Source: Nitrosovibrio tenuis (GTDB lineage: Bacteria; Pseudomonadota; Gammaproteobacteria; Burkholderiales; Nitrosomonadaceae). Taken from it: a stretch of 64,000 bases of DNA. Both the position numbers and the translations under genes were made by a program. Under the pieces are notes generated by a model that saw only the letters and a list, made by a program, of their open reading frames with translations, did not search any database and was not told the DNA's origin. This document shows, piece by piece, positions 1 through 64,000 of the stretch. Every line of letters starts with the position of its first letter. Positions within the stretch are counted from its first letter, which is position 1. The stretch lies in assembly GCF_900109785.1 (NCBI RefSeq), contig NZ_FOBH01000007.1, positions 1 through 64,000 on the forward strand. Reading direction: 5' to 3'.

Positions 1-1
1 T

Positions 2-88
2 TACCTGCGCAACTGGTCGCTGCGGCTCGATCTGCACATCATCCTGAAAACCATACTCGTGGTCCTCAAGGACCGCGCAGCTTACTGA
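2..88 (+). CDS. C-terminal end of a polyprenyl-phosphate sugar transferase (partial)
   Basis: The window opens inside a plus-strand gene. The last 28 codons contain RNWSLRLDLHIILKT followed by a basic end and a TGA at 86-88. This tail matches the usual C-terminus of bacterial sugar transferases of the undecaprenyl-phosphate glucose/galactose phosphotransferase type (WcaJ/EpsB-like), where NWSLWxDLxIxxKT is a hallmark of the cytoplasmic catalytic domain. Such enzymes start exopolysaccharide repeat units at the inner membrane. Only the tail is visible, so the substrate cannot be judged and the identification rests on this one motif. Confidence 0.6.
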   Translation, partial: YLRNWSLRLDLHIILKTILVVLKDRAAY

Positions 89-631
89 GCTTCATTTGCT
101 CATTGCGTTTACTTATACGGCGAACAATTGCAAATTTTCGTCATTCGAGCTTGCCGGGAATCCAGTCCTACCAACAATGAGTGGGATGCGTGCACGTTAC
201 CCGTTATCGGCTTCCGCTGCTGGGTATGACGTTCTTGCTTTTTGTGCGCCGGATCGATAACCAGATCACCTTTACCTGCCTGACGCTCGAACAATTCATT
301 CGACGTCGCCCCACCTCTCGTTTCCTACCCCTCGTTCCTATACCTGCATTTACATGACTTCTTGCTTTTTCAAAAGCCTGATTCTATCTTTAACTGTAAT
401 AAGTGGAATCGCAGGAACGGCTACAAAGCGATTCAGGCTGCCCGAACTAAAAAAATCTATAGAGAATAAGAAGAACCAAGGCACATCACTGAGGCATCTC
501 AATGATTGCAGAATCATCTGGGGCACCGCAATTTTATTCCATGTCAATTTTCACGGAACGGCCTGGTTTATCGTGACCTGACTGAAGACTGACGAAGACT
601 GACCGATTGAATTTCCATGAAGAGGTAATCC
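89..631. other. intergenic, no supported gene
   Basis: Several 60-75 codon open frames lie here on both strands, but they overlap each other, lack convincing ribosome sites and show no recognisable protein features. One, at 354-581, begins with a hydrophobic stretch that could mimic a signal peptide; I do not call it. The region separates the sugar transferase from the tyrosinase unit and presumably holds the promoter of the latter. Confidence 0.5.
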
Positions 632-1075
632 ATGCCAAGCAAGAATCCCGTCGAGCGGCCGACAGTAAATTCGATCGATTCGTATGTCAAGAAACACGCG
701 CCCAAGGTAGAGGAAACTCAAGGACATCAGCATCCCACATCAGAAACCATGCGCGAGGCGGACTACGAAGGTCATCATATCGTTATTCGCACAACCTATC
801 AGATTGAAGTTGATGGCAAGCCGGTAACTGGCCATATGGGCGTCACCGATGATGGAAAAGTTCATTATCATCCGGTACCCAACATAAGCTTCGCCTCCGC
901 CCTTGATATGGTCAAGCAGTTGATTGACATTTTTCCCGATGATTTCGCCAATGCCGCCGACGGATCCACTGTATCCGAAGAACAGGCGACCCTGGTCAAG
1001 CCTCGTACCGAATCCGCTCCCAAATCGACTCCCTCGAGGCGTGGTGTAAAAAAAGATCATACTGATCATCAATAA
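632..1075 (+). CDS. putative tyrosinase cofactor / caddie protein (MelC1-like)
   Basis: A 147-residue protein starting at ATG 632 with a GAGG ribosome site just upstream, ending 19 bp before the tyrosinase start. The core (about residues 50-105) reads YQIEVDGKPVTGHMG, then a DDGKVHYHPVP segment and an amphipathic helix. In actinobacterial MelC1 caddie proteins a similar order is found: a YEVxIDG strand, histidines, a HYxPVPT segment and a following helix. MelC1 delivers copper to, and assists folding of, the adjacent tyrosinase MelC2. The histidines in GHMG and HYHPVP would be candidate copper ligands. Unlike typical MelC1 there is no signal peptide, and the flanks are polar and low-complexity. 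The family call is my inference from pattern resemblance plus gene adjacency. Confidence 0.5.
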   Translation: MPSKNPVERPTVNSIDSYVKKHAPKVEETQGHQHPTSETMREADYEGHHIVIRTTYQIEVDGKPVTGHMGVTDDGKVHYHPVPNISFASALDMVKQLIDIFPDDFANAADGSTVSEEQATLVKPRTESAPKSTPSRRGVKKDHTDHQ

Positions 1076-1094
1076 GAATATTTGGGAGAATGTA

Positions 1095-2090
1095 ATGGCT
1101 ATACGCGAAAACATCCTGACCAGCGCAACCGCGCGTGACCAATACATCCAGGGCGTAAAATTATTGAAGAACGAGTTCCCCGGCCCAACCACTGCAAATC
1201 TTGGCATCGCCGGTCCTTCCCGGCCGGTTAGCACTTATGACCTGTTCGTGGTTTGGCATCACGTTGCGATGACAACGTTTACTCCTCCAAACCAAGGCGA
1301 CCGGAATGCTGCCCACCGCGGTCCTGTGTTTCTGCCGTGGCACCGCTTTATGCTGCTGCAACTGGAAATGAATCTCCAGCGCGTGCTTGGCAATGACACG
1401 ACATTTGGATTGCCGTACTGGGATTGGGCGCAAGACGGTGAACTCGCCCCCGCTCGCCAGGGACGGGCGGCCATCTGGGGCAGAAGCTATATGGGGGGCA
1501 GCGGAGCTCCTGTAGCCACAGGGCCGTTTGCATTCAATTCCGTTGATCCGGATTCCTGGCGCGTCCGCATTACCGCGAGCGTTAACGGGCAACTGATTCA
1601 GGTGAACCGAGGATTGCGCCGCCAGTTGGGCGCCCCGGTGCAAGGCTTGCCGGGGCCTAATCGGCTGCCAAGAAAAGCGCATACGGCTGTCGCACTGAAT
1701 CAACCCGTCTATGACGTCGCTCCCTGGAAAACGAGCTCTGATGGCTTTCGTAATCTCATTGAAGGTTGGCAGGATGATCCCGGGATTCCACCTCCGAGCC
1801 TGCATAATCGCGTGCATGTGTTTATCGGGGGAGATATGTCCCCCTCCACATCACCCAATGATCCTGTTTTTTATCTCAACCACTGCAATGTGGACCGCGT
1901 TTGGGAAAGTTGGATGCGTCCAGCACCTGGAGGTCATGGTCGAGTTTATGCTCCAGCGCAATCCGAACCAGCCAGCCTGAAAGGTCATCGCCTCAACGAT
2001 ACCCTGAATTCCCTCTTGTCAGGAAGCACCACCCCGGCCGAAATGCTTGATGTCAGCGAACTTTATACATATGATTCGCTTACTGTGTGA
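1095..2090 (+). CDS. tyrosinase family type-3 copper oxidase
   Basis: A 331-residue enzyme preceded by GGGAG at good spacing. The CuA site is visible as the WHH pair near residue 55, HRGP (H74) and FLPWHR (H83). The CuB site is LHNRVH (H237 and H241) and FYLNHCNVDRVW (H263). These six histidines bind the dicopper centre that hydroxylates monophenols and oxidises o-diphenols to quinones, or only the latter if it is a catechol oxidase. The first half also carries the YWDW motif usual in this family. There is no signal peptide, so it is probably cytoplasmic, and the length is close to compact bacterial tyrosinases. It sits directly behind the MelC1-like gene, which suggests a chaperone-enzyme pair. 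The natural substrate is not evident from the sequence. Confidence 0.9.
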   Translation: MAIRENILTSATARDQYIQGVKLLKNEFPGPTTANLGIAGPSRPVSTYDLFVVWHHVAMTTFTPPNQGDRNAAHRGPVFLPWHRFMLLQLEMNLQRVLGNDTTFGLPYWDWAQDGELAPARQGRAAIWGRSYMGGSGAPVATGPFAFNSVDPDSWRVRITASVNGQLIQVNRGLRRQLGAPVQGLPGPNRLPRKAHTAVALNQPVYDVAPWKTSSDGFRNLIEGWQDDPGIPPPSLHNRVHVFIGGDMSPSTSPNDPVFYLNHCNVDRVWESWMRPAPGGHGRVYAPAQSEPASLKGHRLNDTLNSLLSGSTTPAEMLDVSELYTYDSLTV

Positions 2091-2529
2091 GCGAAGAAGT
2101 GAGCGCTCAGTTGACAAATAGTTAAGGTGATAATCTTCTCTGACCCATCCCGTCCGCAGAATAGCTATGGCGGGTTCCGTCACGCCTCTCTCTGCCTTTC
2201 TCTTTCTGGCAGCCCGAATGGCTTTCAGTTCAGGATAAAAAGCTCCCTGGAAGAGAGCGTCCGTTGGCCTTTCCCTTCAATATAATAACGGCACGTCTCG
2301 CAGCCAGGCGTTCTTCTCAAGCAAAATAGCTCTCAAAAACAGCTTTTCGAAAACTGACATGCGACGTGGCTACCTGCTGCATTCTTTGCGTCGAGGCACG
2401 TCTATCCTCAATTCAGAACCCCATCAGCGTATAATCCAAAGTCATTATTGGCCGGTTGACTCCGCTTGATAATGTCGCAGGTAAGGTAGGCACACTCCCT
2501 CTCGGCGCCCTTAAGATTTTTACCCTGAT
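2091..2529. other. intergenic between tyrosinase and metal-efflux operon
   Basis: About 440 bp without a convincing gene. A TATAAT hexamer occurs near 2431 on the plus strand but I see no good -35 partner. It presumably contains the tyrosinase terminator and the promoter of the downstream efflux operon, neither of which stands out. Confidence 0.4.
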
Positions 2530-3864
2530 GTGTATAAGCTCCTGAACAGCTTGTTAAATTGGAAAATCTGCTCAGGTGTGATTCTGATCGCATGGGCGGT
2601 GATATCGCAAGCGGAAATGGTAGCACCGATAGATGGCCAATTGACCCTTACCGAGGAGCAGGCTATCGCGCTGTTCTATCAGCGCAACCTCAGCCTGATT
2701 GCAGCTAGCCTTAACATCGATAATGCTCGAGCCCAGGAAATCATTGCCGCCGCGATTCCCAATCCGGTATTCAGCTTTACGGTACACGAATTGGCCCCTA
2801 AGGCATTTGCACCCGAAAGCCGCCACTTGGCAGTGCCAGCACTGTTACCGCAGATTCAGCAGCTCATAGAAACAGCGGGGAAACGGCGGCTGCGGATAGA
2901 AAGCAGCGAACTGGCTACCGAGGCCGTGAACTTCGACGTGCAAGACGTTGCACGAGTGCTCACAAACACCGTGCGGCGTAATTTTTACAACCTCTTATTA
3001 GCCCAAAAGACAATCAAGGTCGCAACCGATAACCTCGAGCACTACCGCCAAATTCTGAAGGTAAATGAAATCAGGCTCAAGGTAGGCGATGTTGCAGAGA
3101 TGGATTTTATTCGCATCGAGGTTGAAAGTCTAAAGGCTCAAGGCGATCAGGACCAGGCCCGGACAGCATTGAACCAGGCCCGAGCCGATCTCTTATTATT
3201 ATTGGGGTGGCCGGAAAATAGTATCGAGATCAATGCAGCCGGAGCATGGCCCGAAGTGGCTTTAGAAATCGCCTTGATCAGGCAGGATGAACTGGTCCAA
3301 CGCGCGCTGGAACGCCGCCCCGACATGCGCGCTGCAAGAGTGCGCATCGCGCAGGCGCGAAAAATGCTCACCCTGGCACAGCGGCAGATCATTCCCGATG
3401 TGACAATAAGCGCCTTCTACGATCAGGATCAGGGTAATCAGTTTCCACGCACGGGTGGGGTCGGTATCAGTATACCGATTCCCTTGTTCTACCAGCAAAA
3501 AGGCGAAATTTCCCAGGCTCGCGTGGGCTTGACCTCCACCGAACTGGCGTTAAGACAGGCCGAGTATGACGTGCGGGCGGAAGTTATGAAGGCCTCTGCA
3601 TCCTGGAAAAGCGCTGACGCCATAGCCCGGCGCTTTGAAGCATCGGTGGTCCAGCGAATTGAGACATTGCGCAAAGCCCAGGAAATCGCTTATCAAAAAG
3701 GTGCGGTGGGCGTGCTGGATCTGATCGATGCGCAACGGAGTTATCGGGCAATCATGCTGGATTATTACACCGCACTGTCGAACCGCAGCAAAGCCTGGGC
3801 AGATTTGCTGATGGCATATGGAGAAGAAACCGGAAATTTTGCGCGTGACCCCGGGCGGAGATGA
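2530..3864 (+). CDS. TolC-type outer-membrane factor of heavy-metal efflux (CzcC/CusC-like)
   Basis: A 444-residue protein with a GTG start at 2530 and an N-terminal signal peptide (hydrophobic segment to about residue 28, then mature alpha-helical repeats). Two outer-membrane-efflux repeats are seen, about residues 40-235 and 255-435, rich in Ala/Gln/Leu coiled-coil heptads as in TolC, CzcC and CusC. It would form the trimeric channel that carries metal ions across the outer membrane for the RND pump encoded next. It is the first gene of the CBA-type operon, about 165 bp before the adaptor. No ribosome site stands out at the GTG, so the exact start is uncertain. The transported metal cannot be assigned from this subunit. 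Confidence 0.85.
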   Translation: MYKLLNSLLNWKICSGVILIAWAVISQAEMVAPIDGQLTLTEEQAIALFYQRNLSLIAASLNIDNARAQEIIAAAIPNPVFSFTVHELAPKAFAPESRHLAVPALLPQIQQLIETAGKRRLRIESSELATEAVNFDVQDVARVLTNTVRRNFYNLLLAQKTIKVATDNLEHYRQILKVNEIRLKVGDVAEMDFIRIEVESLKAQGDQDQARTALNQARADLLLLLGWPENSIEINAAGAWPEVALEIALIRQDELVQRALERRPDMRAARVRIAQARKMLTLAQRQIIPDVTISAFYDQDQGNQFPRTGGVGISIPIPLFYQQKGEISQARVGLTSTELALRQAEYDVRAEVMKASASWKSADAIARRFEASVVQRIETLRKAQEIAYQKGAVGVLDLIDAQRSYRAIMLDYYTALSNRSKAWADLLMAYGEETGNFARDPGRR

Positions 3865-4028
3865 TTGGTGGACTCACTGATCCTCAGATGCAAGGCCAGA
3901 GTACAGTGAGCGAAAGTTGTTGATGACGCCCGGTTTAATGTGAGCTTGGAGTTTCGCAGATTCAAGTGAATGCTACCTCTTGCACTACTCCGGTTTATGA
4001 CAAAGATGCAGGTTCCGAATTTACTCGC

Positions 4029-5186
4029 ATGAATACCAGGTTTCTCGACATTACCCGGTTCGCAGCGGGGCTATTAAGTCTATCCCTACTGGCTTGCCAG
4101 CCGCAAAACAAGGAGCTACCGCGCTCCACTCAACCCCGTCCGAAAGACGAGGTGATACTCGCCGAAAATTCGCCCAAGCGCCAATATATTGAAGAAGCTA
4201 CCGTTCAATTGGTTCAGCGGCCGCTGATGGAGCCGGTAACCGGCAAGATTGTATATGACGAATTCCATACTGTTCGAGTTTCCTCCCCGATTGCCGGACG
4301 GGTGATCGGAGCAATTGCCGCCATTGGAACCACCGTTCGCGCCGGTGACGTGCTCGCTGAACTGGATAGTCCGGAATTAGGCCAAGCACAATCCGCCTAT
4401 TCCGATGCCCTGGCCGATCTGAACCTTGCCGAGCGTGCTTACCAGCGAATAAAGGAACTGGTCGATAACGGGATCACGCCGCGCAAGGAGCTGGACGAGG
4501 CTGATGATAATCTGAGCCATGCGCGAAGCGAGACGGAACGAGCACGCCTCAAGCTGGCCAACCTGGGCGTGCGCAGCAAGCGAACAGATAACCGCTTCAT
4601 TTTGCATGCGCCTATTTCGGGAACAATCACCGAAGGGCATATCAATCCCGGCATGCAAGTCCGGTCCGATCTGGCGGCGCCACTGTTCGTGATTTCCGAT
4701 CTGACTCAGTTATGGGTTCAGATGGATATTTACGAGAAGGATATCGGGTTGATTCATATGGGCGCGAAAGTATTGCTGCGTGTTCTGGCATATCCTGCCG
4801 AGAGCTTTACGGCAACCGTAACTCGTATCAGCCAGATAGTTGATGAGAACACACGAACAGTCAAAGTGCGATGCACATTACCCAACGCGGACGGGCGGCT
4901 GTTGCCTGCAATGTATGCCGCCACCGAGGTCCAAAGCGATCCGGACGATCTGGCGATCGTGGTGCCTCTCACGGCCTTGTTTACTGAGGATGAATCCGAG
5001 TGGGTGTACGTTGATATCGGTGATTATCATTATCGGAAACGTCCGGTCAAGGTCGGCCTGCGGCTCAAGGATCGGGCAGTGATTCTAGATGGTCTCAAGC
5101 CGGGCGAGCGGCTCGTCGTGCACGGCGCCCTGCTATTGCGTACCGAGCAGGATAATGAGCAGCAAAGTGGAGAAAGACCGCTGTGA
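4029..5186 (+). CDS. RND efflux periplasmic adaptor, predicted lipoprotein (CzcB/CusB-like)
   Basis: Membrane-fusion protein linking the RND pump to the outer-membrane channel. I prefer the ATG at 4029 (385 residues) over the GTG at 3966 because the former opens directly into a lipoprotein signal ending in SLLAC with the lipobox cysteine at residue 23; the longer version would bury this signal. The order expected of the family follows: a barrel-sandwich lipoyl half (VSSPIAGRVIG), an alpha-helical hairpin (about residues 115-175), the second lipoyl half, then beta-barrel and membrane-proximal domains to the end. There is no methionine-rich or CzcB-type histidine-rich metal-binding extension. 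Its stop codon overlaps the GTG start of the pump gene, implying translational coupling. Confidence 0.85.
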   Translation: MNTRFLDITRFAAGLLSLSLLACQPQNKELPRSTQPRPKDEVILAENSPKRQYIEEATVQLVQRPLMEPVTGKIVYDEFHTVRVSSPIAGRVIGAIAAIGTTVRAGDVLAELDSPELGQAQSAYSDALADLNLAERAYQRIKELVDNGITPRKELDEADDNLSHARSETERARLKLANLGVRSKRTDNRFILHAPISGTITEGHINPGMQVRSDLAAPLFVISDLTQLWVQMDIYEKDIGLIHMGAKVLLRVLAYPAESFTATVTRISQIVDENTRTVKVRCTLPNADGRLLPAMYAATEVQSDPDDLAIVVPLTALFTEDESEWVYVDIGDYHYRKRPVKVGLRLKDRAVILDGLKPGERLVVHGALLLRTEQDNEQQSGERPL

Positions 5187-8100
5187 TCAGCAGGCTTATC
5201 GCTTTTTGCCTGCAACAGCGGCTGTTGATCATCAGTACTTCGATAGTGCTCGCTGTCATCGGCATTCTCTCGTTCGAACGCCTTCCGATCCAGGCCTTTC
5301 CCGATGTGCAGAATGTGTTTGTGCAGGTAGTGACTCAATATCCAGGACAGGCCCCGGAAGAGGTGGAAAAACTCATCAGCCTGCCTATAGAAAAGGAAAT
5401 GAACGGCCTGCCGCGTATGATCAATATGCGTTCGGTATCCATTTTTGGCTTATCGGTGATAACGCTGACTTTTGATGATGATGCGGAGGATTATTTTTCT
5501 CGCCAGCTGGTGCTGGAACGATTAAAGGGCGTGAGCCTGCCTGCTGACGTGAAACCCATGCTGGGCCCGTTGACTACGGGCATCGGGGAAATCTATCGCT
5601 ACCGGATCGAAGCACCAGGCGTTCCCTTGGTGGAGCAGCGCGCATTACAGGATTGGCTCATCGAGCGCACTCTCCGCTCCGTCCATGGCGTAGCCGATGT
5701 TGTGGCCTTTGGCGGCGGTGTTAAACAATATCAGGTACAGGTTGATGCAAACAAACTCAGAAATTACAACTTGACGCTGCCCGATGTGCATCGCGCCATC
5801 GCCGCCAATAATGCAAACACCGGCGGTGGTTATATCGATCACGGCAATGAGGCCATGGTGGTGCGGGGGACCGGTCTACTGAAGTCGACAAATGACATCA
5901 GCCATACGGTCATTGCCAGCCGCGAGGGTGTCCCTGTCTTTGTGAAAAATGTCGCCGATGTCGTCGTCGGTCCCCAGCCGCGCATTGGTATTGTTGGCTT
6001 TAACGAACGCGACGACGTAGTACAGGGGATTGTCCTGCTCATTAAGGGCAGCAATGCGGTTGAAGTACTGAAAGGGGTAAAAGAAAAAGTCGAACACCTT
6101 AACAGCTATGGTTTACCTCAAGGCATCAGGTTAATTCCCATCTACGATCGAACCGAACTGATACAGCATACCGTCAATACGGTTGAGCGCAATATGGTGG
6201 AAGGAGCCGTCCTGATTTTTGTGGTGCTAATCGTTTTTCTCCGCCGGCTCTGGGCCTCCATGGTAGTCATCGTGGTTGTGCCGCTATCGTTGCTGTTCGC
6301 TTTCATCCTGATCGATATGAAACATGTCTCCGCCAATCTCATTTCCTTGGGCGCGATAGATTTTGGCATCATCGTGGACAGTGCCGTGGTGCTGGTCGAA
6401 GCCATCATGGTCAAGGTGACGCTGGACATGCGCCAAAATGCAAGCGCGGCGCATATGCGCCAGTCCATGCTCACCACGACAGCGGAGATGGCCCGCCCGA
6501 TCCTTTTTTCCAAGGCCATTCTTATTATCGCCTTTATACCCATTTTTACCTTTCAACGAGTGGAGGAAAAAATTTTTTCCCCGATGGCGTTCACGCTCAC
6601 TTTCGCCTTGCTGGGTTCTCTGATCATCAGTTTGACTTTGGTGCCGGTACTGCTGAGCTACCTGCTCGGGCCGCGTCTTACCGAATCTCATAACCCCCTC
6701 GTCCGCGGTATGGAACAGCGCTACGCGACTATACTGCAAGCAGTGTTGAGGCATCCCCGCAAGCTCTTCGTTGGTGCGGGTATAGCGCTTGCGTTGTCCC
6801 TGGCTTCCTGGCCGCTAATCGGTACCGAGTTCATGCCCAAGCTGGATGAGGGCAACGTATGGTTGACGATCACCTTGCCCACACCCGTATCGCTCAACAA
6901 AGCCAAAGAACTGGAAAGAGATATACGTACGCGCCTGTCCGAGTTTCGCGAAGCGAAGTCAATTCTCACGCAATTGGGCCGCCCTGAAGATGGCACAGAT
7001 CCCAAGGGCTTCAATAACTTGGAAGTTCTCATTGATCTCAAGCCGAAAGAGACTTGGCGTTATAGCGATAAGGACGAGCTGGTCAGGGCAATGGAGCAAA
7101 GGCTGGCGGTATTTCCAGGGTTACAGTTCAACTTTTCTCAGGTGATCCAGGACAACGTGGAGGAAGCAATCTCGGGAGTCAAGGGTGAGATTGCCATCAA
7201 GGTGTTCGGCGGGGATCTCAAGATTCTTCAGGAAAAAGCCAATCAGATCACGAGCATTCTTCGTTCCATTGAGGGCGCCACAGATGTGGCGGCCGAGCAG
7301 CAATCCGGGCTGGCGCAATTAGTCGTCTCTATCGACCGGGAAAAGATTGCACGCTTTGGCATCAATATAGCAGATGTGGAAGATGTGATTGCGATGGCGA
7401 TAGGAGGCAAGTCCGCCACGCAGATGCTGGAGGGCGAGCGGCGTTTCGATGTGACGGTGCGGCTGATCGGCTCCGCTCGGGATTCGGTGGGAGCAATTGA
7501 AGATATAACAGTATTGTCACCGGGCGGGAGCCGCATACCACTGGCTGAACTGGCCGAGATCAAAACGAACCAGGGAGCATCTCGCATCAGCCGCGAGAAC
7601 AACATGCGCCGCATCGCCATCAAGTGTAATCTCATCGGACGCGATCAGGGCAGTTTCGTGGCTGAGGCACAGCAAAGGATTGCCCGCCAAGTCCATCTGC
7701 AACCGGGGTACCATATGATCTGGAGTGGGCAATTCGAGAATCAGGAGCGTGCGATGAAGCGGCTTTATTTTATCGTGCCGGTGAGTTTTACCTTGATCTT
7801 CGTGCTGCTATTCTGGACATTCCGTTCGGTCCGGAATGCTTCTCTGATCGTATTGAATGTGCCGTTCTCCTTGATCGGAGGGTTGATAGCCTTGTTGCTG
7901 ACGGGTATTCACTTGAGTGTATCCGCCGCTGTCGGGTTTATCGCTCTGTTTGGTATTGCCGTACAGAATGGCGTCATTCTATTATCGCAAATCAATGCAC
8001 TCAGACGCGAAGGCATCCCAATCGATCAAGCCATTCTGCAAGGTTCTGTCAGCCGGCTTCGGCCGGTGGTAATGACTGCGCTTATGGCAATGCTCGGATT

Positions 8101-8263
8101 ATTGCCTGCCGCGCTTTCCACCAGCGTTGGATCGGAAACCGTCAAGCCTTTTGCCGTGGTCATTATCGGCGGCTTGATCAGCGCGACTTTGTTAACCCTG
8201 ACCATGCTTCCCGCCCTTTACCGAAACTTTGAGGAATGGCATAAAGCTAAGGTGATTCCGTGA
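5183..8263 (+). CDS. heavy-metal efflux RND transporter (CzcA/CusA-like)
   Basis: A 1026-residue inner-membrane proton-driven pump, full length for the HME-RND family, starting at a GTG that overlaps the adaptor stop by 4 bp, with GGAG upstream. Twelve membrane segments in the usual 1+5+1+5 layout are apparent, with two large periplasmic loops. The proton-relay motif of TM4 reads DFGIIVDSAVVLVEA: D393, D399 and E406 match the acidic residues essential in CzcA, but the following Asn of the usual DGAxxxxEN is Ala and the Gly is Ser. This points to a divergent HME subgroup rather than classical CzcA or CusA. The substrate (Zn/Co/Cd, Ni or Cu/Ag) cannot be read from the motif. The downstream PII-like gene overlaps its stop. 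Confidence 0.88.
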   Translation: MISRLIAFCLQQRLLIISTSIVLAVIGILSFERLPIQAFPDVQNVFVQVVTQYPGQAPEEVEKLISLPIEKEMNGLPRMINMRSVSIFGLSVITLTFDDDAEDYFSRQLVLERLKGVSLPADVKPMLGPLTTGIGEIYRYRIEAPGVPLVEQRALQDWLIERTLRSVHGVADVVAFGGGVKQYQVQVDANKLRNYNLTLPDVHRAIAANNANTGGGYIDHGNEAMVVRGTGLLKSTNDISHTVIASREGVPVFVKNVADVVVGPQPRIGIVGFNERDDVVQGIVLLIKGSNAVEVLKGVKEKVEHLNSYGLPQGIRLIPIYDRTELIQHTVNTVERNMVEGAVLIFVVLIVFLRRLWASMVVIVVVPLSLLFAFILIDMKHVSANLISLGAIDFGIIVDSAVVLVEAIMVKVTLDMRQNASAAHMRQSMLTTTAEMARPILFSKAILIIAFIPIFTFQRVEEKIFSPMAFTLTFALLGSLIISLTLVPVLLSYLLGPRLTESHNPLVRGMEQRYATILQAVLRHPRKLFVGAGIALALSLASWPLIGTEFMPKLDEGNVWLTITLPTPVSLNKAKELERDIRTRLSEFREAKSILTQLGRPEDGTDPKGFNNLEVLIDLKPKETWRYSDKDELVRAMEQRLAVFPGLQFNFSQVIQDNVEEAISGVKGEIAIKVFGGDLKILQEKANQITSILRSIEGATDVAAEQQSGLAQLVVSIDREKIARFGINIADVEDVIAMAIGGKSATQMLEGERRFDVTVRLIGSARDSVGAIEDITVLSPGGSRIPLAELAEIKTNQGASRISRENNMRRIAIKCNLIGRDQGSFVAEAQQRIARQVHLQPGYHMIWSGQFENQERAMKRLYFIVPVSFTLIFVLLFWTFRSVRNASLIVLNVPFSLIGGLIALLLTGIHLSVSAAVGFIALFGIAVQNGVILLSQINALRREGIPIDQAILQGSVSRLRPVVMTALMAMLGLLPAALSTSVGSETVKPFAVVIIGGLISATLLTLTMLPALYRNFEEWHKAKVIP

Positions 8264-8595
8264 AAGAAATTCGCGCTTATATTCAACCTTTCATGTTATC
8301 GAAGGTTACCCAGGCATTGCTCGAGATACCTCATTTCCCGGGTATGAGTGTGTCCGATTGCGAGGGTTTCGGCGGAGAGAAGGTGATCGACCAGGATTTC
8401 ACTCCTTATGTACCGAGGAAACGTATCGAAATTTTCGCGCCGGATGAACTCGTTGAAGGTATTTTTAATACGGTGATGCAGGCCGCCAATACTCATCAGC
8501 GCGGAGCAGGCAAAATTTATGTCATCGACGTGGATAGAAGCGGACACATCAGTATGGGATTACAGAAAGATGAACACGAAAAACACCAGCCCTGA
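8260..8595 (+). CDS. PII-like protein linked to metal efflux (PII-NG type)
   Basis: A 111-residue protein with the GlnB fold signature: an opening KEIRAYIQPFML strand-helix, a T-loop region, and GAGKIYVIDVD, equivalent to the C-terminal GDGKIFV region of PII. The canonical T-loop tyrosine context (EYTVDFLPK) is missing and is replaced by GGEKVIDQDFTPY, so uridylylation as in GlnB is unlikely. The GTG start overlaps the pump stop by 4 bp. Published surveys of the PII superfamily describe a novel group (PII-NG) encoded next to CzcA-type RND pumps, which fits exactly. A sensory or gating role for the pump is inferred; the ligand is unknown. Confidence 0.8.
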   Translation: MKEIRAYIQPFMLSKVTQALLEIPHFPGMSVSDCEGFGGEKVIDQDFTPYVPRKRIEIFAPDELVEGIFNTVMQAANTHQRGAGKIYVIDVDRSGHISMGLQKDEHEKHQP

Positions 8596-8657
8596 TCTGT
8601 AGTGAATTATCGTGAAGCAATGGGCAGTCGCCACGCCTCCTTCTCCATGCTTCCGTT

Positions 8658-8937
8658 TTAAGCGGCATTAAACTCGATGAGCCTGCCATCTTCGCCAAGT
8701 TTAATCTCTACTTTCTCCCCTCCCGTTTTTTACCTCAACTTCATAAACCGTAACCGTCTTCCCGTCCTTCGTCTTTGTTTCCTTCTCTATTTCCTCTATT
8801 TTCCCATCGCCGGCGTTATCCGTTATGGTCTTCTGGACTGCGCCGGGAAGTTGAGACCATCGAACTTTCTCTTCTTTTTCAGCAAAGGCCGAGGTTGTGA
8901 TGACCATCGCGGCTGATAAAAGTATACTCCTCTTCAT
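8658..8937 (-). pseudogene. secreted PepSY-like protein with an apparent frameshift
   Basis: The frame from the ATG at 8935-8937 gives a clear signal peptide (MKRSILLSAAMVITTSAFAE) and a small alpha/beta PepSY-like domain: helix with AVQKTITDNAGDGKIEEIEKE, then strands DGKTVTVYEVEVKNG. It then ends abruptly at 8701. If one base is skipped in the CTCCCCTCCCG run near 8716-8724, the next frame continues the expected final strands as GGEKVEIKLGEDGRLIEFNAA and stops at 8658-8660. The continuation has the amino-acid style of this family, so either the gene is recently broken or the sequence carries a one-base error. Small periplasmic proteins of this kind are thought to inhibit or modulate other proteins; a specific role is unknown. 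Confidence 0.7.
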
Positions 8938-9067
8938 TTGGAATTCCGCCTATGGTTGATTTTGAAGAAAAAACCTTTAAAAAGTAAATCACCTTTTCGA
9001 TGTTGTCTGTTCGATAAGGCACGCAGAGGGCCCATACGCGGATGATAAAGGCTACAGCGTGCCATTT

Positions 9068-9721
9068 CTACCTTGCTTTTCGAAACGTCAAGTTGATTCG
9101 ATACGGACCTGTCCGCGGATGATATCCTTCCTTGACCGGCAGCACGCCGTGATAGCGCAGCCTCGCCGGCCCTCCCCACACCATAACGTCACCGTGCATT
9201 AATGGTATTCGCATAGCCTTGTCTTCCCGTCGCAAGCCACCCCACAGAAATATGGCCGGGAGGCCCAGCGAAACGGAGACAATAGGCGCGCTGAAGTCGC
9301 GCTCGTCCTTGTCCTGGTGGAGCGATAGCCGAGCCCCTGCCTCATAGCGGTTGACCAGGCACGCATCGGGTTCGAAATCCTTGAACCCGGCACTTACAGC
9401 GGCGTCCTGCGCAAGGTTAAAAAACGCGCTGGGCATGCGAGGCCAGGGCTTGCCGCTTTCCGGATCTATCTGATCATAGCGGTACCCTGTGCGATCCGTT
9501 ACCCAGCCATAGGAGCCGCAATTCGTCATGGCGACAGACATGCGAAAACCGCCAGGCGTGATCATGTGGCGAAGCGGCGCCTCGGCTGTAATAAACCATA
9601 ATGCTTCGCAGACTGCATCTTCGTTCACTCGCGCGAAGCTTCGCAATACGACTGCGCCCGGACACAACTCTTCCCGCTGCGCCCGACACGGCGCCATATC
9701 TTCAAATAAACCGAACGTCAT
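9068..9721 (-). CDS. alkB: alkylated-DNA repair dioxygenase AlkB
   Basis: 2-oxoglutarate/Fe(II) dioxygenase that removes 1-methyladenine and 3-methylcytosine lesions from DNA. The iron ligands are visible as the HxD in SLHQDKDE and the distal His in LRYHGV; the 2OG-binding arginine lies in RINLTFR at the C-terminus. LGLPAIFLWGG and the NRYEAGARLSLHQD block are typical of AlkB. The frame extends to 9787, but I choose the ATG at 9721 because it begins MTFGLFEDM, which aligns with the E. coli start (MLDLFAD), giving 217 residues, the normal size. It is the last gene of an ada-led leftward operon and lies about 60 bp behind the broken oxygenase gene. Confidence 0.92.
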   Translation of the reverse strand: MTFGLFEDMAPCRAQREELCPGAVVLRSFARVNEDAVCEALWFITAEAPLRHMITPGGFRMSVAMTNCGSYGWVTDRTGYRYDQIDPESGKPWPRMPSAFFNLAQDAAVSAGFKDFEPDACLVNRYEAGARLSLHQDKDERDFSAPIVSVSLGLPAIFLWGGLRREDKAMRIPLMHGDVMVWGGPARLRYHGVLPVKEGYHPRTGPYRINLTFRKAR

Positions 9722-9783
9722 GCATATTTTCCTGTCCCTAAGAAAAACCTCAGACGAGTCTTCTTGGGATGGCGATTGAGACC

Positions 9784-10529
9784 TCACGTTGCGTCATGAA
9801 AAAAGATTCCTACCGTATGACGACGACCGGAGCGCAGGCGGCTAACGCCGTGCCGTAGTTGACCTTATGTAGCCCCAGGTGCCTTGCATCGGCCGGCGAT
9901 GCACAGCAAACAGGACAGCATCTCCCTGGCGAAGCGGAACAGCTTCAGGCCGTGACTGCATGCGCGGCCGCTGCTCAGTCAATACGAATTCGCCACCGGT
10001 AAAATTACGGCCCGGCTCGGGTAGCAGTATGGTGAGCTGAATCGGGAATACATGCTCGCCGTACAAATCCTGATGCAGGCAGTTATAGTCGCCAGGCTCG
10101 TATTGCAATAGCAGCGGAGTCGCGCTGGCCTGCCTCATGACAACGCTCGAGATAATCCGCGTGCTGCTTCGGGTAATGCATTTTGATGTCCATTGCCTTG
10201 CTCCAGCGATTGGCGATCGGCGCCAGCCGGAAATATATAAACGTCCGCAGTTGTGAAATGATGCTGGGCAGCGGATAGCTGAAATACTTGTATTCTCGCC
10301 GCCCGAAGCCGGGGCGGGCCATCGCGATCCGGCTGCGGAAAATTTCGTCCTTCGGATAAAGTCCGGCCAATGCATCGCATTCCTCAGGAGTAATGAGTTT
10401 TTCGATCACCGTGCATCCCTGCGCATCCAGGTCGTCCGACAGCCGTTTCAAATCAAGTTTATTCACTCGCCTGGCGATATCTCTGACAGGGATAATTTCG
10501 CGTAATTTCCTCGTCATCAGTGTATTCAC
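9784..10529 (-). pseudogene. 2OG-Fe(II) oxygenase between ada and alkB, disrupted by frameshifts
   Basis: Translation from the GTG at 10529 (or ATG 10517), 12 bp after the ada stop and behind GAGGAA, gives the N-terminal half of a prolyl-hydroxylase-like oxygenase up to [12 protein letters not shown] near 10125. The frame is then lost; the continuation [19 protein letters not shown], with the HxD iron motif, is in another frame. Near 9850-9865 a further shift, probably two small indels, is needed to reach the expected end [16 protein letters not shown]...FFHDAT, which stops at 9784-9786. The three pieces together make about 240 residues, the normal length for the 2OG oxygenase commonly encoded beside ada. 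As read here, no intact enzyme is produced. Confidence 0.75.
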
Positions 10530-10541
10530 GTTTGTATTTCC

Positions 10542-11645
10542 TCAAGCACCGTCACCTTCTCCCGTCCTCGACTCCTTCTTAAGAAGCGTCCGTTTGCGCT
10601 CGACACCCCAGCGGTAACCAGCGAGGCCGCCGTCGTTCCGCACTACACGATGACAGGGAATAGCGACTGCCAACGTGTTTGTCGCGCAGGCGTGCGCCAC
10701 CGCACGTACGGATTTCGACACGCCGATACTTGTGGCGAGATCAGTGTAGCTTACGGTCTGTCCCGCCGGAATTTCGCACAACGCCTGCCACACACGCTGC
10801 TGAAAGGCTGTACCGCGGACATCCAGCGGCAGATCCAGGCCGATGCCTGGTGCCTCGATAAATCCGACTACTTTAGCGACAAGCTCTTCGAAGTTCGCAT
10901 CCCCGCCGACCAGGTTGGCACGAGGAAAGCTATCTTGCAGGTCACGCGCAAGCTTGTCAGGATTGTCGCCCAGCAAAATTGCACAGATGCCGCGGTCGCT
11001 CTGGGCAACCAGGATGGAGCCAAGGGAACATTCGCCAACGGCAAAGCGGATTTCGGTGTTGGTGCCGCCAGCGCGGTAGCTGCTCGGCATCATGCCTAGA
11101 ACCTTGTTTGATTTTTCGTAAAAACGGCTATTGGAAGTGTAGCCCGCATCAAAAATTGCGTCCGTCACCATACTGCCGCGGCCGAGTTCGTCGCGCACTT
11201 TTTTTTCCCGCTGCGCCGCTGCATATTGCCGTGGCGTCAATCCGGTTGTTTGCTTGAAAATACGGTGAAAGTGATAGGCGCTCATGCCGACCTGCGTGGC
11301 CAAGTCTTCCAGGGAAATGGCGGTTTCCCATTTCTCGATGATGCGACAGGCTTGGGTCACCTTGGCAGCATATTGCTCAACCAGCTCAGGTCGGCCCGGC
11401 TGGCAACGCTTGCAGGGCCTGAAGCCAGCTTTCTCGGCCTCGTCGCAGGTCGCATAAAAACCGATATTCTCGGGCCGGGCCGGGCGAGCGGCGCATGATG
11501 GACGGCAGTACACACCCGTGGTCTTGACCCCGTAATAAAACTTGCCGTCAGCTTCGGTGTTACGCGCGATAATGTCAGTCCACCGGGGATCGTTGACCGT
11601 TTTAGCCGCTCGCTGCGCTCTTTGTCCTACTGTATTTAAACTCAT
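10542..11645 (-). CDS. ada: Ada: methylphosphotriester/O6-methylguanine-DNA methyltransferase and regulator
   Basis: Bifunctional repair protein and transcriptional activator of the adaptive response. The order is: an N-terminal Ada zinc domain with YCRPSC (Cys47, Cys51) and RPCKRCQPG, where one Cys accepts methyl groups from phosphotriesters; an AraC-type HTH (about 80-175) with SAYHFHRIFKQTTGLTPRQY; and a C-terminal methyltransferase with the PCHRVV active-site cysteine. The open frame extends to 11696, but an AAGGAG site 7 bp before the ATG at 11643-11645 fixes that start (367 residues). It leads the leftward operon with the broken oxygenase and alkB, so self-activation of the operon by methylated Ada is the expected regulation. 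Confidence 0.95.
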   Translation of the reverse strand: MSLNTVGQRAQRAAKTVNDPRWTDIIARNTEADGKFYYGVKTTGVYCRPSCAARPARPENIGFYATCDEAEKAGFRPCKRCQPGRPELVEQYAAKVTQACRIIEKWETAISLEDLATQVGMSAYHFHRIFKQTTGLTPRQYAAAQREKKVRDELGRGSMVTDAIFDAGYTSNSRFYEKSNKVLGMMPSSYRAGGTNTEIRFAVGECSLGSILVAQSDRGICAILLGDNPDKLARDLQDSFPRANLVGGDANFEELVAKVVGFIEAPGIGLDLPLDVRGTAFQQRVWQALCEIPAGQTVSYTDLATSIGVSKSVRAVAHACATNTLAVAIPCHRVVRNDGGLAGYRWGVERKRTLLKKESRTGEGDGA

Positions 11646-11842
11646 GGTGTACTCCTTCGGTTCGCGTTGTTGATCAACGTTGCAATTTAGCAACATCTCC
11701 CAGCCACCGCACTCCGAGTCTTGCTTTTCAATTCAGCCTTGCTGAGCGGCTCAAATTCGATCGTTTCGTTTGCCTCGGTTGACTCCATCAGCCTGAATAC
11801 CCCGCCGGCATTTCGCTGCGCTCGCCATTTCGGCGCCGCTGG

Positions 11843-12043
11843 TTATTGTCTATCGACCCATGCACGCGCCTCTACATTGGCGGCCTCATCCGCCTTGTCT
11901 TCATCGTGTAACGGTTCTACGAAGCTTTCGTAGACCACAACGCCTTTATCATCAAGAATCCTGTAGCGGCCATTCCAGAGACCGGTGCTGTCGTCTCGCT
12001 CCGACGCAGTAACAATACTGTATCCTTTATAACCAGCGTTCAT
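11843..12043 (-). CDS. small conserved hypothetical protein
   Basis: A 66-residue soluble protein starting MNAGYKGYSIVTASER, with a GGAGGATGAC ribosome region directly before the ATG at 12041-12043, which decides the start over the longer open frame to 12154. The sequence has alternating short strands (GRYRILDDKGVVVYES) and an acidic helical end, like small single-domain proteins found next to many proteobacterial genes. No catalytic motif is seen and I do not recognise a function. It is divergent from the permease gene to its right. Confidence 0.65.
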   Translation of the reverse strand: MNAGYKGYSIVTASERDDSTGLWNGRYRILDDKGVVVYESFVEPLHDEDKADEAANVEARAWVDRQ

Positions 12044-12298
12044 GTCATCCTCCACAAATAATCTATTAAGAATGATAGTCAGGTAATTCACAAATATCCA
12101 TGTTATTTGAATGTCATCGAATGGACGCGGGGAAGAAAATTCCGTGGTATCCATTCTTCACCGCCCCGGCACCGCAATAGTATCGCTTCGCATATTACTC
12201 CGCCCGTTCCCTCTGGTTTAGAATACGCTATTGCTCAACCTGCAGAGCCTGAGTCGCTTGTACGGATAGCGCCGCCGTCCTCAACCGGAGAACACAGA

Positions 12299-13774
12299 TT
12301 GTTGTTTAAGCGTATCAAATCGTTGGATCATATCCTTGAATCAGCCCAAAAAAAGGGGCTCAAGCGCCAGCTCGGGGCCTTCGATTTGACGATGCTTGGA
12401 ATCGGCGCCATCATCGGAACCGGCATTTTCGTATTGACATCGGTTGCCGCCGCCAAGGCCGGTCCTGGCATGATGTATTCGTTTATCATCGCCGGGCTGG
12501 TTTGCGCGCTGGCAGCGCTGGTCTATTCCGAGATCGCCGCAATAGTGCCGGTTGCTGGATCGGCTTATACCTACTCCTACGCGATATTTGGCGAACTGAC
12601 CGCCTGGATGGTGGGCTGGGCACTTATTCTTGAATATGCGGTCGCGGCAGCCGCGGTGGCCGTCGGATGGTCCGGCTACATCAACGGTTTCCTGCATGAG
12701 GTAGGCTATGGCCTACCCCTGGCACTGACTGCCGGTCCCTATGATACGGTTATTGTGGCACCCCATACCAACGCAGGCACAACAGTAGTCACCGCTTCAG
12801 GTGGATTCAATTTGCTGGCGTTCCTGGTCTCGCTTTTCGTTACTTTTCTGCTGATTATAGGCACATCGAAGAGCGCCCGATTCACCGCCATTCTGGTGAT
12901 TGTAAAAATTATCGCGCTTGCGGCATTCATTTTTCTCGCCCTGCCCGCCGTCAACGCCGTCAACTTCGACCCCATGCTACCCAATGGCTGGGGTACCCCG
13001 TTTTCCGGTGTCGGAGTGCTCGGCGCGGCCGCTTCCATATTCTTTGCCTATATCGGGTTCGATGCCGTCTCGACTGCGGCGGAAGAAACGAAAAATCCCA
13101 ATCGTAATGTCCCCATAGGACTCATCGGTTCCTTGACGATTTGTACCGTTATTTATCTGATTGTCGCCTATGCCGCGGTAGGCGCTGTGGGGGCTCAACC
13201 AGGGAGCGAGCTGTCCTTATCCAAGGAACCCCTGGCATTCGTATTACGCGAGGTGGGATACCCTTCTGTCGGCAACTGGGTCGCGTCCGCTGCCATCGTG
13301 GCCCTCCCTTCTGTAGTGCTGATGATGATTTACGGGCAGACGAGAGTACTGTTTACCATGGCGCGAGACGGACTTTTGCCAACGGTTTTCTCCCACGTGC
13401 ATGAGCGCTTTCATACCCCGCATATCGTAACCATGGTGACAGGCGTGGCTGTCGCCTTGTTCGCCGCGATGTTCCCGGTGGGAATGCTCGCCGACATCTC
13501 GAACTCCGGCACGCTCTTCGCATTCTTTATGGTGTCGCTGGGCGTAATGGTGCTGCGCCGCCGCGAGCCGGATCTTCACCGGCCCTTCAAAACACCATTT
13601 ATCTGGATCGTCGGACCCATGGCAATGGCCGGTTGTACCCTGCTGTTCGTCAGCCTGGGTTGGGGAACGATCAGGCTTTTCCTGTACTGGGCGGTTATCG
13701 GCCTGATCGTCTATTACGGTTATGCTCACAGACATAGCCATTTGAGCAAGCTTCCCACAAGCCGTAGCGAATGA
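12299..13774 (+). CDS. APC-superfamily amino acid permease
   Basis: Inner-membrane amino acid/polyamine transporter with about twelve hydrophobic segments. The N-terminal family signature LTMLGIGAIIGTGIFVLT (TM1) and the TM6 region SIFFAYIGFDAVSTAAEE are typical of the cationic-amino-acid-transporter branch (YfnA-like). The open frame begins at 12107 with an ATG, but the first 64 codons look unlike any permease start. A TTG at 12299, 8 nt after GGAG and just before LFKRIKSLDHIL (the common start of this family), gives 491 residues, the usual length; I prefer it. The substrate is not predictable. It stands alone between two small genes. Confidence 0.85.
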   Translation: MLFKRIKSLDHILESAQKKGLKRQLGAFDLTMLGIGAIIGTGIFVLTSVAAAKAGPGMMYSFIIAGLVCALAALVYSEIAAIVPVAGSAYTYSYAIFGELTAWMVGWALILEYAVAAAAVAVGWSGYINGFLHEVGYGLPLALTAGPYDTVIVAPHTNAGTTVVTASGGFNLLAFLVSLFVTFLLIIGTSKSARFTAILVIVKIIALAAFIFLALPAVNAVNFDPMLPNGWGTPFSGVGVLGAAASIFFAYIGFDAVSTAAEETKNPNRNVPIGLIGSLTICTVIYLIVAYAAVGAVGAQPGSELSLSKEPLAFVLREVGYPSVGNWVASAAIVALPSVVLMMIYGQTRVLFTMARDGLLPTVFSHVHERFHTPHIVTMVTGVAVALFAAMFPVGMLADISNSGTLFAFFMVSLGVMVLRRREPDLHRPFKTPFIWIVGPMAMAGCTLLFVSLGWGTIRLFLYWAVIGLIVYYGYAHRHSHLSKLPTSRSE

Positions 13775-14020
13775 AGCAAAGCCTGTCATTTCCCTGCGAA
13801 TCTCCACCATGAGGTAAAACCTTTATCTAAACATGGGTTTGCATTAGCCCAACTTATAAAAAAATATCACGTCGGCATTGAACTCGTACACATAATCATC
13901 AGTCGTATGAATTCTTAAGTCTGAGATGGCAGCTTTTGCCATTCGAACGTGGCCCAGCCTTAAGAGATGTGTAACAGACCCACCGACGAATTATTTTTTA
14001 TAAATTTTTATGGAGGATAT

Positions 14021-14551
14021 ATGAAAAACAGCATGCTCATGCTCGGCGTTGCTCTGATTGTCCCCATGTTTTCAGCCACAGTCCAGGCAGCCGTCCCTGA
14101 CGACGCGCAGATTGCGGCGATTGTCGTCGCCGCCAATCAGGTCGATATCGATGCCGGCAAACTGGCCGAATCCAAGGCATCCAATGCAGACGTCAAGGCA
14201 TTCGCCCACCGCATGATTGCCGATCACTCAGATGTAAATAAACAGGCGGTAGACCTGGTGACCAAGCTGAAAGTCACGCCAAAGGATAACCCGACCAGCG
14301 AAAGCCTGAGGTCGGGCGGCGATAAGAATATTGCGCATCTTAAAACACTGAGTGGTGCTGCCTTCGACAAAGCATATATCGATCACGAAGTGACTTATCA
14401 CGAACAGGTGCTCGACGCAGTGGATAAGACACTTATCCCCAATGCAAAGAACGAAGAGTTGAAAGCACTGCTGGTAAAGGTACGGCCATCGTTTGTCTCG
14501 CATATTGAGCATGCAAAACAAGTCAAGGCGGCGCTGCATAAAAAGCACTGA
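14021..14551 (+). CDS. DUF4142 secreted helical protein
   Basis: A 176-residue protein with a GGAGG site 5 nt before the ATG at 14021, which excludes the earlier in-frame ATG at 13967. A signal peptide ends near TVQAA (residue 23). The mature part is a four-helix-bundle type domain: AANQVDIDAGKLAESKASNADVK..FAHRMIADHSDVNK followed by two further helices with the AHLKTLSGAAFDKAYIDHEV pattern, characteristic of DUF4142, a ferritin-like periplasmic family. Members are often linked to envelope stress; no enzymatic function is established. It stands alone, with about 315 bp of non-coding DNA behind it. Confidence 0.85.
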   Translation: MKNSMLMLGVALIVPMFSATVQAAVPDDAQIAAIVVAANQVDIDAGKLAESKASNADVKAFAHRMIADHSDVNKQAVDLVTKLKVTPKDNPTSESLRSGGDKNIAHLKTLSGAAFDKAYIDHEVTYHEQVLDAVDKTLIPNAKNEELKALLVKVRPSFVSHIEHAKQVKAALHKKH

Positions 14552-14867
14552 CCAGCCCGCCAGACCATCTCGCTAGGGAAACCGGGACAAGTCCTCTGCC
14601 AATAGCTTGGTTGACAGTCTGCCGGCAGCGCGCTGGCGATCTGTTGCAAAGCAGAGGTTATCCTGAGTTTCTCTAGCTCCAGCCCCCGCTAGAGCGCGCA
14701 ACCCCGCCGTTGATGTATACGTCCGCCGTTTTTTAGCTTCATGTTGCGCTCTCCGTCGTTTTGTTCTTTCCATGCTGTACACTTCCGTTAAAACGACGAT
14801 AAGCCCAGAGCAGAACTCTGTCTTATAATCAAAGCATCAGCCAAAAACATCCCCAAACCCACTGCTT
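14552..14867. other. intergenic, nothing identified
   Basis: About 315 bp after the DUF4142 gene. Open frames on both strands are short and featureless. No clear terminator with a T-tract or promoter pair was found. The glycoside hydrolase gene to the right must be transcribed from within or upstream of this stretch. Confidence 0.4.
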
Positions 14868-16562
14868 GTGAGCCTATTCTTGAATAGGGTTATGGCCGCA
14901 GAATCTGCAAAATTTACCTCCACCAGCCATTCAGATAGAGAGTGGTGGAAGAAAACCACGGTTTATCAAATCTACCCCCGCTCGTTTTTCGATAGCAATG
15001 ATGATGGCGTTGGCGATATACCGGGCATTATCGAAAAACTCGATTATCTTGAAGATCTTGGTTACGAAACAATCTGGATTTCGCCCTTTACCCAAAGTCC
15101 GCAGAGAGATTTTGGATATGATATCAGCGACTACTTCTCGATCTCTCCAGAATACGGCGACATGGCGCTTTTTGAAAAGCTGGTGCGTGAGGTGCATGCC
15201 AGGCGTATGAAGCTCGTGTTCGACCTGGTGCTGAACCATACTTCCAACGAGCACCCGTGGTTCAAGGAATCGGCAAGTTCCCGCGATAATCCGAAGGCTG
15301 ACTGGTATATCTGGAAAGACGGGACAGGAAAAAATGGCACCAAGCCCCCGAATAATTGGCGCGCAATGGCGGGCAATAAGGCTTGGACTTATTACCCGGA
15401 ACGAAAGCAGTTCAATTACACCGCCTTCCTGCCTTTTCAGCCCGACCTGAACTACCATAATCCCGATGTAAAGCGAGCCATGTTCGATGTTGTCAGGTTC
15501 TGGTTAAACAAGGGCGTTGATGGCTTCCGGCTGGATATTATCAGTGCTATTTACGAAGATTCCACACTCCGCAAAAATCCGCCCAGCTTCCGGTTAGCTC
15601 CATCGGATAAATCGCTATCCATTTTCTTCCAGCACCTGAAAAACAATTTTCTCCACGAGAAAAGCTTCGTGTTCGCTACCGAATTACGAAGTGTCGTGGA
15701 TGAGTTTGCTAATCCGAAAAGAGTCCTGATAGGCGAATCGCACGGCGACGAAGCAGTCATCAATCGGTTTTGCTATCTCGATGGCAAGGATGGCCTGGAC
15801 GCCATCTTTCTTTTCAAGGCGGTTTCAACCCCATTCAAAGCGGAAAGCTACCGGCAAATGCTGATGAAGTTTGAAAAACATTTTCCGGAACCCCTGATAC
15901 CCACCCTCGTCTTCGCTAATCACGATCGTACCCGCGTGATCAGCCGATTGGGAGGCAGCATTGAAAAAGCAAAATTACTGGCGCTTTTTCAGTTTACTTG
16001 CAGAGGCATTCCCTTCACATACTTTGGGGATGAGATCGGTATACCCAGGGTAAGAATTCCACTCAAGCAGGGAAAGGATGCAATCGCCATGCAGCTTAGC
16101 TGGATTCCACAGGCTCTGGTTGACCGCAGTATCGAGATTCTCAACCGCGACGAATGCCGTACGCCGATGTTATGGAACTCAAAACCGAACGCGGGTTTTT
16201 GTGATCACGCAACCAAACCATGGCTGCCTGTGGCTGAAAATTTCAACGAAATAAATGTCGAGAAGCAGGTGGCGGACCCTTGCTCGCTTTTCAACTTTTA
16301 CAAAAAGCTTATCCGGCTACGAAACGCGACCCCGGCGCTACATGGGGGAAGTCTGGAGATCGCGCACGACTTATGCGATAAAAAGATCCTGGCCTATTAC
16401 CGAATTTCCGATGACGAAAAATATATGGTGGTACTCAACATGTCCAAATATCGGGTTGAAAATCCGGTAAACAGTGAAGTTTTGCTTTCAACTCACCCTC
16501 AAGGTGGTGCGCATCAATTACATCCATTTGAAGGAAGAGTGATGAGGCTAAGGAACACGTGA
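14868..16562 (+). CDS. GH13 alpha-glucosidase (oligo-1,6-glucosidase-like)
   Basis: A 564-residue glycoside hydrolase of family 13, likely acting on the non-reducing end of alpha-glucosides. The entry motif WWKKTTVYQIYPRSF and the (beta/alpha)8 conserved regions are visible: FDLVLNHTS (region I), GFRLDII with nucleophile D223 (region II), LIGESHG with acid/base E290 (region III) and FANHD with transition-state D353 (region IV). A C-terminal beta domain follows to the end. The length fits alpha-glucosidases and trehalulose/isomaltulose enzymes of subfamilies 23/31. The start may be this GTG or the ATG at 14892; neither has a strong ribosome site. No signal peptide is evident, so it is probably cytoplasmic. 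The next gene is another glycosidase. Confidence 0.88.
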   Translation: MSLFLNRVMAAESAKFTSTSHSDREWWKKTTVYQIYPRSFFDSNDDGVGDIPGIIEKLDYLEDLGYETIWISPFTQSPQRDFGYDISDYFSISPEYGDMALFEKLVREVHARRMKLVFDLVLNHTSNEHPWFKESASSRDNPKADWYIWKDGTGKNGTKPPNNWRAMAGNKAWTYYPERKQFNYTAFLPFQPDLNYHNPDVKRAMFDVVRFWLNKGVDGFRLDIISAIYEDSTLRKNPPSFRLAPSDKSLSIFFQHLKNNFLHEKSFVFATELRSVVDEFANPKRVLIGESHGDEAVINRFCYLDGKDGLDAIFLFKAVSTPFKAESYRQMLMKFEKHFPEPLIPTLVFANHDRTRVISRLGGSIEKAKLLALFQFTCRGIPFTYFGDEIGIPRVRIPLKQGKDAIAMQLSWIPQALVDRSIEILNRDECRTPMLWNSKPNAGFCDHATKPWLPVAENFNEINVEKQVADPCSLFNFYKKLIRLRNATPALHGGSLEIAHDLCDKKILAYYRISDDEKYMVVLNMSKYRVENPVNSEVLLSTHPQGGAHQLHPFEGRVMRLRNT

Positions 16563-16688
16563 ACAGACTTGATGGGCCGAAGTCGTTAACCCGGTGCACC
16601 GCAAAAAACTGCTCGACAATTCCTGTTCAGAAATTCGCTAACCAATCGTACAACGCTCCAGGAAGAGTTCGTTAAGGAATTCCTTACA

Positions 16689-17975
16689 ATGAGCAATACC
16701 GATGCCGAATTGGAAAAAATACAACGGCAAGCGTTCAGTTATTTTCTGCATGAGACGAATCCCGCCAACGGGTTGGTTATTGATAAGACTTCGCCTGACT
16801 GGCCGGCAAGCATTGCGGCCACCGGCCTGGCGCTGGCCGCCTACCCGATTGGCGTCGAACGTGGACTCATGTCTCGCGCGGCGGCGGTGGAGCGCACCCT
16901 CGCTACCCTGCGTTTTTTTTGGCATAGTCCACAAGGCCCCGAGCCCGACGCAACCGGCTACAAGGGTTTCTATTACCATTTTCTCGACATGCAAACGGGC
17001 CGGCGCGCCTGGAAAAGCGAACTATCAACCGTAGACAGCGCTTTCCTGCTGGCGGGCGCATTAACAGCCAAGGTTTATTTCGATGCGGATTCGGCGGATG
17101 AAAATGAAATCCGGGAGCTCTCCGACGCGCTCTACCGTCGTGCAGACTGGCAATGGGCACAGAATCATGGCGAGACCGTAACCCATGGCTGGAAACCGGA
17201 GAGCGGCTTTCTCCGATACCGCTGGGAAGGCTACGATGAAGCGCTGCTGCTATATACGCTAGGGCTGGGTTCGCCTACGCACCCGCTCGCTAAAAGCAGC
17301 TATACAGCATGGGCAAGTACATACGCATGGGTACAAAGTTATGGTTATGAATATCTCCATGCGGGACCTTTGTTTACCCACCAGTTCTCGCATATATGGA
17401 TCGATTTCCGCAATATCCAGGATGCTTATATGCGGGAAAAAGGCATCGATTATTTCGAGAATAGCCGCCGCGCAACCTATATCCAGCAGCAATATGCAAT
17501 GCACAACCCCTTCAAGTTCTCGGGCTACGACAGACGCTGCTGGGGGATCACCGCGAGCGATGGACCAGGCCCTTGCGTGATGGAGGTCAATGGGGTCAAG
17601 CGTAGATTTTTTGACTATATTGCGCGTGGTGTCCCGTATGGGCCCGACGATGGCACGGTTGCACCTTGGGCCATGGTGGCTTCGCTCCCGTTCGCGCCCG
17701 AGATCGTGCTGCCGGCATTGGATTACTGCATTCACCACATCAAATTGACCGCGGGCAATCCCTATGGGTTCAAAGCAACCTTTAACCCTACCTATCCGGA
17801 TAAATCCGGCAACGCCTATGGATGGGTATCCAAATGGCATTTCGGAATCAACCAGGGGCCCATCGTTCTCATGATTGAAAATTACCGCACCGGCTTCTTG
17901 TGGCAATTGATGCGCAACTGCAGGTATATAGTTAACGGACTACGGCGGGCGGGGTTTACCGGAGGTTGGCTGTGA
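16689..17975 (+). CDS. glucoamylase-family protein (GH144-like, PF10091)
   Basis: A 428-residue (alpha/alpha)6-barrel type protein. The sequence has the family blocks IQRQAFSYFLHETNPANGLV at the start, GFYYHFLDMQTGRR, STVDSAFLLAG, a WEGYDEALLLYTLGLGSPTH segment, HQFSHIWIDFR and CWGITASDGPG. These are the conserved regions of the so-called glucoamylase family seen in beta-1,2-glucan-active enzymes (GH144) and in the C-terminal half of cyclic glucan synthases. There is no signal peptide. It begins about 125 bp after the GH13 gene on the same strand, so the two may be co-transcribed. A role in trimming beta-1,2-glucan or another osmoregulated glucan is inferred; the substrate is not proven. Confidence 0.8.
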   Translation: MSNTDAELEKIQRQAFSYFLHETNPANGLVIDKTSPDWPASIAATGLALAAYPIGVERGLMSRAAAVERTLATLRFFWHSPQGPEPDATGYKGFYYHFLDMQTGRRAWKSELSTVDSAFLLAGALTAKVYFDADSADENEIRELSDALYRRADWQWAQNHGETVTHGWKPESGFLRYRWEGYDEALLLYTLGLGSPTHPLAKSSYTAWASTYAWVQSYGYEYLHAGPLFTHQFSHIWIDFRNIQDAYMREKGIDYFENSRRATYIQQQYAMHNPFKFSGYDRRCWGITASDGPGPCVMEVNGVKRRFFDYIARGVPYGPDDGTVAPWAMVASLPFAPEIVLPALDYCIHHIKLTAGNPYGFKATFNPTYPDKSGNAYGWVSKWHFGINQGPIVLMIENYRTGFLWQLMRNCRYIVNGLRRAGFTGGWL

Positions 17976-18080
17976 GCCGCAGCCTGCATAACTCCGGGCG
18001 CGATGGGCTAACAGACTCAAAAGTGACCGCCAACCTCTATCTCGAAAATTGTGGGGCTGAACGTTCCCTCGGCCATTTAC

Positions 18081-18959
18081 TCAAGTGTATTTTACGAGCT
18101 CCCGGACGGCTACGGCTTTGATATGCGCACGGACAGGCGCGGCCGGGCGGCCGGAAAGAAGTTTGACATCATGCGTTACGGTTGCATATTCACCCGCTTG
18201 CGCGGCCGCGTACATGCTCACGATACCTTCGACGGCAAATTCCGGCAATCCGGCTGATCGCAAGTTTGCCGCGGCGGTTTCCAGTGCAAGATCCACCGCC
18301 TTGATCGGTCGGCTTGCCGCTTCCGAGATAATGGCCGCAATCTCGAAACCGTCCAAGGCCTCGGGCCCGGTAAGCTCGTACGTTTTATACTCATGGCCGC
18401 GCTGGGTAAGCACAGCGGCAGCGGAGGCTGCGATATCAGCATGGGTGATGTAAGCCACCTTCCCCGTTGTACCCGGAAGCGCAAATGTACCTGTTTCCCT
18501 TGCCTGGCTGATCAGGCCATCCAGGTTCGAAGCATACAGGTTATCACGCAGGATCGTGTAGGAAATGCCTGATGCTTTGAGATAGGGTTCGGTTTCAGCA
18601 TGTGAATGGGCCCAGATAAATTTGCTTTGGACGCTCGGATTCACAAAGCTGGTGTAGACGATGCGCTTGACGCCCGTCCGTCTGGCCGCGTCTATTGCAT
18701 TCTTGTGATGACGTATGCGCACCTCGTTCGGCCCGTTGCTGGAAATGAGAAACACCACATCCGCGCCTGCGAAAGCGGCATTGAGGCTCCCCGGATCGTC
18801 GCAATCGGTGCGCACGACGGTTAAGCCCCGGGATTTCCAGAATTCGAGTTTGGCAGGCGTGCGGGCAGCCAGCCTTACATCTGAAACAGGAACACGTCGG
18901 GTCAGTTCATCGGCGACAGCTCGGCCCAGCTTCCCGCTGGCGGCGGTAATGACAATCAT
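18081..18959 (-). CDS. NmrA-like NAD(P)-binding oxidoreductase (QorB-type)
   Basis: A 292-residue atypical short-chain dehydrogenase. It opens with the Rossmann motif ITAASGKLGRAVADEL, a variant of GxxGxxG, and continues with RLAARTPAKL, VRTDCDDPGSLNAAFAGADVV and the KRIVYTSF strand. No SDR-type YxxxK active site is obvious, as expected for NmrA/HSCARG/QorB relatives that often act as redox sensors or NADPH:quinone reductases. The gene is convergent with the GH144-like gene and separated from it by about 105 bp. No operon partner is visible, so its role remains general. Confidence 0.82.
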   Translation of the reverse strand: MIVITAASGKLGRAVADELTRRVPVSDVRLAARTPAKLEFWKSRGLTVVRTDCDDPGSLNAAFAGADVVFLISSNGPNEVRIRHHKNAIDAARRTGVKRIVYTSFVNPSVQSKFIWAHSHAETEPYLKASGISYTILRDNLYASNLDGLISQARETGTFALPGTTGKVAYITHADIAASAAAVLTQRGHEYKTYELTGPEALDGFEIAAIISEAASRPIKAVDLALETAAANLRSAGLPEFAVEGIVSMYAAAQAGEYATVTHDVKLLSGRPAAPVRAHIKAVAVRELVKYT

Positions 18960-19114
18960 GGCGGCTTCCTCGTTATTCCAAGGTTGGCTTGCAGGTATCG
19001 GAGGGTACTCATAGCAGCGACTTCCACATCCGTATGTTCGCTAGGTAACGAAGCAGCCAGACGGTGTTTGCTAAACTTGAGCTTCCTTCACGACAACAGT
19101 TCCCGGGAGTTCTT

Positions 19115-19357
19115 ATGGATGACGATCTTTTTCAATTTCCAATTATCGGATGGGAAGTAAAAGCTGAGCCGGTTGAAGGGCTTCTCTCCGTCCGCTTTCC
19201 ATTTTTATCTCATGAGCAGCAGAAATTGGCCGAGGCAGATCCAGGCAGGCCATACATCATGCAGGCAGAGCAGGCTCGCGAACTCCGCGACGCTTTATCG
19301 CGGGCAATTGACCGGATCGAGAACCATGAGTTTACGTCCGCATTATGCATATGGTAG
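19115..19357 (+). CDS. small hypothetical protein
   Basis: An 80-residue acidic soluble protein starting MDDDLFQFPIIGWEVKAEP. The ATG at 19115 follows GGGAG at normal spacing and is favoured over the in-frame ATG at 19064. The sequence is a short beta region followed by a helix rich in Glu/Arg/Ala (QAEQARELRDALSRAIDRIE). I do not recognise the family. It lies about 60 bp upstream of the nhaA fusion gene and could be transcribed with it. Confidence 0.55.
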   Translation: MDDDLFQFPIIGWEVKAEPVEGLLSVRFPFLSHEQQKLAEADPGRPYIMQAEQARELRDALSRAIDRIENHEFTSALCIW

Positions 19358-19420
19358 AAAGCGGCTCACTGATTTATTGATATTTTTGTCCGCCTTGCGT
19401 GATTCCCGCGCAATACTGAA

Positions 19421-21271
19421 GTGACGCCCGATACCCCGCCCAATCGCCTCGATCGGCCTGTCGACGAGTCATACGACCACGTACTGGGCCCTTCCGATGC
19501 CGAGATCACCCTGGTCGAGTACGGCAGCTATGCGGACCCCGCCTCTCGCCTTGCTCACGAGCGCGTCGCCCAGATGCGCAGTCGGTTCGGTAACCGCTTG
19601 CGCTATGTATTTCGTCACCGCCCCTTGACGGGAAGCCTCATCGCCCGCCAGGCGGCCGAGCGGGTGGAATCCGTTGGCGACCCAGCGCGCTTCTGGAACA
19701 TGCATGTCTCGCTGATGGCCCTGTCTGACAAGCTGACCGAGGATGACCTGCATACCATGGCCGCCAGTCTCGATGATGAGCAAGGCCCCGGGCGAAATGA
19801 CCTGCTCTTGCAGGCACAAGCCCGTGTGGATGCAGACGTGGAAAGCGCGGCAGCGAGCGGCGTCATCATCACGCCGACGTTCTTCATCAACAACCGTCGC
19901 TACGATGGCCCGTGGGATGCCAATTCCCTTTCAGAGGCAATGCTGGGCTCTCTCGGTCATGTGGTTCACGCGGCTGCACTGGACTTCGCCAAATGGGCGC
20001 CTTCGACCGGCATCCTGCTGCTGCTGGCAACGGGGATAGCAATAGTACTAAGCAATTCCCCGCTGGGCCCGGATTTTAATGACTTCTGGGAACAGCGCCT
20101 CGGTCTTGCTTTCGGCGCTACGGAATTCAATCTCTCACTTCGGCAGTGGATAAATGACGGGTTGTTGGTAATCTTCTTCCTGGTCGTCGGCTTGGAGATC
20201 AAGCGGGAATTCACGGTCGGCCATCTCTCCAACCGACAGGCCGCGATGTTGCCGATTTTTGCGGCCATTGGCGGTATGGTAGTACCCGTCCTTTTGTACC
20301 TGATACTGGTGCCCGACGGTTCCACAGCTGAATCTGAAGGCGCATGGTCGCGTGGCTGGGGGGTCCCCATGGCAACCGATACCGCTTTTGCGATCGCATT
20401 GATAGTCATGATGGGCAGACGGGTTCCGATCGAGCTGCGCGTCTTTCTCACTGCGGCTGCGATTGTGGACGACATCGGGGCCATTATTGTAGTGGCAGTG
20501 TTCTATTCGGGCGAGCTCCATGCGGTCTATCTAGCCGCAGCCGCAGCGATTATCGCGCTGCTGGCGCTGCTTAATAAAGGGGGCGTATACCGCGCTTCTC
20601 CTTATGTTGCTCTCGGAGGGGCGCTATGGGTTTGTGTTTATGCAAGTGGAATACATGCAACTCTATCGGGGATTATCCTGGCCCTCTTCATTCCGACCCG
20701 CCCGCCGCCTAACCTCCGGGCGCTGATGATGCAAGCTGATGCGATACTCACGGCTGAAACACAGCGCGGCAGGGAAGTCCTGCGTTATGGGCCATCCGAG
20801 CCTGCGCTGGAGGCGCTGGACGCCATCCATGACCGGCTGGAATCGCCGGCCGATCGCATGCTGCGCCATGTTGCGCCGAGATCGAGCTATGTTGTATTGC
20901 CGTTATTCGCTCTGGCTAATGCGGGTGTGGAAGTAAGCACGCATGTGTTCAGCGGCCACGCGCCGCTGATTATCGGTACCACCGTGGCCTTGGCGATCGG
21001 CAAACCGCTCGGGTTCATCGCCGCAACGGCCGCCGCGGTCCGGCTGAGTATTGCGACCAAGCCGTATGGGTATTCCTGGCGCCAATTGGCCGGGGCCGGC
21101 GCATTGGCCGGAATCGGCTTCACCATGTCGCTTTTCATAGCCAGCGAGGCATTTGCCATAGAGGCCGATTTTGCCGCGGTCAAAATCGCCATCTTCGCAG
21201 GCTCGATTTTGTCGGCCGTTGTCGGCGTCGCAATATTGTGGAACGCTCGCCGGGATTCAGATTCACATTAA
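19421..21271 (+). CDS. nhaA: DsbA-like domain fused to Na+/H+ antiporter NhaA
   Basis: A 616-residue fusion. Residues 1-180 resemble the DsbA/thioredoxin fold used as disulfide isomerase in FrnE/DSBA families (SDAEITLVEYGSYADPAS, then helical insert, then GVIITPTFFINNRRYDG with the cis-Pro loop). The usual CxxC is replaced by YADP, so redox catalysis is not expected. From about residue 188 the protein is a complete NhaA: LLLLATGIAIVLSNSP in TM1, VGLEIKREF, the ATD320 element in TM4 and the essential pair D350/D351 in VDDIGAI, matching D163/D164 of E. coli. It exchanges Na+ for protons at the inner membrane. The GTG start lacks a strong ribosome site. The fusion itself is known in several bacteria. 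Confidence 0.9.
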   Translation: MTPDTPPNRLDRPVDESYDHVLGPSDAEITLVEYGSYADPASRLAHERVAQMRSRFGNRLRYVFRHRPLTGSLIARQAAERVESVGDPARFWNMHVSLMALSDKLTEDDLHTMAASLDDEQGPGRNDLLLQAQARVDADVESAAASGVIITPTFFINNRRYDGPWDANSLSEAMLGSLGHVVHAAALDFAKWAPSTGILLLLATGIAIVLSNSPLGPDFNDFWEQRLGLAFGATEFNLSLRQWINDGLLVIFFLVVGLEIKREFTVGHLSNRQAAMLPIFAAIGGMVVPVLLYLILVPDGSTAESEGAWSRGWGVPMATDTAFAIALIVMMGRRVPIELRVFLTAAAIVDDIGAIIVVAVFYSGELHAVYLAAAAAIIALLALLNKGGVYRASPYVALGGALWVCVYASGIHATLSGIILALFIPTRPPPNLRALMMQADAILTAETQRGREVLRYGPSEPALEALDAIHDRLESPADRMLRHVAPRSSYVVLPLFALANAGVEVSTHVFSGHAPLIIGTTVALAIGKPLGFIAATAAAVRLSIATKPYGYSWRQLAGAGALAGIGFTMSLFIASEAFAIEADFAAVKIAIFAGSILSAVVGVAILWNARRDSDSH

Positions 21272-21436
21272 AAACTTCGGAAGAGATCCATCTCCCCAAA
21301 AATTCCGGGAATCTGTTACAGGACGCACAGACGGTTATCGCCTGAATGCGCACTTTATCGGTTTTCCGCAGAATCCCAATCGATCATGTAGCAAATCTCG
21401 AGCATATGGCATTTTCTAACGAAGGAAGGAGCAATC

Positions 21437-21862
21437 ATGACAACAAAGAACGGATGGGCGGTTTGGAAAGGCGGCATCAAAGATGGCGGTGGCACCATTT
21501 CCACTGAAACCGGTGTGCTCAACGAAGCGCCTTACGGTTTCAAATCGAGATTCGAAAATGGCAAGGGCACAAACCCGGAAGAGCTTATCGCTGCTGCACA
21601 CGCTGCCTGCTTCTCCATGGCGCTTTCATTAATGCTGGGAGAAGCGGGGATGACGCCCGAGCGGATCGAAACTCATGCCGGTGTTACGCTTGACAAGGTA
21701 GGAGATGGATTTGAAATTACCCACAGCCATTTGAATGTGGTAGCAAAAATACCGGGGGCCGACAAGGCAAAGTTCGAAGAGATCGCAAACAAAGCGAAAT
21801 CCGGGTGCCCGGTATCCAAGCTTCTAAAGGCGGAGATCACAATGGATGCGCGACTGGAATAA
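21437..21862 (+). CDS. OsmC-family organic hydroperoxide reductase
   Basis: A 141-residue peroxiredoxin-like enzyme of the OsmC/Ohr superfamily. It is preceded by AAGGAAGGAG. The two redox cysteines are present: C58 in AAHAACFSMAL and C124 in SGCPVSKLL, which reduce fatty-acid or organic hydroperoxides through a disulfide cycle. The short N-terminal strand region with GTNPEELIAAAHA agrees with the OsmC rather than the Ohr branch. It is monocistronic by appearance, with a structured element directly downstream. Confidence 0.93.
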   Translation: MTTKNGWAVWKGGIKDGGGTISTETGVLNEAPYGFKSRFENGKGTNPEELIAAAHAACFSMALSLMLGEAGMTPERIETHAGVTLDKVGDGFEITHSHLNVVAKIPGADKAKFEEIANKAKSGCPVSKLLKAEITMDARLE

Positions 21863-21873
21863 ACTTTCAAGCA

Positions 21874-22006
21874 CAAGAAAAAGCCCGGAGCAGGATCACT
21901 GCTGCCGGGCTGAGGCGCCAGGTACACTGAGGAAACATTGGTTGTTTCCCCAATTTCATCTTACACGCTTCTCGAGCCTTGCCAATTGGACTAAAGTACA
22001 GTCCGG
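21874..22006 (-). ncRNA. candidate small RNA or repeat element, copy A
   Basis: Read on the minus strand, this 133-bp stretch begins with CCGGACTGTACTTTAGTCCA and ends in a GC-rich hairpin followed by TTTTTCTTG. A related stretch at 56760-56949 has the same left hairpin, the same right end (19 of 22 bases identical over ATTGGACT.AAGTACA..CCGG) and an internal block TAAGAT...GGGGAA.CAA in the same order. The neighbouring genes are on the plus strand, so the minus-strand terminator has no known gene to end. A small RNA or non-autonomous repeat is inferred; no promoter is certain. Confidence 0.45.
21878..21910 (-). terminator. Rho-independent terminator (minus strand)
   Basis: Stem GCCCGG (21883-21888) with CCGGGC (21905-21910), an inner stem GCAG (21890-21893) with CTGC (21899-21902), loop GATCA. 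On the minus strand the hairpin is followed by TTTTTCTTG. On the plus strand there is no T-run after it, so it is a poor terminator for osmC. Confidence 0.65.
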
Positions 22007-22131
22007 GTAACGGTGACACATATTAAGCTGTTCCTTGCCGGGTTGCTTCCGGGATCATCATCCCCACTTACTCATCCTCTCCAGCTCGACGCCGGGTCTG
22101 CCGGGAGGTTTTCCCTGTTTCTTCCCCGACC

Positions 22132-23166
22132 ATGACACACCCTCCACTCATGAGACTCGCTCTGGCAACCTGCTTCTGCATCTGGGGCAGTTGGGGAACA
22201 GCCGCTTTTGCCGAGCCAAGCGAGTCTGGAGAAAGAAAAGAGAAAAACCGAGAGACGCAGAGAGAACTGGCGATTATAGACCGGTACAATGTTCCGATCG
22301 CCGAACTGTCGGGGCTTGCTATCGGGCGTACCGTTGAGGACAGAAGAGAGGAGGCTGGCGCGGTTGGCATTAGCCTCTATGCCATCGGGGACGCGAGCTA
22401 TGATATTGCAAACCTCCGCATCAACAGCTCATCCGGGAAAATCACCCTGAGTGTGGATGATGCCGCTGCGGTTCTAGGCAAGCGCACCGCAAGCGCCTCC
22501 CAATGGGAAGCAATCGCGACAGATAGCCTGGACACGATTTGCATGCTGAGCGAAACCCGGAGTGAAGTCTCCTGCCTCGACCGCAATCTGAGGAACGACC
22601 TGGGAACTTTCAAACTCGATGTTTCGAGCATAAAGCGACTCGACCGCGTTTGGCAAGATCGCCCCAACTCGCGCGGTGAGGGAATGATACTCATGAAGAA
22701 AGGACATGTCCTAATCCTGAAAGAGAAACAGCCATCCATGCTGATCGAGTTCGGTCCGGAGGGAGACTCTCCCCTCGGCTATGGACCGGATACATTTCTT
22801 GAGCATGGCGAGGCGTTTATCATCCCGCAATCCAGGCATTGGGTCGCACTGAAGACATGGGAATTTTCAGGTCACCTTGCAGCACTCGCGAGGGACGCCA
22901 GCGAAATAACGCTTGGCCCGGATGGGCGCGTGTATTTGCTATCACAGGAAAGCTCGACGCTGATTCGCCTGGAAAGAACCCTGAAACCCCACGAAGACGT
23001 GGTTTCTGTGGATCACGACACATACTGGAAGCTTCCCGCCGGAATCGAAAAAGCGGAAGGCCTGGTAATTGATAGCACGATGCACCCCTGGATCGGAATT
23101 GATATCAAGCAAAAGGACAAGCTCAACCTTTTCCGCTTGTCTCCTGTCGATCCGGCGGCGCAATAA
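22132..23166 (+). CDS. secreted hypothetical protein, possibly beta-propeller
   Basis: A 344-residue protein with a cleavable signal peptide (hydrophobic core ATCFCIWGSWGTAAFAEP, cleavage near residue 28), so periplasmic or exported. The mature sequence is mainly beta, with repeated strand pairs such as GPDGRVYLLSQESSTLIRLE and GIEKAEGLVIDSTMHPWIGID that recall blades of NHL, SdiA-regulated or phytase-like propellers. Two cysteines (in TICMLSE and VSCLDRN) might form a disulfide. I do not recognise a precise family and assign no activity. The alternative start is the ATG at 22150. Confidence 0.6.
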   Translation: MTHPPLMRLALATCFCIWGSWGTAAFAEPSESGERKEKNRETQRELAIIDRYNVPIAELSGLAIGRTVEDRREEAGAVGISLYAIGDASYDIANLRINSSSGKITLSVDDAAAVLGKRTASASQWEAIATDSLDTICMLSETRSEVSCLDRNLRNDLGTFKLDVSSIKRLDRVWQDRPNSRGEGMILMKKGHVLILKEKQPSMLIEFGPEGDSPLGYGPDTFLEHGEAFIIPQSRHWVALKTWEFSGHLAALARDASEITLGPDGRVYLLSQESSTLIRLERTLKPHEDVVSVDHDTYWKLPAGIEKAEGLVIDSTMHPWIGIDIKQKDKLNLFRLSPVDPAAQ

Positions 23167-23610
23167 ATAGGCCGCCATACACGGGCACAGCGCTTCGTAG
23201 CCCTCCATAGCTTGAAACTCTATTGAAGAAATGGCTACTGAAAGACGGCTATAGCTCCAATATGGTCTGGCGGGATCGGGTATAATACTGTCCAACTCCC
23301 TTAGGCTAATGCCTGGACACCGAGGCAGTCATCCATCGCGCTCCGTGCCTCTCCCCCATTGTATCAGAAGCACAAGCACACCTTTATCGCGCGCTTGGCG
23401 AGCATCCATTCTCCCGAAAGCGCAGCTACCGTGAACCTGTTCAGCTTCCTGCAACCAGAGGGATGGCCCGGTTCACGTGGATTCCAGGCTGGTATTTATT
23501 TGCGCGCATACGTCCTCTCTTCTCGACCCTATACGTTAATACCTTGGTCATTTGTTTCCTATATTCTGAAACACCTTTCTCTAACTGGCGGCCGATAAGG
23601 AGCAAGATTC
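23167..23610. other. intergenic with possible promoter and hairpins
   Basis: About 440 bp. A TATAAT hexamer at 23281-23286 on the plus strand is followed by two inverted repeats: GTCCA/TGGAC around an AGGC-TAAT-GCCT hairpin (23290-23318) and GAGGCA/TGCCTC (23322-23327 with 23346-23351). There is no clear -35 box. They could be the leader of the ferritin-like gene at 23611 or a small RNA. No protein gene is supported. Confidence 0.3.
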
Positions 23611-24504
23611 ATGAGGTCAGGAAGATATCTTTCCATTTTTTCCCCCGCTTCAAGGCAGCAAAGACAAGAAAACTTTGAAAACTACTGGCAGTTCAGCCAA
23701 CGAAATAGCGGACAACTGTTCGAACAGGATAAGGATTTATTCGAGAAACGTGTTCGCCTCAGGCACTTCCAGAGCAACCCAGTAACCCTCCGGCATCCGC
23801 TGGCTGACCCCACAGCCTTTTACCGCAATTATGTCAAGATGAGGGATGACCCCGCGTCGTTGGACCGGATGACGCTCATGTTGACCTGCCTGTATAAATT
23901 CGCCCGACATGAATGGGTTGGAATAAAAGGCGCGTGGGAAGCAGTTCCGGATATGGCTCACTCTCACAAAGTGGAAGAAAAGATCAGCCGAGTGCATTTA
24001 GCCGAAGAATTCTGTCATGTGCGCCTGTTTGATGAAATGTTGCGCACGTGCGGCCTCGACAAGGTTCAATGGGTGCCCTTAACCCCGCTTAAGGAAAAAA
24101 TCTACGAACAGTTTCCCAAATTTCCCGAATTTTTGATGTCGCCACCAGCTTTTGTAACGGAGCTGATGGGAGTGACCTTTTACTGCCATTTGGCCCGACT
24201 CATCGATGAATTGTTGACCGAAGAGCCGGAGGTATGCCTGCGCCTGAGGGAATTATTGGATGAAATTACCATTGATGAAGTCGCTCACGTGGGCCAGAGA
24301 AGGAATTTCATCGGGCCGATAGGCATGAAGGTTTCAAAAGCCCTGGTCAAGCCTTTCTATACCCTTTTCTTTGAAGATATCCCTGAAATCAAGCACCTGT
24401 TCGATGTCGAGCAAATGGTTAAAGATGGGATTGCCTTCGACTTCAATGAATTGCCGCATTACATGATCGAACGCAGCTGGATTCCTTCCTACTGCAAAGC
24501 CTGA
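23611..24504 (+). CDS. ferritin-like diiron-fold protein, unknown substrate
   Basis: A 297-residue soluble helical protein with AAGGAG before the ATG. Two carboxylate/histidine motifs of the ferritin-like superfamily appear on separate helices: RVHLAEEFCHVRLFDE (ExxH) and LDEITIDEVAHVGQRRN (ExxH), with a further glutamate in RHEWVGIKGAW. This arrangement suggests a diiron or dimetal carboxylate site as in rubrerythrin-like or hydroxylase-like proteins. Length and spacing are not those of ferritin or bacterioferritin. I cannot name the family. It lies alone between a secreted protein gene and a convergent ATP synthase gamma gene. Confidence 0.65.
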   Translation: MRSGRYLSIFSPASRQQRQENFENYWQFSQRNSGQLFEQDKDLFEKRVRLRHFQSNPVTLRHPLADPTAFYRNYVKMRDDPASLDRMTLMLTCLYKFARHEWVGIKGAWEAVPDMAHSHKVEEKISRVHLAEEFCHVRLFDEMLRTCGLDKVQWVPLTPLKEKIYEQFPKFPEFLMSPPAFVTELMGVTFYCHLARLIDELLTEEPEVCLRLRELLDEITIDEVAHVGQRRNFIGPIGMKVSKALVKPFYTLFFEDIPEIKHLFDVEQMVKDGIAFDFNELPHYMIERSWIPSYCKA

Positions 24505-24576
24505 AATCGGAGGTTTTCGTTCGCCCCCCTGGCAGGCAGCAGGGCGCCGCTGTTCACCCTTCTTTTAATCGATGCA

Positions 24577-25554
24577 TCAATCCGCCCGATGCTTTGGTTG
24601 TTGGGCCCCTGTCAGGGCTTCGACTCCGGCTATGACATCGAACAATTCCTCGTCGATTTTACTTTGACGCAGACGGTAAAACGTCTTTTGGAGATCTTCA
24701 CGCAACTGATCGATATTTCGTTCAGCGCGCTCCATTGCGGCAAGGCGGCTCGCATTTTCGCTGGCAAGAGATTCTGCGCACGCCCGGAAAAGCGATACGA
24801 ACAGATATTCCCGTATGAGCGCCTGTAGAGTTGTGGTACTGCTGCCTAAAACCTCAGGAAGTTTCCGCGTCGGCCATGGAATTCGAGCCATCGAACGCCG
24901 CCAGGTCTCGTCCAGGGGCAGGAGCCGCTGGCTGACGGGCTCATAGACAGCCCCTGACCGGCGACTGTTATAGAAGAGGTAAAGCTGTTGAACGCTTTCC
25001 CGTTGGCTTTCCTGTTGACTTCCCTGTTGCCCGGCAGTTCTCCGGTGCGTCTCTCCGCCTGCCAGAATCTCTATCAAGATCTGCCCGACAAGCGGTGTGA
25101 TCGCCTGCACCGATAACGGAACCGTGAAGAAACCTGCCAGAGATAAATCCGCACCCAGCAGATGATCTTGAGCGCGCTCGCCAACCACCCAGATTTTTTT
25201 TCTACCCGGCAAGGCAGCCAACTCCTGGGCAGAATATTGTGCTATGGCTTCGTTGAATTGTCCGACCAATCCCTGGTCTGACCCGAACACGACCGCGGCG
25301 GTCAACTCAATGTTTTGTTTTACTCTCGGCTCAACAATGGATAGCGCCGATCCCTTGCTTGTGTCGCGTCTGCTTGCGCGCAAGCAGACGCTCAGGCCAA
25401 GCTGTACCGCACGGTAATAATCATCCAGAGCGCGTGTGGATTTTTCGAATTGGCTGATGCTTGCCGCCGCCAAGCCCTTCATCGTGCTGACCACCGAGCG
25501 AAGTTCTCTGGCTCGTTCGATTTTCCGGTGCAGGTTTGGAAGGGTATCGCTCAT
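24577..25554 (-). CDS. F-type (N-ATPase-like) ATP synthase gamma subunit, solitary
   Basis: A 325-residue gamma subunit. The N-terminal coiled-coil rotor helix begins LHRKIERARELRSVVSTMKGLAAASI, the central Rossmann-like part contains VVFGSDQGLVGQFNEAI, and the C-terminal helix has RACAESLASENASRLAAMERAERNID, the classical gamma signature ending ENASRMxAMxxA. The FGSDQGL/CG wording and the length, longer than the about 290 residues of housekeeping gamma, match the Na+-type N-ATPase group, where this gene normally closes a nine-gene operon after the alpha gene. Here no alpha, beta or membrane subunit gene is near: bamC lies upstream. The ATG at 25552-25554 has no strong ribosome site. Confidence 0.8.
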   Translation of the reverse strand: MSDTLPNLHRKIERARELRSVVSTMKGLAAASISQFEKSTRALDDYYRAVQLGLSVCLRASRRDTSKGSALSIVEPRVKQNIELTAAVVFGSDQGLVGQFNEAIAQYSAQELAALPGRKKIWVVGERAQDHLLGADLSLAGFFTVPLSVQAITPLVGQILIEILAGGETHRRTAGQQGSQQESQRESVQQLYLFYNSRRSGAVYEPVSQRLLPLDETWRRSMARIPWPTRKLPEVLGSSTTTLQALIREYLFVSLFRACAESLASENASRLAAMERAERNIDQLREDLQKTFYRLRQSKIDEELFDVIAGVEALTGAQQPKHRAD

Positions 25555-25765
25555 GAGTTCTTTTCGATCATCCGGGCAGAGAGGCCTCCGAACAATTCCC
25601 CTCGGATGCTTGACTTGCGCCTAAGCTGCTGTCGGGTCGCGCCATAGTCCCAACCGCTCCTTTACCCAAACATAATGAGTGATAAGGAATAAGGCAGCAA
25701 TAACCAGTTTGCGCCGTATTCGGGGCGAGCTGGGAGCGGTGCTACTCCAACCATATTCTTCACAA

Positions 25766-26887
25766 TCACTTCAACTGCTCGTGCAACAGTTTCAATATAC
25801 GCACTGCATCACTGGATTTCTCGGGGGCGCCCTCTTTGTTGAGTACCTTGACTTCCGTACTCTCCCCTGCTTCGCTGAGCTGAATGCGGTATTGACCCGG
25901 TTTGTCAGCATCTTCGTCGCTGCGCCAAAAGAGGAGTTTCGAGAGAAAGCCGGTGCCCCCCCCTGAGCCACTGTCCGCATCGGGATTAACATAGCGCACG
26001 TAATATATCCCTTGGGAACGGTTACGATCCTCGACCGTAAAACCGATACGGTCGAGCGCCAACCCGACGCGGCGCCATGAGCGGTCGAATGCTTCATTTA
26101 CCGAAAGTACGCTGCCCTTGTCACGGAGGCGTGCACGCTCTAGCGCGCTGCCTGCACTGGCTACCGACGATCTGGCCCGCTCTTCCGCTACCCCGAATCG
26201 CATCATCAAACGGGAAAGCATCTCGGCTTCGAGATCAGGATCGGGAGGACGGGGCTGCCAAACGGTGCGTACGTTACCTTCCATCACCTCATCCATACCG
26301 CGATGGCTGATGTAAATTTCGGTTGTACCTCCCTCCCCCCGCTCCAGACGGGTACGAAATTTGTCGCGCTCGGCAGTTGAATACAACGTATCCAGAATTT
26401 TCGAAAGCGCGTTTCGAATCAGGTCATCCGGAATCTTGGCGCGGTTTTCAGCCCAATCCGTTTCCATCACACCCGCTTCAGGCATTTCGATCTTGACGAT
26501 AAAACCCAGATCCTGCCAAAACGCCTTAACGACCGGCCAGATATCGTCCGGTTCACCCAGCACCACCAGCCAGCGCTGAGTACCTGAGCGTTCCATGCGC
26601 ACACCAGCTTCATCCAGCGCCGGAAGAACAGCGGTTCCCCCGGCGACGGTCTGTTTGGTGCGGTCTTTATTGTAGGCAGAAAATGTGGCGGTTCCCGACG
26701 GGTTGATATCGGGCACAACATACCGCTCATCTGAACTCGGTGCGGTTAAATCAGGCGGCACTTCAAGCGGAGGGAGTTTTCCCGCCGACTTGTAATTCAT
26801 TTTCTTGGCTTCCGGCAAGAGACTCATCAGCTGGCAGCCAGCCAGATTCACTGCCAGACATAGCGCGACCATTACCCGCCATTTCAT
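25766..26887 (-). CDS. bamC: outer-membrane assembly lipoprotein BamC
   Basis: A 373-residue lipoprotein with a short signal ending in NLAGC (lipobox Cys18), followed by the disordered stretch KLPPLEVPPDLTAP that in E. coli BamC wraps on BamD. Two helix-grip domains follow (about residues 110-225 and 260-370), containing WLVVLGEPDDIWPVVKAFW and SFDRSWRRVGLALDRIG-type segments. It is part of the BAM complex that inserts beta-barrel proteins into the outer membrane. It starts about 40 bp after the dapA stop on the same strand, the well-known dapA-bamC arrangement, so both are likely co-transcribed. Confidence 0.9.
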   Translation of the reverse strand: MKWRVMVALCLAVNLAGCQLMSLLPEAKKMNYKSAGKLPPLEVPPDLTAPSSDERYVVPDINPSGTATFSAYNKDRTKQTVAGGTAVLPALDEAGVRMERSGTQRWLVVLGEPDDIWPVVKAFWQDLGFIVKIEMPEAGVMETDWAENRAKIPDDLIRNALSKILDTLYSTAERDKFRTRLERGEGGTTEIYISHRGMDEVMEGNVRTVWQPRPPDPDLEAEMLSRLMMRFGVAEERARSSVASAGSALERARLRDKGSVLSVNEAFDRSWRRVGLALDRIGFTVEDRNRSQGIYYVRYVNPDADSGSGGGTGFLSKLLFWRSDEDADKPGQYRIQLSEAGESTEVKVLNKEGAPEKSSDAVRILKLLHEQLK

Positions 26888-26928
26888 GTGTTACGCTTAA
26901 CCCTTTTAATATTTATATCCTTAAAAAC

Positions 26929-27819
26929 CTATATAGCGATCCCAGCCTTGCGCATCGCATCTTTTACAATGGGTTGATACCGATCCGACAATGATGTTAA
27001 AGGTAGACGCAGGCCCGGGCCTATCAGCCCCATTTGCGCTACCGCCCATTTTACCGGAATGGGATTGGCCTCGATGAACAAGTCCAGGTGAAGCCTCAGC
27101 AATTGCTTGTTGGCGGCTCGCGCAGCCACAAAGTCTCCCGCGAACGCCGCAATGCACATTTCATGCATCAGCTTTGGCGCAACATTGGCGGTTACCGATA
27201 TGACGCCGTGACTCCCCAGCGATAACATCGCCAGCGCGCTCGCATCGTCCCCGCTATAAATGGAAAAACCCTCCGGCGCGCGGCACAACAGATCAAAACC
27301 CCGCCCCATGTCACCGGTCGCGTCCTTGATTCCTATAATGTTGGGAATCTGCGCGAGCCGGAGCGTTACATCATTGGACATATCGGCAACGGTCCTGCCC
27401 GGCACATTGTATAAAATCTGCGGGATATCTACCGCCTCTGCTATGGCCCGAAAGTGCCGGTAAAGACCCTCCTGCGTCGGCTTATTGTAATAAGGAACCA
27501 CTGACAGGCTCGCATCGGCGCCGGCATCCTTGGCGTACATGGCCAGGTCAATGGCTTCACGCGTAGAGTTGGCGCCCGTCCCGGCAATCACTGGTACGCG
27601 GCCTCTAGCGCACTCGACCGCAATCTTGATCAGCAGGTTATGCTCATCGAAATCCACCGTTGCAGATTCGCCGGTGGTGCCGACCACTACAATGCCATCG
27701 GTCCCTTCTGTAATATGAAAGTCGATCAGAGCGCGGAAACTTTCCAGATCAAGCTCGCCTTCCTCGCGCATGGGTGTAACGATAGCGACCAGGCTGCCTC
27801 TTATTGGAGCTCTATGCAT
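26929..27819 (-). CDS. dapA: 4-hydroxy-tetrahydrodipicolinate synthase
   Basis: A 296-residue TIM-barrel aldolase that condenses pyruvate with aspartate semialdehyde in the lysine/diaminopimelate pathway. The Schiff-base lysine K165 is in [10 protein letters not shown], the catalytic tyrosine Y137 in ILYNVPGRT, and the substrate-binding GTTGESAT motif is near residue 47. Length is typical. It precedes bamC. The upstream 340-bp spacer is unusually structured and may form its leader. The start follows the usual position before [10 protein letters not shown]. Confidence 0.96.
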
Positions 27820-27904
27820 GACAGGCCAATTCGGTAAAAAGCGCTATTTTACCTGAATCTCGCACCTGCCAAGAACATTCGCGAATCAAAGGAATACGAG
27901 GCCA

Positions 27905-28140
27905 TTGAGCAATACGCGACAAGCGCATAATACCCGAGGCATCCCGTTACCGCGAAAGCGGCAGTGAAGCGGGAATGCGGGCCGGGTCCCAATAAGCGAA
28001 GTGCGTGCCTCCTGGAGAAACCTGGAAAGGAGACACCTGGAAAGGTTTCATAGGATTAGCATTAATCTTATAAGCCCGGCATTAAACCAAGGGGAGAAGT
28101 GCCACCCCCCCGTAAGGGACCCGGCTCTCCTTTTTATTTG
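27905..28140 (+). ncRNA. candidate structured RNA in the dapA-clpB spacer
   Basis: Both flanking genes read leftward, yet the plus strand carries a promoter-like TTGAGC (27905-27910) with CATAAT (27926-27931, spacing 15) and a terminator ending near 28135. Between them are a GNRA-type hairpin (CCGC-GAAA-GCGG inside GCATCCCG/CGGGAATGC, about 27938-27978), a 7-bp inverted repeat GAAACCT/AGGTTTC (28017-28023 with 28043-28049), and GCCGGGTCCC (27981-27990), which is perfectly complementary to GGGACCCGGC (28116-28125) inside the terminator. The expected transcript is about 200 nt. On the other strand the same DNA is the dapA leader, so a leader function is an alternative. Confidence 0.4.
28093..28135 (+). 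terminator. Rho-independent terminator-like hairpin (plus strand)
   Basis: GGAGA (28093-28097) pairs with TCTCC (28126-28130), extended by GCC/GGC (28101-28103 with 28123-28125) and an inner CCC/GGG, followed directly by TTTTT at 28131-28135. No plus-strand gene precedes it. The opposite strand has no T-run, so it is not the clpB terminator. Confidence 0.55.
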
Positions 28141-28163
28141 CTGGCCCGGGGCCTAAGGCTAAG

Positions 28164-30758
<2,595 letters not shown>

Positions 30759-30792
30759 GGGGGCCTTCCTCGAAGGTTTTAGAATGAATCCT

Positions 30793-30820
30793 ATATGTGG
30801 GATTACTGGGGAATTTCAAG
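30793..30820 (-). promoter_or_regulatory. sigma-32 (heat-shock) promoter of clpB
   Basis: On the minus strand CTTGAAA (30814-30820) is followed after 12 nt by CCCACATAT (30793-30801), close to the RpoH consensus CTTGAAA-N(11-16)-CCCCATnT. Transcription would begin near 30786, about 27 nt before the clpB ATG. Confidence 0.6.
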
Positions 30821-30980
30821 CTTGTCAGTAGAGCAAGAAGCCCGAGCAGGGAGTGAAACGGCCTTCTCCTTGTGTTGACTATTTACCCATTGTAGTCCGG
30901 CACATTCAACGCTGCCACGCGAGTTCATTTCATCGACCTCATACTTACTATCTACTACTTGCTGTGCGTATTCAGTTAGA

Positions 30981-31874
30981 ATGCTTCGCATTACGCACCA
31001 GCTTAAGCTCATGGAATATTCGTTGGATTTAACGACAGAAATCGAGAAAAACGTCCGCCAGGCGCTGGCCGAGGACATCGGCGCGGGCGATCTCACTGCA
31101 AGCCTCATCCCTGCCGAGGAGGTCGCGGCAGCCACGGTCATCAGTCGCGAAGGCGCGATTTTATGCGGTACGGGGTGGTTTGAAGCCTGCTTCCGACAAC
31201 TGTCACCGCAAACCGACATATCCTGGTTTGCAGAGGATGGCGAAACGATCCGTAACGGGCAAATACTCTGCGAAATTGCGGGTGATGCGCGCGTCCTTCT
31301 CACGGGTGAACGCACTGCACTGAATTTCCTGCAGACGCTCTCAGGCGTGGCGACCCAAACGCGACGCTATGTGGAGGCCGTGGCGGGAACACGGGCTGTG
31401 ATTGTGGATACCCGTAAAACATTGCCGGGATTGCGGCTGGCGCAAAAATATGCGGTCAAATGTGGTGGTGGCACAAACCACCGCCTGGGTTTATACGACG
31501 GCATTCTCATCAAGGAAAACCACATTCTCGCCGCGGGCGGCGTTGAAGCAGCCCTGCGGGCGGCGAAAAAGATCGCTCCTGCGGAAATATTCACCCAGAT
31601 CGAGGTGGAAACAATGGACGATCTGCGTACCGCGCTCAACGCTGGCGCGGAACTGATTCTGCTGGACAACTTCGATCTCGACGATCTGGCTGAGGCGGTT
31701 GTATTGAATGCACGGTTGACCAACAGAGCCGCAGTGCTCGAAGCGTCGGGCGGCATTACGCTGGAAAACGTCCGCGCGGTTGCAAAAACCGGCGTAGACA
31801 GGATTTCGATCGGCAGCTTGACTAAGGACGTCAAGGCGATAGATCTGTCAATGCGGTTTTCTCCCAATTTGTAG
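30981..31874 (+). CDS. nadC: nicotinate-nucleotide pyrophosphorylase (carboxylating)
   Basis: A 297-residue quinolinate phosphoribosyltransferase that converts quinolinate and PRPP to nicotinate mononucleotide in NAD synthesis. Recognisable blocks are ALAEDIGAGDLTASLIP, GERTALNFLQTLSGVAT, VDTRKTLPGLRLAQKYAVKCGGG (phosphate and quinolinate binding) and HRLGLYDGILIKENHI. The barrel end carries LLDNF and EASGGITLENV. Length equals that of the E. coli enzyme. The start may instead be the ATG at 31011, since the first ten codons are not conserved. It is divergent from clpB. Confidence 0.95.
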   Translation: MLRITHQLKLMEYSLDLTTEIEKNVRQALAEDIGAGDLTASLIPAEEVAAATVISREGAILCGTGWFEACFRQLSPQTDISWFAEDGETIRNGQILCEIAGDARVLLTGERTALNFLQTLSGVATQTRRYVEAVAGTRAVIVDTRKTLPGLRLAQKYAVKCGGGTNHRLGLYDGILIKENHILAAGGVEAALRAAKKIAPAEIFTQIEVETMDDLRTALNAGAELILLDNFDLDDLAEAVVLNARLTNRAAVLEASGGITLENVRAVAKTGVDRISIGSLTKDVKAIDLSMRFSPNL

Positions 31875-31955
31875 GCCGCCGATAAGCGGACGGAGTACGC
31901 TCTCATACAACAAGGAAGTACCGATTGAGAACGCAGTGCGCTTGCTTATTTCGTC

Positions 31956-32384
31956 TTACTTCTTATTTAGCTCAGTAAGGGTGGCGGGGTCAGGCTCTCC
32001 GCCAAAATACTTTCGCAAACATTCGTCAAAGATTTCCAGATCGGGCGCGACCGTGGAAAACAAGGTCATCGATGAGCGAAACTTCATGTAGTCCGGATAG
32101 CCGAAGACATCTTCGATTGAGCGCCCGTTAATGCCAGCCACGAGCCGGGCACACTCTCTCAAGCGTGGGCCGAGAACCGGATGCCACAGATAAGCCCCCG
32201 CCTCTTCCCGAGACGAGATGGCGTACGCTCGCGCCATGGCGCTGTGACCCAGACCTTCGATTTGAGGAAAAATAAACCACATCCAATGAGAACGCTTGCG
32301 GCCCTCCCTCAGTTCCTGGAGCACGTCATCGTAAATGGATTGTTGAGCATCGGTAAAGCGGCGTAGATTGTAAGGATCGCTCAT
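31956..32384 (-). CDS. DUF1810 family protein
   Basis: A 142-residue protein whose start MSDPYNLRRFTDAQQSIYDD is typical of DUF1810, with AAGG 7-9 nt before the ATG. The longer open frame to 32504 adds 40 untypical codons and is rejected. Family hallmarks are HWMWFIFPQIEGLG, SMARAYAI, LGPRLRECA and VFGYPDYMKFRSSMTLF. The domain is a calpastatin-annotated bacterial helical family of unproven biochemical role; related YbiA/DUF1810 proteins have been connected to ADP-ribose or NAD-derived metabolites, but nothing here proves it. It is convergent with nadC. Confidence 0.88.
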   Translation of the reverse strand: MSDPYNLRRFTDAQQSIYDDVLQELREGRKRSHWMWFIFPQIEGLGHSAMARAYAISSREEAGAYLWHPVLGPRLRECARLVAGINGRSIEDVFGYPDYMKFRSSMTLFSTVAPDLEIFDECLRKYFGGEPDPATLTELNKK

Positions 32385-32830
32385 GTATACCTTCGCTGAA
32401 GTGTAAGGTAAAAGTAGCAGGGAAAAGTGTAAGTGAACAGGTATAGCGTGCGGAATGTCCATAAGCGAAACGCATAGCGTATGGATAACGTGCGTATATT
32501 GCAATCATTGCCCTCCTCCGATGGGATACCAGGAATAGAAGCTGACCACGCCGCCGGGGAGTCAACCTGGATAGCAAGCAACTATCTCCAGGGATACCGG
32601 CCTCGACAATAATTCAGCATATCTTCGATATTAAAAAACGTTCCAGCTAGCGCGCCTCGGGCTCGACCAATAATGGGTGCTGTATGGCGCTTTCCCGGGT
32701 TGCGCCCCCTAACGTCATAAACTAAGCTGAAAACTTCTTCGTGCCCTGTGATTCCGATTTTCAGCGAAGAATTTTGCTTAAATCTTCTTAATGTCTTCTT
32801 AATCTCATATTGAAAAATTAGGAGAACAAA
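32385..32830. other. intergenic
   Basis: About 445 bp between a leftward and a rightward gene, expected to hold promoters for both. The stretch just before 32831 is AT-rich with repeated CTTCTTAA words (32770-32800), a plausible promoter region, but no clear hexamer pair was chosen. No RNA gene or repeat was seen. Confidence 0.35.
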
Positions 32831-33115
32831 ATGCGCAAATTGCTACCTATCCTGGTCACGCTGGCTCTTGCCAGCGCCTTCAGCTTTAACGCTACCGCGG
32901 AAACGACCTCAAAACAAGGTTATGGGGCTCATGGTGCTCACGGATCAAAAGACCACACGAACAAATCAAAAGCGCATGCTGATAAAGATGAAAACCATGC
33001 CAAGGCCGCGAGAGAGCACGCCGAGAAAGACGAAGCTCATGCCAAGGCGGCAAGGGAGCACGCTGAAAAAGATGAAGCTCATGCTCAAAGAGCAAAAGCC
33101 TACGAGAATAAGTAA
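32831..33115 (+). CDS. small secreted histidine-rich repeat protein
   Basis: A 94-residue protein with AGGAG before the ATG and a clear Sec signal peptide (LVTLALASAFSFNATA, cleavage near residue 23). The mature part is low-complexity: a GYGAHGAHGSKDH stretch, then a 14-residue unit of the type AREHAEKDEAHAKA repeated about two and a half times, giving a regular spacing of His, Lys, Glu and Ala. The pattern suggests one long charged helix with a histidine stripe, which could bind divalent metal or act as a buffering stress protein. I know no named family that fits, so the function is unknown. Confidence 0.7.
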   Translation: MRKLLPILVTLALASAFSFNATAETTSKQGYGAHGAHGSKDHTNKSKAHADKDENHAKAAREHAEKDEAHAKAAREHAEKDEAHAQRAKAYENK

Positions 33116-33830
33116 TCGCTGCTCAGCTCCAATAATCGAAAGGCAGAGCCTGATTCCGCCTTTCGATTGCGATACGCCGGCTTGGTATTCAAATGGAACC
33201 TAAAGCCACCGCGGCACCGCGGTTTCCGACTGCTGCGTCGCTTGCGTATCAGTTAAACAACATGTCATTCCATAACCCACACCCCATGCCAAACGCCTGA
33301 ATCAGCCCGGGTTGCGACCGCGGAGGTCGGAGCAGTGCCTTCCAAAGGAAGGTGACCTGGGAGAGAGCAGTTTGGAAGTGATGAAGTTCAGGTAATACGG
33401 CCGCGGCATCCCCTTCGCTTGGCGATCCCGCTTCGCGGGAACCCTCGCCCCTAGGCTTCGGGGTACCACCCCCGCAGCGGGATGCAGGCGCCCCCAACAA
33501 TGCGGTCGGGGCATCCCCTACGCGGCCCGATCCCGGCTTCGCCGGGTCCCTCGGCGACGCTCAGGGGCGCCGACACAAGTTGCCCCGGACTCATCTTCTG
33601 ATTCTGGTTTATAATAAGCCTCTCTTCCAACATTAATCCCTCGCGCAAGCGTGAGGCGTGAAAAGCGCGGCCATTGCGCCGCGGCGCTTTCCTGAATCGT
33701 TTTCAGGTCAGAAAACACCAGCAAGAAGACCTGGAACATTCGCTCTACCCTGAAGGAGCCGGATGCATCTAAAAATGTTGCCCACAATCACCCGAACAGC
33801 CTGTCTCTGCTGTTACCGGGCATTCTACGC
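33116..33830. other. long intergenic region with palindromic repeats
   Basis: About 715 bp with no supported gene. The open minus-strand frames through it (for example 33249-33500) are compositionally driven by GC-rich palindromes and show no protein features. The left third (33116-33395) has nothing recognisable; the centre has the repeats annotated separately; the right part (33590-33830) contains a CGCGCAAGCGTGAGGCG-type inverted sequence and leads into the antiporter gene. Confidence 0.5.
33396..33566. repeat. two diverged palindromic repeat units
   Basis: GGCATCCCC..CGC..GATCCCG-CTTCG-CGGG..CCCTCG occurs at about 33405-33447 and again at about 33510-33553, an offset of 105 bp. Each unit contains perfect hairpins, such as TCCCG-CTTCG-CGGGA (33425-33440), CCCGGC-TTC-GCCGGG (33532-33546) and GGGG-CAT-CCCC (33508-33518). 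This is the look of a REP/BIME-type intergenic element. Confidence 0.6.
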
Positions 33831-35051
33831 ATGACCTGGTCCGATTATCTTCCCGCCTGGCCGCTGGAGATCAGCCCTGCGCTCTGGCTGGCGCTGACGC
33901 TGGTTGTCGCCGTACTGGTCGGCGAGGCGTTTATGCGTCATTTAAAGCTGCCACGCATTGTCGGCTATATCGGTGTCGGCCTATTGCTGGGCCCAGGCGG
34001 ACTAGGCCTGCTCCCCCAGCTTCCTGCGACCGAATGGCGGCTCGTGATCGATCTGGCGCTCGGTATTCTCTTGTTCGAACTGGGGAGCAAAGTCAACCTG
34101 CGCTGGCTTAAAGCCAATCGCTGGATCGCCGGCACCAGCTTGCTGGAAGCCACCGCGACCTTTGCCGCGGTATTCTCACTTTTAATCTGGTTTGGCGTCG
34201 ATGGCGCGACGGCCACGGTTGTCGCAACCATCATGATCGTCACGTCACCCGCCATTGTGGTGCGCACGATAACTGAATCACGCGCCCAGGGTCAGGTTAC
34301 CGACCGGCTTCTGCTCATGACCGCACTCAACTGTATCTATGCCGTGGTCTTTCACAAACTGGCCGTTGCTGCCATGCATGGCGCAGCAGGCACCAGCTTC
34401 ATTCATACCGCACTCCAGCCACTTTACCTCATCGGAGGCTCGGCACTGCTGGCTTGGCTGTTCGGCATGACTTTCGAGCGAATCCATCATTATCTTGGAC
34501 ACCATGAGGAAACGTTTTCCTTCATTCTGTTCGGCATGATCGCATTCGCGACGATCTTGGCATCGATACTCAAACTCAGCCCTATTCTCGTGCTGCTGGC
34601 CGCCGGTCTGATAACACGGTATCGCCGTCAGCGTCCCCGGACTTTCCCACCCCATTTCGGCTCCGCCGGAGCCGTTCTGGTCGTGCTGATGTTTATTGCC
34701 AATGGTTTGGCGGCCGACCTCAGCGGATTGCGTCACAGTTTCCTGCTGGTATTGCTGCTCATCAGCGTCCGCGCAATGGCCAAGGTGCTGGCTGTGCTAA
34801 GCCTGGCCCATCAAAGCGGTCTGAGCCTGCGTCAAGGCGTCGCGCTGGGAGTCGCGCTCATGCCCATGTCAAGTGTGGCGCTCCTGCTGACATTGGAGAC
34901 TGGGATGGCTTTTCCCGCGTTTGGATCGGGGCCGGGACTTGCGCTGATGAGCTGTATTGTAATCCTTGAGCTCCTGGGGCCGATCCTTGTCCAGGTAGCC
35001 CTGCAAAGAGCCGGGGAAATGCCGGAGAATAAGCCAGAGAATAAATCATGA
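33831..35051 (+). CDS. CPA2-family cation:proton antiporter (Kef-like membrane domain)
   Basis: A 406-residue inner-membrane protein with about twelve hydrophobic segments. VGEAFMRHLKLPRIVGYIGVGLLLGPGGLG is the signature entry of KefB/RosB-type antiporters, followed by the LALGILLFELG segment and the MIVTSPAIVVRTITES helix-break region. It lacks the C-terminal RCK/TrkA-N nucleotide-binding domain of KefB and KefC, so control would have to come from elsewhere. The last codons overlap the start of the YbdK-like gene (ATGA), implying coupled translation. Exchange of K+ or Na+ for protons is inferred. Confidence 0.85.
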   Translation: MTWSDYLPAWPLEISPALWLALTLVVAVLVGEAFMRHLKLPRIVGYIGVGLLLGPGGLGLLPQLPATEWRLVIDLALGILLFELGSKVNLRWLKANRWIAGTSLLEATATFAAVFSLLIWFGVDGATATVVATIMIVTSPAIVVRTITESRAQGQVTDRLLLMTALNCIYAVVFHKLAVAAMHGAAGTSFIHTALQPLYLIGGSALLAWLFGMTFERIHHYLGHHEETFSFILFGMIAFATILASILKLSPILVLLAAGLITRYRRQRPRTFPPHFGSAGAVLVVLMFIANGLAADLSGLRHSFLLVLLLISVRAMAKVLAVLSLAHQSGLSLRQGVALGVALMPMSSVALLLTLETGMAFPAFGSGPGLALMSCIVILELLGPILVQVALQRAGEMPENKPENKS

Positions 35052-36163
35052 GTCTGATGCCTTTTGCATCATCCCGTCCCCTGAGCCTGGGGGTAGAGCT
35101 TGAGCTGCAACTATTGAGCTGCAACGACTACAACCTCGTCTCTTCGGCGCCCGATGTATTACGCCGGATTGCCAAACGCGAGCATCCAGGCGAAATAAAG
35201 CCTGAGATGACTCGCAGCATGATTGAAATCAACACCTCGGTGCAGCAGGAATATGGCGGGCTGATCGAGGAATTGCACGCACTGCGGGACGTTGTTTCGG
35301 AAGCCGGGCGCTTCCTCAATGTCGCGATAGCTGGCGGAGGCACTCATCCATTTCAGCACTGGAGCGAGCAGAAAATTTTTGACGCGCCTCGCTTCCATTA
35401 CTTGTCGGAGTTGTACGGCTATCTGGCAAAACAGTTCACCATCTTCGGCCAGCATGTACATATCGGCTGCCCGGGCCCTGATGAAGCGCTGCACCTGATG
35501 CATATGCTATCGCGATATATTCCCCATTTCATCGCGCTGTCTGCCAGCTCTCCGTTCGTACAGGGACACGATACGGGATTTGCATCGGCACGCCTCAACT
35601 CAGTGTTTTCTTTTCCACTGAGCGGGCGTGCGCCCTTTGTACTGCGCTGGGAAGACTTCGAGCGGTTTTTCAGCAAGATGACCGCGACCGGCGTAGTGGA
35701 ATCGATGAAGGATTTTTACTGGGATATCCGCCCCAAGCCGGAATTCGGCACAATTGAAGTAAGGGTATGCGATACCCCGCTTACTGTTGAAGTTGCCGCC
35801 GCAATTGCCTGCTATATCCAGGCAATGTCGCGTTATATCATGGTGGAACAGCGTACACCGCCTGAAGAGGATGATTATCTGGTGTATACATTCAACCGCT
35901 TTCAGGCCTGCCGCTTTGGGCTTGAAGGTGTTTTTATCGATCCGCGTACTCACGAGCAGCGCAGTATCCGGGAGGATATCACCGATATGCTGGCGCGCAT
36001 TGTCGACCATGCCAGGGAACTACACGCTGTGGAAGCAATGGAACGTGTTCGCGAAATACTCATCGCGGGCAACGGTACAAGCTGGTTGCGCAAGACTTAC
36101 GCGCGCGAACACAATCTCGGCGATGTAATGCAGCTCCAGGCCGAGTTATGGATGGGTAGCTGA
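35048..36163 (+). CDS. YbdK-type carboxylate-amine ligase (GCS2 family)
   Basis: A 371-residue ATP-dependent ligase related to plant-type glutamate-cysteine ligase. Visible family blocks are SLGVELELQLLSC (metal/substrate glutamates), GEIKPEMTRSMIEINT, GGGTHPFQHW, FGQHVHIGCPGPDEAL and WDIRPKPEFGTIEVRVCDTP. Members such as YbdK have weak gamma-glutamylcysteine ligase activity in vitro and an unsettled physiological substrate. The gene overlaps the antiporter stop and is followed, after about 210 bp, by a gamma-glutamyl hydrolase gene, which suggests that formation and cleavage of a gamma-glutamyl bond belong to one pathway here. Confidence 0.9.
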   Translation: MSLMPFASSRPLSLGVELELQLLSCNDYNLVSSAPDVLRRIAKREHPGEIKPEMTRSMIEINTSVQQEYGGLIEELHALRDVVSEAGRFLNVAIAGGGTHPFQHWSEQKIFDAPRFHYLSELYGYLAKQFTIFGQHVHIGCPGPDEALHLMHMLSRYIPHFIALSASSPFVQGHDTGFASARLNSVFSFPLSGRAPFVLRWEDFERFFSKMTATGVVESMKDFYWDIRPKPEFGTIEVRVCDTPLTVEVAAAIACYIQAMSRYIMVEQRTPPEEDDYLVYTFNRFQACRFGLEGVFIDPRTHEQRSIREDITDMLARIVDHARELHAVEAMERVREILIAGNGTSWLRKTYAREHNLGDVMQLQAELWMGS

Positions 36164-36376
36164 GGAATTTCTTTGTAGCTGAGAAAATTCTTTCAAGCAG
36201 GTTGAAAATATTCTCCACTGCCAGATCCAGGTCATTAAACCAAATCTGGGGCCGGTACGTTAAACAGGGGACCTGGGGACCTCCGAATAGTCCTGTACCC
36301 GGCGCCCACTTCAGCGAACGACGCGCCACAGCGGCAATCTAACAACATTTCCGACCGCCTACACTAACCATTTAAG

Positions 36377-37153
36377 ATGACACGCCCGCTACGGATCGGC
36401 CTGTCCCCGCGCATCCTGCATCAGCCTCCCGCGGAACTGGGTTTCCGCAACAAGACACTGCAATATCTTGAGCAAACCGTCGCCCACTGGATCATGCGCC
36501 GCCGGGCGCTGGTATTCATGCTTCCCGCGATCGAGACGGGGGGCGTGGAACGCTCCCACGTGCGTATAAGCGATTATGTCAAAGAAATAGACGGCTTGGT
36601 GCTGCAAGGGGGGGCGGATGTCAGTCCTCTTTCTTACGGTGAAACACCATCGCGGCCTGAATGGTCCGGCGACCGGGTGCGCGATCTTTACGAGATGGAA
36701 TTATTTTGGGAATGCGTCGTGCAAGGGAAACCTGTACTGGGTATTTGCCGCGGATTGCAACTTATCAACGTGGCATTGGGTGGAAGTCTGTATCAGGATA
36801 TTGCTGCGGAATATCCACATGCCATCGCGCATGTTGACGCCGTGCTATATGATCGCCATCGGCACAGCGTTCAAATTGAGGAGAACTCGCGGTTGGCAAG
36901 ATTATATGGAGAAAATTACACCCATCTTGTCAATAGCATTCATCATCAGGCGATCAAGCGGCTGGGACGGGATTCGGAAGTGGAAGCAATTTCAGACAGC
37001 GATGGCATTATCGAAGCCATACGCATGCGTGGAGAATGCTATGTTAGCGGCTTTCAGTGGCACCCCGAGTTTCACGCCGCTACCGGCGGCCTGCTTGACT
37101 CTGGCCCCATATTGGACGACTTCCTCGCAGCAGCCGAAAAGCAGCGCATGTAA
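36377..37153 (+). CDS. class C26 gamma-glutamyl hydrolase (PuuD-like)
   Basis: A 258-residue class I glutamine-amidotransferase-fold peptidase. The nucleophile C124 sits in VLGICRGLQLINV, and the His-Glu pair of the triad (H229, E231) in FQWHPEF. The GLVLQGGADVSPLSYGE loop is the substrate-side motif of PuuD and related gamma-glutamyl-GABA hydrolases. It could hydrolyse a gamma-glutamyl adduct made by the upstream ligase. The 210 bp between the two genes contains no clear terminator, so co-transcription is possible. Length is normal for PuuD; the precise substrate is not certain. Confidence 0.88.
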   Translation: MTRPLRIGLSPRILHQPPAELGFRNKTLQYLEQTVAHWIMRRRALVFMLPAIETGGVERSHVRISDYVKEIDGLVLQGGADVSPLSYGETPSRPEWSGDRVRDLYEMELFWECVVQGKPVLGICRGLQLINVALGGSLYQDIAAEYPHAIAHVDAVLYDRHRHSVQIEENSRLARLYGENYTHLVNSIHHQAIKRLGRDSEVEAISDSDGIIEAIRMRGECYVSGFQWHPEFHAATGGLLDSGPILDDFLAAAEKQRM

Positions 37154-37234
37154 TAACCCATGCCCTTTTCAACATCACAAAAAAACCATTGCCCTAGCTA
37201 TGGATGGGCATAGTAAGACAACCCATCATTTGGT

Positions 37235-38647
37235 CTATAGTCCGGCCTGCTCGGCAATCAACGCCTTGACGGCGTCAGCATCGGCGTTCATGACCAGGTA
37301 GCGTTGCGGCAAGCTTTCGATATTCTCATATCCCGCGGGGCGGGGCGGCTCATGCCCAATGGCTTCGATAATACTTTCGGAGAATTTGACGGGTAGTGCG
37401 GTTTCAAGACAAATGAGCGGCACGCCCGCTTCGCGATGCTCCAGCCCTACTTTCAACCCATCGGCTGTATGAGGATCGACCAGGATCCCATACTGTTCAT
37501 GAACGTGCAGTATGGTGGCGATGCGCGCGGCGTGATTGCCACTCCCCGACACAAGGCCGAAATCCTTTACTTTCTCCCATAAGGGAGTATCGGCAAGATC
37601 AAATGAGCCACCCTCGTCCACCGATCGCCATAACTGCTTTACCGTGGCTGCGTCCCGACCGGTCAAGTCAAAAATAAAACGCTCGAAGTTGGACGCTTTG
37701 GAAATATCCATTGAGGGACTGCTGGTATGCTGCGTCTCCTCGGTAGCGCGAGGCCGATAACGGCCTGTCTTGAAGAACTCGTCCAGCACATCGTTTTCGT
37801 TTGTGGCAAGTATCAGTTTTTTAATCGGCAGCCCCATCATGCGCGCCACGTGCCCTGCACAGATATTGCCGAAATTTCCCGACGGCACGGCGAAAGAAAC
37901 CTGCTCCGCATTTGAGCGGGTCGCTGCGAAGTAACCTTTGAAGTAATAGATAATCTGCGCGGCGATGCGTGCCCAGTTTATCGAGTTTACGGTGCCGATA
38001 TGATATTTCTGTTTGAAATTGGAATCATTGCTGACCGCCTTGACGATATCCTGGCAATTATCGAATACCCCGCGAATGGCGATATTGAAAATGTTCGGGT
38101 CTTGTAACGAGAACATCTGGGCCGTCTGGAACTGGCTCATCTTTCCCTGCGGGGAAAGCATGAATACGCGGATGCTGTGCTTGCCCCGCATGGCGTACTC
38201 GGCGCTCGGACCCGTGTCCCCGGAGGTCGCGCCAAGAATATTCAGGTGATCGCCCGTTTTCGCCAGCACATATTCGAACAGATTACCCAGCAATTGCAGG
38301 GCGATGTCCTTAAAGGCCAGCGTCGGTCCGTTCGACAGGCTTAGAATGTGCAGTCCGGGCTCCAGCGTTTTGAGTGGGGTAATCTCCTCGCTTTGAAAGG
38401 ATTCGGCGGTATACGTCCGGGCAATGATGCCGCGCAAATCGTCACTGGGGATGTCGTCCGCGAAAAGCGACAGGATCTCAAACGCAAGCTGCGAATAACT
38501 GAGGCCGCGCAGTTTTTCAAGTTCGGCGGCGCTGAACCCCGGATAGGTTTCGGGCATGGCAAGCCCGCCGTCGGAAGCAAGGCCACCCAGCAGAATTTTG
38601 GAAAACTTTTTTGGCGCCATGCCGCCGCGAGTCGATATATAACGCAT
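37235..38647 (-). CDS. thrC: threonine synthase
   Basis: A 470-residue PLP enzyme converting O-phosphohomoserine to threonine. It opens MRYISTRGGMAPKKFSKILLGGLASDGGL, the typical ThrC start. The PLP lysine lies in PTLAFKDIALQLLGN, and the phosphate-binding loop in ILGATSGDTGPSAEYAMRG. The length corresponds to the longer (E. coli/yeast-like) ThrC class. It is the last gene of the leftward AlaA-like/hom/thrC group and lies about 140 bp after hom. Confidence 0.96.
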   Translation of the reverse strand: MRYISTRGGMAPKKFSKILLGGLASDGGLAMPETYPGFSAAELEKLRGLSYSQLAFEILSLFADDIPSDDLRGIIARTYTAESFQSEEITPLKTLEPGLHILSLSNGPTLAFKDIALQLLGNLFEYVLAKTGDHLNILGATSGDTGPSAEYAMRGKHSIRVFMLSPQGKMSQFQTAQMFSLQDPNIFNIAIRGVFDNCQDIVKAVSNDSNFKQKYHIGTVNSINWARIAAQIIYYFKGYFAATRSNAEQVSFAVPSGNFGNICAGHVARMMGLPIKKLILATNENDVLDEFFKTGRYRPRATEETQHTSSPSMDISKASNFERFIFDLTGRDAATVKQLWRSVDEGGSFDLADTPLWEKVKDFGLVSGSGNHAARIATILHVHEQYGILVDPHTADGLKVGLEHREAGVPLICLETALPVKFSESIIEAIGHEPPRPAGYENIESLPQRYLVMNADADAVKALIAEQAGL

Positions 38648-38785
38648 TTTTCACCACAGACAAATACAACCGCCCATGCAAGAGACCTGCATGGAAATAT
38701 TAGTTACGGAAAACCAATCCGTTGTGTCCATACATAATTTCTATAATTTTTTATAGGTGCCCTGCCGTAACGTGGATATCGAGAA

Positions 38786-40102
38786 TTACTTGCTGCTTAA
38801 TTGCTCAAGCCGGATGCGCGTAACCTTACCTGTTAACAGCGGCAGCTTTTTAATCCTGGCAATTGCGGCATTCACATTTTTTTCCATTGCCACATGGGTA
38901 AGCATGATGATGTCGACCTGATCCTCTCCTTCGCTCGGTTCTTTCTGCACCATTGCATCGATTGAGATGCCCAGATCGGCGAGCACACGCGTAATGTCCG
39001 CAAGCGCCCCCGGTTTGTCTATCACCCGCAGCCGCAGGTAGTAGGAAGTCTCCACTTCTTCCATCGGCAATATTGGCGTATTCGACAGGAGATCGGGCTG
39101 AAAGGCGAGATGGGGAACCCGATGCCTGGGGTCGGCGGTATGCATCCGCGTGACATCCACCAGATCTGCCACAACGGAGCTGGCTGTCGGTTCGGCGCCT
39201 GCGCCCGCCCCATAGTACAGGGTGGCGCCCACCGCGTCGCCTTTCACCACGATAGCGTTCATAACGCCCTCCACATTGGCAATCAGCCGGCGCGCGGGAA
39301 TGAGTGTCGGGTGAACGCGCAATTCGATCCCCTTGGGGGTGCGCTTGGTAATGCCCAGCAGCTTGATGCGATAGCCCAGTTCCTCCGCATAACGAATATC
39401 CTCACGGGTCAGCTTCGTAATCCCCTCGGTGTACACCTTGTCGAACTGCATCGGAATCCCGAACGCGATCGCCGCCATGATGGTGAGCTTGTGCGCCGCG
39501 TCGATGCCTTCAATGTCAAAAGTAGGGTCGGCCTCGGCGTACCCCAGCTTTTGCGCCTGCTTCAGTACGGTATCGAATGTCAGCCCCTTGTCGCGCATTT
39601 CCGACAGAATGAAATTGCTGGTGCCATTAATAATGCCCGCAATCCATTCGATGCGATTGGCGGTCAATCCCTCGCGCAGCGCCTTGATGATGGGAATGCC
39701 GCCCGCCACGGCCGCCTCAAAAGCCACCATGACACCTTTCTTCTGCGCGGCGGCAAAAATTTCGGTGCCGTGCGAGGCCAGCAGCGCCTTATTCGCGGTA
39801 ATGACGTGTTTGCCGTTTTCAATGGCCTTCAGCATCAGCTCCTTCGCGACGGTATAGCCACCGATCAACTCGATCACAATTTCTATGTCAGGGTTAGTGA
39901 CGACTTCGTTTGCATCGCCAGTGACAATGACATCGCTTCCCGCGATTTTGCGGGCTTTCTCAATGTCGCGATCGGCAATCATCCGGATGACGATACCCCG
40001 TCCGGCACGGCGTGTTATTTCTTCCTGATTGCGTTTGAGCACGGCAAAAGTGCCGCCCCCGACGGTGCCAACGCCTAACAGGCCTACATTGATGGGCTTC
40101 AT
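38786..40102 (-). CDS. hom: homoserine dehydrogenase
   Basis: A 438-residue monofunctional enzyme reducing aspartate semialdehyde to homoserine. The Rossmann motif GLLGVGTVGGGTFAVL opens the protein; the catalytic domain has the NGTSNFILSEM and GYAEADPTFDIEGIDAAHKL blocks with the lysine and acidic residues of the active site. A C-terminal ACT domain (about residues 355-430, YYLRLRVIDKPGALADITRVLADLGISI) points to allosteric inhibition by threonine. Located between the aminotransferase and thrC, so the three are probably one operon. Confidence 0.97.
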   Translation of the reverse strand: MKPINVGLLGVGTVGGGTFAVLKRNQEEITRRAGRGIVIRMIADRDIEKARKIAGSDVIVTGDANEVVTNPDIEIVIELIGGYTVAKELMLKAIENGKHVITANKALLASHGTEIFAAAQKKGVMVAFEAAVAGGIPIIKALREGLTANRIEWIAGIINGTSNFILSEMRDKGLTFDTVLKQAQKLGYAEADPTFDIEGIDAAHKLTIMAAIAFGIPMQFDKVYTEGITKLTREDIRYAEELGYRIKLLGITKRTPKGIELRVHPTLIPARRLIANVEGVMNAIVVKGDAVGATLYYGAGAGAEPTASSVVADLVDVTRMHTADPRHRVPHLAFQPDLLSNTPILPMEEVETSYYLRLRVIDKPGALADITRVLADLGISIDAMVQKEPSEGEDQVDIIMLTHVAMEKNVNAAIARIKKLPLLTGKVTRIRLEQLSSK

Positions 40103-40221
40103 ATTTACGCGAGAAGAGGTCAGTGATGAATTACTTAAACAGTCAGTAGTGAATTACTTGCATGGGAAAACAGGTGAGAATGCGGTGGAGATGCGGCAGT
40201 TTTCGGCGTTTTCCGTTTCGC

Positions 40222-41457
40222 TCACATCCCATACACTTGCGTACGCTTGCGGTAGCGCTCCAGAAAGCGCGCGACGCGGCTTATCGCTTCAGTCAAATCA
40301 TCGCTATTGGGTAAAAATACCACGCGGAAGTGGTCCGGCTGCGCCCAGTTGAACCCGCTGCCCTGCACCAGTAGCACCTTCTCTTCCATCAGCAGATCCA
40401 GCACAAACTGCTCATCATCGTCGATCGGGTACATTTGCGCGTCCAGACGCGGGAACAAGTACATTGCGGCCTTCGGCTTGTAACAGGTAACGCCCGGAAT
40501 ATCCGTCAGCAATTTCCAGGCGAGGTCCCGCTGACGCATCAGGCGCCCGGTTGGCATTACCAAGTCCTTGATGCTCTGGTAGCCGCCCAGCGCGGTCTGA
40601 ATGCCGAATTGCGAGGGAACGTTTGCGCACAGCCGCATTGAAGCCAGCATGGTGAGCCCCGCAATATAGTCGCGGGCATACTGTTTCGTCCCGGAGACCA
40701 CCGCCCAACCAGAGCGAAATCCAGCGGCGCGATAATTCTTGGATAAGCCGTTCAACGTGACAAACAGTACGTCATCCGCGAGCGAGGCAATCGAAGTATG
40801 CGTGACGCCGTCATACAATACTTTATCGTAAATTTCGTCCGCATAAATGATGAGCTGGTGCTGGCGCGCAACCTCTATGATTTCACGTAACAGGTTGTCG
40901 GGATAGAGCGCACCCGTGGGGTTGTTCGGATTGATGATGACAATGGCGCGAGTGTTCGGCGTGATTTTCGAACGGATATCGTTCAGGTCAGGCAGCCAGT
41001 CGGATTGCTCATCGCATATATAGTGCCTCGCCGTGCCGCCCGCCAGCACAACCGCCGCGGTCCACAGCGGATAGTCGGGGGAAGGAATCAGAACCTCGTC
41101 ACCGCTGTTGAGCAACGCCTGCATGGCCATCACGATCAGCTCAGAGACACCGTTGCCGATATAGATATCCTCCAGCCGCACATCCCGAATGCGTTTTTCC
41201 TGGGTGTAGTGCATGATCGCCTTGCGCGCGGCGAACAGGCCCTTCGAATCGCAATAACCCGAAGCGGCCGAGAGATTATGGATCACGTCCTGCAGAATTT
41301 CCTCGGGTGCATCAAAACCGAATAACGCCGGATTGCCGATATTGAGTTTGATGATGTAGTGTCCTTCCTCTTCCATTTCTTTGGCGCGATCGAGCACCGG
41401 GCCACGAATGTCATAACAGACGTTGGCAAGCTTGCTGGACTTTAGGATGGGCTGCAT
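40222..41457 (-). CDS. AlaA-like alanine/valine-pyruvate aminotransferase
   Basis: A 411-residue class I/II PLP aminotransferase. The PLP lysine is in NGLSKNYRAAGFRSGW, and INPNNPTGALYP and YADEIYDKVLYDG are the pyridine- and phosphate-region motifs. The opening SSKLANVCYDIRGPVLDRAKEMEEEGHYIIKLNIGNPA is characteristic of the AlaA/AlaT group that makes alanine from pyruvate and glutamate. In many betaproteobacteria this gene stands directly before hom and thrC, as it does here. The ATG at 41455-41457 fits the family start. Confidence 0.9.
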   Translation of the reverse strand: MQPILKSSKLANVCYDIRGPVLDRAKEMEEEGHYIIKLNIGNPALFGFDAPEEILQDVIHNLSAASGYCDSKGLFAARKAIMHYTQEKRIRDVRLEDIYIGNGVSELIVMAMQALLNSGDEVLIPSPDYPLWTAAVVLAGGTARHYICDEQSDWLPDLNDIRSKITPNTRAIVIINPNNPTGALYPDNLLREIIEVARQHQLIIYADEIYDKVLYDGVTHTSIASLADDVLFVTLNGLSKNYRAAGFRSGWAVVSGTKQYARDYIAGLTMLASMRLCANVPSQFGIQTALGGYQSIKDLVMPTGRLMRQRDLAWKLLTDIPGVTCYKPKAAMYLFPRLDAQMYPIDDDEQFVLDLLMEEKVLLVQGSGFNWAQPDHFRVVFLPNSDDLTEAISRVARFLERYRKRTQVYGM

Positions 41458-41729
41458 AGGAGGAGAAATAATGAATCGGGGTCTGCCCGACGGTGAAAAG
41501 TCCGCAAAAGAATTAAATAGAGAGCTGGTAAAGAATCACATGGAGACAAGTCACAGAAGAAACGAACCCCATGGGGAACGCATTTTTTGTAGTCGCCGAT
41601 TTGGAACTGATTCAGACCATGGCGATTTTCATCCCAGCTTCAGCGCTCGCAGAATGAAAATTTTTCGTGTCCGGCTTTATTGCAACGCAAAAAAGATGTA
41701 ATGTTACCCGACCCGCCAACCTGCCGCAA

Positions 41730-42119
41730 ATGGAGCCGTACTTGAAGCTGCACCTTTCCGCATATTCCGGACAAAACATGTTCACCGGCTATGGGACCGG
41801 ATATGTCATGGTCAATCAGGTGCGATACGAAAACAATCTGATCGTATTGCCCGATCGCATTATCGAAGATTGGGACGTTGAAAGTTTTGAGCGGCTCGCG
41901 CCGGAGCATTTCGATTTTCTGCTTTCGTTGCAGCCTGAGATGGTATTGTTCGGGACGGGGGCGACACTGCGCTTTCCCCATCCCAAATTGACCAGAATGC
42001 TGATCGAATCGCATATCGGCATCGAGGTGATGGACACAAGCGCCGCCTGCCGCACCTACAATATATTGACAGACGAAGGTCGAAGGGTAGCCGCCGCGCT
42101 TCTCATTAAAAACCTGTAA
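41730..42119 (+). CDS. Mth938-like (DUF498/NDUFAF3-type) protein
   Basis: A 129-residue single-domain protein. The ATG at 41730 begins MEPYLKLHLSAYSGQNMFTG, a usual family start; the open frame back to 41667 is not conserved in style. The blocks GYVMVNQVRYENNLIVLP, PEMVLFGTGATLRFP and GIEVMDTSAACRTYNILTDEGRRVAAAL are classic for the Mth938 fold, which includes the mitochondrial complex I assembly factor NDUFAF3. In bacteria the function is not established. It is divergent from the aminotransferase gene and convergent with the REC-EAL gene. Confidence 0.88.
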   Translation: MEPYLKLHLSAYSGQNMFTGYGTGYVMVNQVRYENNLIVLPDRIIEDWDVESFERLAPEHFDFLLSLQPEMVLFGTGATLRFPHPKLTRMLIESHIGIEVMDTSAACRTYNILTDEGRRVAAALLIKNL

Positions 42120-42167
42120 ATAATCTCACTTGGCGTAGGGATATCTTCATACAAACGGCTTCAAGTT

Positions 42168-43412
42168 TCACTCCTTGATCGTATCCGCCGGGTTTGCATC
42201 ACCACCAGCGAGAAACTCCGTTCGCACCCGCTCGCGCCATCTCTCGATCCAGCCGGGCAAATCGGCAGCCAGCATGGGCCGCGACATGAACACTCCCTGA
42301 GCAAGATCGCATCCCGTGCGATATAGAAGATCCCAGTCGTTCCGGTCTTCGACGCCTTCGGCCACTACCTCCATGCCCAATTGCCTTGCCAGGGACAAGC
42401 TGGCCTCATACATTGCGCGCAAGGTCTCGTTGGCCCATGCGCGATGCACGAAGCCCTGGTCGATCTTGAGTTCGTCGAATGGTATATCGCGCAACTGGGC
42501 CAGCGACGAGTGTCCCGTGCCAAAATCGTCGATCGACAAACGGAAGCGCTTCAGGCGCAGCCGGGTCAGAATCTCAAGCGGAGCGCGAGTGTCCTGCATC
42601 AGGCGGGTTTCGGTAACCTCCAGTACGACATTTTGCGGCGCGACGCCCGCTTTTTCCGTGAGCTCGGTCACAAAATTCAGAAAATTGAGGGAAGCCAGGT
42701 TATCCATGGATACGTTGACGGCGATGCGCAGCCGGAGTTGCCTTTCTTGCCAGGCTTTAGCCTGGGTCATTGCCCCGGCGAATACAGCCCGGGTCAGATC
42801 ATCGATCAGTCCGGCCGCTTCGGCGATTCCGATGAATTGATCGGGAAATATAATGCCATCTGTGGGATGGCGCCATCGCACCAGCGTCTCCACGCCCACC
42901 ACCTCTCCACTGGCAACGGCCACCTTCGGTTGATAGTAATTAATTAATTGCCCATTCTCGATGGCAATCCGCAGCTCATCCGCGCTATATGTTTTTTTTA
43001 CCAGGCCGGCGGCATCCGCTGTCTGCGGCGTCCACTTCTCAAGCAATGCCGATAATGCATCCGGCTTGACGGGCTTATGCAGATGCCCGAGTATGGGAAT
43101 CTTGTGCGCCTGCACCAGCTTCTCGGCCGTTTGCAGCATTCGCTCATCCTCGCCGCTGATCAGAATGAGGCTCCCCGCGTAGTGCCGTTCCACCAGATGC
43201 CTGACGAATTCGATCCCATCCATTTCAGGCATATTGAGATCCAGCAAAATAAGATTCGGACCTGTTTCCGCTATGCGTTCAAGGGCGGCACGACCGCTGT
43301 CGCAGAGTATTATGTTGCTAAACCCCAGATTCGACAGCATGCGGCTCAACAGCTTGAGCATGAAGGATTCATCGTCAAGCACCAGAATTCTGACCGCGGA
43401 TTTTTCCAGCAT
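42168..43412 (-). CDS. response regulator with EAL c-di-GMP phosphodiesterase domain
   Basis: A 414-residue REC-EAL protein. The receiver (1-125) has the acidic pair DD at 13-14, phospho-acceptor D58 in LILLDLNMPEMDG and the conserved HKP lysine near 113. The EAL domain (about 140-395) keeps the catalytic residues: the motif reads ETL (E175) instead of EAL, then NVSMDN, EVTET, DDFGTG, KIDQGF and VVAEGVE. With DDFGTG and the distal glutamates intact, it should hydrolyse c-di-GMP. It starts 43 bp after the hybrid kinase gene in the same operon, so that kinase is the likely phosphodonor. Confidence 0.92.
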   Translation of the reverse strand: MLEKSAVRILVLDDESFMLKLLSRMLSNLGFSNIILCDSGRAALERIAETGPNLILLDLNMPEMDGIEFVRHLVERHYAGSLILISGEDERMLQTAEKLVQAHKIPILGHLHKPVKPDALSALLEKWTPQTADAAGLVKKTYSADELRIAIENGQLINYYQPKVAVASGEVVGVETLVRWRHPTDGIIFPDQFIGIAEAAGLIDDLTRAVFAGAMTQAKAWQERQLRLRIAVNVSMDNLASLNFLNFVTELTEKAGVAPQNVVLEVTETRLMQDTRAPLEILTRLRLKRFRLSIDDFGTGHSSLAQLRDIPFDELKIDQGFVHRAWANETLRAMYEASLSLARQLGMEVVAEGVEDRNDWDLLYRTGCDLAQGVFMSRPMLAADLPGWIERWRERVRTEFLAGGDANPADTIKE

Positions 43413-43455
43413 GGCCTTCGCTTCCTCCCCTCTTATATTTTTCGATTACGCGGCC

Positions 43456-46400
43456 TCATGCTTGCAGCGAATCGATATATGCATCGACTGCGGCCAACTC
43501 CGCCTCAAATCGCGGCAATAGGTCGTTGAGCGCCTGTATATCGCCCGCCTTCCCCGCCCGCTCCATTTCCGCACACAGTTCGCCCAATGATAATGCGCCG
43601 ACCGAACGGGCCGACGACTTGAGCTTGTGTGCCGCGGCACCGGCCGCTTGCGCCTGGTTCGTCTGGCAGGCATTGCGTGTTTCCGCTGCTATTCTGCCTG
43701 AACTGGCGCGAAAATCTCGCAAAAATTCCTTGATCACCTCCGGATCCTTTCCCACAAGCTCTTCAAGAACGCTGACCTCCACCGGCTTTTGTCCCGTTGA
43801 ACGGGTCACAGGGGCGGTGGCAGGCGCAGTTACGGGAATAGTACCGGGAGCGGTCAAAGGGGGAATTGGGGCGATTCCTTGCGGCTGGATATCAGAACTT
43901 AGGGGCGGAAGCCATTTCTGTAGTATGGCTTTCAACTGCGCAAGCTGCACAGGCTTGCTTACATAGTCATCCATGCCGACGGCTCGACAATGCTCGGCCT
44001 CGCCCTTGAGCGCGTTGGCGGTTATCGCGATGATGGGCGCGTGCGCCTTGCCCTTGCCTTGTTCGGCCAGCCGAATGGCTGCGGTCAACTGGTAGCCATC
44101 CATTTCGGGCATATGCAAATCGGTGAGCAACAGCGCGTAATTGCCGCTCTCCCAGCGTTTCAGCGCCTCCCTGCCATCGGGGGCAATATCCGCCGCGTAG
44201 CCGAGCAATGCAAGCTGTTGACGGATCACTTTCTGGTTAATTTCGTTGTCTTCCGCTACCAGGATCAGTCTGCCTTCCTCCAGAGCCTTCTCGCGCGAGG
44301 GTGCAACCACAGTCGCGACCTTTTCAGGCTGCTCCGCCTCCACTTCCTCCTTCAACCGCCCTGCCGCGATAGCCACCGCCCGAAGAAAAGCCTCCCGATG
44401 CATGAAATCGCCATCCAGGGTGATGGTATCCACCGTTTCAGATCGCTCATGACGGCGCCGTCCGCGCCTGATCACAACAAAATGGGGCTCACTGTCGGGT
44501 TCATGATGCCCATGCTCAAGAACCACGAAATGCGGGTCCAGGTCAGGCCGGGAATGGAAGGCGGCGCGTAATTCGTCTAGCGGAGAGACTTCATGCCCCG
44601 CATCGATGATCAGCAGCCATAAACCGGGCGGGAGTGTCTCAATTCTTTGGCGGGCTGACGCAAAATCCTTTACACGCTCAACGGTTGCGCCGCTGTACCT
44701 TAGATACACCGCCAAGTCGTCGGCCAACCCCTTCTCGTCGCCCACTACCAGACATGAGACCCCGGCCAGATCCACGACTTTGGAACCAGTGGGCGTGGCC
44801 GGCACGAGTTCGAAAGTCAGGCGCACGGTGAAAGTGGAACCCTTGCCCAGCGCGCTATGCGCCGTTATTTCTCCCCCCATCAATTGGACGAGATGATGGG
44901 AGATGGCCAAGCCTAATCCAGTGCCGCCAAAGCGACGGGTAGTGGAGGCGTCCCCCTGAGTAAACGAGGTAAATAGGCGCGCCTGGGTCTCCTCACTCAT
45001 TCCGATACCATTATCCGCGATCTGAAATTCCACGGTTGCCCGATCATCGGTGCGGTCCACTAGCACCGCGCGTACCGACACCCGGCCTGGCTCCTGCAGT
45101 CCGCTGGAAAATTTAATGGCATTATTGGCAAGATTGACCAGCACCTGCCGCAAGCGCAGGGCATCGCCCAGAACTTCTTCAGGGATCGCCGGATCCAGGA
45201 ACAGGGTAAGTTCCACACCTTTTCTTGCGGCCAGGCTTTCAAGCATGGCGCATGCCTTCTCCACCACGGCCACCACCGACATGGGCTCACGCTCGATTTC
45301 CAGCCGGCCCGCCTCGATCTTGGAAAAATCCAGGATATCGTCGATAATCTCCAGCAAAGCAAAAGCCGACTCGCGGATGAGATCGACCATTTCCATCTGA
45401 TAACCGTTGAGGCTGGTTTGCTGCAATACATCCGCCATACCAATCACCCCATTCATGGGGGTGCGTATCTCGTGGCTCATCGCTGCCAAAAAAATCGACT
45501 TCGCCTGATTGGCCTGTTCGGCATCCAGCCGGGCCTGCTGCAAATCCTTCAAAATGCGCATTCTCTCGCTGATGTTAATGCCGGAAGGGATCAGTTTGAC
45601 GATCTCCCCTTTTGCGTTACGGACCGGTACGAGCATGAAATCGATCGTCATGAGGCTGCCATCGGCGATTCGTACACCGACGTCATGGCGCACGATCTCA
45701 CCCCCCACAGCCCGCCTGATATCCTCGCGGATCTGCGCCTGCACCTCTGGCGTATACGCAAACCATCCGGTTTCATCAAGCGGCTTGCCGATAACATCCC
45801 GGCTCTGCAGGCCGCCGAAGATCAACGCCGTGCGGTTAATCTCCACCAATATCCCGTCTATCGTCATTTCCCCGACGAAGGCCGCCAAGTTATCCACGAT
45901 GGCCCGCAGGCGCTGCTCGCTTCCACGCAAAGCCTCCTCTGCCTGCTTGCGTTCGCGGATATCGCGTAACACGCCGGTGAAGTAGCGTTTCCCCCCCACG
46001 AAGTACTCGCTGACAGCAATATACAGATCAATAAGTTCGCCATTCTTGTGCCGCCCTTGCACCTCACGGCCCATGCCGATGTTATGCACCCCTTCCACTT
46101 CGAGTGTGAGAATGTGATCGAACTCGCAGCGGCCCCGGCCCGTCCGGTAATACCTTTCGATATAGCTGTCATGGCCGCTATGATGGGGTTCTGGCATGAG
46201 CATCGAAATATTTTGCCCGATCACCTCCTCGCGCGTGTATCCGAAAAGTTTTTCTATCACGGGATTAACCGAGCGGATAATGCTCTTATCGTCGATGGTG
46301 ACGATGCAATCGACCATGTGCTCGACTATAGAACGCGTTTCTTCTTCCTTGCTGGCCAGTACAGCGTTGGCTCGCTCCAGGGCGGCAGTCCGTGTGGCGA

Positions 46401-47649
46401 CCCTGTTTTCCAGTTCCTGGTTGAGTTGCCGCAAATTATTTTCGGCAATGTCCCGTTCGCGATTGCTCGCATTCAGGCGTTCAACCATTGTGTTGAAGGT
46501 GCTCGCGAGCTGACCGATCTCGTCCCAGCCCACCACAGGCACGCGCTGCTGCAGATTGCCTGCGGCGATGTATCGTGCACTTTGGCTGAGATTTTTCAAG
46601 GTAGTGACAACACGGCGGCTCAGCAAAAAGGTGCCCAGAATAGCGGCAAGCAGGGTCACACCGAGAACCAGCAGGCTGAAAGTGCGCACGCGCCTCCCGA
46701 ATGCAAACACCTCGTCCGCATCCATTTTGACTTCAATGCCCCAGTTCATGCGCGGCAGATACCGCCATGCGGCGACCACCTCCTTGGCGCGGTAATCCAC
46801 TTTCAGGCCGGCTCCACGTTCGCCATGCAGGCCGCTCTGAATCGCTTTTGAAAATGGCGGGTTGGTAAGGGCCACCTTGAGCTCCAGCGCCGCATTGGGC
46901 TCGTGTCTCAACGGCGCCATCACCAGAGCGGTGCGCTCGTTCAGAAGCCGTGTTATCACTGTTTCGCCGCTCGCTCCCAGTCCCACGTTGTCGGTAACGA
47001 CCTCGAACACGCGTTCACTGTAGATCTGCAGCGCCAGGACGCCCTCGAGCTTACCCTCAACCATGATGGGAAACGCCATGAAAGCCGCGATCGCGCCTTT
47101 CGATGGCGCATAACGCTCAAAATCCGACACCCCTTCCTGCAGCATATTGAGCGCGTTACGCGCGACGTAACCCAAGCCGCTATTCCGGTAGGGACCGGTG
47201 ATCAGGTTGGTGGCGAAATCCGCTTCATGAGCCTGGGTATAAACGACATCGCCCCGAAGAGAAATCAGGAAAAGATCGTAATACCCGGCATCCTCGACGA
47301 AACGCTTGAAATGCGCGCGGTAGTGGGCATCCAGTTGACGATAGGCCGCGGATTTCACCCCCCCCTCTGCATACGCCCGGGCAAGCGCGGGCATGGCCGT
47401 GCGTGTGGTGCTGGCCGCCTGTATAATTTTTGCATCGCGGAGACGCTCGCGCAGATAGCTATTGATCTGTTCCGCTTTCATATCGGCAATGGCGGAGACC
47501 TGCCGGATCGCTGTCTTCTCCATTTCGATTTCGAAGGTATGCAGCAGGCTGTAGCCGATTACCACGATCGGCAGCAGGGAAACCGCCACGAACCAGACAG
47601 TGAATCGCTGCGTAAGAGAAGTGAATCTCATGGGAAAGGTGAGTCTCAT
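43456..47649 (-). CDS. hybrid sensor histidine kinase (Cache-HAMP-PAS-PAS-HisKA-HATPase-REC-HPt)
   Basis: A 1397-residue membrane kinase. TM1 is near 16-36 and TM2 near 318-343, bracketing a periplasmic Cache-type sensor (VVYTQAHEADFATNLITGPY region). HAMP follows to about 397, PAS at about 435-560 and 575-690, HisKA with FLAAMSHEIRTPMNG (His near 725), a HATPase with the DNGIGM and GGTGLGLAIS boxes, a degenerate receiver-like part (about 945-1040), a true receiver with LLLTDLHMPEMDG (Asp near 1177), and an HPt domain with AAHKLKSSAR (His near 1340). The start overlaps the stop of the UrtA-like gene by 4 bp. The layout implies a multistep phosphorelay to the downstream REC-EAL protein. Confidence 0.93.
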   Translation of the reverse strand: MRLTFPMRFTSLTQRFTVWFVAVSLLPIVVIGYSLLHTFEIEMEKTAIRQVSAIADMKAEQINSYLRERLRDAKIIQAASTTRTAMPALARAYAEGGVKSAAYRQLDAHYRAHFKRFVEDAGYYDLFLISLRGDVVYTQAHEADFATNLITGPYRNSGLGYVARNALNMLQEGVSDFERYAPSKGAIAAFMAFPIMVEGKLEGVLALQIYSERVFEVVTDNVGLGASGETVITRLLNERTALVMAPLRHEPNAALELKVALTNPPFSKAIQSGLHGERGAGLKVDYRAKEVVAAWRYLPRMNWGIEVKMDADEVFAFGRRVRTFSLLVLGVTLLAAILGTFLLSRRVVTTLKNLSQSARYIAAGNLQQRVPVVGWDEIGQLASTFNTMVERLNASNRERDIAENNLRQLNQELENRVATRTAALERANAVLASKEEETRSIVEHMVDCIVTIDDKSIIRSVNPVIEKLFGYTREEVIGQNISMLMPEPHHSGHDSYIERYYRTGRGRCEFDHILTLEVEGVHNIGMGREVQGRHKNGELIDLYIAVSEYFVGGKRYFTGVLRDIRERKQAEEALRGSEQRLRAIVDNLAAFVGEMTIDGILVEINRTALIFGGLQSRDVIGKPLDETGWFAYTPEVQAQIREDIRRAVGGEIVRHDVGVRIADGSLMTIDFMLVPVRNAKGEIVKLIPSGINISERMRILKDLQQARLDAEQANQAKSIFLAAMSHEIRTPMNGVIGMADVLQQTSLNGYQMEMVDLIRESAFALLEIIDDILDFSKIEAGRLEIEREPMSVVAVVEKACAMLESLAARKGVELTLFLDPAIPEEVLGDALRLRQVLVNLANNAIKFSSGLQEPGRVSVRAVLVDRTDDRATVEFQIADNGIGMSEETQARLFTSFTQGDASTTRRFGGTGLGLAISHHLVQLMGGEITAHSALGKGSTFTVRLTFELVPATPTGSKVVDLAGVSCLVVGDEKGLADDLAVYLRYSGATVERVKDFASARQRIETLPPGLWLLIIDAGHEVSPLDELRAAFHSRPDLDPHFVVLEHGHHEPDSEPHFVVIRRGRRRHERSETVDTITLDGDFMHREAFLRAVAIAAGRLKEEVEAEQPEKVATVVAPSREKALEEGRLILVAEDNEINQKVIRQQLALLGYAADIAPDGREALKRWESGNYALLLTDLHMPEMDGYQLTAAIRLAEQGKGKAHAPIIAITANALKGEAEHCRAVGMDDYVSKPVQLAQLKAILQKWLPPLSSDIQPQGIAPIPPLTAPGTIPVTAPATAPVTRSTGQKPVEVSVLEELVGKDPEVIKEFLRDFRASSGRIAAETRNACQTNQAQAAGAAAHKLKSSARSVGALSLGELCAEMERAGKAGDIQALNDLLPRFEAELAAVDAYIDSLQA

Positions 47650-48941
47650 GGTGAAGTGGCGCTCATGGGAACTTCGCTGCTTTTAAGCAGTTGATCCCAT
47701 TCTTCACGCGATCGATAGCTCGGAAACGGCCCCGGCTCCAGCGGGCGGCTGGAATCCCAGACAATATCGAACTGGCCATCATCCCGGGCCTTGCCGACAC
47801 GCGCAATTTTCCACACATGGCGCGTCGCGGGATCAACCGAAACCAGCCCCTCTGGCGCAGGCAGGCTCTGGCGCAGGATGGTGCGCTGCACCTGGGCCAC
47901 ATCGCCCGAGTCCGCTTCGAGCGCCGCCTGTACCCACATTTGCAGATTGATATAAGATGCTTCCGTCGGGCCGTCGACCACGGCGTTCTGCCCGAAACGA
48001 TCTCGGAACCGTTTTACGAAAGCCTCATTCTCCGGGCCTGGAATGCTCTGAAAGTAATTTCGCGCCGCATAATGGCCCGCCATGGGAGGCATTTCCTCGG
48101 CGGACAGCCCGACCTCGGTGACGCTGAACGATAACACCGGTATCCTGTCGGAAGTGATTCCCCTCTTTTGCAGTGCTCGAAAAAACACCGCATTGTCTGT
48201 GCCGCTGATGGTATTTAGAACCATGTCCGGCCTCTGTCCGCCGATATCGGCCGCCACATCGTCCATATCCGGAAGCCCAGCGGATATATACCGCTCTCCT
48301 ACTACTGTCGCGCCATGCGCGGCCAATAAATCCTTGATGAGAATACTGACTACGCGTGAAAAACCACTGTCCGATCCAGTCAGATAGATTCGTTTGCCGC
48401 GTCCGCCATGGATATCTCGCTGGCTACGCTCCCCCGGACTACCGAGATTTACCAGCGCCCAATGGACCGCGGGCATGATCAGTTGATTGGGTACAGCGCC
48501 CCCGTACAGGATGTTCGGGGACAGTTCCATGCCCTCATACCGCAGCGCATAAAAGAGCATGTGGTGATGCTTTTCTACGACTGTTTTCACTGCCTTGCGG
48601 CAGGACGATGTCCAGCATCCAAACAGAGCCTGCACCTGTTCCTGGGTAATCAAGTGCTCTGCCTGCTGGGCGCAATAAGCCGGATCCGGCCCGCAGTCAA
48701 CCATCACGGCTTGGATTTTTCGACCCCCCACTCCTCCTGCCGCGTTGGCTTCTTCTATCGCCAGCTGGAGCGCATCCATCAACGGTTTTTCGCTTGCGGC
48801 CATGGGGCCCGACATGGCGTGCAGCACGCCGATGCGGATGCTCAGCGTTGTTTTCACGTGATGTCGCCATATCATGGCGCCTGCAATCAGCAGAACTATC
48901 AGCAGAACAAGAGGAATACGTATTCTATGGCTGGTCTTCAA
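47646..48941 (-). CDS. membrane-anchored UrtA/AmiC-type ligand-binding protein
   Basis: A 431-residue periplasmic-binding-protein fold (type I). An N-terminal hydrophobic segment (LVLLIVLLIAGAMIW) has no clear cleavage site, so it is probably a membrane anchor. The ligand domain begins IRIGVLHAMSGPMAASEKPL and has DCGPDPAYCAQQAEHLI, FGCWTSSCRKAV, NILYGGAVPNQ and GAVPNQ-type blocks that are characteristic of UrtA (urea) and AmiC (amide) binding proteins. There is no ABC permease or ATPase gene beside it; instead its stop overlaps the hybrid kinase start, so it most likely serves as the sensor module. Start is a TTG at 48941 behind AAGGAAAG. Confidence 0.85.
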   Translation of the reverse strand: MKTSHRIRIPLVLLIVLLIAGAMIWRHHVKTTLSIRIGVLHAMSGPMAASEKPLMDALQLAIEEANAAGGVGGRKIQAVMVDCGPDPAYCAQQAEHLITQEQVQALFGCWTSSCRKAVKTVVEKHHHMLFYALRYEGMELSPNILYGGAVPNQLIMPAVHWALVNLGSPGERSQRDIHGGRGKRIYLTGSDSGFSRVVSILIKDLLAAHGATVVGERYISAGLPDMDDVAADIGGQRPDMVLNTISGTDNAVFFRALQKRGITSDRIPVLSFSVTEVGLSAEEMPPMAGHYAARNYFQSIPGPENEAFVKRFRDRFGQNAVVDGPTEASYINLQMWVQAALEADSGDVAQVQRTILRQSLPAPEGLVSVDPATRHVWKIARVGKARDDGQFDIVWDSSRPLEPGPFPSYRSREEWDQLLKSSEVPMSATSP

Positions 48942-49115
48942 TGCCCGATTCTTTCCTTATCGCCTTCTCTATGCCTCATTAAATATTCATTCATGTTTTA
49001 CTCTTCAATTCTCATCATAGACACAATAGTTGCGTTATGAAACAAGGCGGCGAGGAGACCTCCTCGGAAGTTGGCAAAGGATCTCCTATTGAAACCGCTG
49101 CGCAGGAGCCGCTCA

Positions 49116-50057
49116 TCAATCGCTGAGGACGCTCACATGCGCAGCTACACTCCGTCCCAGCGCAGGCAAAGCGTAGCCGCCCTCCAGCACCGATACAATC
49201 CTGCCAGTGGCATACTTGTGGGCGGCCTCTTTGATCCTCTCAGTCACCCATGCGTAATCCTCTTCGACGAGGTTCAACGAAGCTAGTTCATCATCTTTAT
49301 GGGCGTCGAAGCCTGCGGAGACAAACATCATCTGCGGCTTGAACCGTTCCAGCGCCGGCAGCCAGAACTGGCTCACCGCTTGGCGAAATATTTCGCCGCC
49401 GCTACCCGCCGGCAGCGGAATATTAACCATGCGCTCCGAACGCCCCGCCACACCGCTGTATGGATAGAATGGGTGCTGGAATGTGGACACCATCATGACC
49501 CGTGGATCATCCCGGAAAATGTCCTCGGTGCCATTGCCGTGATGCACGTCGAAATCAATAACCGCAACTCGCTCCAGAGCGTATGCTGACATTGCATGAG
49601 CCACCCCCACAGCGATATTATTGAACAGGCAGAAACCCATGGCGCGGCCACGCTCCGCATGATGACCCGGTGGGCGAATGCTGCAAAACGCGTTTTGCAC
49701 TTCCTTTCCGATCACCAAGTCGGCCGCCAGGACTACGGCGCCCGCGGCACGATGAGCCGCTTTCAGGCTATGCCGGTTCATGGCGGTGTCGGGGTCGAGA
49801 TAGGCAATGCCCGTCGAGGAGGCATCCGGGGCCGACGCGGCGAGTGAAGCAATATATTCAGGCGCATGCACACGCTTTAATTGCTCGAACGTTGCCAGTG
49901 GGGCACTATGCCGCACCAATTTATCCATCAACCCGCAAGCGATCAGTGCACCCTCGATGGCCTCGAGCCGCGCCGGGGACTCGGGGTGATAGGAACTCAT
50001 CTCGTGCAGCAGGCAATCAGGATGCGAAATAAAAGCGGTGCGCATAGCGGTACACAT
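49116..50057 (-). CDS. histone-deacetylase-family (acetylpolyamine/acetoin-type) hydrolase
   Basis: A 313-residue arginase/deacetylase-fold zinc enzyme. Key motifs are IRPPGHHAERGRAMGFCLFNN (catalytic His pair), VIDFDVHHGNGTEDIF (zinc-binding D and H), and SAGFDAHKDDELASL (third zinc ligand D). The distal EGGYAL loop is also present. Bacterial relatives deacetylate acetylpolyamines or small amides rather than histones. The gene may begin at this position or at the ATG at 50045 (MRTAFISH, the common family start), which I slightly prefer. It is not evidently in an operon; the UrtA-like gene lies about 175 bp downstream on the same strand. Confidence 0.9.
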   Translation of the reverse strand: MCTAMRTAFISHPDCLLHEMSSYHPESPARLEAIEGALIACGLMDKLVRHSAPLATFEQLKRVHAPEYIASLAASAPDASSTGIAYLDPDTAMNRHSLKAAHRAAGAVVLAADLVIGKEVQNAFCSIRPPGHHAERGRAMGFCLFNNIAVGVAHAMSAYALERVAVIDFDVHHGNGTEDIFRDDPRVMMVSTFQHPFYPYSGVAGRSERMVNIPLPAGSGGEIFRQAVSQFWLPALERFKPQMMFVSAGFDAHKDDELASLNLVEEDYAWVTERIKEAAHKYATGRIVSVLEGGYALPALGRSVAAHVSVLSD

Positions 50058-50431
50058 ATATATGAGATTTCCTCTTGATCATCATACCTCCGTCGAGTCA
50101 GGGCCGACAGCTCGAGCCGGCGGGCTCCTCAGGAAATCAACACCTTGTTTATGCCATCGGCATATCGTTGCAGTTCATCCGCTCCGTTGCTCCGCCTTCA
50201 TTTCTGCCGGCGCAAATTGAACCACGGTCCCGTCCGTGATAATCTCACGAAAAAGAACCCTCCAGACAAGATGTGGAGCAGGCCCTTCCAGAACAAGGTG
50301 GGGGCACGGGAGCGCAATGCAACGCCCCAGGTGCCCAGATGCCCAGGAACGCGGCCGCGGGCGTTCAACGTTGCCCGATCCTGCCTCACGGATGGTTTGT
50401 CCAGAGGTTCACTAAATAAGATACTTATTCG
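50058..50431. other. intergenic with one hairpin
   Basis: About 375 bp between divergent genes. An inverted repeat GGGCAC/GTGCCC with an inner GGGAGCG/CGCCCC lies near 50301-50338. It could act in leader or termination control of either gene, but no T-run follows. The ribosome site of the gene at 50432 is not apparent. Confidence 0.35.
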
Positions 50432-52411
50432 ATGTCACTTTTCCGGCAACTCTGGCTAACGGTCATACTCATTACGCTGGCGAGTTTTTTAGGCAGCTTT
50501 ACCGTAAGCATACTCAGCATGCGAAGCTATCTCGAACAGCAGCTTCATCGAAAAAACGTCGATAGCGCCAGCTCCCTGGCCACCTCCATATCTCAGCTCA
50601 GCAAAGATCCCGTTACCATTGGCGTACAGATCGCCGCGCTATTCGATAGCGGTCAGTACGAAAGAATTTCGATCACCGCCCCGGACGGCAAAGTTATCGC
50701 GGAACGCGTGCGGGAGCTCATAGACACCACCGTGCCTGAATGGTTTAGCGATATTTTTCCAATAAGCGTGGAAGCAGGCCACGCACAGATATCGGACAAC
50801 CGGATGCATTTTGGTGTCATCAAGGTGGTGAGCAACGACCGTATGGCTCAGCAGGTGCTTTGGGATCAAACCGGAAAATTGATCATCTGGTATTTGGTGG
50901 CGAGTATCGTCAGTGGACTCGTCGGCGTGCTGATACTGCGTGGCATCAAGCGACCCCTGGCTACCATGGTAGATCAGGCGGAAGCGATCACCGAACGGCA
51001 TTTTCTTACCATTTCGGAACCCCGCATACCTGAACTGCGCAGTATTGCGCGCGCCACCAATGATATGGTCAGGCGATTGCACAACAGAGCTATCGAAGAA
51101 ACCCTGCAACTGGAAGCCCTGAACAAGCGAATGAATCATGATCCAGTAACCGGTTTGGCAAATCGCGGTCATTTCATGAACCGGTTGCACGAGGCTGTGG
51201 ATGGGGGAGACACCGTGCACAGTGACACAGGAGGCGCAATAGGAGAAAAGCCGGCAGAGGAAACGCCGATGGATAAGGGCTTTCTCGTCCTCATGCGTAT
51301 CGGTAATCTGGAAGAAATCAACGAGAAACTGGGCCGAAGTTCCACAAACGGCCTGCTTCGCCAGGTCGGCGCGATCATGGACAGCATTTCGACAGGCATG
51401 CCCAACCGGGTGATCGGCCGCCTGAACGGGTCGGATTTTGCGCTGATCATTCCCCATATCAACGACGCGGCTCAGTTGCTGAATAGCTTCAGCGCCGAGC
51501 TCATCGCCCTGTTATCCCAAACCGGTGTTGACTCGGTTGGCTTTTACCATATCGGGGCCGTTCGATACCGGCGCGGAGACAGACCGGCCGAGATTCTGAC
51601 CGGTGCTGATACTGCGCTGGCGACCGCGCAGGGGAAAGGCGCCCATACCTGGCATATCATCGATGCATCTTACGCTTCAACCCAGCTCGCGGCAGGGAGC
51701 ATCGGCGACTGGCGCCACATCTTCAGCGATGCCGTGAGCGAAGATCGTTTCAAGCTGGTTCTCTACCCCGTGGTTGACGCTGCCGGTGCGTTGCTGCATC
51801 AGGAAGCAGTCGTACGCATGCAAGCCGTGCGAAATGGGGGATGGCTGGCTGCAAATGATTTCATTCCCATCGCCGCTCGCCTTAATCTTACAGGGCCTCT
51901 TGATCTAACCGTCGTCCGGCACGCCCTGGAATACTTGCAATCGTCTGCCGGTGAACTTGCGATCAATATCTCTGCTGAAACCATCTCAGACTGGAATTTT
52001 CGCAATAAATTGGAAGAATTATTGCGCCAACAGCCCGATTTATGCAGCCGACTGTGGATTGAAGTGCCGGAGTATGGCGTTTTTCGCAGATTTGAAGCCT
52101 TCCGCGACTTTTGCCACACTTTCAGGGCGCTGGGCTGCCGCATTGGGGTTGAGCATTTCGGCCATCATTCCACCGAACTTCAGAAGCTGGCCGATATGGG
52201 CCTGCACTATCTCAAGGTGGATGCCAGCTTCGTCCACGGCATCAATCAGAACAAGAATAATCAAAAGCTTCTGAAAGCCTTGTGCAACCTCTCTCACACG
52301 CTCGGCATCGTTGTGATTGCCCTTGGCATGCAGACCGAAGCAGAATGCAAGGCGCTGATAAAGCTTGGCTTCGATGGCGTTACCGGGCCCGGAGTGAAAG
52401 ACGCTTCCTAA
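50432..52411 (+). CDS. LapD-like c-di-GMP receptor with degenerate GGDEF and EAL domains
   Basis: A 659-residue inner-membrane protein. TM1 is near 8-30, the periplasmic LapD/MoxY-type domain about 32-145, TM2 about 150-172, then HAMP to 225. The GGDEF-like domain reads NGSDF (near 333) and the EAL-like domain reads EAV (near 457), with the usual DDFG replaced by EHFGHH and AEGVE by ALGMQ. Both active sites are therefore lost, as in LapD, which binds c-di-GMP on its EAL domain and controls a periplasmic protease (LapG) that releases a surface adhesin. No lapG or adhesin gene is visible in the window. Confidence 0.88.
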   Translation: MSLFRQLWLTVILITLASFLGSFTVSILSMRSYLEQQLHRKNVDSASSLATSISQLSKDPVTIGVQIAALFDSGQYERISITAPDGKVIAERVRELIDTTVPEWFSDIFPISVEAGHAQISDNRMHFGVIKVVSNDRMAQQVLWDQTGKLIIWYLVASIVSGLVGVLILRGIKRPLATMVDQAEAITERHFLTISEPRIPELRSIARATNDMVRRLHNRAIEETLQLEALNKRMNHDPVTGLANRGHFMNRLHEAVDGGDTVHSDTGGAIGEKPAEETPMDKGFLVLMRIGNLEEINEKLGRSSTNGLLRQVGAIMDSISTGMPNRVIGRLNGSDFALIIPHINDAAQLLNSFSAELIALLSQTGVDSVGFYHIGAVRYRRGDRPAEILTGADTALATAQGKGAHTWHIIDASYASTQLAAGSIGDWRHIFSDAVSEDRFKLVLYPVVDAAGALLHQEAVVRMQAVRNGGWLAANDFIPIAARLNLTGPLDLTVVRHALEYLQSSAGELAINISAETISDWNFRNKLEELLRQQPDLCSRLWIEVPEYGVFRRFEAFRDFCHTFRALGCRIGVEHFGHHSTELQKLADMGLHYLKVDASFVHGINQNKNNQKLLKALCNLSHTLGIVVIALGMQTEAECKALIKLGFDGVTGPGVKDAS

Positions 52412-52706
52412 AACCGCGATCACGTCCTTATATCGCAACTATCGCACCCGGGTGGGGTAGCGCACCTGCACATTACATCCCGGCACATGGTTCGGCACGG
52501 TAGAGCTCCATCGTACTGCCCGCCCTTCCCAGCCGTGCCATCCCGCTAGACATTGCCAGCCACATCAATCATTGCCAGCATAATATTTGCAATGCACGAA
52601 CGTTAAAGCTATAACTCTCTCAAGAGAGCCACGCTTTTCGTAACGGATCCTTTTTCATAACGGACCCCTAACAGACCTTTTCTAATAATAATACCCAAGG
52701 TAGCTC

Positions 52707-54854
52707 ATGACCTCTTCGCATACATGGAATTTTTTCCGCGCAGGCGGGTTCGACCAGGTGCAAATCGATAATGGTGCGGATTTGCTCGCGCTGAAAGAAC
52801 TGGATCAGAAACTTTGGGTTGCGCTGAGCTGTCCGACGCGTGGCATTGAATTCGATACCCATACACTCGATTTGATCGACCAGGACCGGGATGCGCACGT
52901 TCATGCGAATGAAATACTCGGTGCCATTGCCTGGGCGGGCCGTCTGCTGAAAAATCCGGATCTGCTGGTAAACGGTTCGGATCACCTGGCTCTGGCCGAT
53001 ATCGACGATAGTACCGAAGAAGGCCAGCATGTGCTGGCTTCGGCCCAGTACATCCTGAAAAGCCTGGGCAAATCCCATGCGGCAGAGATTTCCCTTGCGG
53101 ACATGGCCGATATCGACAAGTTTGTCGCTGGTCTGGAATTCAACGGGGATGGCGTGATTCATCCCAGCCAGGTTGGGGACGCAAGCCTGCGCGCAACAAT
53201 TGAAGACATCATCAAGTGTCGAGGCTCAGTCTTGGATGCGGGTGGAGAAGCAGGCATCAATCAGGAAATCAGCGATGCTTTTTTCTCGGAGGTCGCAGCC
53301 TATTCGGATTGGCTCGTCAGAGGTGATGATGACGCACACGTTCAGTTTCTGGACGAGAAGACACAGGCAGCCGCCGATGCCTTTCACGCCGTTAAAGACA
53401 AGGTCAACGACTACTTCACCCGGTGCCAGCTTGCCGCCTATGATGCGCGCGCCGCTGCGCCATTAAGCCGCTCTACAGAGGACTATGAGCATATCGCGGC
53501 ACAAAACCTGTCGGCCCAAAATCCGGATATCGCCAATTTCCCTCTGGCAACGGTGGAACCCAATAAGCCGCTGCCATTGCATACCGGCATTAATCCCGCG
53601 TGGCAAAGCCAGATTGAGGCCCTGCGCGAACAAGTCATTGTGCCGGTATTCGGCGAGAAAGAAGTACTGCTTCCTTCGGAGTGGGTTGAGCTTCGAGCTA
53701 AATTTGCAGCGTTTGAAGCATGGCAGGCCGCCAAACCCGCCTGCAGCGCCGAAAAGCTTGGTAACGCGCGTCTGCGCGAGATAGCCCGAAGCGGGCATAA
53801 GGAGGCGATCGACCGCTTGATCAGCCAGGACAAGGCAGTGGAGAACGAAGTCAAGGCAATCCGGTCGGTGGAACAACTGCTGCGCTATCACCGCGACTTG
53901 TTCAAACTGGTCAATAATTTTGTATCGTTCCGCAGCTTTTATACTCGAAGGGACAAAGCGCTGTTTCAGCTTGGAACGCTGTACCTGGATAGCCGCAGTT
54001 GTGACCTGTGCGTCAGGGTTGATGACATCGCCAAACATGCCGAGTTCGCCAATATGAGTGGCCTGTATCTGGCCTATTGCGAATGCGTACGCAAGGGCGG
54101 CGCCGAAAAGATGAGCATTGCCGCCGCCTTTACCGATGGCGATTCTGATTTCCTTATGGTTGGCCGTAATGGCATTTTCTACGACCGCAAAGGCCAGGAT
54201 TGGGATGCCACTATCGTGCGCATTCTCGACCATCCGATCAGCATCCGCCAGGCGTTTTGGTCACCCTACAAAAAACTGATCAAGTTCATCAACGAGCAAC
54301 TGGAGAAGTTGGCCGCTGCGCGCGCCGCAGCGGCGGATGAGAAACTGCTCAAGGCGGCTGCGGAGAGCGTCAAGCCGGTAGCGGAAGGAGCGCCTCCGCC
54401 GACGGCGCCCAAGCCGCCTTTCGACGTGGGCAAGTTTGCAGGGATTTTCGCAGCAATCGGGTTGGCGCTCGGGGCTATCGGCGGTGTTTTTGCTTCAATT
54501 GTCAGCGGACTACTGGGATTGAGAATCTGGGAAATACCTCTGGCAATAATCGGATTGATGCTGCTCATTTCCGGACCCGCCATGATCGTTGCCTGGTTCA
54601 AGCTGAAGAAACGAACCCTCGGTCCCATACTGGATGCAAACGGCTGGGCAATCAATGCGCGAGCCCGGATAAATATCCCATTTGGGAAGACCTTGACCCA
54701 AGTGGCATATTTGCCCGAAGGCTCGCATCGCTCGCAGGTCGATCCGTATGCGGACCAAAAACCGGTATGGCCCTATTATGTGTTGGTTGCGGGCATCGTT
54801 GCGGCATTGATCGCCCTGTGGTACATGGGAATTTTTGGGGAACGCCCAAGCTGA
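52707..54854 (+). CDS. membrane protein with an EF-hand calcium motif, function unknown
   Basis: A 715-residue protein. A canonical EF-hand loop DQDRDAHVHANE starts at D58 (Asp at positions 1, 3 and 5 and Glu at 12), and a second, degenerate one (FNGDGVIHPSQ) lies near residue 145. The region 1-540 is soluble, mainly helical, with a DSRSCDLCVRVDD cysteine pair (near 435). A charged coiled coil and a proline-rich linker (540-570) precede two membrane helices (about 572-600 and 603-628), a short domain and a final helix (690-711). Genes of this layout occur as hypotheticals; I cannot name a family. The aldolase gene follows after 27 bp. Confidence 0.75.
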   Translation: MTSSHTWNFFRAGGFDQVQIDNGADLLALKELDQKLWVALSCPTRGIEFDTHTLDLIDQDRDAHVHANEILGAIAWAGRLLKNPDLLVNGSDHLALADIDDSTEEGQHVLASAQYILKSLGKSHAAEISLADMADIDKFVAGLEFNGDGVIHPSQVGDASLRATIEDIIKCRGSVLDAGGEAGINQEISDAFFSEVAAYSDWLVRGDDDAHVQFLDEKTQAAADAFHAVKDKVNDYFTRCQLAAYDARAAAPLSRSTEDYEHIAAQNLSAQNPDIANFPLATVEPNKPLPLHTGINPAWQSQIEALREQVIVPVFGEKEVLLPSEWVELRAKFAAFEAWQAAKPACSAEKLGNARLREIARSGHKEAIDRLISQDKAVENEVKAIRSVEQLLRYHRDLFKLVNNFVSFRSFYTRRDKALFQLGTLYLDSRSCDLCVRVDDIAKHAEFANMSGLYLAYCECVRKGGAEKMSIAAAFTDGDSDFLMVGRNGIFYDRKGQDWDATIVRILDHPISIRQAFWSPYKKLIKFINEQLEKLAAARAAAADEKLLKAAAESVKPVAEGAPPPTAPKPPFDVGKFAGIFAAIGLALGAIGGVFASIVSGLLGLRIWEIPLAIIGLMLLISGPAMIVAWFKLKKRTLGPILDANGWAINARARINIPFGKTLTQVAYLPEGSHRSQVDPYADQKPVWPYYVLVAGIVAALIALWYMGIFGERPS

Positions 54855-54881
54855 AGGATCGAACGTCCCGGGAGCGAAGCG

Positions 54882-55916
54882 ATGGATATTGACGAACTCA
54901 AATCAGTGGCAAGAGCCATTGTCGCGAAACAGAAGGGCATTCTCGCGGCGGATGAAAGCAACCCGACGATCAAGAAACGGTTCGATTCGGTCGGGGTGGA
55001 ATCGACCGAGGAAAATCGCCGGCAATACCGAGAACTGCTCTTTACCACCCCAGGCATAGAACGCTATATCAGTGGCGTCATTTTGTTCGATGAAACGCTG
55101 CGCCAGAGTTCGAGCAACGGCATCCCTTTCGCCAAACTGCTATCGAATCGGGGCATCATCCCCGGCATCAAGGTGGACAAAGGCTCAAAGGCTTTGGCGC
55201 TGTACCCCCGCGATAAAATCACCGAAGGGCTGGATGGATTGCGCGATCGTCTCACCGAATACAAACAGCTTGGCGCCAAGTTTGCGAAGTGGCGGGGAGT
55301 AATTGATATTGACGAGCATGACGTGCCGTCGCCCTATGCGATCCGTGCTAATGCCCACGCCCTGGCACGCTACGCCGCCCTCTGCCAGGAAGTCGGCCTG
55401 GTGCCCATCGTTGAACCGGAAGTGCTCATGGATGGCGCTCACAAAATTGACCGGTGTGAAGTGGTCACCTCGCAAGTGCTTGAGCAGGTATTTGTGGAGC
55501 TCGATGCTCACCGCGTGGCGTTCGAGGGGATGCTGCTCAAACCGAATATGGTGATCGCGGGAAAAAAATGTCCACATCAGGCCGATACGCAACAAGTTGC
55601 CGAGGCTACTGTTCGCTGCCTCACTCGCTACGTGCCTGCGGCGGTACCGGGGATTGTGTTTCTGTCCGGGGGCCAAGGTCCGGAAGAAGCAACTGACCAT
55701 CTGAATGCCATGAATACCATGGGTGCGCATCCATGGGAGCTCAGTTTCTCCTACGGGCGTGCGCTCCAGGAACCGGTTCTGGCCGCGTGGAAAGGTCAAA
55801 AAACCAATATTGCGGCAGCACAGCAAGCGTTTCTCAAGCGCTGCCGGTTAAACGGCCTGGCCCGCGAAGGCGCGTATAGCCGCGTGATGGAAACAGCTGA
55901 AGCGGCTGCCTTGTAG
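54882..55916 (+). CDS. fructose-bisphosphate aldolase, class I
   Basis: A 344-residue Schiff-base aldolase of the eukaryote-like class I type. The blocks AKQKGILAADES, RRQYRELLFTTPGIE, GVILFDETLRQ, GIIPGIKVDKG and FAKWRGVIDI are diagnostic. The catalytic lysine is in GMLLKPNMVIAG, and FLSGGQGPEEATDHLNAMN forms the phosphate-binding end. It cleaves or forms fructose 1,6-bisphosphate and may also serve sedoheptulose bisphosphate in carbon fixation. The gene starts 27 bp after the EF-hand protein gene and could be co-transcribed. It is convergent with the truncated crcB, with only a few bases between stops. Confidence 0.95.
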   Translation: MDIDELKSVARAIVAKQKGILAADESNPTIKKRFDSVGVESTEENRRQYRELLFTTPGIERYISGVILFDETLRQSSSNGIPFAKLLSNRGIIPGIKVDKGSKALALYPRDKITEGLDGLRDRLTEYKQLGAKFAKWRGVIDIDEHDVPSPYAIRANAHALARYAALCQEVGLVPIVEPEVLMDGAHKIDRCEVVTSQVLEQVFVELDAHRVAFEGMLLKPNMVIAGKKCPHQADTQQVAEATVRCLTRYVPAAVPGIVFLSGGQGPEEATDHLNAMNTMGAHPWELSFSYGRALQEPVLAAWKGQKTNIAAAQQAFLKRCRLNGLAREGAYSRVMETAEAAAL

Positions 55917-55920
55917 GCGT

Positions 55921-56319
55921 TCAACCTGAATCCGACAGTTGAACAGGGTGGAGTGTATGTTTTTGAAGTGGAGCGCAAGGCGAGATGTTAAAAATAATGA
56001 CGGAAGCCCAGCCGTATTGCTCACGCACCAGCAATGTCACGGTTTCAGCAAAAGTCGAAAATGTCGTCAGCCCGCCGATAAGCCCGTGATAGCGAACAGC
56101 CGCTTCCGGCGAAAGCACAGTATTGTGATGAAAATACTCGACCGCCATACCGACGAGATAACCTCCCGCCAGATTATCCATTAATGTCCAGAGGAAGAGT
56201 CGGAATACGGGATTCAAGGTCATGCCGAACCACCAGCGCAGCCATGTACCCAACGCTGCGCCTGCCGCAACGGCCGTTATTGCCGTACCGGAGAGCAATA
56301 TGGAAGGCCTATATCTCAA
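55921..56319 (-). CDS. crcB: fluoride channel CrcB/FluC, C-terminally truncated
   Basis: The first 103 residues or so are a recognisable Fluc subunit: AAGAALGTWLRWWFGM (TM1), the WTLMDNLAGGYLVG segment with the conserved Asn of TM2, and GLIGGLTTFSTFAETVTLLV (TM3, F-box phenylalanines). After YGWASVIIFN the family would continue into TM4 (a glycine-rich AGSLLLT-type helix of about 25 residues). Here the sequence turns into SPCAPLQKHTLHPVQLSDSG and stops, with no membrane helix in any frame nearby. The channel is therefore probably not functional as read. The start is uncertain: only TTG codons are available at 56319 or 56298, and its 5' end overlaps the divergent DUF190 gene. Confidence 0.75.
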   Translation of the reverse strand: MRYRPSILLSGTAITAVAAGAALGTWLRWWFGMTLNPVFRLFLWTLMDNLAGGYLVGMAVEYFHHNTVLSPEAAVRYHGLIGGLTTFSTFAETVTLLVREQYGWASVIIFNISPCAPLQKHTLHPVQLSDSG

Positions 56320-56662
56320 GTTTTATGTAAGCGAATTCCGCGAACATAATGGAATCCTGTTATTCGAATGGCTCCTGGAGCGTGCCAAGAAATGCGGCTT
56401 TCACGGCGGCACGGCAATGCGTGCGGTAGCCGGTTTTGGACGACACGGCATATTGCATGAGGAAACTTTTCTTGAACTCGCGGCGGACCTGCCTGTGGAG
56501 GTCAGCTTTGTCCTGAGCAAGGACGAGGCAAAACTGTTCCTCGACTTATTGCAGGCGGAAAATATTGACCTGTTTTACGTACAATTCCCGGTCGAATACG
56601 GATTTTTGCCCGCCAACCATATTGACGACTGGCGCGCAGGCGAAAAACCGCCCAGCCTGTAG
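56300..56662 (+). CDS. DUF190 protein (PII-like, crcB-associated)
   Basis: A 120-residue protein from the ATG at 56300 (GGAG at 56290-56293 upstream). It opens MEGLYLKFYVSEFREHNG, typical of DUF190, and continues with WLLERAKKCGFHGGTAMRAVAGFG and VEVSFVLSKDEAKLFLDLL. DUF190 proteins adopt a PII-like trimer fold and commonly accompany crcB on the same strand. Here they are divergent with overlapping 5' ends, an unusual geometry. A small-ligand or ion-sensing role is inferred; I see no riboswitch sequence in the shared start region. Confidence 0.85.
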   Translation: MEGLYLKFYVSEFREHNGILLFEWLLERAKKCGFHGGTAMRAVAGFGRHGILHEETFLELAADLPVEVSFVLSKDEAKLFLDLLQAENIDLFYVQFPVEYGFLPANHIDDWRAGEKPPSL

Positions 56663-56759
56663 CCCAGCCTTCAGGGGGCAGTCCAAGCGCGTTGCGCCGT
56701 ATGCAGCTGAGACGACCCCGATCAATCTCTTTGCTGCACATTGATTTGCGGGTTATGCT

Positions 56760-56949
56760 CAAGAAAAAGCCCGGCGCAGTAACCTGCTGCCGGGCCGTGG
56801 CGTTTACTTCAACTACATTTACTTCAACTACAAATGGGGAAGCTGCGCTTCGTTCCCTCTTACTTCCTATCGCTACTTCCTCATTGCTTCCCCGGATACA
56901 ATCTTATCAATTCCGATTGCAGTGTCTATTGGACTGAAGTACAACCCGG
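56760..56949 (-). ncRNA. candidate small RNA or repeat element, copy B
   Basis: On the minus strand the stretch begins with CCGGGTTGTACTTCAGTCCA and ends in the same hairpin and T-run as the copy at 21874-22006, including the shared internal TAAGAT and GGGGAAxCAA words. It is 57 bp longer than that copy, partly through a perfect tandem repeat TTTACTTCAACTACA (56803-56817 and 56818-56832). Neighbouring genes are on the plus strand. It is either a second locus of one small RNA family or a decayed repeat. Confidence 0.45.
56764..56795 (-). terminator. Rho-independent terminator (minus strand)
   Basis: Stem GCCCGG (56769-56774) with CCGGGC (56790-56795), inner stem GCAG (56776-56779) with CTGC (56784-56787), followed on the minus strand by TTTTTCTTG. 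The stem order and the TG bulge are the same as in the hairpin at 21878-21910. Confidence 0.6.
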
Positions 56950-57151
56950 CGATAAATGCATTCAAGCAGTGTTCAGCCTGCCTCAGGCTTAGTTGAGCGC
57001 GACAGGTCACCGCTGCCTCGCCGGCCTTATGGCTCATGGCTTCAATACTCATCTATACTATAAACAAATATAACTCCATTTTTTCTCAGCCCTGCTTGCG
57101 CGCTCCTGAATCGGGCTGCGCCGGTGCAGCCCGCCGAAAAAGGTTTACCAC

Positions 57152-60100
57152 ATGGCGGACCAACGCGACGATAAATCCAGATTTCCGCTAACAGGGCTTT
57201 TTGCGTTGCTGGCGATGATAAGCGGTTTTCTCTTCTATGAAGGGATTTCGCTAAAAACTTCGCGGCCCATCAACAAGGAACAGGCGAGCAGCATCTTCCT
57301 GAAAAAGGGGATTGTACAGTCGCGCCTGTGGCAGGACCCTTTTGAAGCCGTGAATGCACACCGGCTGCTGGAGGAAAAACTGACCGGGGAGCCGGATGAA
57401 AAAAACGACCGCCATACACTCGACAAACTGGTTGAGGTTCTGGATCAGTCGGAAATTTCCAATCTTCGCGTACTACCTGTATTCGTGGATGGAAGTCCAT
57501 ACGTCAATGGAGGTGAGTCCAGGCTTAACGACCGATATGCAGTGGTTTCGGCCCTCGGTGCGACAGACTATGTGCCCGAGTCGGGCGAATACATCCGCTT
57601 TTTCAAATGGAACCGCGACAAGAAAAACAATATAAATACAAAAACCGGAACGAGAATCCGAACGGGAGCGGATGAAATCGAAACGCTCATACCGGCGGAA
57701 TTGTATTTTCCTAATGCGAAATTCCGCGATGAACCGTATGGAAAACATGTGCTGGTCCTATGGCTCAAGGAACAGGATGCGGGCCCAGAACCGCTCATGT
57801 TTCTGGATGATCTTCTCGAATCTCTTGAAAAGGCCTTCGATAAGCACGGATCAAAAATAACATTTACTTATGATGTGCTGGGGCCGCGCAGCTCCGCCAC
57901 CCTGAGCGCCATGCTGAAGGAATTGCAATCGGTCCAGCCTGACGCTCCAACTTCACCGTTCAACCTTTTGAAGAAGACCCGGTTCTTCTCTCCCTACGCA
58001 ACGGCGGAGGACACCTTTTTACTGGACTATTCTCCTAATGCACCCCAGCCGTCCGCATCCCACCGAACCGGGAAACAATTGAAAGAGAGCGGAAAAGAGC
58101 CGGGAAAAAATAACGAACCGGAGTTCACGAAGGAGACCGCGAAAGAGATCGAAAAAGCGACCGTGAATGGGTTGCTGAGTAAAGCACAAATCAAGCTGAT
58201 CAGGACGATTAATACCGACGCCGTGCTGGCGGAGCAACTCCTCCGAGAGCTGAAACGCCGCCAGGTGGATCTACAGCCTTGTGCAGACAAACATTGCAAT
58301 CCACAGGTCGCTCTGATTTCGGAATGGGATACGCTTTACGGACGCGCTTTGCCGCGAACCTTTGCTGCGGTGGCGATGAATAACGGCTCAGGGGAAACCG
58401 GCCCCGCGCTAGAGACCGAAATCAATAAATTGCGCAGGGATGCTTGGCCGGGCTGGATTTACCGGCATTCATACCTGGCGGGACTCGACGGCGAATTGCC
58501 GGCACGGGGAAGCGATAAGGGCAGTGATAAGGAAAAAGACGGAATTCCCGCCGCGGGGAAAGCATGGTACGGAGGCCTCCCGCAAGGCCCCGAACAGAGC
58601 ACAGCTCAAAGACCTGAAGGCCGCGGCCAGCTAGACTATGTCATCAGGCTGGCGGCAGCCCTGAAGCAAGAGGAAACCAGGAATGGGGAGGAATTCAAGG
58701 CGATCGGGGTACTCGGCAGCGATGTGTATGACAAGCTTCTGATTTTGCAGGCGCTACGCCGTACGTTTCCAAGGGCGGTCTTCTTTACCACCGATTTGAA
58801 TGCCAGACTGGCCTACCCCGCCGAATGGCATTGGACACACAATCTCATCATTGCTTCGCACTTCGGACTGGAGCTTCAACCGGATCTTCAAACACCGATT
58901 CCTCCATTTCGGGACAGCTACCAGACTTCGCTGTTCTATTCCGCTTTATGGGCGTTGGAATACTTTATTTCTGCAGACAACTCGAGTTGTCCGGATTGTT
59001 TCCAGTTGAGGAAAAATAAAGAAGATAAGGGGAATAAGGGGGCGAAGAAATTTTCCGCTGACGCGGAACCAAGATTGTACGAGGTCGGGCGCCACGGCGC
59101 TTTCGATATCAGCACCGATCTCCATCCACCGCAGCCTGATTATGCAAGCATCCACCCTCCGCGCAGGGATTTGGAGACTTATTTCGACACGGAGCGCAGC
59201 CTTAAATGGATTGTGGGGGCGATGGCCACGGCTGCCATACTCGTCCTGGGCATTATGCTGATCAGCAATACGGCGGCGGCCGCCATGCTCAAACTTGCTT
59301 CCCTCAAATGGTTCTGGATCACCCTTATTGTCGCAGGTGCGGCAATTTATGGCGCAATTACATGGGCAATGCGGTCGCTGCATGAGGTGGCAAAAAATGA
59401 GCCATTGGTACTGACCGAAGGAATCAGCGCATGGCCAACAGCGGCAATCGGCGCCTTCGTGCTGCTTATGAGCCTGGTCTTTCTGTGGTATTCCTGGAGA
59501 AGGTTAAAAAATAACGAGATTGCTTTGGCACATGAATTCGGTCTTGAACGACCCGATATGAAAGGAGACGACCCTGAAGGGCAAAGTCGTGAAAGCCAGG
59601 GCACCACGCCGGGCGGTAGACTGCCAGACGAACCCCACCGTGCGCTACCGTTCAATGTATTCGGCCGGGCGGCTCGATATTTGATGGGGTTAGAGACTTG
59701 GCATCAGCAAGCGCCTGGCCACTTCAGTGCTACGCATCTCTGGTGTGAATACACGACATTGGGTGATCTGAAAAACTTTGCCGCGCGTTGTCTGCCGCAG
59801 GTGGCGATCGCTTTATGCTTCACATGGCTCATGATGACATTATTCGGTTTTCCCAACATCCCATGCCGGGGCCAGGCCTGCTTCACAATAAATGATTATG
59901 TCATAATACTGAGCCTGGCCGCGATGATGCTCCTTATATTTTATGTGATAGACGTCACCCTGCTGTGTCGGAGGTGGGTCAATTGCATTGCCGTGAACAA
60001 AATCGATTGGCCCGATGACACTTTGATAAAAATCGCACGGGAACAAGGCGTGAGTAAAGAAAACCTTGATGAATGGATGGGGATTGAATTGATCGCCGAG

Positions 60101-60517
60101 CGAACAACAGTCATCGGCAATTTTATTTATTTTCCGTTCATTATCATGTTTCTTCTGGGAATTTCGCGCCATTCCTATCTCGACAATTGGGACTTTCCCG
60201 CTGCGTTGGTCATAATCTTTACGCTTAACGCGATACTCATTGTCGGCAACGCTCTGGCATTGCGGCGATCCGCCGAGATGGCCAAACGCGAAGCCATCAA
60301 GCGCCTGGAAAGCAGGCTCACCCAGCTATCCAGTCAAACTTCCGGGGAAATAAAGCAGAGGCAACAGATCGAGTGGGCGATTCAAGCAATAAAAAACAAT
60401 CAGAAAGGCGCTTTCCTCCCTTTTACCCAGCATCCAATATTTGGTGCGGCAATTGCTCTGCCGTCCGGCGGGTATGGCCTCGTGCTCTTGCTCGAATATC
60501 TGGCCACGAGTTTCTGA
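57152..60517 (+). CDS. large membrane protein of unknown function (1121 residues)
   Basis: AAAAAGG precedes the ATG. A single membrane helix near residues 14-31 (LTGLFALLAMISGFLFYEG) exports a soluble region reaching to about 685. Within it, GVLGSDVYDKLLILQALRR and FFTTDLNARLAYPAEWHWTHNLIIAS look like the alternating strand-helix pattern of periplasmic-binding or receiver-type Rossmann folds, and a low-complexity Lys/Glu-rich part lies near 310-350. From about 685 there are roughly eight further hydrophobic segments with a hydrophilic loop (about 790-850, RPDMKGDDPEGQSRESQ). The size and layout resemble ligand-sensing membrane receptors, but I do not recognise the family and claim no activity. 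Confidence 0.7.
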   Translation: MADQRDDKSRFPLTGLFALLAMISGFLFYEGISLKTSRPINKEQASSIFLKKGIVQSRLWQDPFEAVNAHRLLEEKLTGEPDEKNDRHTLDKLVEVLDQSEISNLRVLPVFVDGSPYVNGGESRLNDRYAVVSALGATDYVPESGEYIRFFKWNRDKKNNINTKTGTRIRTGADEIETLIPAELYFPNAKFRDEPYGKHVLVLWLKEQDAGPEPLMFLDDLLESLEKAFDKHGSKITFTYDVLGPRSSATLSAMLKELQSVQPDAPTSPFNLLKKTRFFSPYATAEDTFLLDYSPNAPQPSASHRTGKQLKESGKEPGKNNEPEFTKETAKEIEKATVNGLLSKAQIKLIRTINTDAVLAEQLLRELKRRQVDLQPCADKHCNPQVALISEWDTLYGRALPRTFAAVAMNNGSGETGPALETEINKLRRDAWPGWIYRHSYLAGLDGELPARGSDKGSDKEKDGIPAAGKAWYGGLPQGPEQSTAQRPEGRGQLDYVIRLAAALKQEETRNGEEFKAIGVLGSDVYDKLLILQALRRTFPRAVFFTTDLNARLAYPAEWHWTHNLIIASHFGLELQPDLQTPIPPFRDSYQTSLFYSALWALEYFISADNSSCPDCFQLRKNKEDKGNKGAKKFSADAEPRLYEVGRHGAFDISTDLHPPQPDYASIHPPRRDLETYFDTERSLKWIVGAMATAAILVLGIMLISNTAAAAMLKLASLKWFWITLIVAGAAIYGAITWAMRSLHEVAKNEPLVLTEGISAWPTAAIGAFVLLMSLVFLWYSWRRLKNNEIALAHEFGLERPDMKGDDPEGQSRESQGTTPGGRLPDEPHRALPFNVFGRAARYLMGLETWHQQAPGHFSATHLWCEYTTLGDLKNFAARCLPQVAIALCFTWLMMTLFGFPNIPCRGQACFTINDYVIILSLAAMMLLIFYVIDVTLLCRRWVNCIAVNKIDWPDDTLIKIAREQGVSKENLDEWMGIELIAERTTVIGNFIYFPFIIMFLLGISRHSYLDNWDFPAALVIIFTLNAILIVGNALALRRSAEMAKREAIKRLESRLTQLSSQTSGEIKQRQQIEWAIQAIKNNQKGAFLPFTQHPIFGAAIALPSGGYGLVLLLEYLATSF

Positions 60518-60593
60518 TGAAATATTCATGGGAGAACGCGTGATGATCTCGGCTAAACCAGCAATGGATCGAGTGCGCCCAGCGTAACTCATA

Positions 60594-61070
60594 TCAGCGA
60601 GATTTTCGACGTATGCACTTACCCATATCGAAAGTCAACCAGTCGTTACCATAGCCCCAGATCGCGGTGAAGCCGGCCCCGCTTTTAATATTTTTACCGC
60701 TGGTATCGATCGTCAGGGAGACAATTATCGGCTTATTTCCGGGATGAGCAGTCGGCATCAATTTTCCGATCGCCGTAAGGGTCCTCGAGGACGTATCCTT
60801 GAACACTGTTGCCGTGCCCGTGTAGCAATTGGTCCCTAGGCAGGCCGAGATCGTGCGGCTTCCCGGGTTATAGGAAAAGGACCCCGCATGCTGGAAATCG
60901 CTGGTGGCTCGTTCGCACTGACCCGTTGAGCACTCATATTTAACGAAAGGCGTGCAGTTGTATTCCTTGGATTGCTGAGTAAACCCCGTCACTGGACGCA
61001 ATAGCAAGGCTAGCAAAAACGTTAAACCCCCTTGCGGGGCAAATCCTCGCAGCGCGTTCCGTGAGCGCAT
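60594..61070 (-). CDS. secreted cysteine-containing hypothetical protein
   Basis: A 158-residue protein from the ATG at 61068-61070 (the frame stays open to 61172 but adds 34 unlikely codons). A hydrophobic LTFLLALLLRPVTG segment acts as a signal peptide. The mature part is beta-rich with five cysteines: EYNCTPFVKYECSTGQCERA, then ACLGTNCYTG and a final MGKCIRR, suggesting disulfide bonds in the periplasm. I do not recognise a family. A GGAGG lies right against the ATG, so the exact start is uncertain. It is convergent with the large membrane protein gene. Confidence 0.55.
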   Translation of the reverse strand: MRSRNALRGFAPQGGLTFLLALLLRPVTGFTQQSKEYNCTPFVKYECSTGQCERATSDFQHAGSFSYNPGSRTISACLGTNCYTGTATVFKDTSSRTLTAIGKLMPTAHPGNKPIIVSLTIDTSGKNIKSGAGFTAIWGYGNDWLTFDMGKCIRRKSR

Positions 61071-61172
61071 CCTCCGCTTGAACAGCGTTCGACGCGAATA
61101 AAAGAAATAGACCGGGACGAATTGAAGGGATTCTTCGCCCCGGTCAAACTCTGAGTGGACACACGGGTTCAC

Positions 61173-61502
61173 TCGAGAGAGGAGCGTTTAGAACGGGGAG
61201 AAAAAGAACACTCCTGTTTGCATATTCCTTCCGGGACCAAAATAGTTCCGTGCGGTTGGACACGTAATAAAGTGCCTCCGAATGAGCCTTCCCCGAGCGT
61301 TATCTGTATCGTGCGGAACCGCATTTCATGCCCTGCCGGTCGCGCTAACCTGTATGCCTGTGCGCTATCGAACTGAATACATCAAGTGTTCGGACTAGCA
61401 TGCTCCGCGAACCAAAAAAACTGTATTTATAATTCTTGAGCAGTGTCTCGAACACATTTCCATAAGTTCAAGGGTGAAACAGGATAAAACAGGGGAAGCA
61501 TC
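61173..61502. other. intergenic
   Basis: About 330 bp between divergent genes. Nothing recognisable beyond the ribosome site (GGGGAAG) of the next gene. The AT-rich portion at 61415-61450 may hold a promoter. Confidence 0.35.
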
Positions 61503-61829
61503 TTGTATCCCAGGCGAATTACCAATAACGACAATATAATAAATTCGAAAGATCTGCTGGCCCGCATCCATTGGCTGGAAGAGCAGTTGAATTACCGGTG
61601 CTCCGATGAGTATTCCGAGGAATTAAAAACGCTGAGAGCGTTTGTGGAAAACATTGAAGCGGTCGCCTCGGTGTTCACTTACGAGCGAGGTTCGGATTTA
61701 ATTCGCGACAGCTACCTCCAGGAATATATCAAGGCAATGGAAGGATCGGATGCGACGGATGCTTCCGGGCTAGCCCTTAGTCCCGTCGATTTCAATGGGG
61801 TGGTTTACTGGCTGCGGGACGCAAGCTGA
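61503..61829 (+). CDS. small acidic hypothetical protein (phage/plasmid-like)
   Basis: A 108-residue acidic protein from a TTG at 61503, 5-9 nt behind GGGGAAG. It has a helical first half (DLLARIHWLEEQLNYRCSDEY.EELKTLRAFVENIEA), then ERGSDLIRDSYLQEYIKAMEG, and ends with VDFNGVVYWLRDAS. A terminal D(F/Y)xGVxYWxR box is common in small proteins of phages and plasmids, where an aspartate- and aromatic-rich domain is found, so a mobile origin is possible. Function unknown. It heads a same-strand group with the next two genes. Confidence 0.55.
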   Translation: MYPRRITNNDNIINSKDLLARIHWLEEQLNYRCSDEYSEELKTLRAFVENIEAVASVFTYERGSDLIRDSYLQEYIKAMEGSDATDASGLALSPVDFNGVVYWLRDAS

Positions 61830-62004
61830 GACACGCCGATCTGTTTAAACCCTCCAAGACCGGCACTCCCGCCCGTTATGCGTTATCAGTTTTTCCCATA
61901 TTCCAGCCGATCGGTTTCTTTTTATTCTGAATGCAAATTGACTCCATGAGAAAAAGAGCTATCTTGAAATTGGAGGCGCCGTAACGGCGATGATAGGAGG
62001 TACT

Positions 62005-62397
62005 ATGGCAAATCAATTCGAGCTCAGAGGGCACCATATCGAAGTCCATTATACGATCGGCGGCAACCCCGGCTTCACCGCGCTGACGTATAAGGATGAA
62101 TTTATTTCACGCGCCTTCAAGCCAGGCGATATTCATACTGACCACACGGCGCTGGGCTCGCTGGTCTCGGTCCGCCTAGTGGAGAGATCGACCGACAATT
62201 ACACTGTTTTTGCTTTTTTGCTACCTGAGATTGAAGTTCCACCCGATCAGACAGGGGACTTCACTACGGTAGGAATACACCAGGAATATAAGGGTAAAGG
62301 GTCTGTCTCGATCCCATACAGTCCCCTTAGCATCCCTACAACCTGGCATCCTTTCGTAATGCACGGCACTGCAAAAAACGTAGTCGTCGCGCTGTAG
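62005..62397 (+). CDS. hypothetical beta-rich protein
   Basis: A 130-residue protein. A GGAGGT site 7 nt before the ATG at 62005 decides this start over the ATG at 61990, which would include the ribosome site in the coding region. The sequence alternates short beta strands (HHIEVHYTIGGNPGFTALTY, LGSLVSVRLVERSTDNYTVFAFLLPEIE) and has no cysteine or signal peptide. I do not recognise the family. Its stop is 9 bp before the start of the S8 peptidase gene, so the two are very likely co-translated and may function together, for example as an inhibitor, substrate or carrier; this is inference. Confidence 0.6.
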   Translation: MANQFELRGHHIEVHYTIGGNPGFTALTYKDEFISRAFKPGDIHTDHTALGSLVSVRLVERSTDNYTVFAFLLPEIEVPPDQTGDFTTVGIHQEYKGKGSVSIPYSPLSIPTTWHPFVMHGTAKNVVVAL

Positions 62398-62406
62398 CCG
62401 GAAGAC

Positions 62407-64000
62407 ATGGCAATGGATGAAAACAAGAACTCTTCCGCGCCTGGCAACGACAAGGAACGGCCCGGCTCCGGCTACCGAAAAAGAGTGATCGTGAAGTTCA
62501 AGGATCATGTCCAGTTGCCTCGTGAGGGGGCGGCACGGATGCTGGATACCCTCGGTATCGGGCCTTGGGACGCGCTGGCGGCACGATTCGAAGGGATCAC
62601 CCTTGAGCCGCTTCTATTCTTCAAGCAGCCCGGGCAGTTTGCAGCGCTAACGGAACGAGCGCGAGCGCTCGACCCTACCTTTCGCCCCGTCAACCTGGAT
62701 GCCTATTTCGCCATAAACCTGCAGCCCGAGACAAATGCCGAAGATCTGGTCAAAGCGCTCTCCCAATGGGATTCAGTTGCTACGGCTTATGTCGAGCCTC
62801 CGCCGGTCGAGCCACCGTTTGTAAATGCCGCGGATGACCCGCGCAGCGGCAATCAAGGGTATCTCGACCCCGCGCCCGACGGCATTGACGCCGAATATGC
62901 CTGGAATTTCCCCGGCGGCGATGGCGCAGGCCAAGCCCTGGTAGATTTGGAGTGGGGGTGGACCTTTAATCACGAAGACCTTGCCGCGCACGGCATCACT
63001 TTGATTTCTGGCCTGAATCATTCCTTTTTTTTCCATGGCAGTGGCGTGCTCGGAGAAATCGCCGCGGTGGACAATACCGTAGGCTGTATCGGCATCACAC
63101 CCGAACTGGCTTCCATCCGTTGCGTCGGCCAGCATTTGCCGGGAGGCGGCTACAGCACGGCACAACCGATACTTGATGCGATTGCTGTCATGAGCTTCGG
63201 GGATGTGCTGCTGCTTGAAGCGCAAACCAATCTGTTTGGCTACAACCTGGTACCCGTCGAAATTGAACCGGCCGTGTTCGACGTGATCCACCTCGCAACA
63301 TCACTGGGCATTGTGGTGGTCGAGGCGGCGGGCAATGGCGGCGTCGATCTGGATACGGTCGTCAATCCCGGCGGGCAGCAGATATTCAACCGCACAAGCC
63401 CTGATTTTCAGGATTCTGGCGCCATCATAGTAGGCGCGGCGAGTTCCACCGCGCCCCACTCGCGGCTCGGTTTCTCCTGTCACGGCAGCCGCATCGATTG
63501 CTATGGCTGGGGCGAGAACGTGGATACGCTTTCTTCCGACTCCACCAATACCGCGACCAATCTGTATACGACGAGTTTCAACGGTACATCCAGTGCCACA
63601 CCTATTGTGACCGGCGCAGCGCTTGCAGTGCTAGGTCTGGTCCAGGCGGCTTCCGGCGACCGCCTGGCTCCCTGGCAGGTGCGCATGATCCTGGCTGATC
63701 CAGCGAACGGAACCCCGTCCCAGAACCCGGCCATGGACAGGGTGGGCGTCATGCCCAACCTACGCGCCATTATCGATGGCAAAATGCTCAACCTGTCGCC
63801 CGACGTTTATATCCGCGATTTTGTCGGCGATATGGGCGACCCCCACCTGGGCGCCATCTCATCCAGTCCCGATATCATCCTGCGTCAAACAGTCGTGGCA
63901 GATCCCCAGGCCGCATTCGGCGCAGGCAGCGGCACAGAGAATGATATGACGTTGGGGTATGAAGCGAAAGCCGGGCAGGATAATTTTATTTATGTGCGCG
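62407..64000 (+). CDS. S8 (subtilisin-fold) serine peptidase, partial at the right end
   Basis: An open frame of 531 codons that runs off the window. The start is ATG 62407 or 62413, 9-15 bp after the previous stop. Residues 1-140 form an N-terminal region with a prodomain-like YRKRVIVKFKDHV strand and helices. The catalytic domain shows D180 (LVDLEWG), H210 (FHGSGVLGEIAA), the oxyanion Asn in EAAGNGG and S395 in GTSSATPIVTG. The Asp and His contexts deviate from the usual DTG and HGT. There is no signal peptide, so the peptidase may stay inside the cell or leave by another route. The C-terminal part beyond 63,800 looks beta-rich. Confidence 0.88.
   Translation, partial: MAMDENKNSSAPGNDKERPGSGYRKRVIVKFKDHVQLPREGAARMLDTLGIGPWDALAARFEGITLEPLLFFKQPGQFAALTERARALDPTFRPVNLDAYFAINLQPETNAEDLVKALSQWDSVATAYVEPPPVEPPFVNAADDPRSGNQGYLDPAPDGIDAEYAWNFPGGDGAGQALVDLEWGWTFNHEDLAAHGITLISGLNHSFFFHGSGVLGEIAAVDNTVGCIGITPELASIRCVGQHLPGGGYSTAQPILDAIAVMSFGDVLLLEAQTNLFGYNLVPVEIEPAVFDVIHLATSLGIVVVEAAGNGGVDLDTVVNPGGQQIFNRTSPDFQDSGAIIVGAASSTAPHSRLGFSCHGSRIDCYGWGENVDTLSSDSTNTATNLYTTSFNGTSSATPIVTGAALAVLGLVQAASGDRLAPWQVRMILADPANGTPSQNPAMDRVGVMPNLRAIIDGKMLNLSPDVYIRDFVGDMGDPHLGAISSSPDIILRQTVVADPQAAFGAGSGTENDMTLGYEAKAGQDNFIYVR

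Follow-up and report, generated by a model that had tools for sequence, protein, structure and literature searches.

A promoter box shared with PEP-CTERM genes accompanies a probable multicopy small-RNA gene family in Nitrosospira and Nitrosovibrio

Two unlinked intergenic sites in a 64,000-nt stretch of the Nitrosovibrio tenuis genome (the window) carry diverged versions of one element, copies A and B, and each includes a terminator that serves no annotated gene, which raises the question of what these elements are. A sequence-only reading had described in both a minus-strand GC hairpin with TTTTTCTTG behind it, TAAGAT and then a GGGGAAxCAA block, and a distal end identical at 19 of 22 bases, with all flanking genes on the plus strand, and each of these points was borne out on inspection (the internal block is TAAGATGAAATTGGGGAAACAA in A and TAAGATTGTATCCGGGGAAGCAA in B). 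Of the two identities it had offered, the multicopy small RNA has stood, on the evidence of promoter, terminator, covariation and genus-wide copies, while the mobile repeat has given way before the conserved flanks. We favour, with some reserve, the explanation that A and B are two members of a multicopy small-RNA gene family that belongs to a matrix regulon and acts by anti-ribosome-binding-site pairing. The parts of this explanation differ in strength: going by sequence, the copies are very probably small-RNA genes and they probably belong to a matrix regulon, whereas the odds that they act on Shine-Dalgarno sequences seem to us about even. The family, which resides in ammonia-oxidising bacteria, is apparently uncatalogued.

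Read along the minus strand, A and B present the same order of parts, namely a dyad, a -35 element, 16 nt, TAAGAT, a hairpin starting with GGGGAA and a terminator that ends in TTTTTCTTG (Table 1). The dyad has the form TTGKACT-NN-AGTMCAA, from which copy A deviates in the first bases. In sequence terms each copy is a complete, predicted promoter-small RNA-terminator gene, in which the shared distal end is the putative dyad plus flanking bases, adjoining the -35 element, and TAAGAT corresponds to the predicted -10 element. A sigma-70-type promoter with the dyad near -42.5 would drive minus-strand transcription and the gene's own intrinsic terminator would end it, giving transcripts with a predicted length of about 70 to 150 nt. 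In copy A the 5' hairpin sits at the predicted transcript start, and the CU-rich segment forms its 3' arm. In 21700-22300 a simple consensus scan picked out a single promoter-like site, that of copy A, and the bulged terminator of this copy was absent from the output of that scan. Used as a query, copy A retrieves copy B from its own genome (3.1 Mb) at E 2.1e-7.

Table 1. Positions of the predicted parts of the copies and of the genes beside them (window coordinates, except for the third copy)
Feature	Position	Strand	Basis
Copy A, neighbour: OsmC gene	21437-21862	plus	
Copy A, neighbour: SdiA-regulated-like gene	22132-23166	plus	
Copy A, 16-bp dyad (putative activator box) CTGTACTTTAGTCCAA	21986..22001	minus	sequence; genus-wide box conservation; fixed -10 spacing; centre about -42.5
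Copy A, -35 TTGGCA	21980..21985	minus	promoter scan; G-C-A conserved at these positions
Copy A, -10 TAAGAT	21958..21963	minus	promoter scan; family-wide -10 offset
Copy A, 5' hairpin GGGGAAAC-loop-GTTTCCTC	21929..21951	minus	folding; two-sided changes in relatives
Copy A, intrinsic terminator hairpin and T-run	21878..21911	minus	sequence; folding-based terminator search
Copy B, neighbour: DUF190 gene	56222-56662	plus	
Copy B, neighbour: ORF	57152-60517	plus	
Copy B, 16-bp dyad TTGTACTTCAGTCCAA	56929..56944	minus	sequence; box searches
Copy B, -35 TAGACA	56923..56928	minus	sequence; family-wide geometry
Copy B, -10 TAAGAT	56901..56906	minus	sequence; family-wide geometry
Copy B, long 5' hairpin GGGGAAGC...GCTTCCCC	56836..56893	minus	folding; same stem in orthologues L074, L076
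Copy B, intrinsic terminator hairpin and T-run	56764..56795	minus	sequence; folding-based terminator search
Third full copy, same genome	G000:C19:325513-325639	minus	

Further copies, whose absence would have told against the sequence-only reading, are present throughout the genus, including a third full copy in the same genome. They were scored with model R1, which spans box and transcript and was built on 27 of the 32 sRNA-type copies, leaving out copy B itself (L064) together with L074, L076, L079 and L090; it gives copy A 118, copy B 70 and the third copy 59 bits. Under strict filters R1 found matches in 23/23 Nitrosospira/Nitrosovibrio genomes and in none of 14 genomes from other genera of the family, and the matches in 4 of 24 genomes of the order were borderline (E 0.003-0.009) and are taken as chance terminators. 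The sRNA-type set comprises 32 of the 38 box sites with a strict terminator; four sites were excluded on a terminator end more than 195 nt past the box start (L073, L117, L122, L146) and two by judgement, L107 with its PEP-CTERM ORF and L138, the latter probably wrongly because R1 scores it at 60.6 bits. Loci L099, L116 and L148 lack a strict terminator call, yet a terminator is visible there by eye and R1 matches them.

The genes beside the copies are likewise retained. When the window's flanking proteins were compared with the copy-bearing loci by tblastn, OsmC adjoined a copy in 12 genomes (G000, G001, G005, G006, G010, G011, G014, G016, G017, G019, G020, G021), and DUF190 and/or the product of ORF 57152 did so in 10 (G000, G003, G006, G007, G008, G009, G010, G013, G019, G020), with the 57152 product alone, without DUF190, found in the stretch in G009 and G019. 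Flanks conserved to this extent indicate fixed genes rather than a mobile repeat. Across these orthologous loci the hairpin sequence turns over, while the architecture and the promoter are retained.

The dyad itself could be followed well beyond the small-RNA copies. Allowing at most one mismatch, the 19-nt box occurs at 106 sites in 23/23 same-genus genomes, and the reversed pattern at none; 99 of these sites were classified, as distinct sequences after merging of identical 70-mers and exclusion of sites less than 120 nt from the end of a stretch. The motif TANNNT is found precisely 36 nt downstream of the box's first G at all 32 sRNA-type sites and at 46 of the 67 others, compared with 0.9% at random offsets. 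A -10 element at so fixed an offset places the centre of the dyad near -42.5, the usual position for a class II activator of the LuxR/NarL type. In 38 genomes outside the genus, the box at two mismatches gave 4 matches in 3 genomes, against a control of 3. Exact matches to GTACTTYAGTCCAATAGGC in named genomes numbered 19, comprising 15 in Nitrosospira/Nitrosovibrio, three in other betaproteobacterial assemblies and one in Algoriphagus, where arithmetic gives about 4 expected by chance in 257 Gb.

What follows the box at its other sites suggests a surface or matrix programme. Behind 20 of the 99 box sites lies a same-strand ORF with a tail of PEP-CTERM or VPLPA type, and none was found on 118 strands of these loci that lack the box, as counted by a strict regular expression with control strands in loci that partly overlap; the 20 sites correspond to 18 genes, two boxes standing ahead of one gene at L017 and again at L080. 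All eight proteins tested with HMMs exceed the curated cut-off, seven with PF07589 and TIGR02595 and that of L121 with TIGR03370; six of them come from the 20-site set and two from the N. tenuis genome itself (L065, L003), where the box has 2 mismatches. That genome holds 32 PEP-CTERM matches over the cut-off, of which 2 are linked to a box, each with 2 mismatches, so that the association is limited to a minority so far. A c-di-GMP-I riboswitch over the gathering score lies behind the box in 3 of 14 hand-picked loci (L073, L114, L117); in these the box is about 60 nt upstream of the riboswitch, and an ORF with a subtilase-like GTSFSSPV, recognised by eye, comes next. Such an arrangement may place an activator and c-di-GMP control in series. 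In three other assemblies (L161, Parasulfuritortus; L166, Burkholderiaceae; L168, Rhodocyclaceae) the exact box stands just upstream of the start of a LapA-type adhesin-like ORF, the retention module NF033682 being recognised by HMM in L161 and by eye in L166 and L168. Eight loci of relatives (L105, L106, L120, L136, L139, L143, L144, L152) also have a conserved protein, about 127 aa long (MKAKPKRE...ITAYVFEESE), behind the box, and so does the N. tenuis genome behind a box with 3 mismatches (L067, G000:C12:198724); the protein of L105 has no match in Pfam or NCBIfam.

A DNA signal common to PEP-CTERM genes has been described before, as a motif pair, by Haft et al. in 2006, with N. multiformis among the pooled genomes (PMC1569441). 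In the published description that signal is a 17-nt motif ending in TTTACA, followed after about 63 nt by a -24/-12 sigma-54 site (PMC1569441), whereas the box described here is a 16-bp dyad directly adjoining a -35/-10 promoter. The PrsR/sigma-54 PEP-CTERM regulon was accordingly set apart, as far as that description goes, given the fixed -35/-10 at the box instead, and the same text concludes that more motifs were still to be found (PMC1569441). EpsA (TIGR03020) was considered as the activator and rejected, since its presence does not track the box: it exceeds the cut-off in 23/23 genomes of the genus and in 6 of 38 others, and those 6 lack the box, while none of 4 outgroup genomes with a box match has EpsA over the cut-off (G063 has a split 125-bit partial match, and assemblies may be incomplete). 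As a separate observation, one relative (G011, L181) has a small-RNA gene copy at 2621955-2622082 (C1) about 220 nt upstream of an EpsA-family regulator gene at 2622303-2623082, on the same strand.

Folding and alignment were used to examine the RNA. The 32 sRNA-type copies, together with two others left out later, mostly fold with a 5' hairpin joined by a linker to a terminator. The sequence-only reading had looked to compensatory base changes, and these are present in the 5' hairpin in unfitted and fitted alignments alike: 3 of the 8 pairs of the 5' helix show two-sided changes in the unfitted alignment A4 (copy A and five relatives), and all 8 do so in the model-fitted alignment A8, whose 27 distinct rows come from 29 matches among 36 loci given to model R2 and which, being fitted to the structure, leans towards it. 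Over the whole structure, A8 contains 51 cells with two-sided changes against 20 in shuffles, a level reached in 0 of 500 shuffles, and the signal drops once pairing partners are shifted by between 1 and 3 columns; in this alignment the 5' part of long B-type copies is misplaced and their real 5' hairpin lies outside its coverage. Stability in single sequences is modest in the 5' domain (mean z -0.90; p<0.05 in 7/32), and that of copy B does not exceed shuffles (z +0.15). A MAFFT alignment of 26 sequences (A3) yielded the terminator alone with RNAalifold because the 5' hairpins are out of register. The osmC-locus alignment A7 was also out of register and is uncounted, and the hairpins there were read one by one; among 14 osmC-locus or A-like copies folded singly, no 5' hairpin forms in L081 (G005) and that of L095 (G021) is weak.

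The primary sequence of the 5' domain points to a possible mode of action. CCUCC, the anti-Shine-Dalgarno core, occurs in the 5' domain of 13/32 transcripts and in 11 of 23 sequence clusters, the corresponding cluster counts in 1000 shuffles having a mean of 2.1 and a maximum of 7. Copies A and B are without CCUCC and carry UUUCCUC and CUUCCCC, respectively, within a paired arm, and in many other copies folding places the CU-rich stretch in or near the apical loop. The most likely way for these RNAs to act, we infer, is by pairing with ribosome-binding sites. The RNAs would be made when a putative activator switches on the surface or matrix programme, their CU-rich segment would pair with G-rich ribosome-binding sites and lower the translation of selected mRNAs, and separate copies may have separate targets.

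Similar properties have been described for RF02278, the Betaproteobacteria toxic small RNA (Burkholderia ncS03, ncS05, ncS27, ncS62). As published, these are short two-hairpin RNAs in which the second hairpin is a terminator often starting with GCCCG, they bear a CU-rich stretch complementary to ribosome-binding sites, they have several homologues dispersed genome-wide, and three of the four B. cenocepacia copies have a common upstream motif (PMC5688073). The same paper reports that the CU-rich stretches of the B. cenocepacia double-hairpin RNAs are predicted to cover ribosome-binding sites, and that ncS27 slows growth on overexpression and speeds it on silencing (PMC5688073); RF02278 RNAs inhibit growth when expressed in E. 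coli, as described in two reports (PMC4603805, PMC5688073). Folding of our 32 copies likewise gives two hairpins with the second an intrinsic terminator, some of the 5' hairpins being unstable. Membership of RF02278 was nevertheless rejected, with copy A at 15.9 bits under the full model and the best of 20 further loci at 27.1 (L080), against a gathering score of 50. Members of RF02278 start with a near-fixed TGTCTCCTCC, unlike the copies here, and a box with up to 4 mismatches lies within 75 nt upstream of 0/30 RF02278 loci and of 32/32 copies of our family, the latter by selection. RF02278 had no match at E<=0.01 in the N. tenuis genome; of 200 genomes sampled from the order, 138 have one at that level, and in 74 it reaches the cut-off. 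The copies would work like RF02278 but are not filed as its members.

Other small RNAs offer looser parallels. In sX13 of Xanthomonas (RF02232), C-rich loops repress mRNAs bearing G-rich motifs near their start codons (PMC3771888), and L137 (25.8 bits) and L017 (22.0 bits) match that model below threshold; sX13 differs in having three stem-loops and forms a separate family, and its gathering score of 50 was unreached. The Qrr sRNAs of Vibrio and the NmsR sRNAs of Neisseria are also described as small homologous sets, and the NmsRs carry CU-rich stretches complementary to ribosome-binding sites (PMC5688073). Rfam 15 at the gathering score gave no match across the whole window, and in 20 loci of relatives the matches over gathering were an SRP RNA and a tRNA, in L018 only and away from the element.

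Three other accounts of the same elements were weighed. If the GGA-bearing hairpins sequestered a CsrA/RsmA-type repressor, as Rsm/Csr sRNAs do, the three GGA triplets in the 5' loop of copy B and the GGGGA with which many copies begin would be explained, and copy B may act by such titration. In copy A and in most of the short copies, however, no loop contains GGA, the feature conserved among divergent copies is the CU-rich one, and the window is without an Rfam match at the gathering score, all of which make protein titration an unlikely account of the family. The position of several copies raises a different idea, that they are transcribed leaders acting in cis, each with a terminator, and would attenuate the downstream gene rather than be free-standing small RNAs: a same-strand ORF lies within a few hundred bases in several relatives, the third N. 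tenuis copy precedes a PEP-CTERM gene, the ORF of which starts about 370 nt past the box start, and riboswitch leaders are preceded by the same box. Against this, the first gene that transcription from A or B would meet lies on the opposite strand in both cases, in an arrangement that is old, and we think attenuation rather improbable.

A non-autonomous MITE- or REP-like mobile repeat with a terminator would fit the several diverged intergenic copies per genome, as well as genomes G015 and G022, in which an A-like copy occurs with OsmC absent within the 3-kb stretch. The flanks conserved at both loci, in 12 and 10 genomes, with insertion sites that do not vary, the constraint on promoter geometry and base pairing, and the presence of the same box before ordinary protein genes all argue strongly in the other direction, making a mobile origin very improbable. 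The small-RNA gene family thus remains the preferred reading.

A wider picture may be drawn, tentatively and as somewhat less probable than its rejection, in which a single dyad-reading activator switches on PEP-CTERM proteins, c-di-GMP-riboswitch-led genes and fast-diverging, fixed-locus small-RNA genes across the genus, the small RNAs serving as a post-transcriptional arm that redirects translation through anti-Shine-Dalgarno segments during matrix building. The same box stands before genes for LapA-type adhesins in three assemblies of other betaproteobacteria, and on this view the activator would be a biofilm regulator that is older and has gone unrecognised. Among the open-access papers listed, judged by title and abstract opening, none appeared to concern sRNAs of Nitrosospira; open-access papers yielded none joining PEP-CTERM, Nitrosospira, promoter and motif, and the matches listed for Nitrosospira quorum sensing and LuxR contained nothing on this box. 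The analysis adds a structured, multicopy small-RNA family without an Rfam 15 match at the gathering score, which the shared box and promoter would tie to a PEP-CTERM surface-protein and c-di-GMP programme in soil nitrifiers. It also provides a PEP-CTERM cis-regulatory site unlike the published sigma-54 one and sharp enough to make the activator findable, and the orthologous loci, where the hairpin is remodelled and architecture and promoter are fixed, are a good place to study change in the pairing segment of a small RNA.

Several features of the surrounding loci were recorded along the way. At the DUF190 locus of one relative (L008/L035, G013:C10:954172-955116), two small-RNA gene copies lie about 0.8 kb apart, a possible local duplication. 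The ORF conserved beside copy B (1121 aa) and that at 52707-54854 (715 aa) have no Pfam match at E<=0.001, and a single ORF at 19421-21271 of the window joins thioredoxin-like (PF13462) and Na+/H+ antiporter (PF06965) domains and in many relatives stands ahead of osmC. Seven places in another genome of the order (G050) match 18 nt of the copy B terminator stem exactly, perhaps a repeated terminator of that genome.
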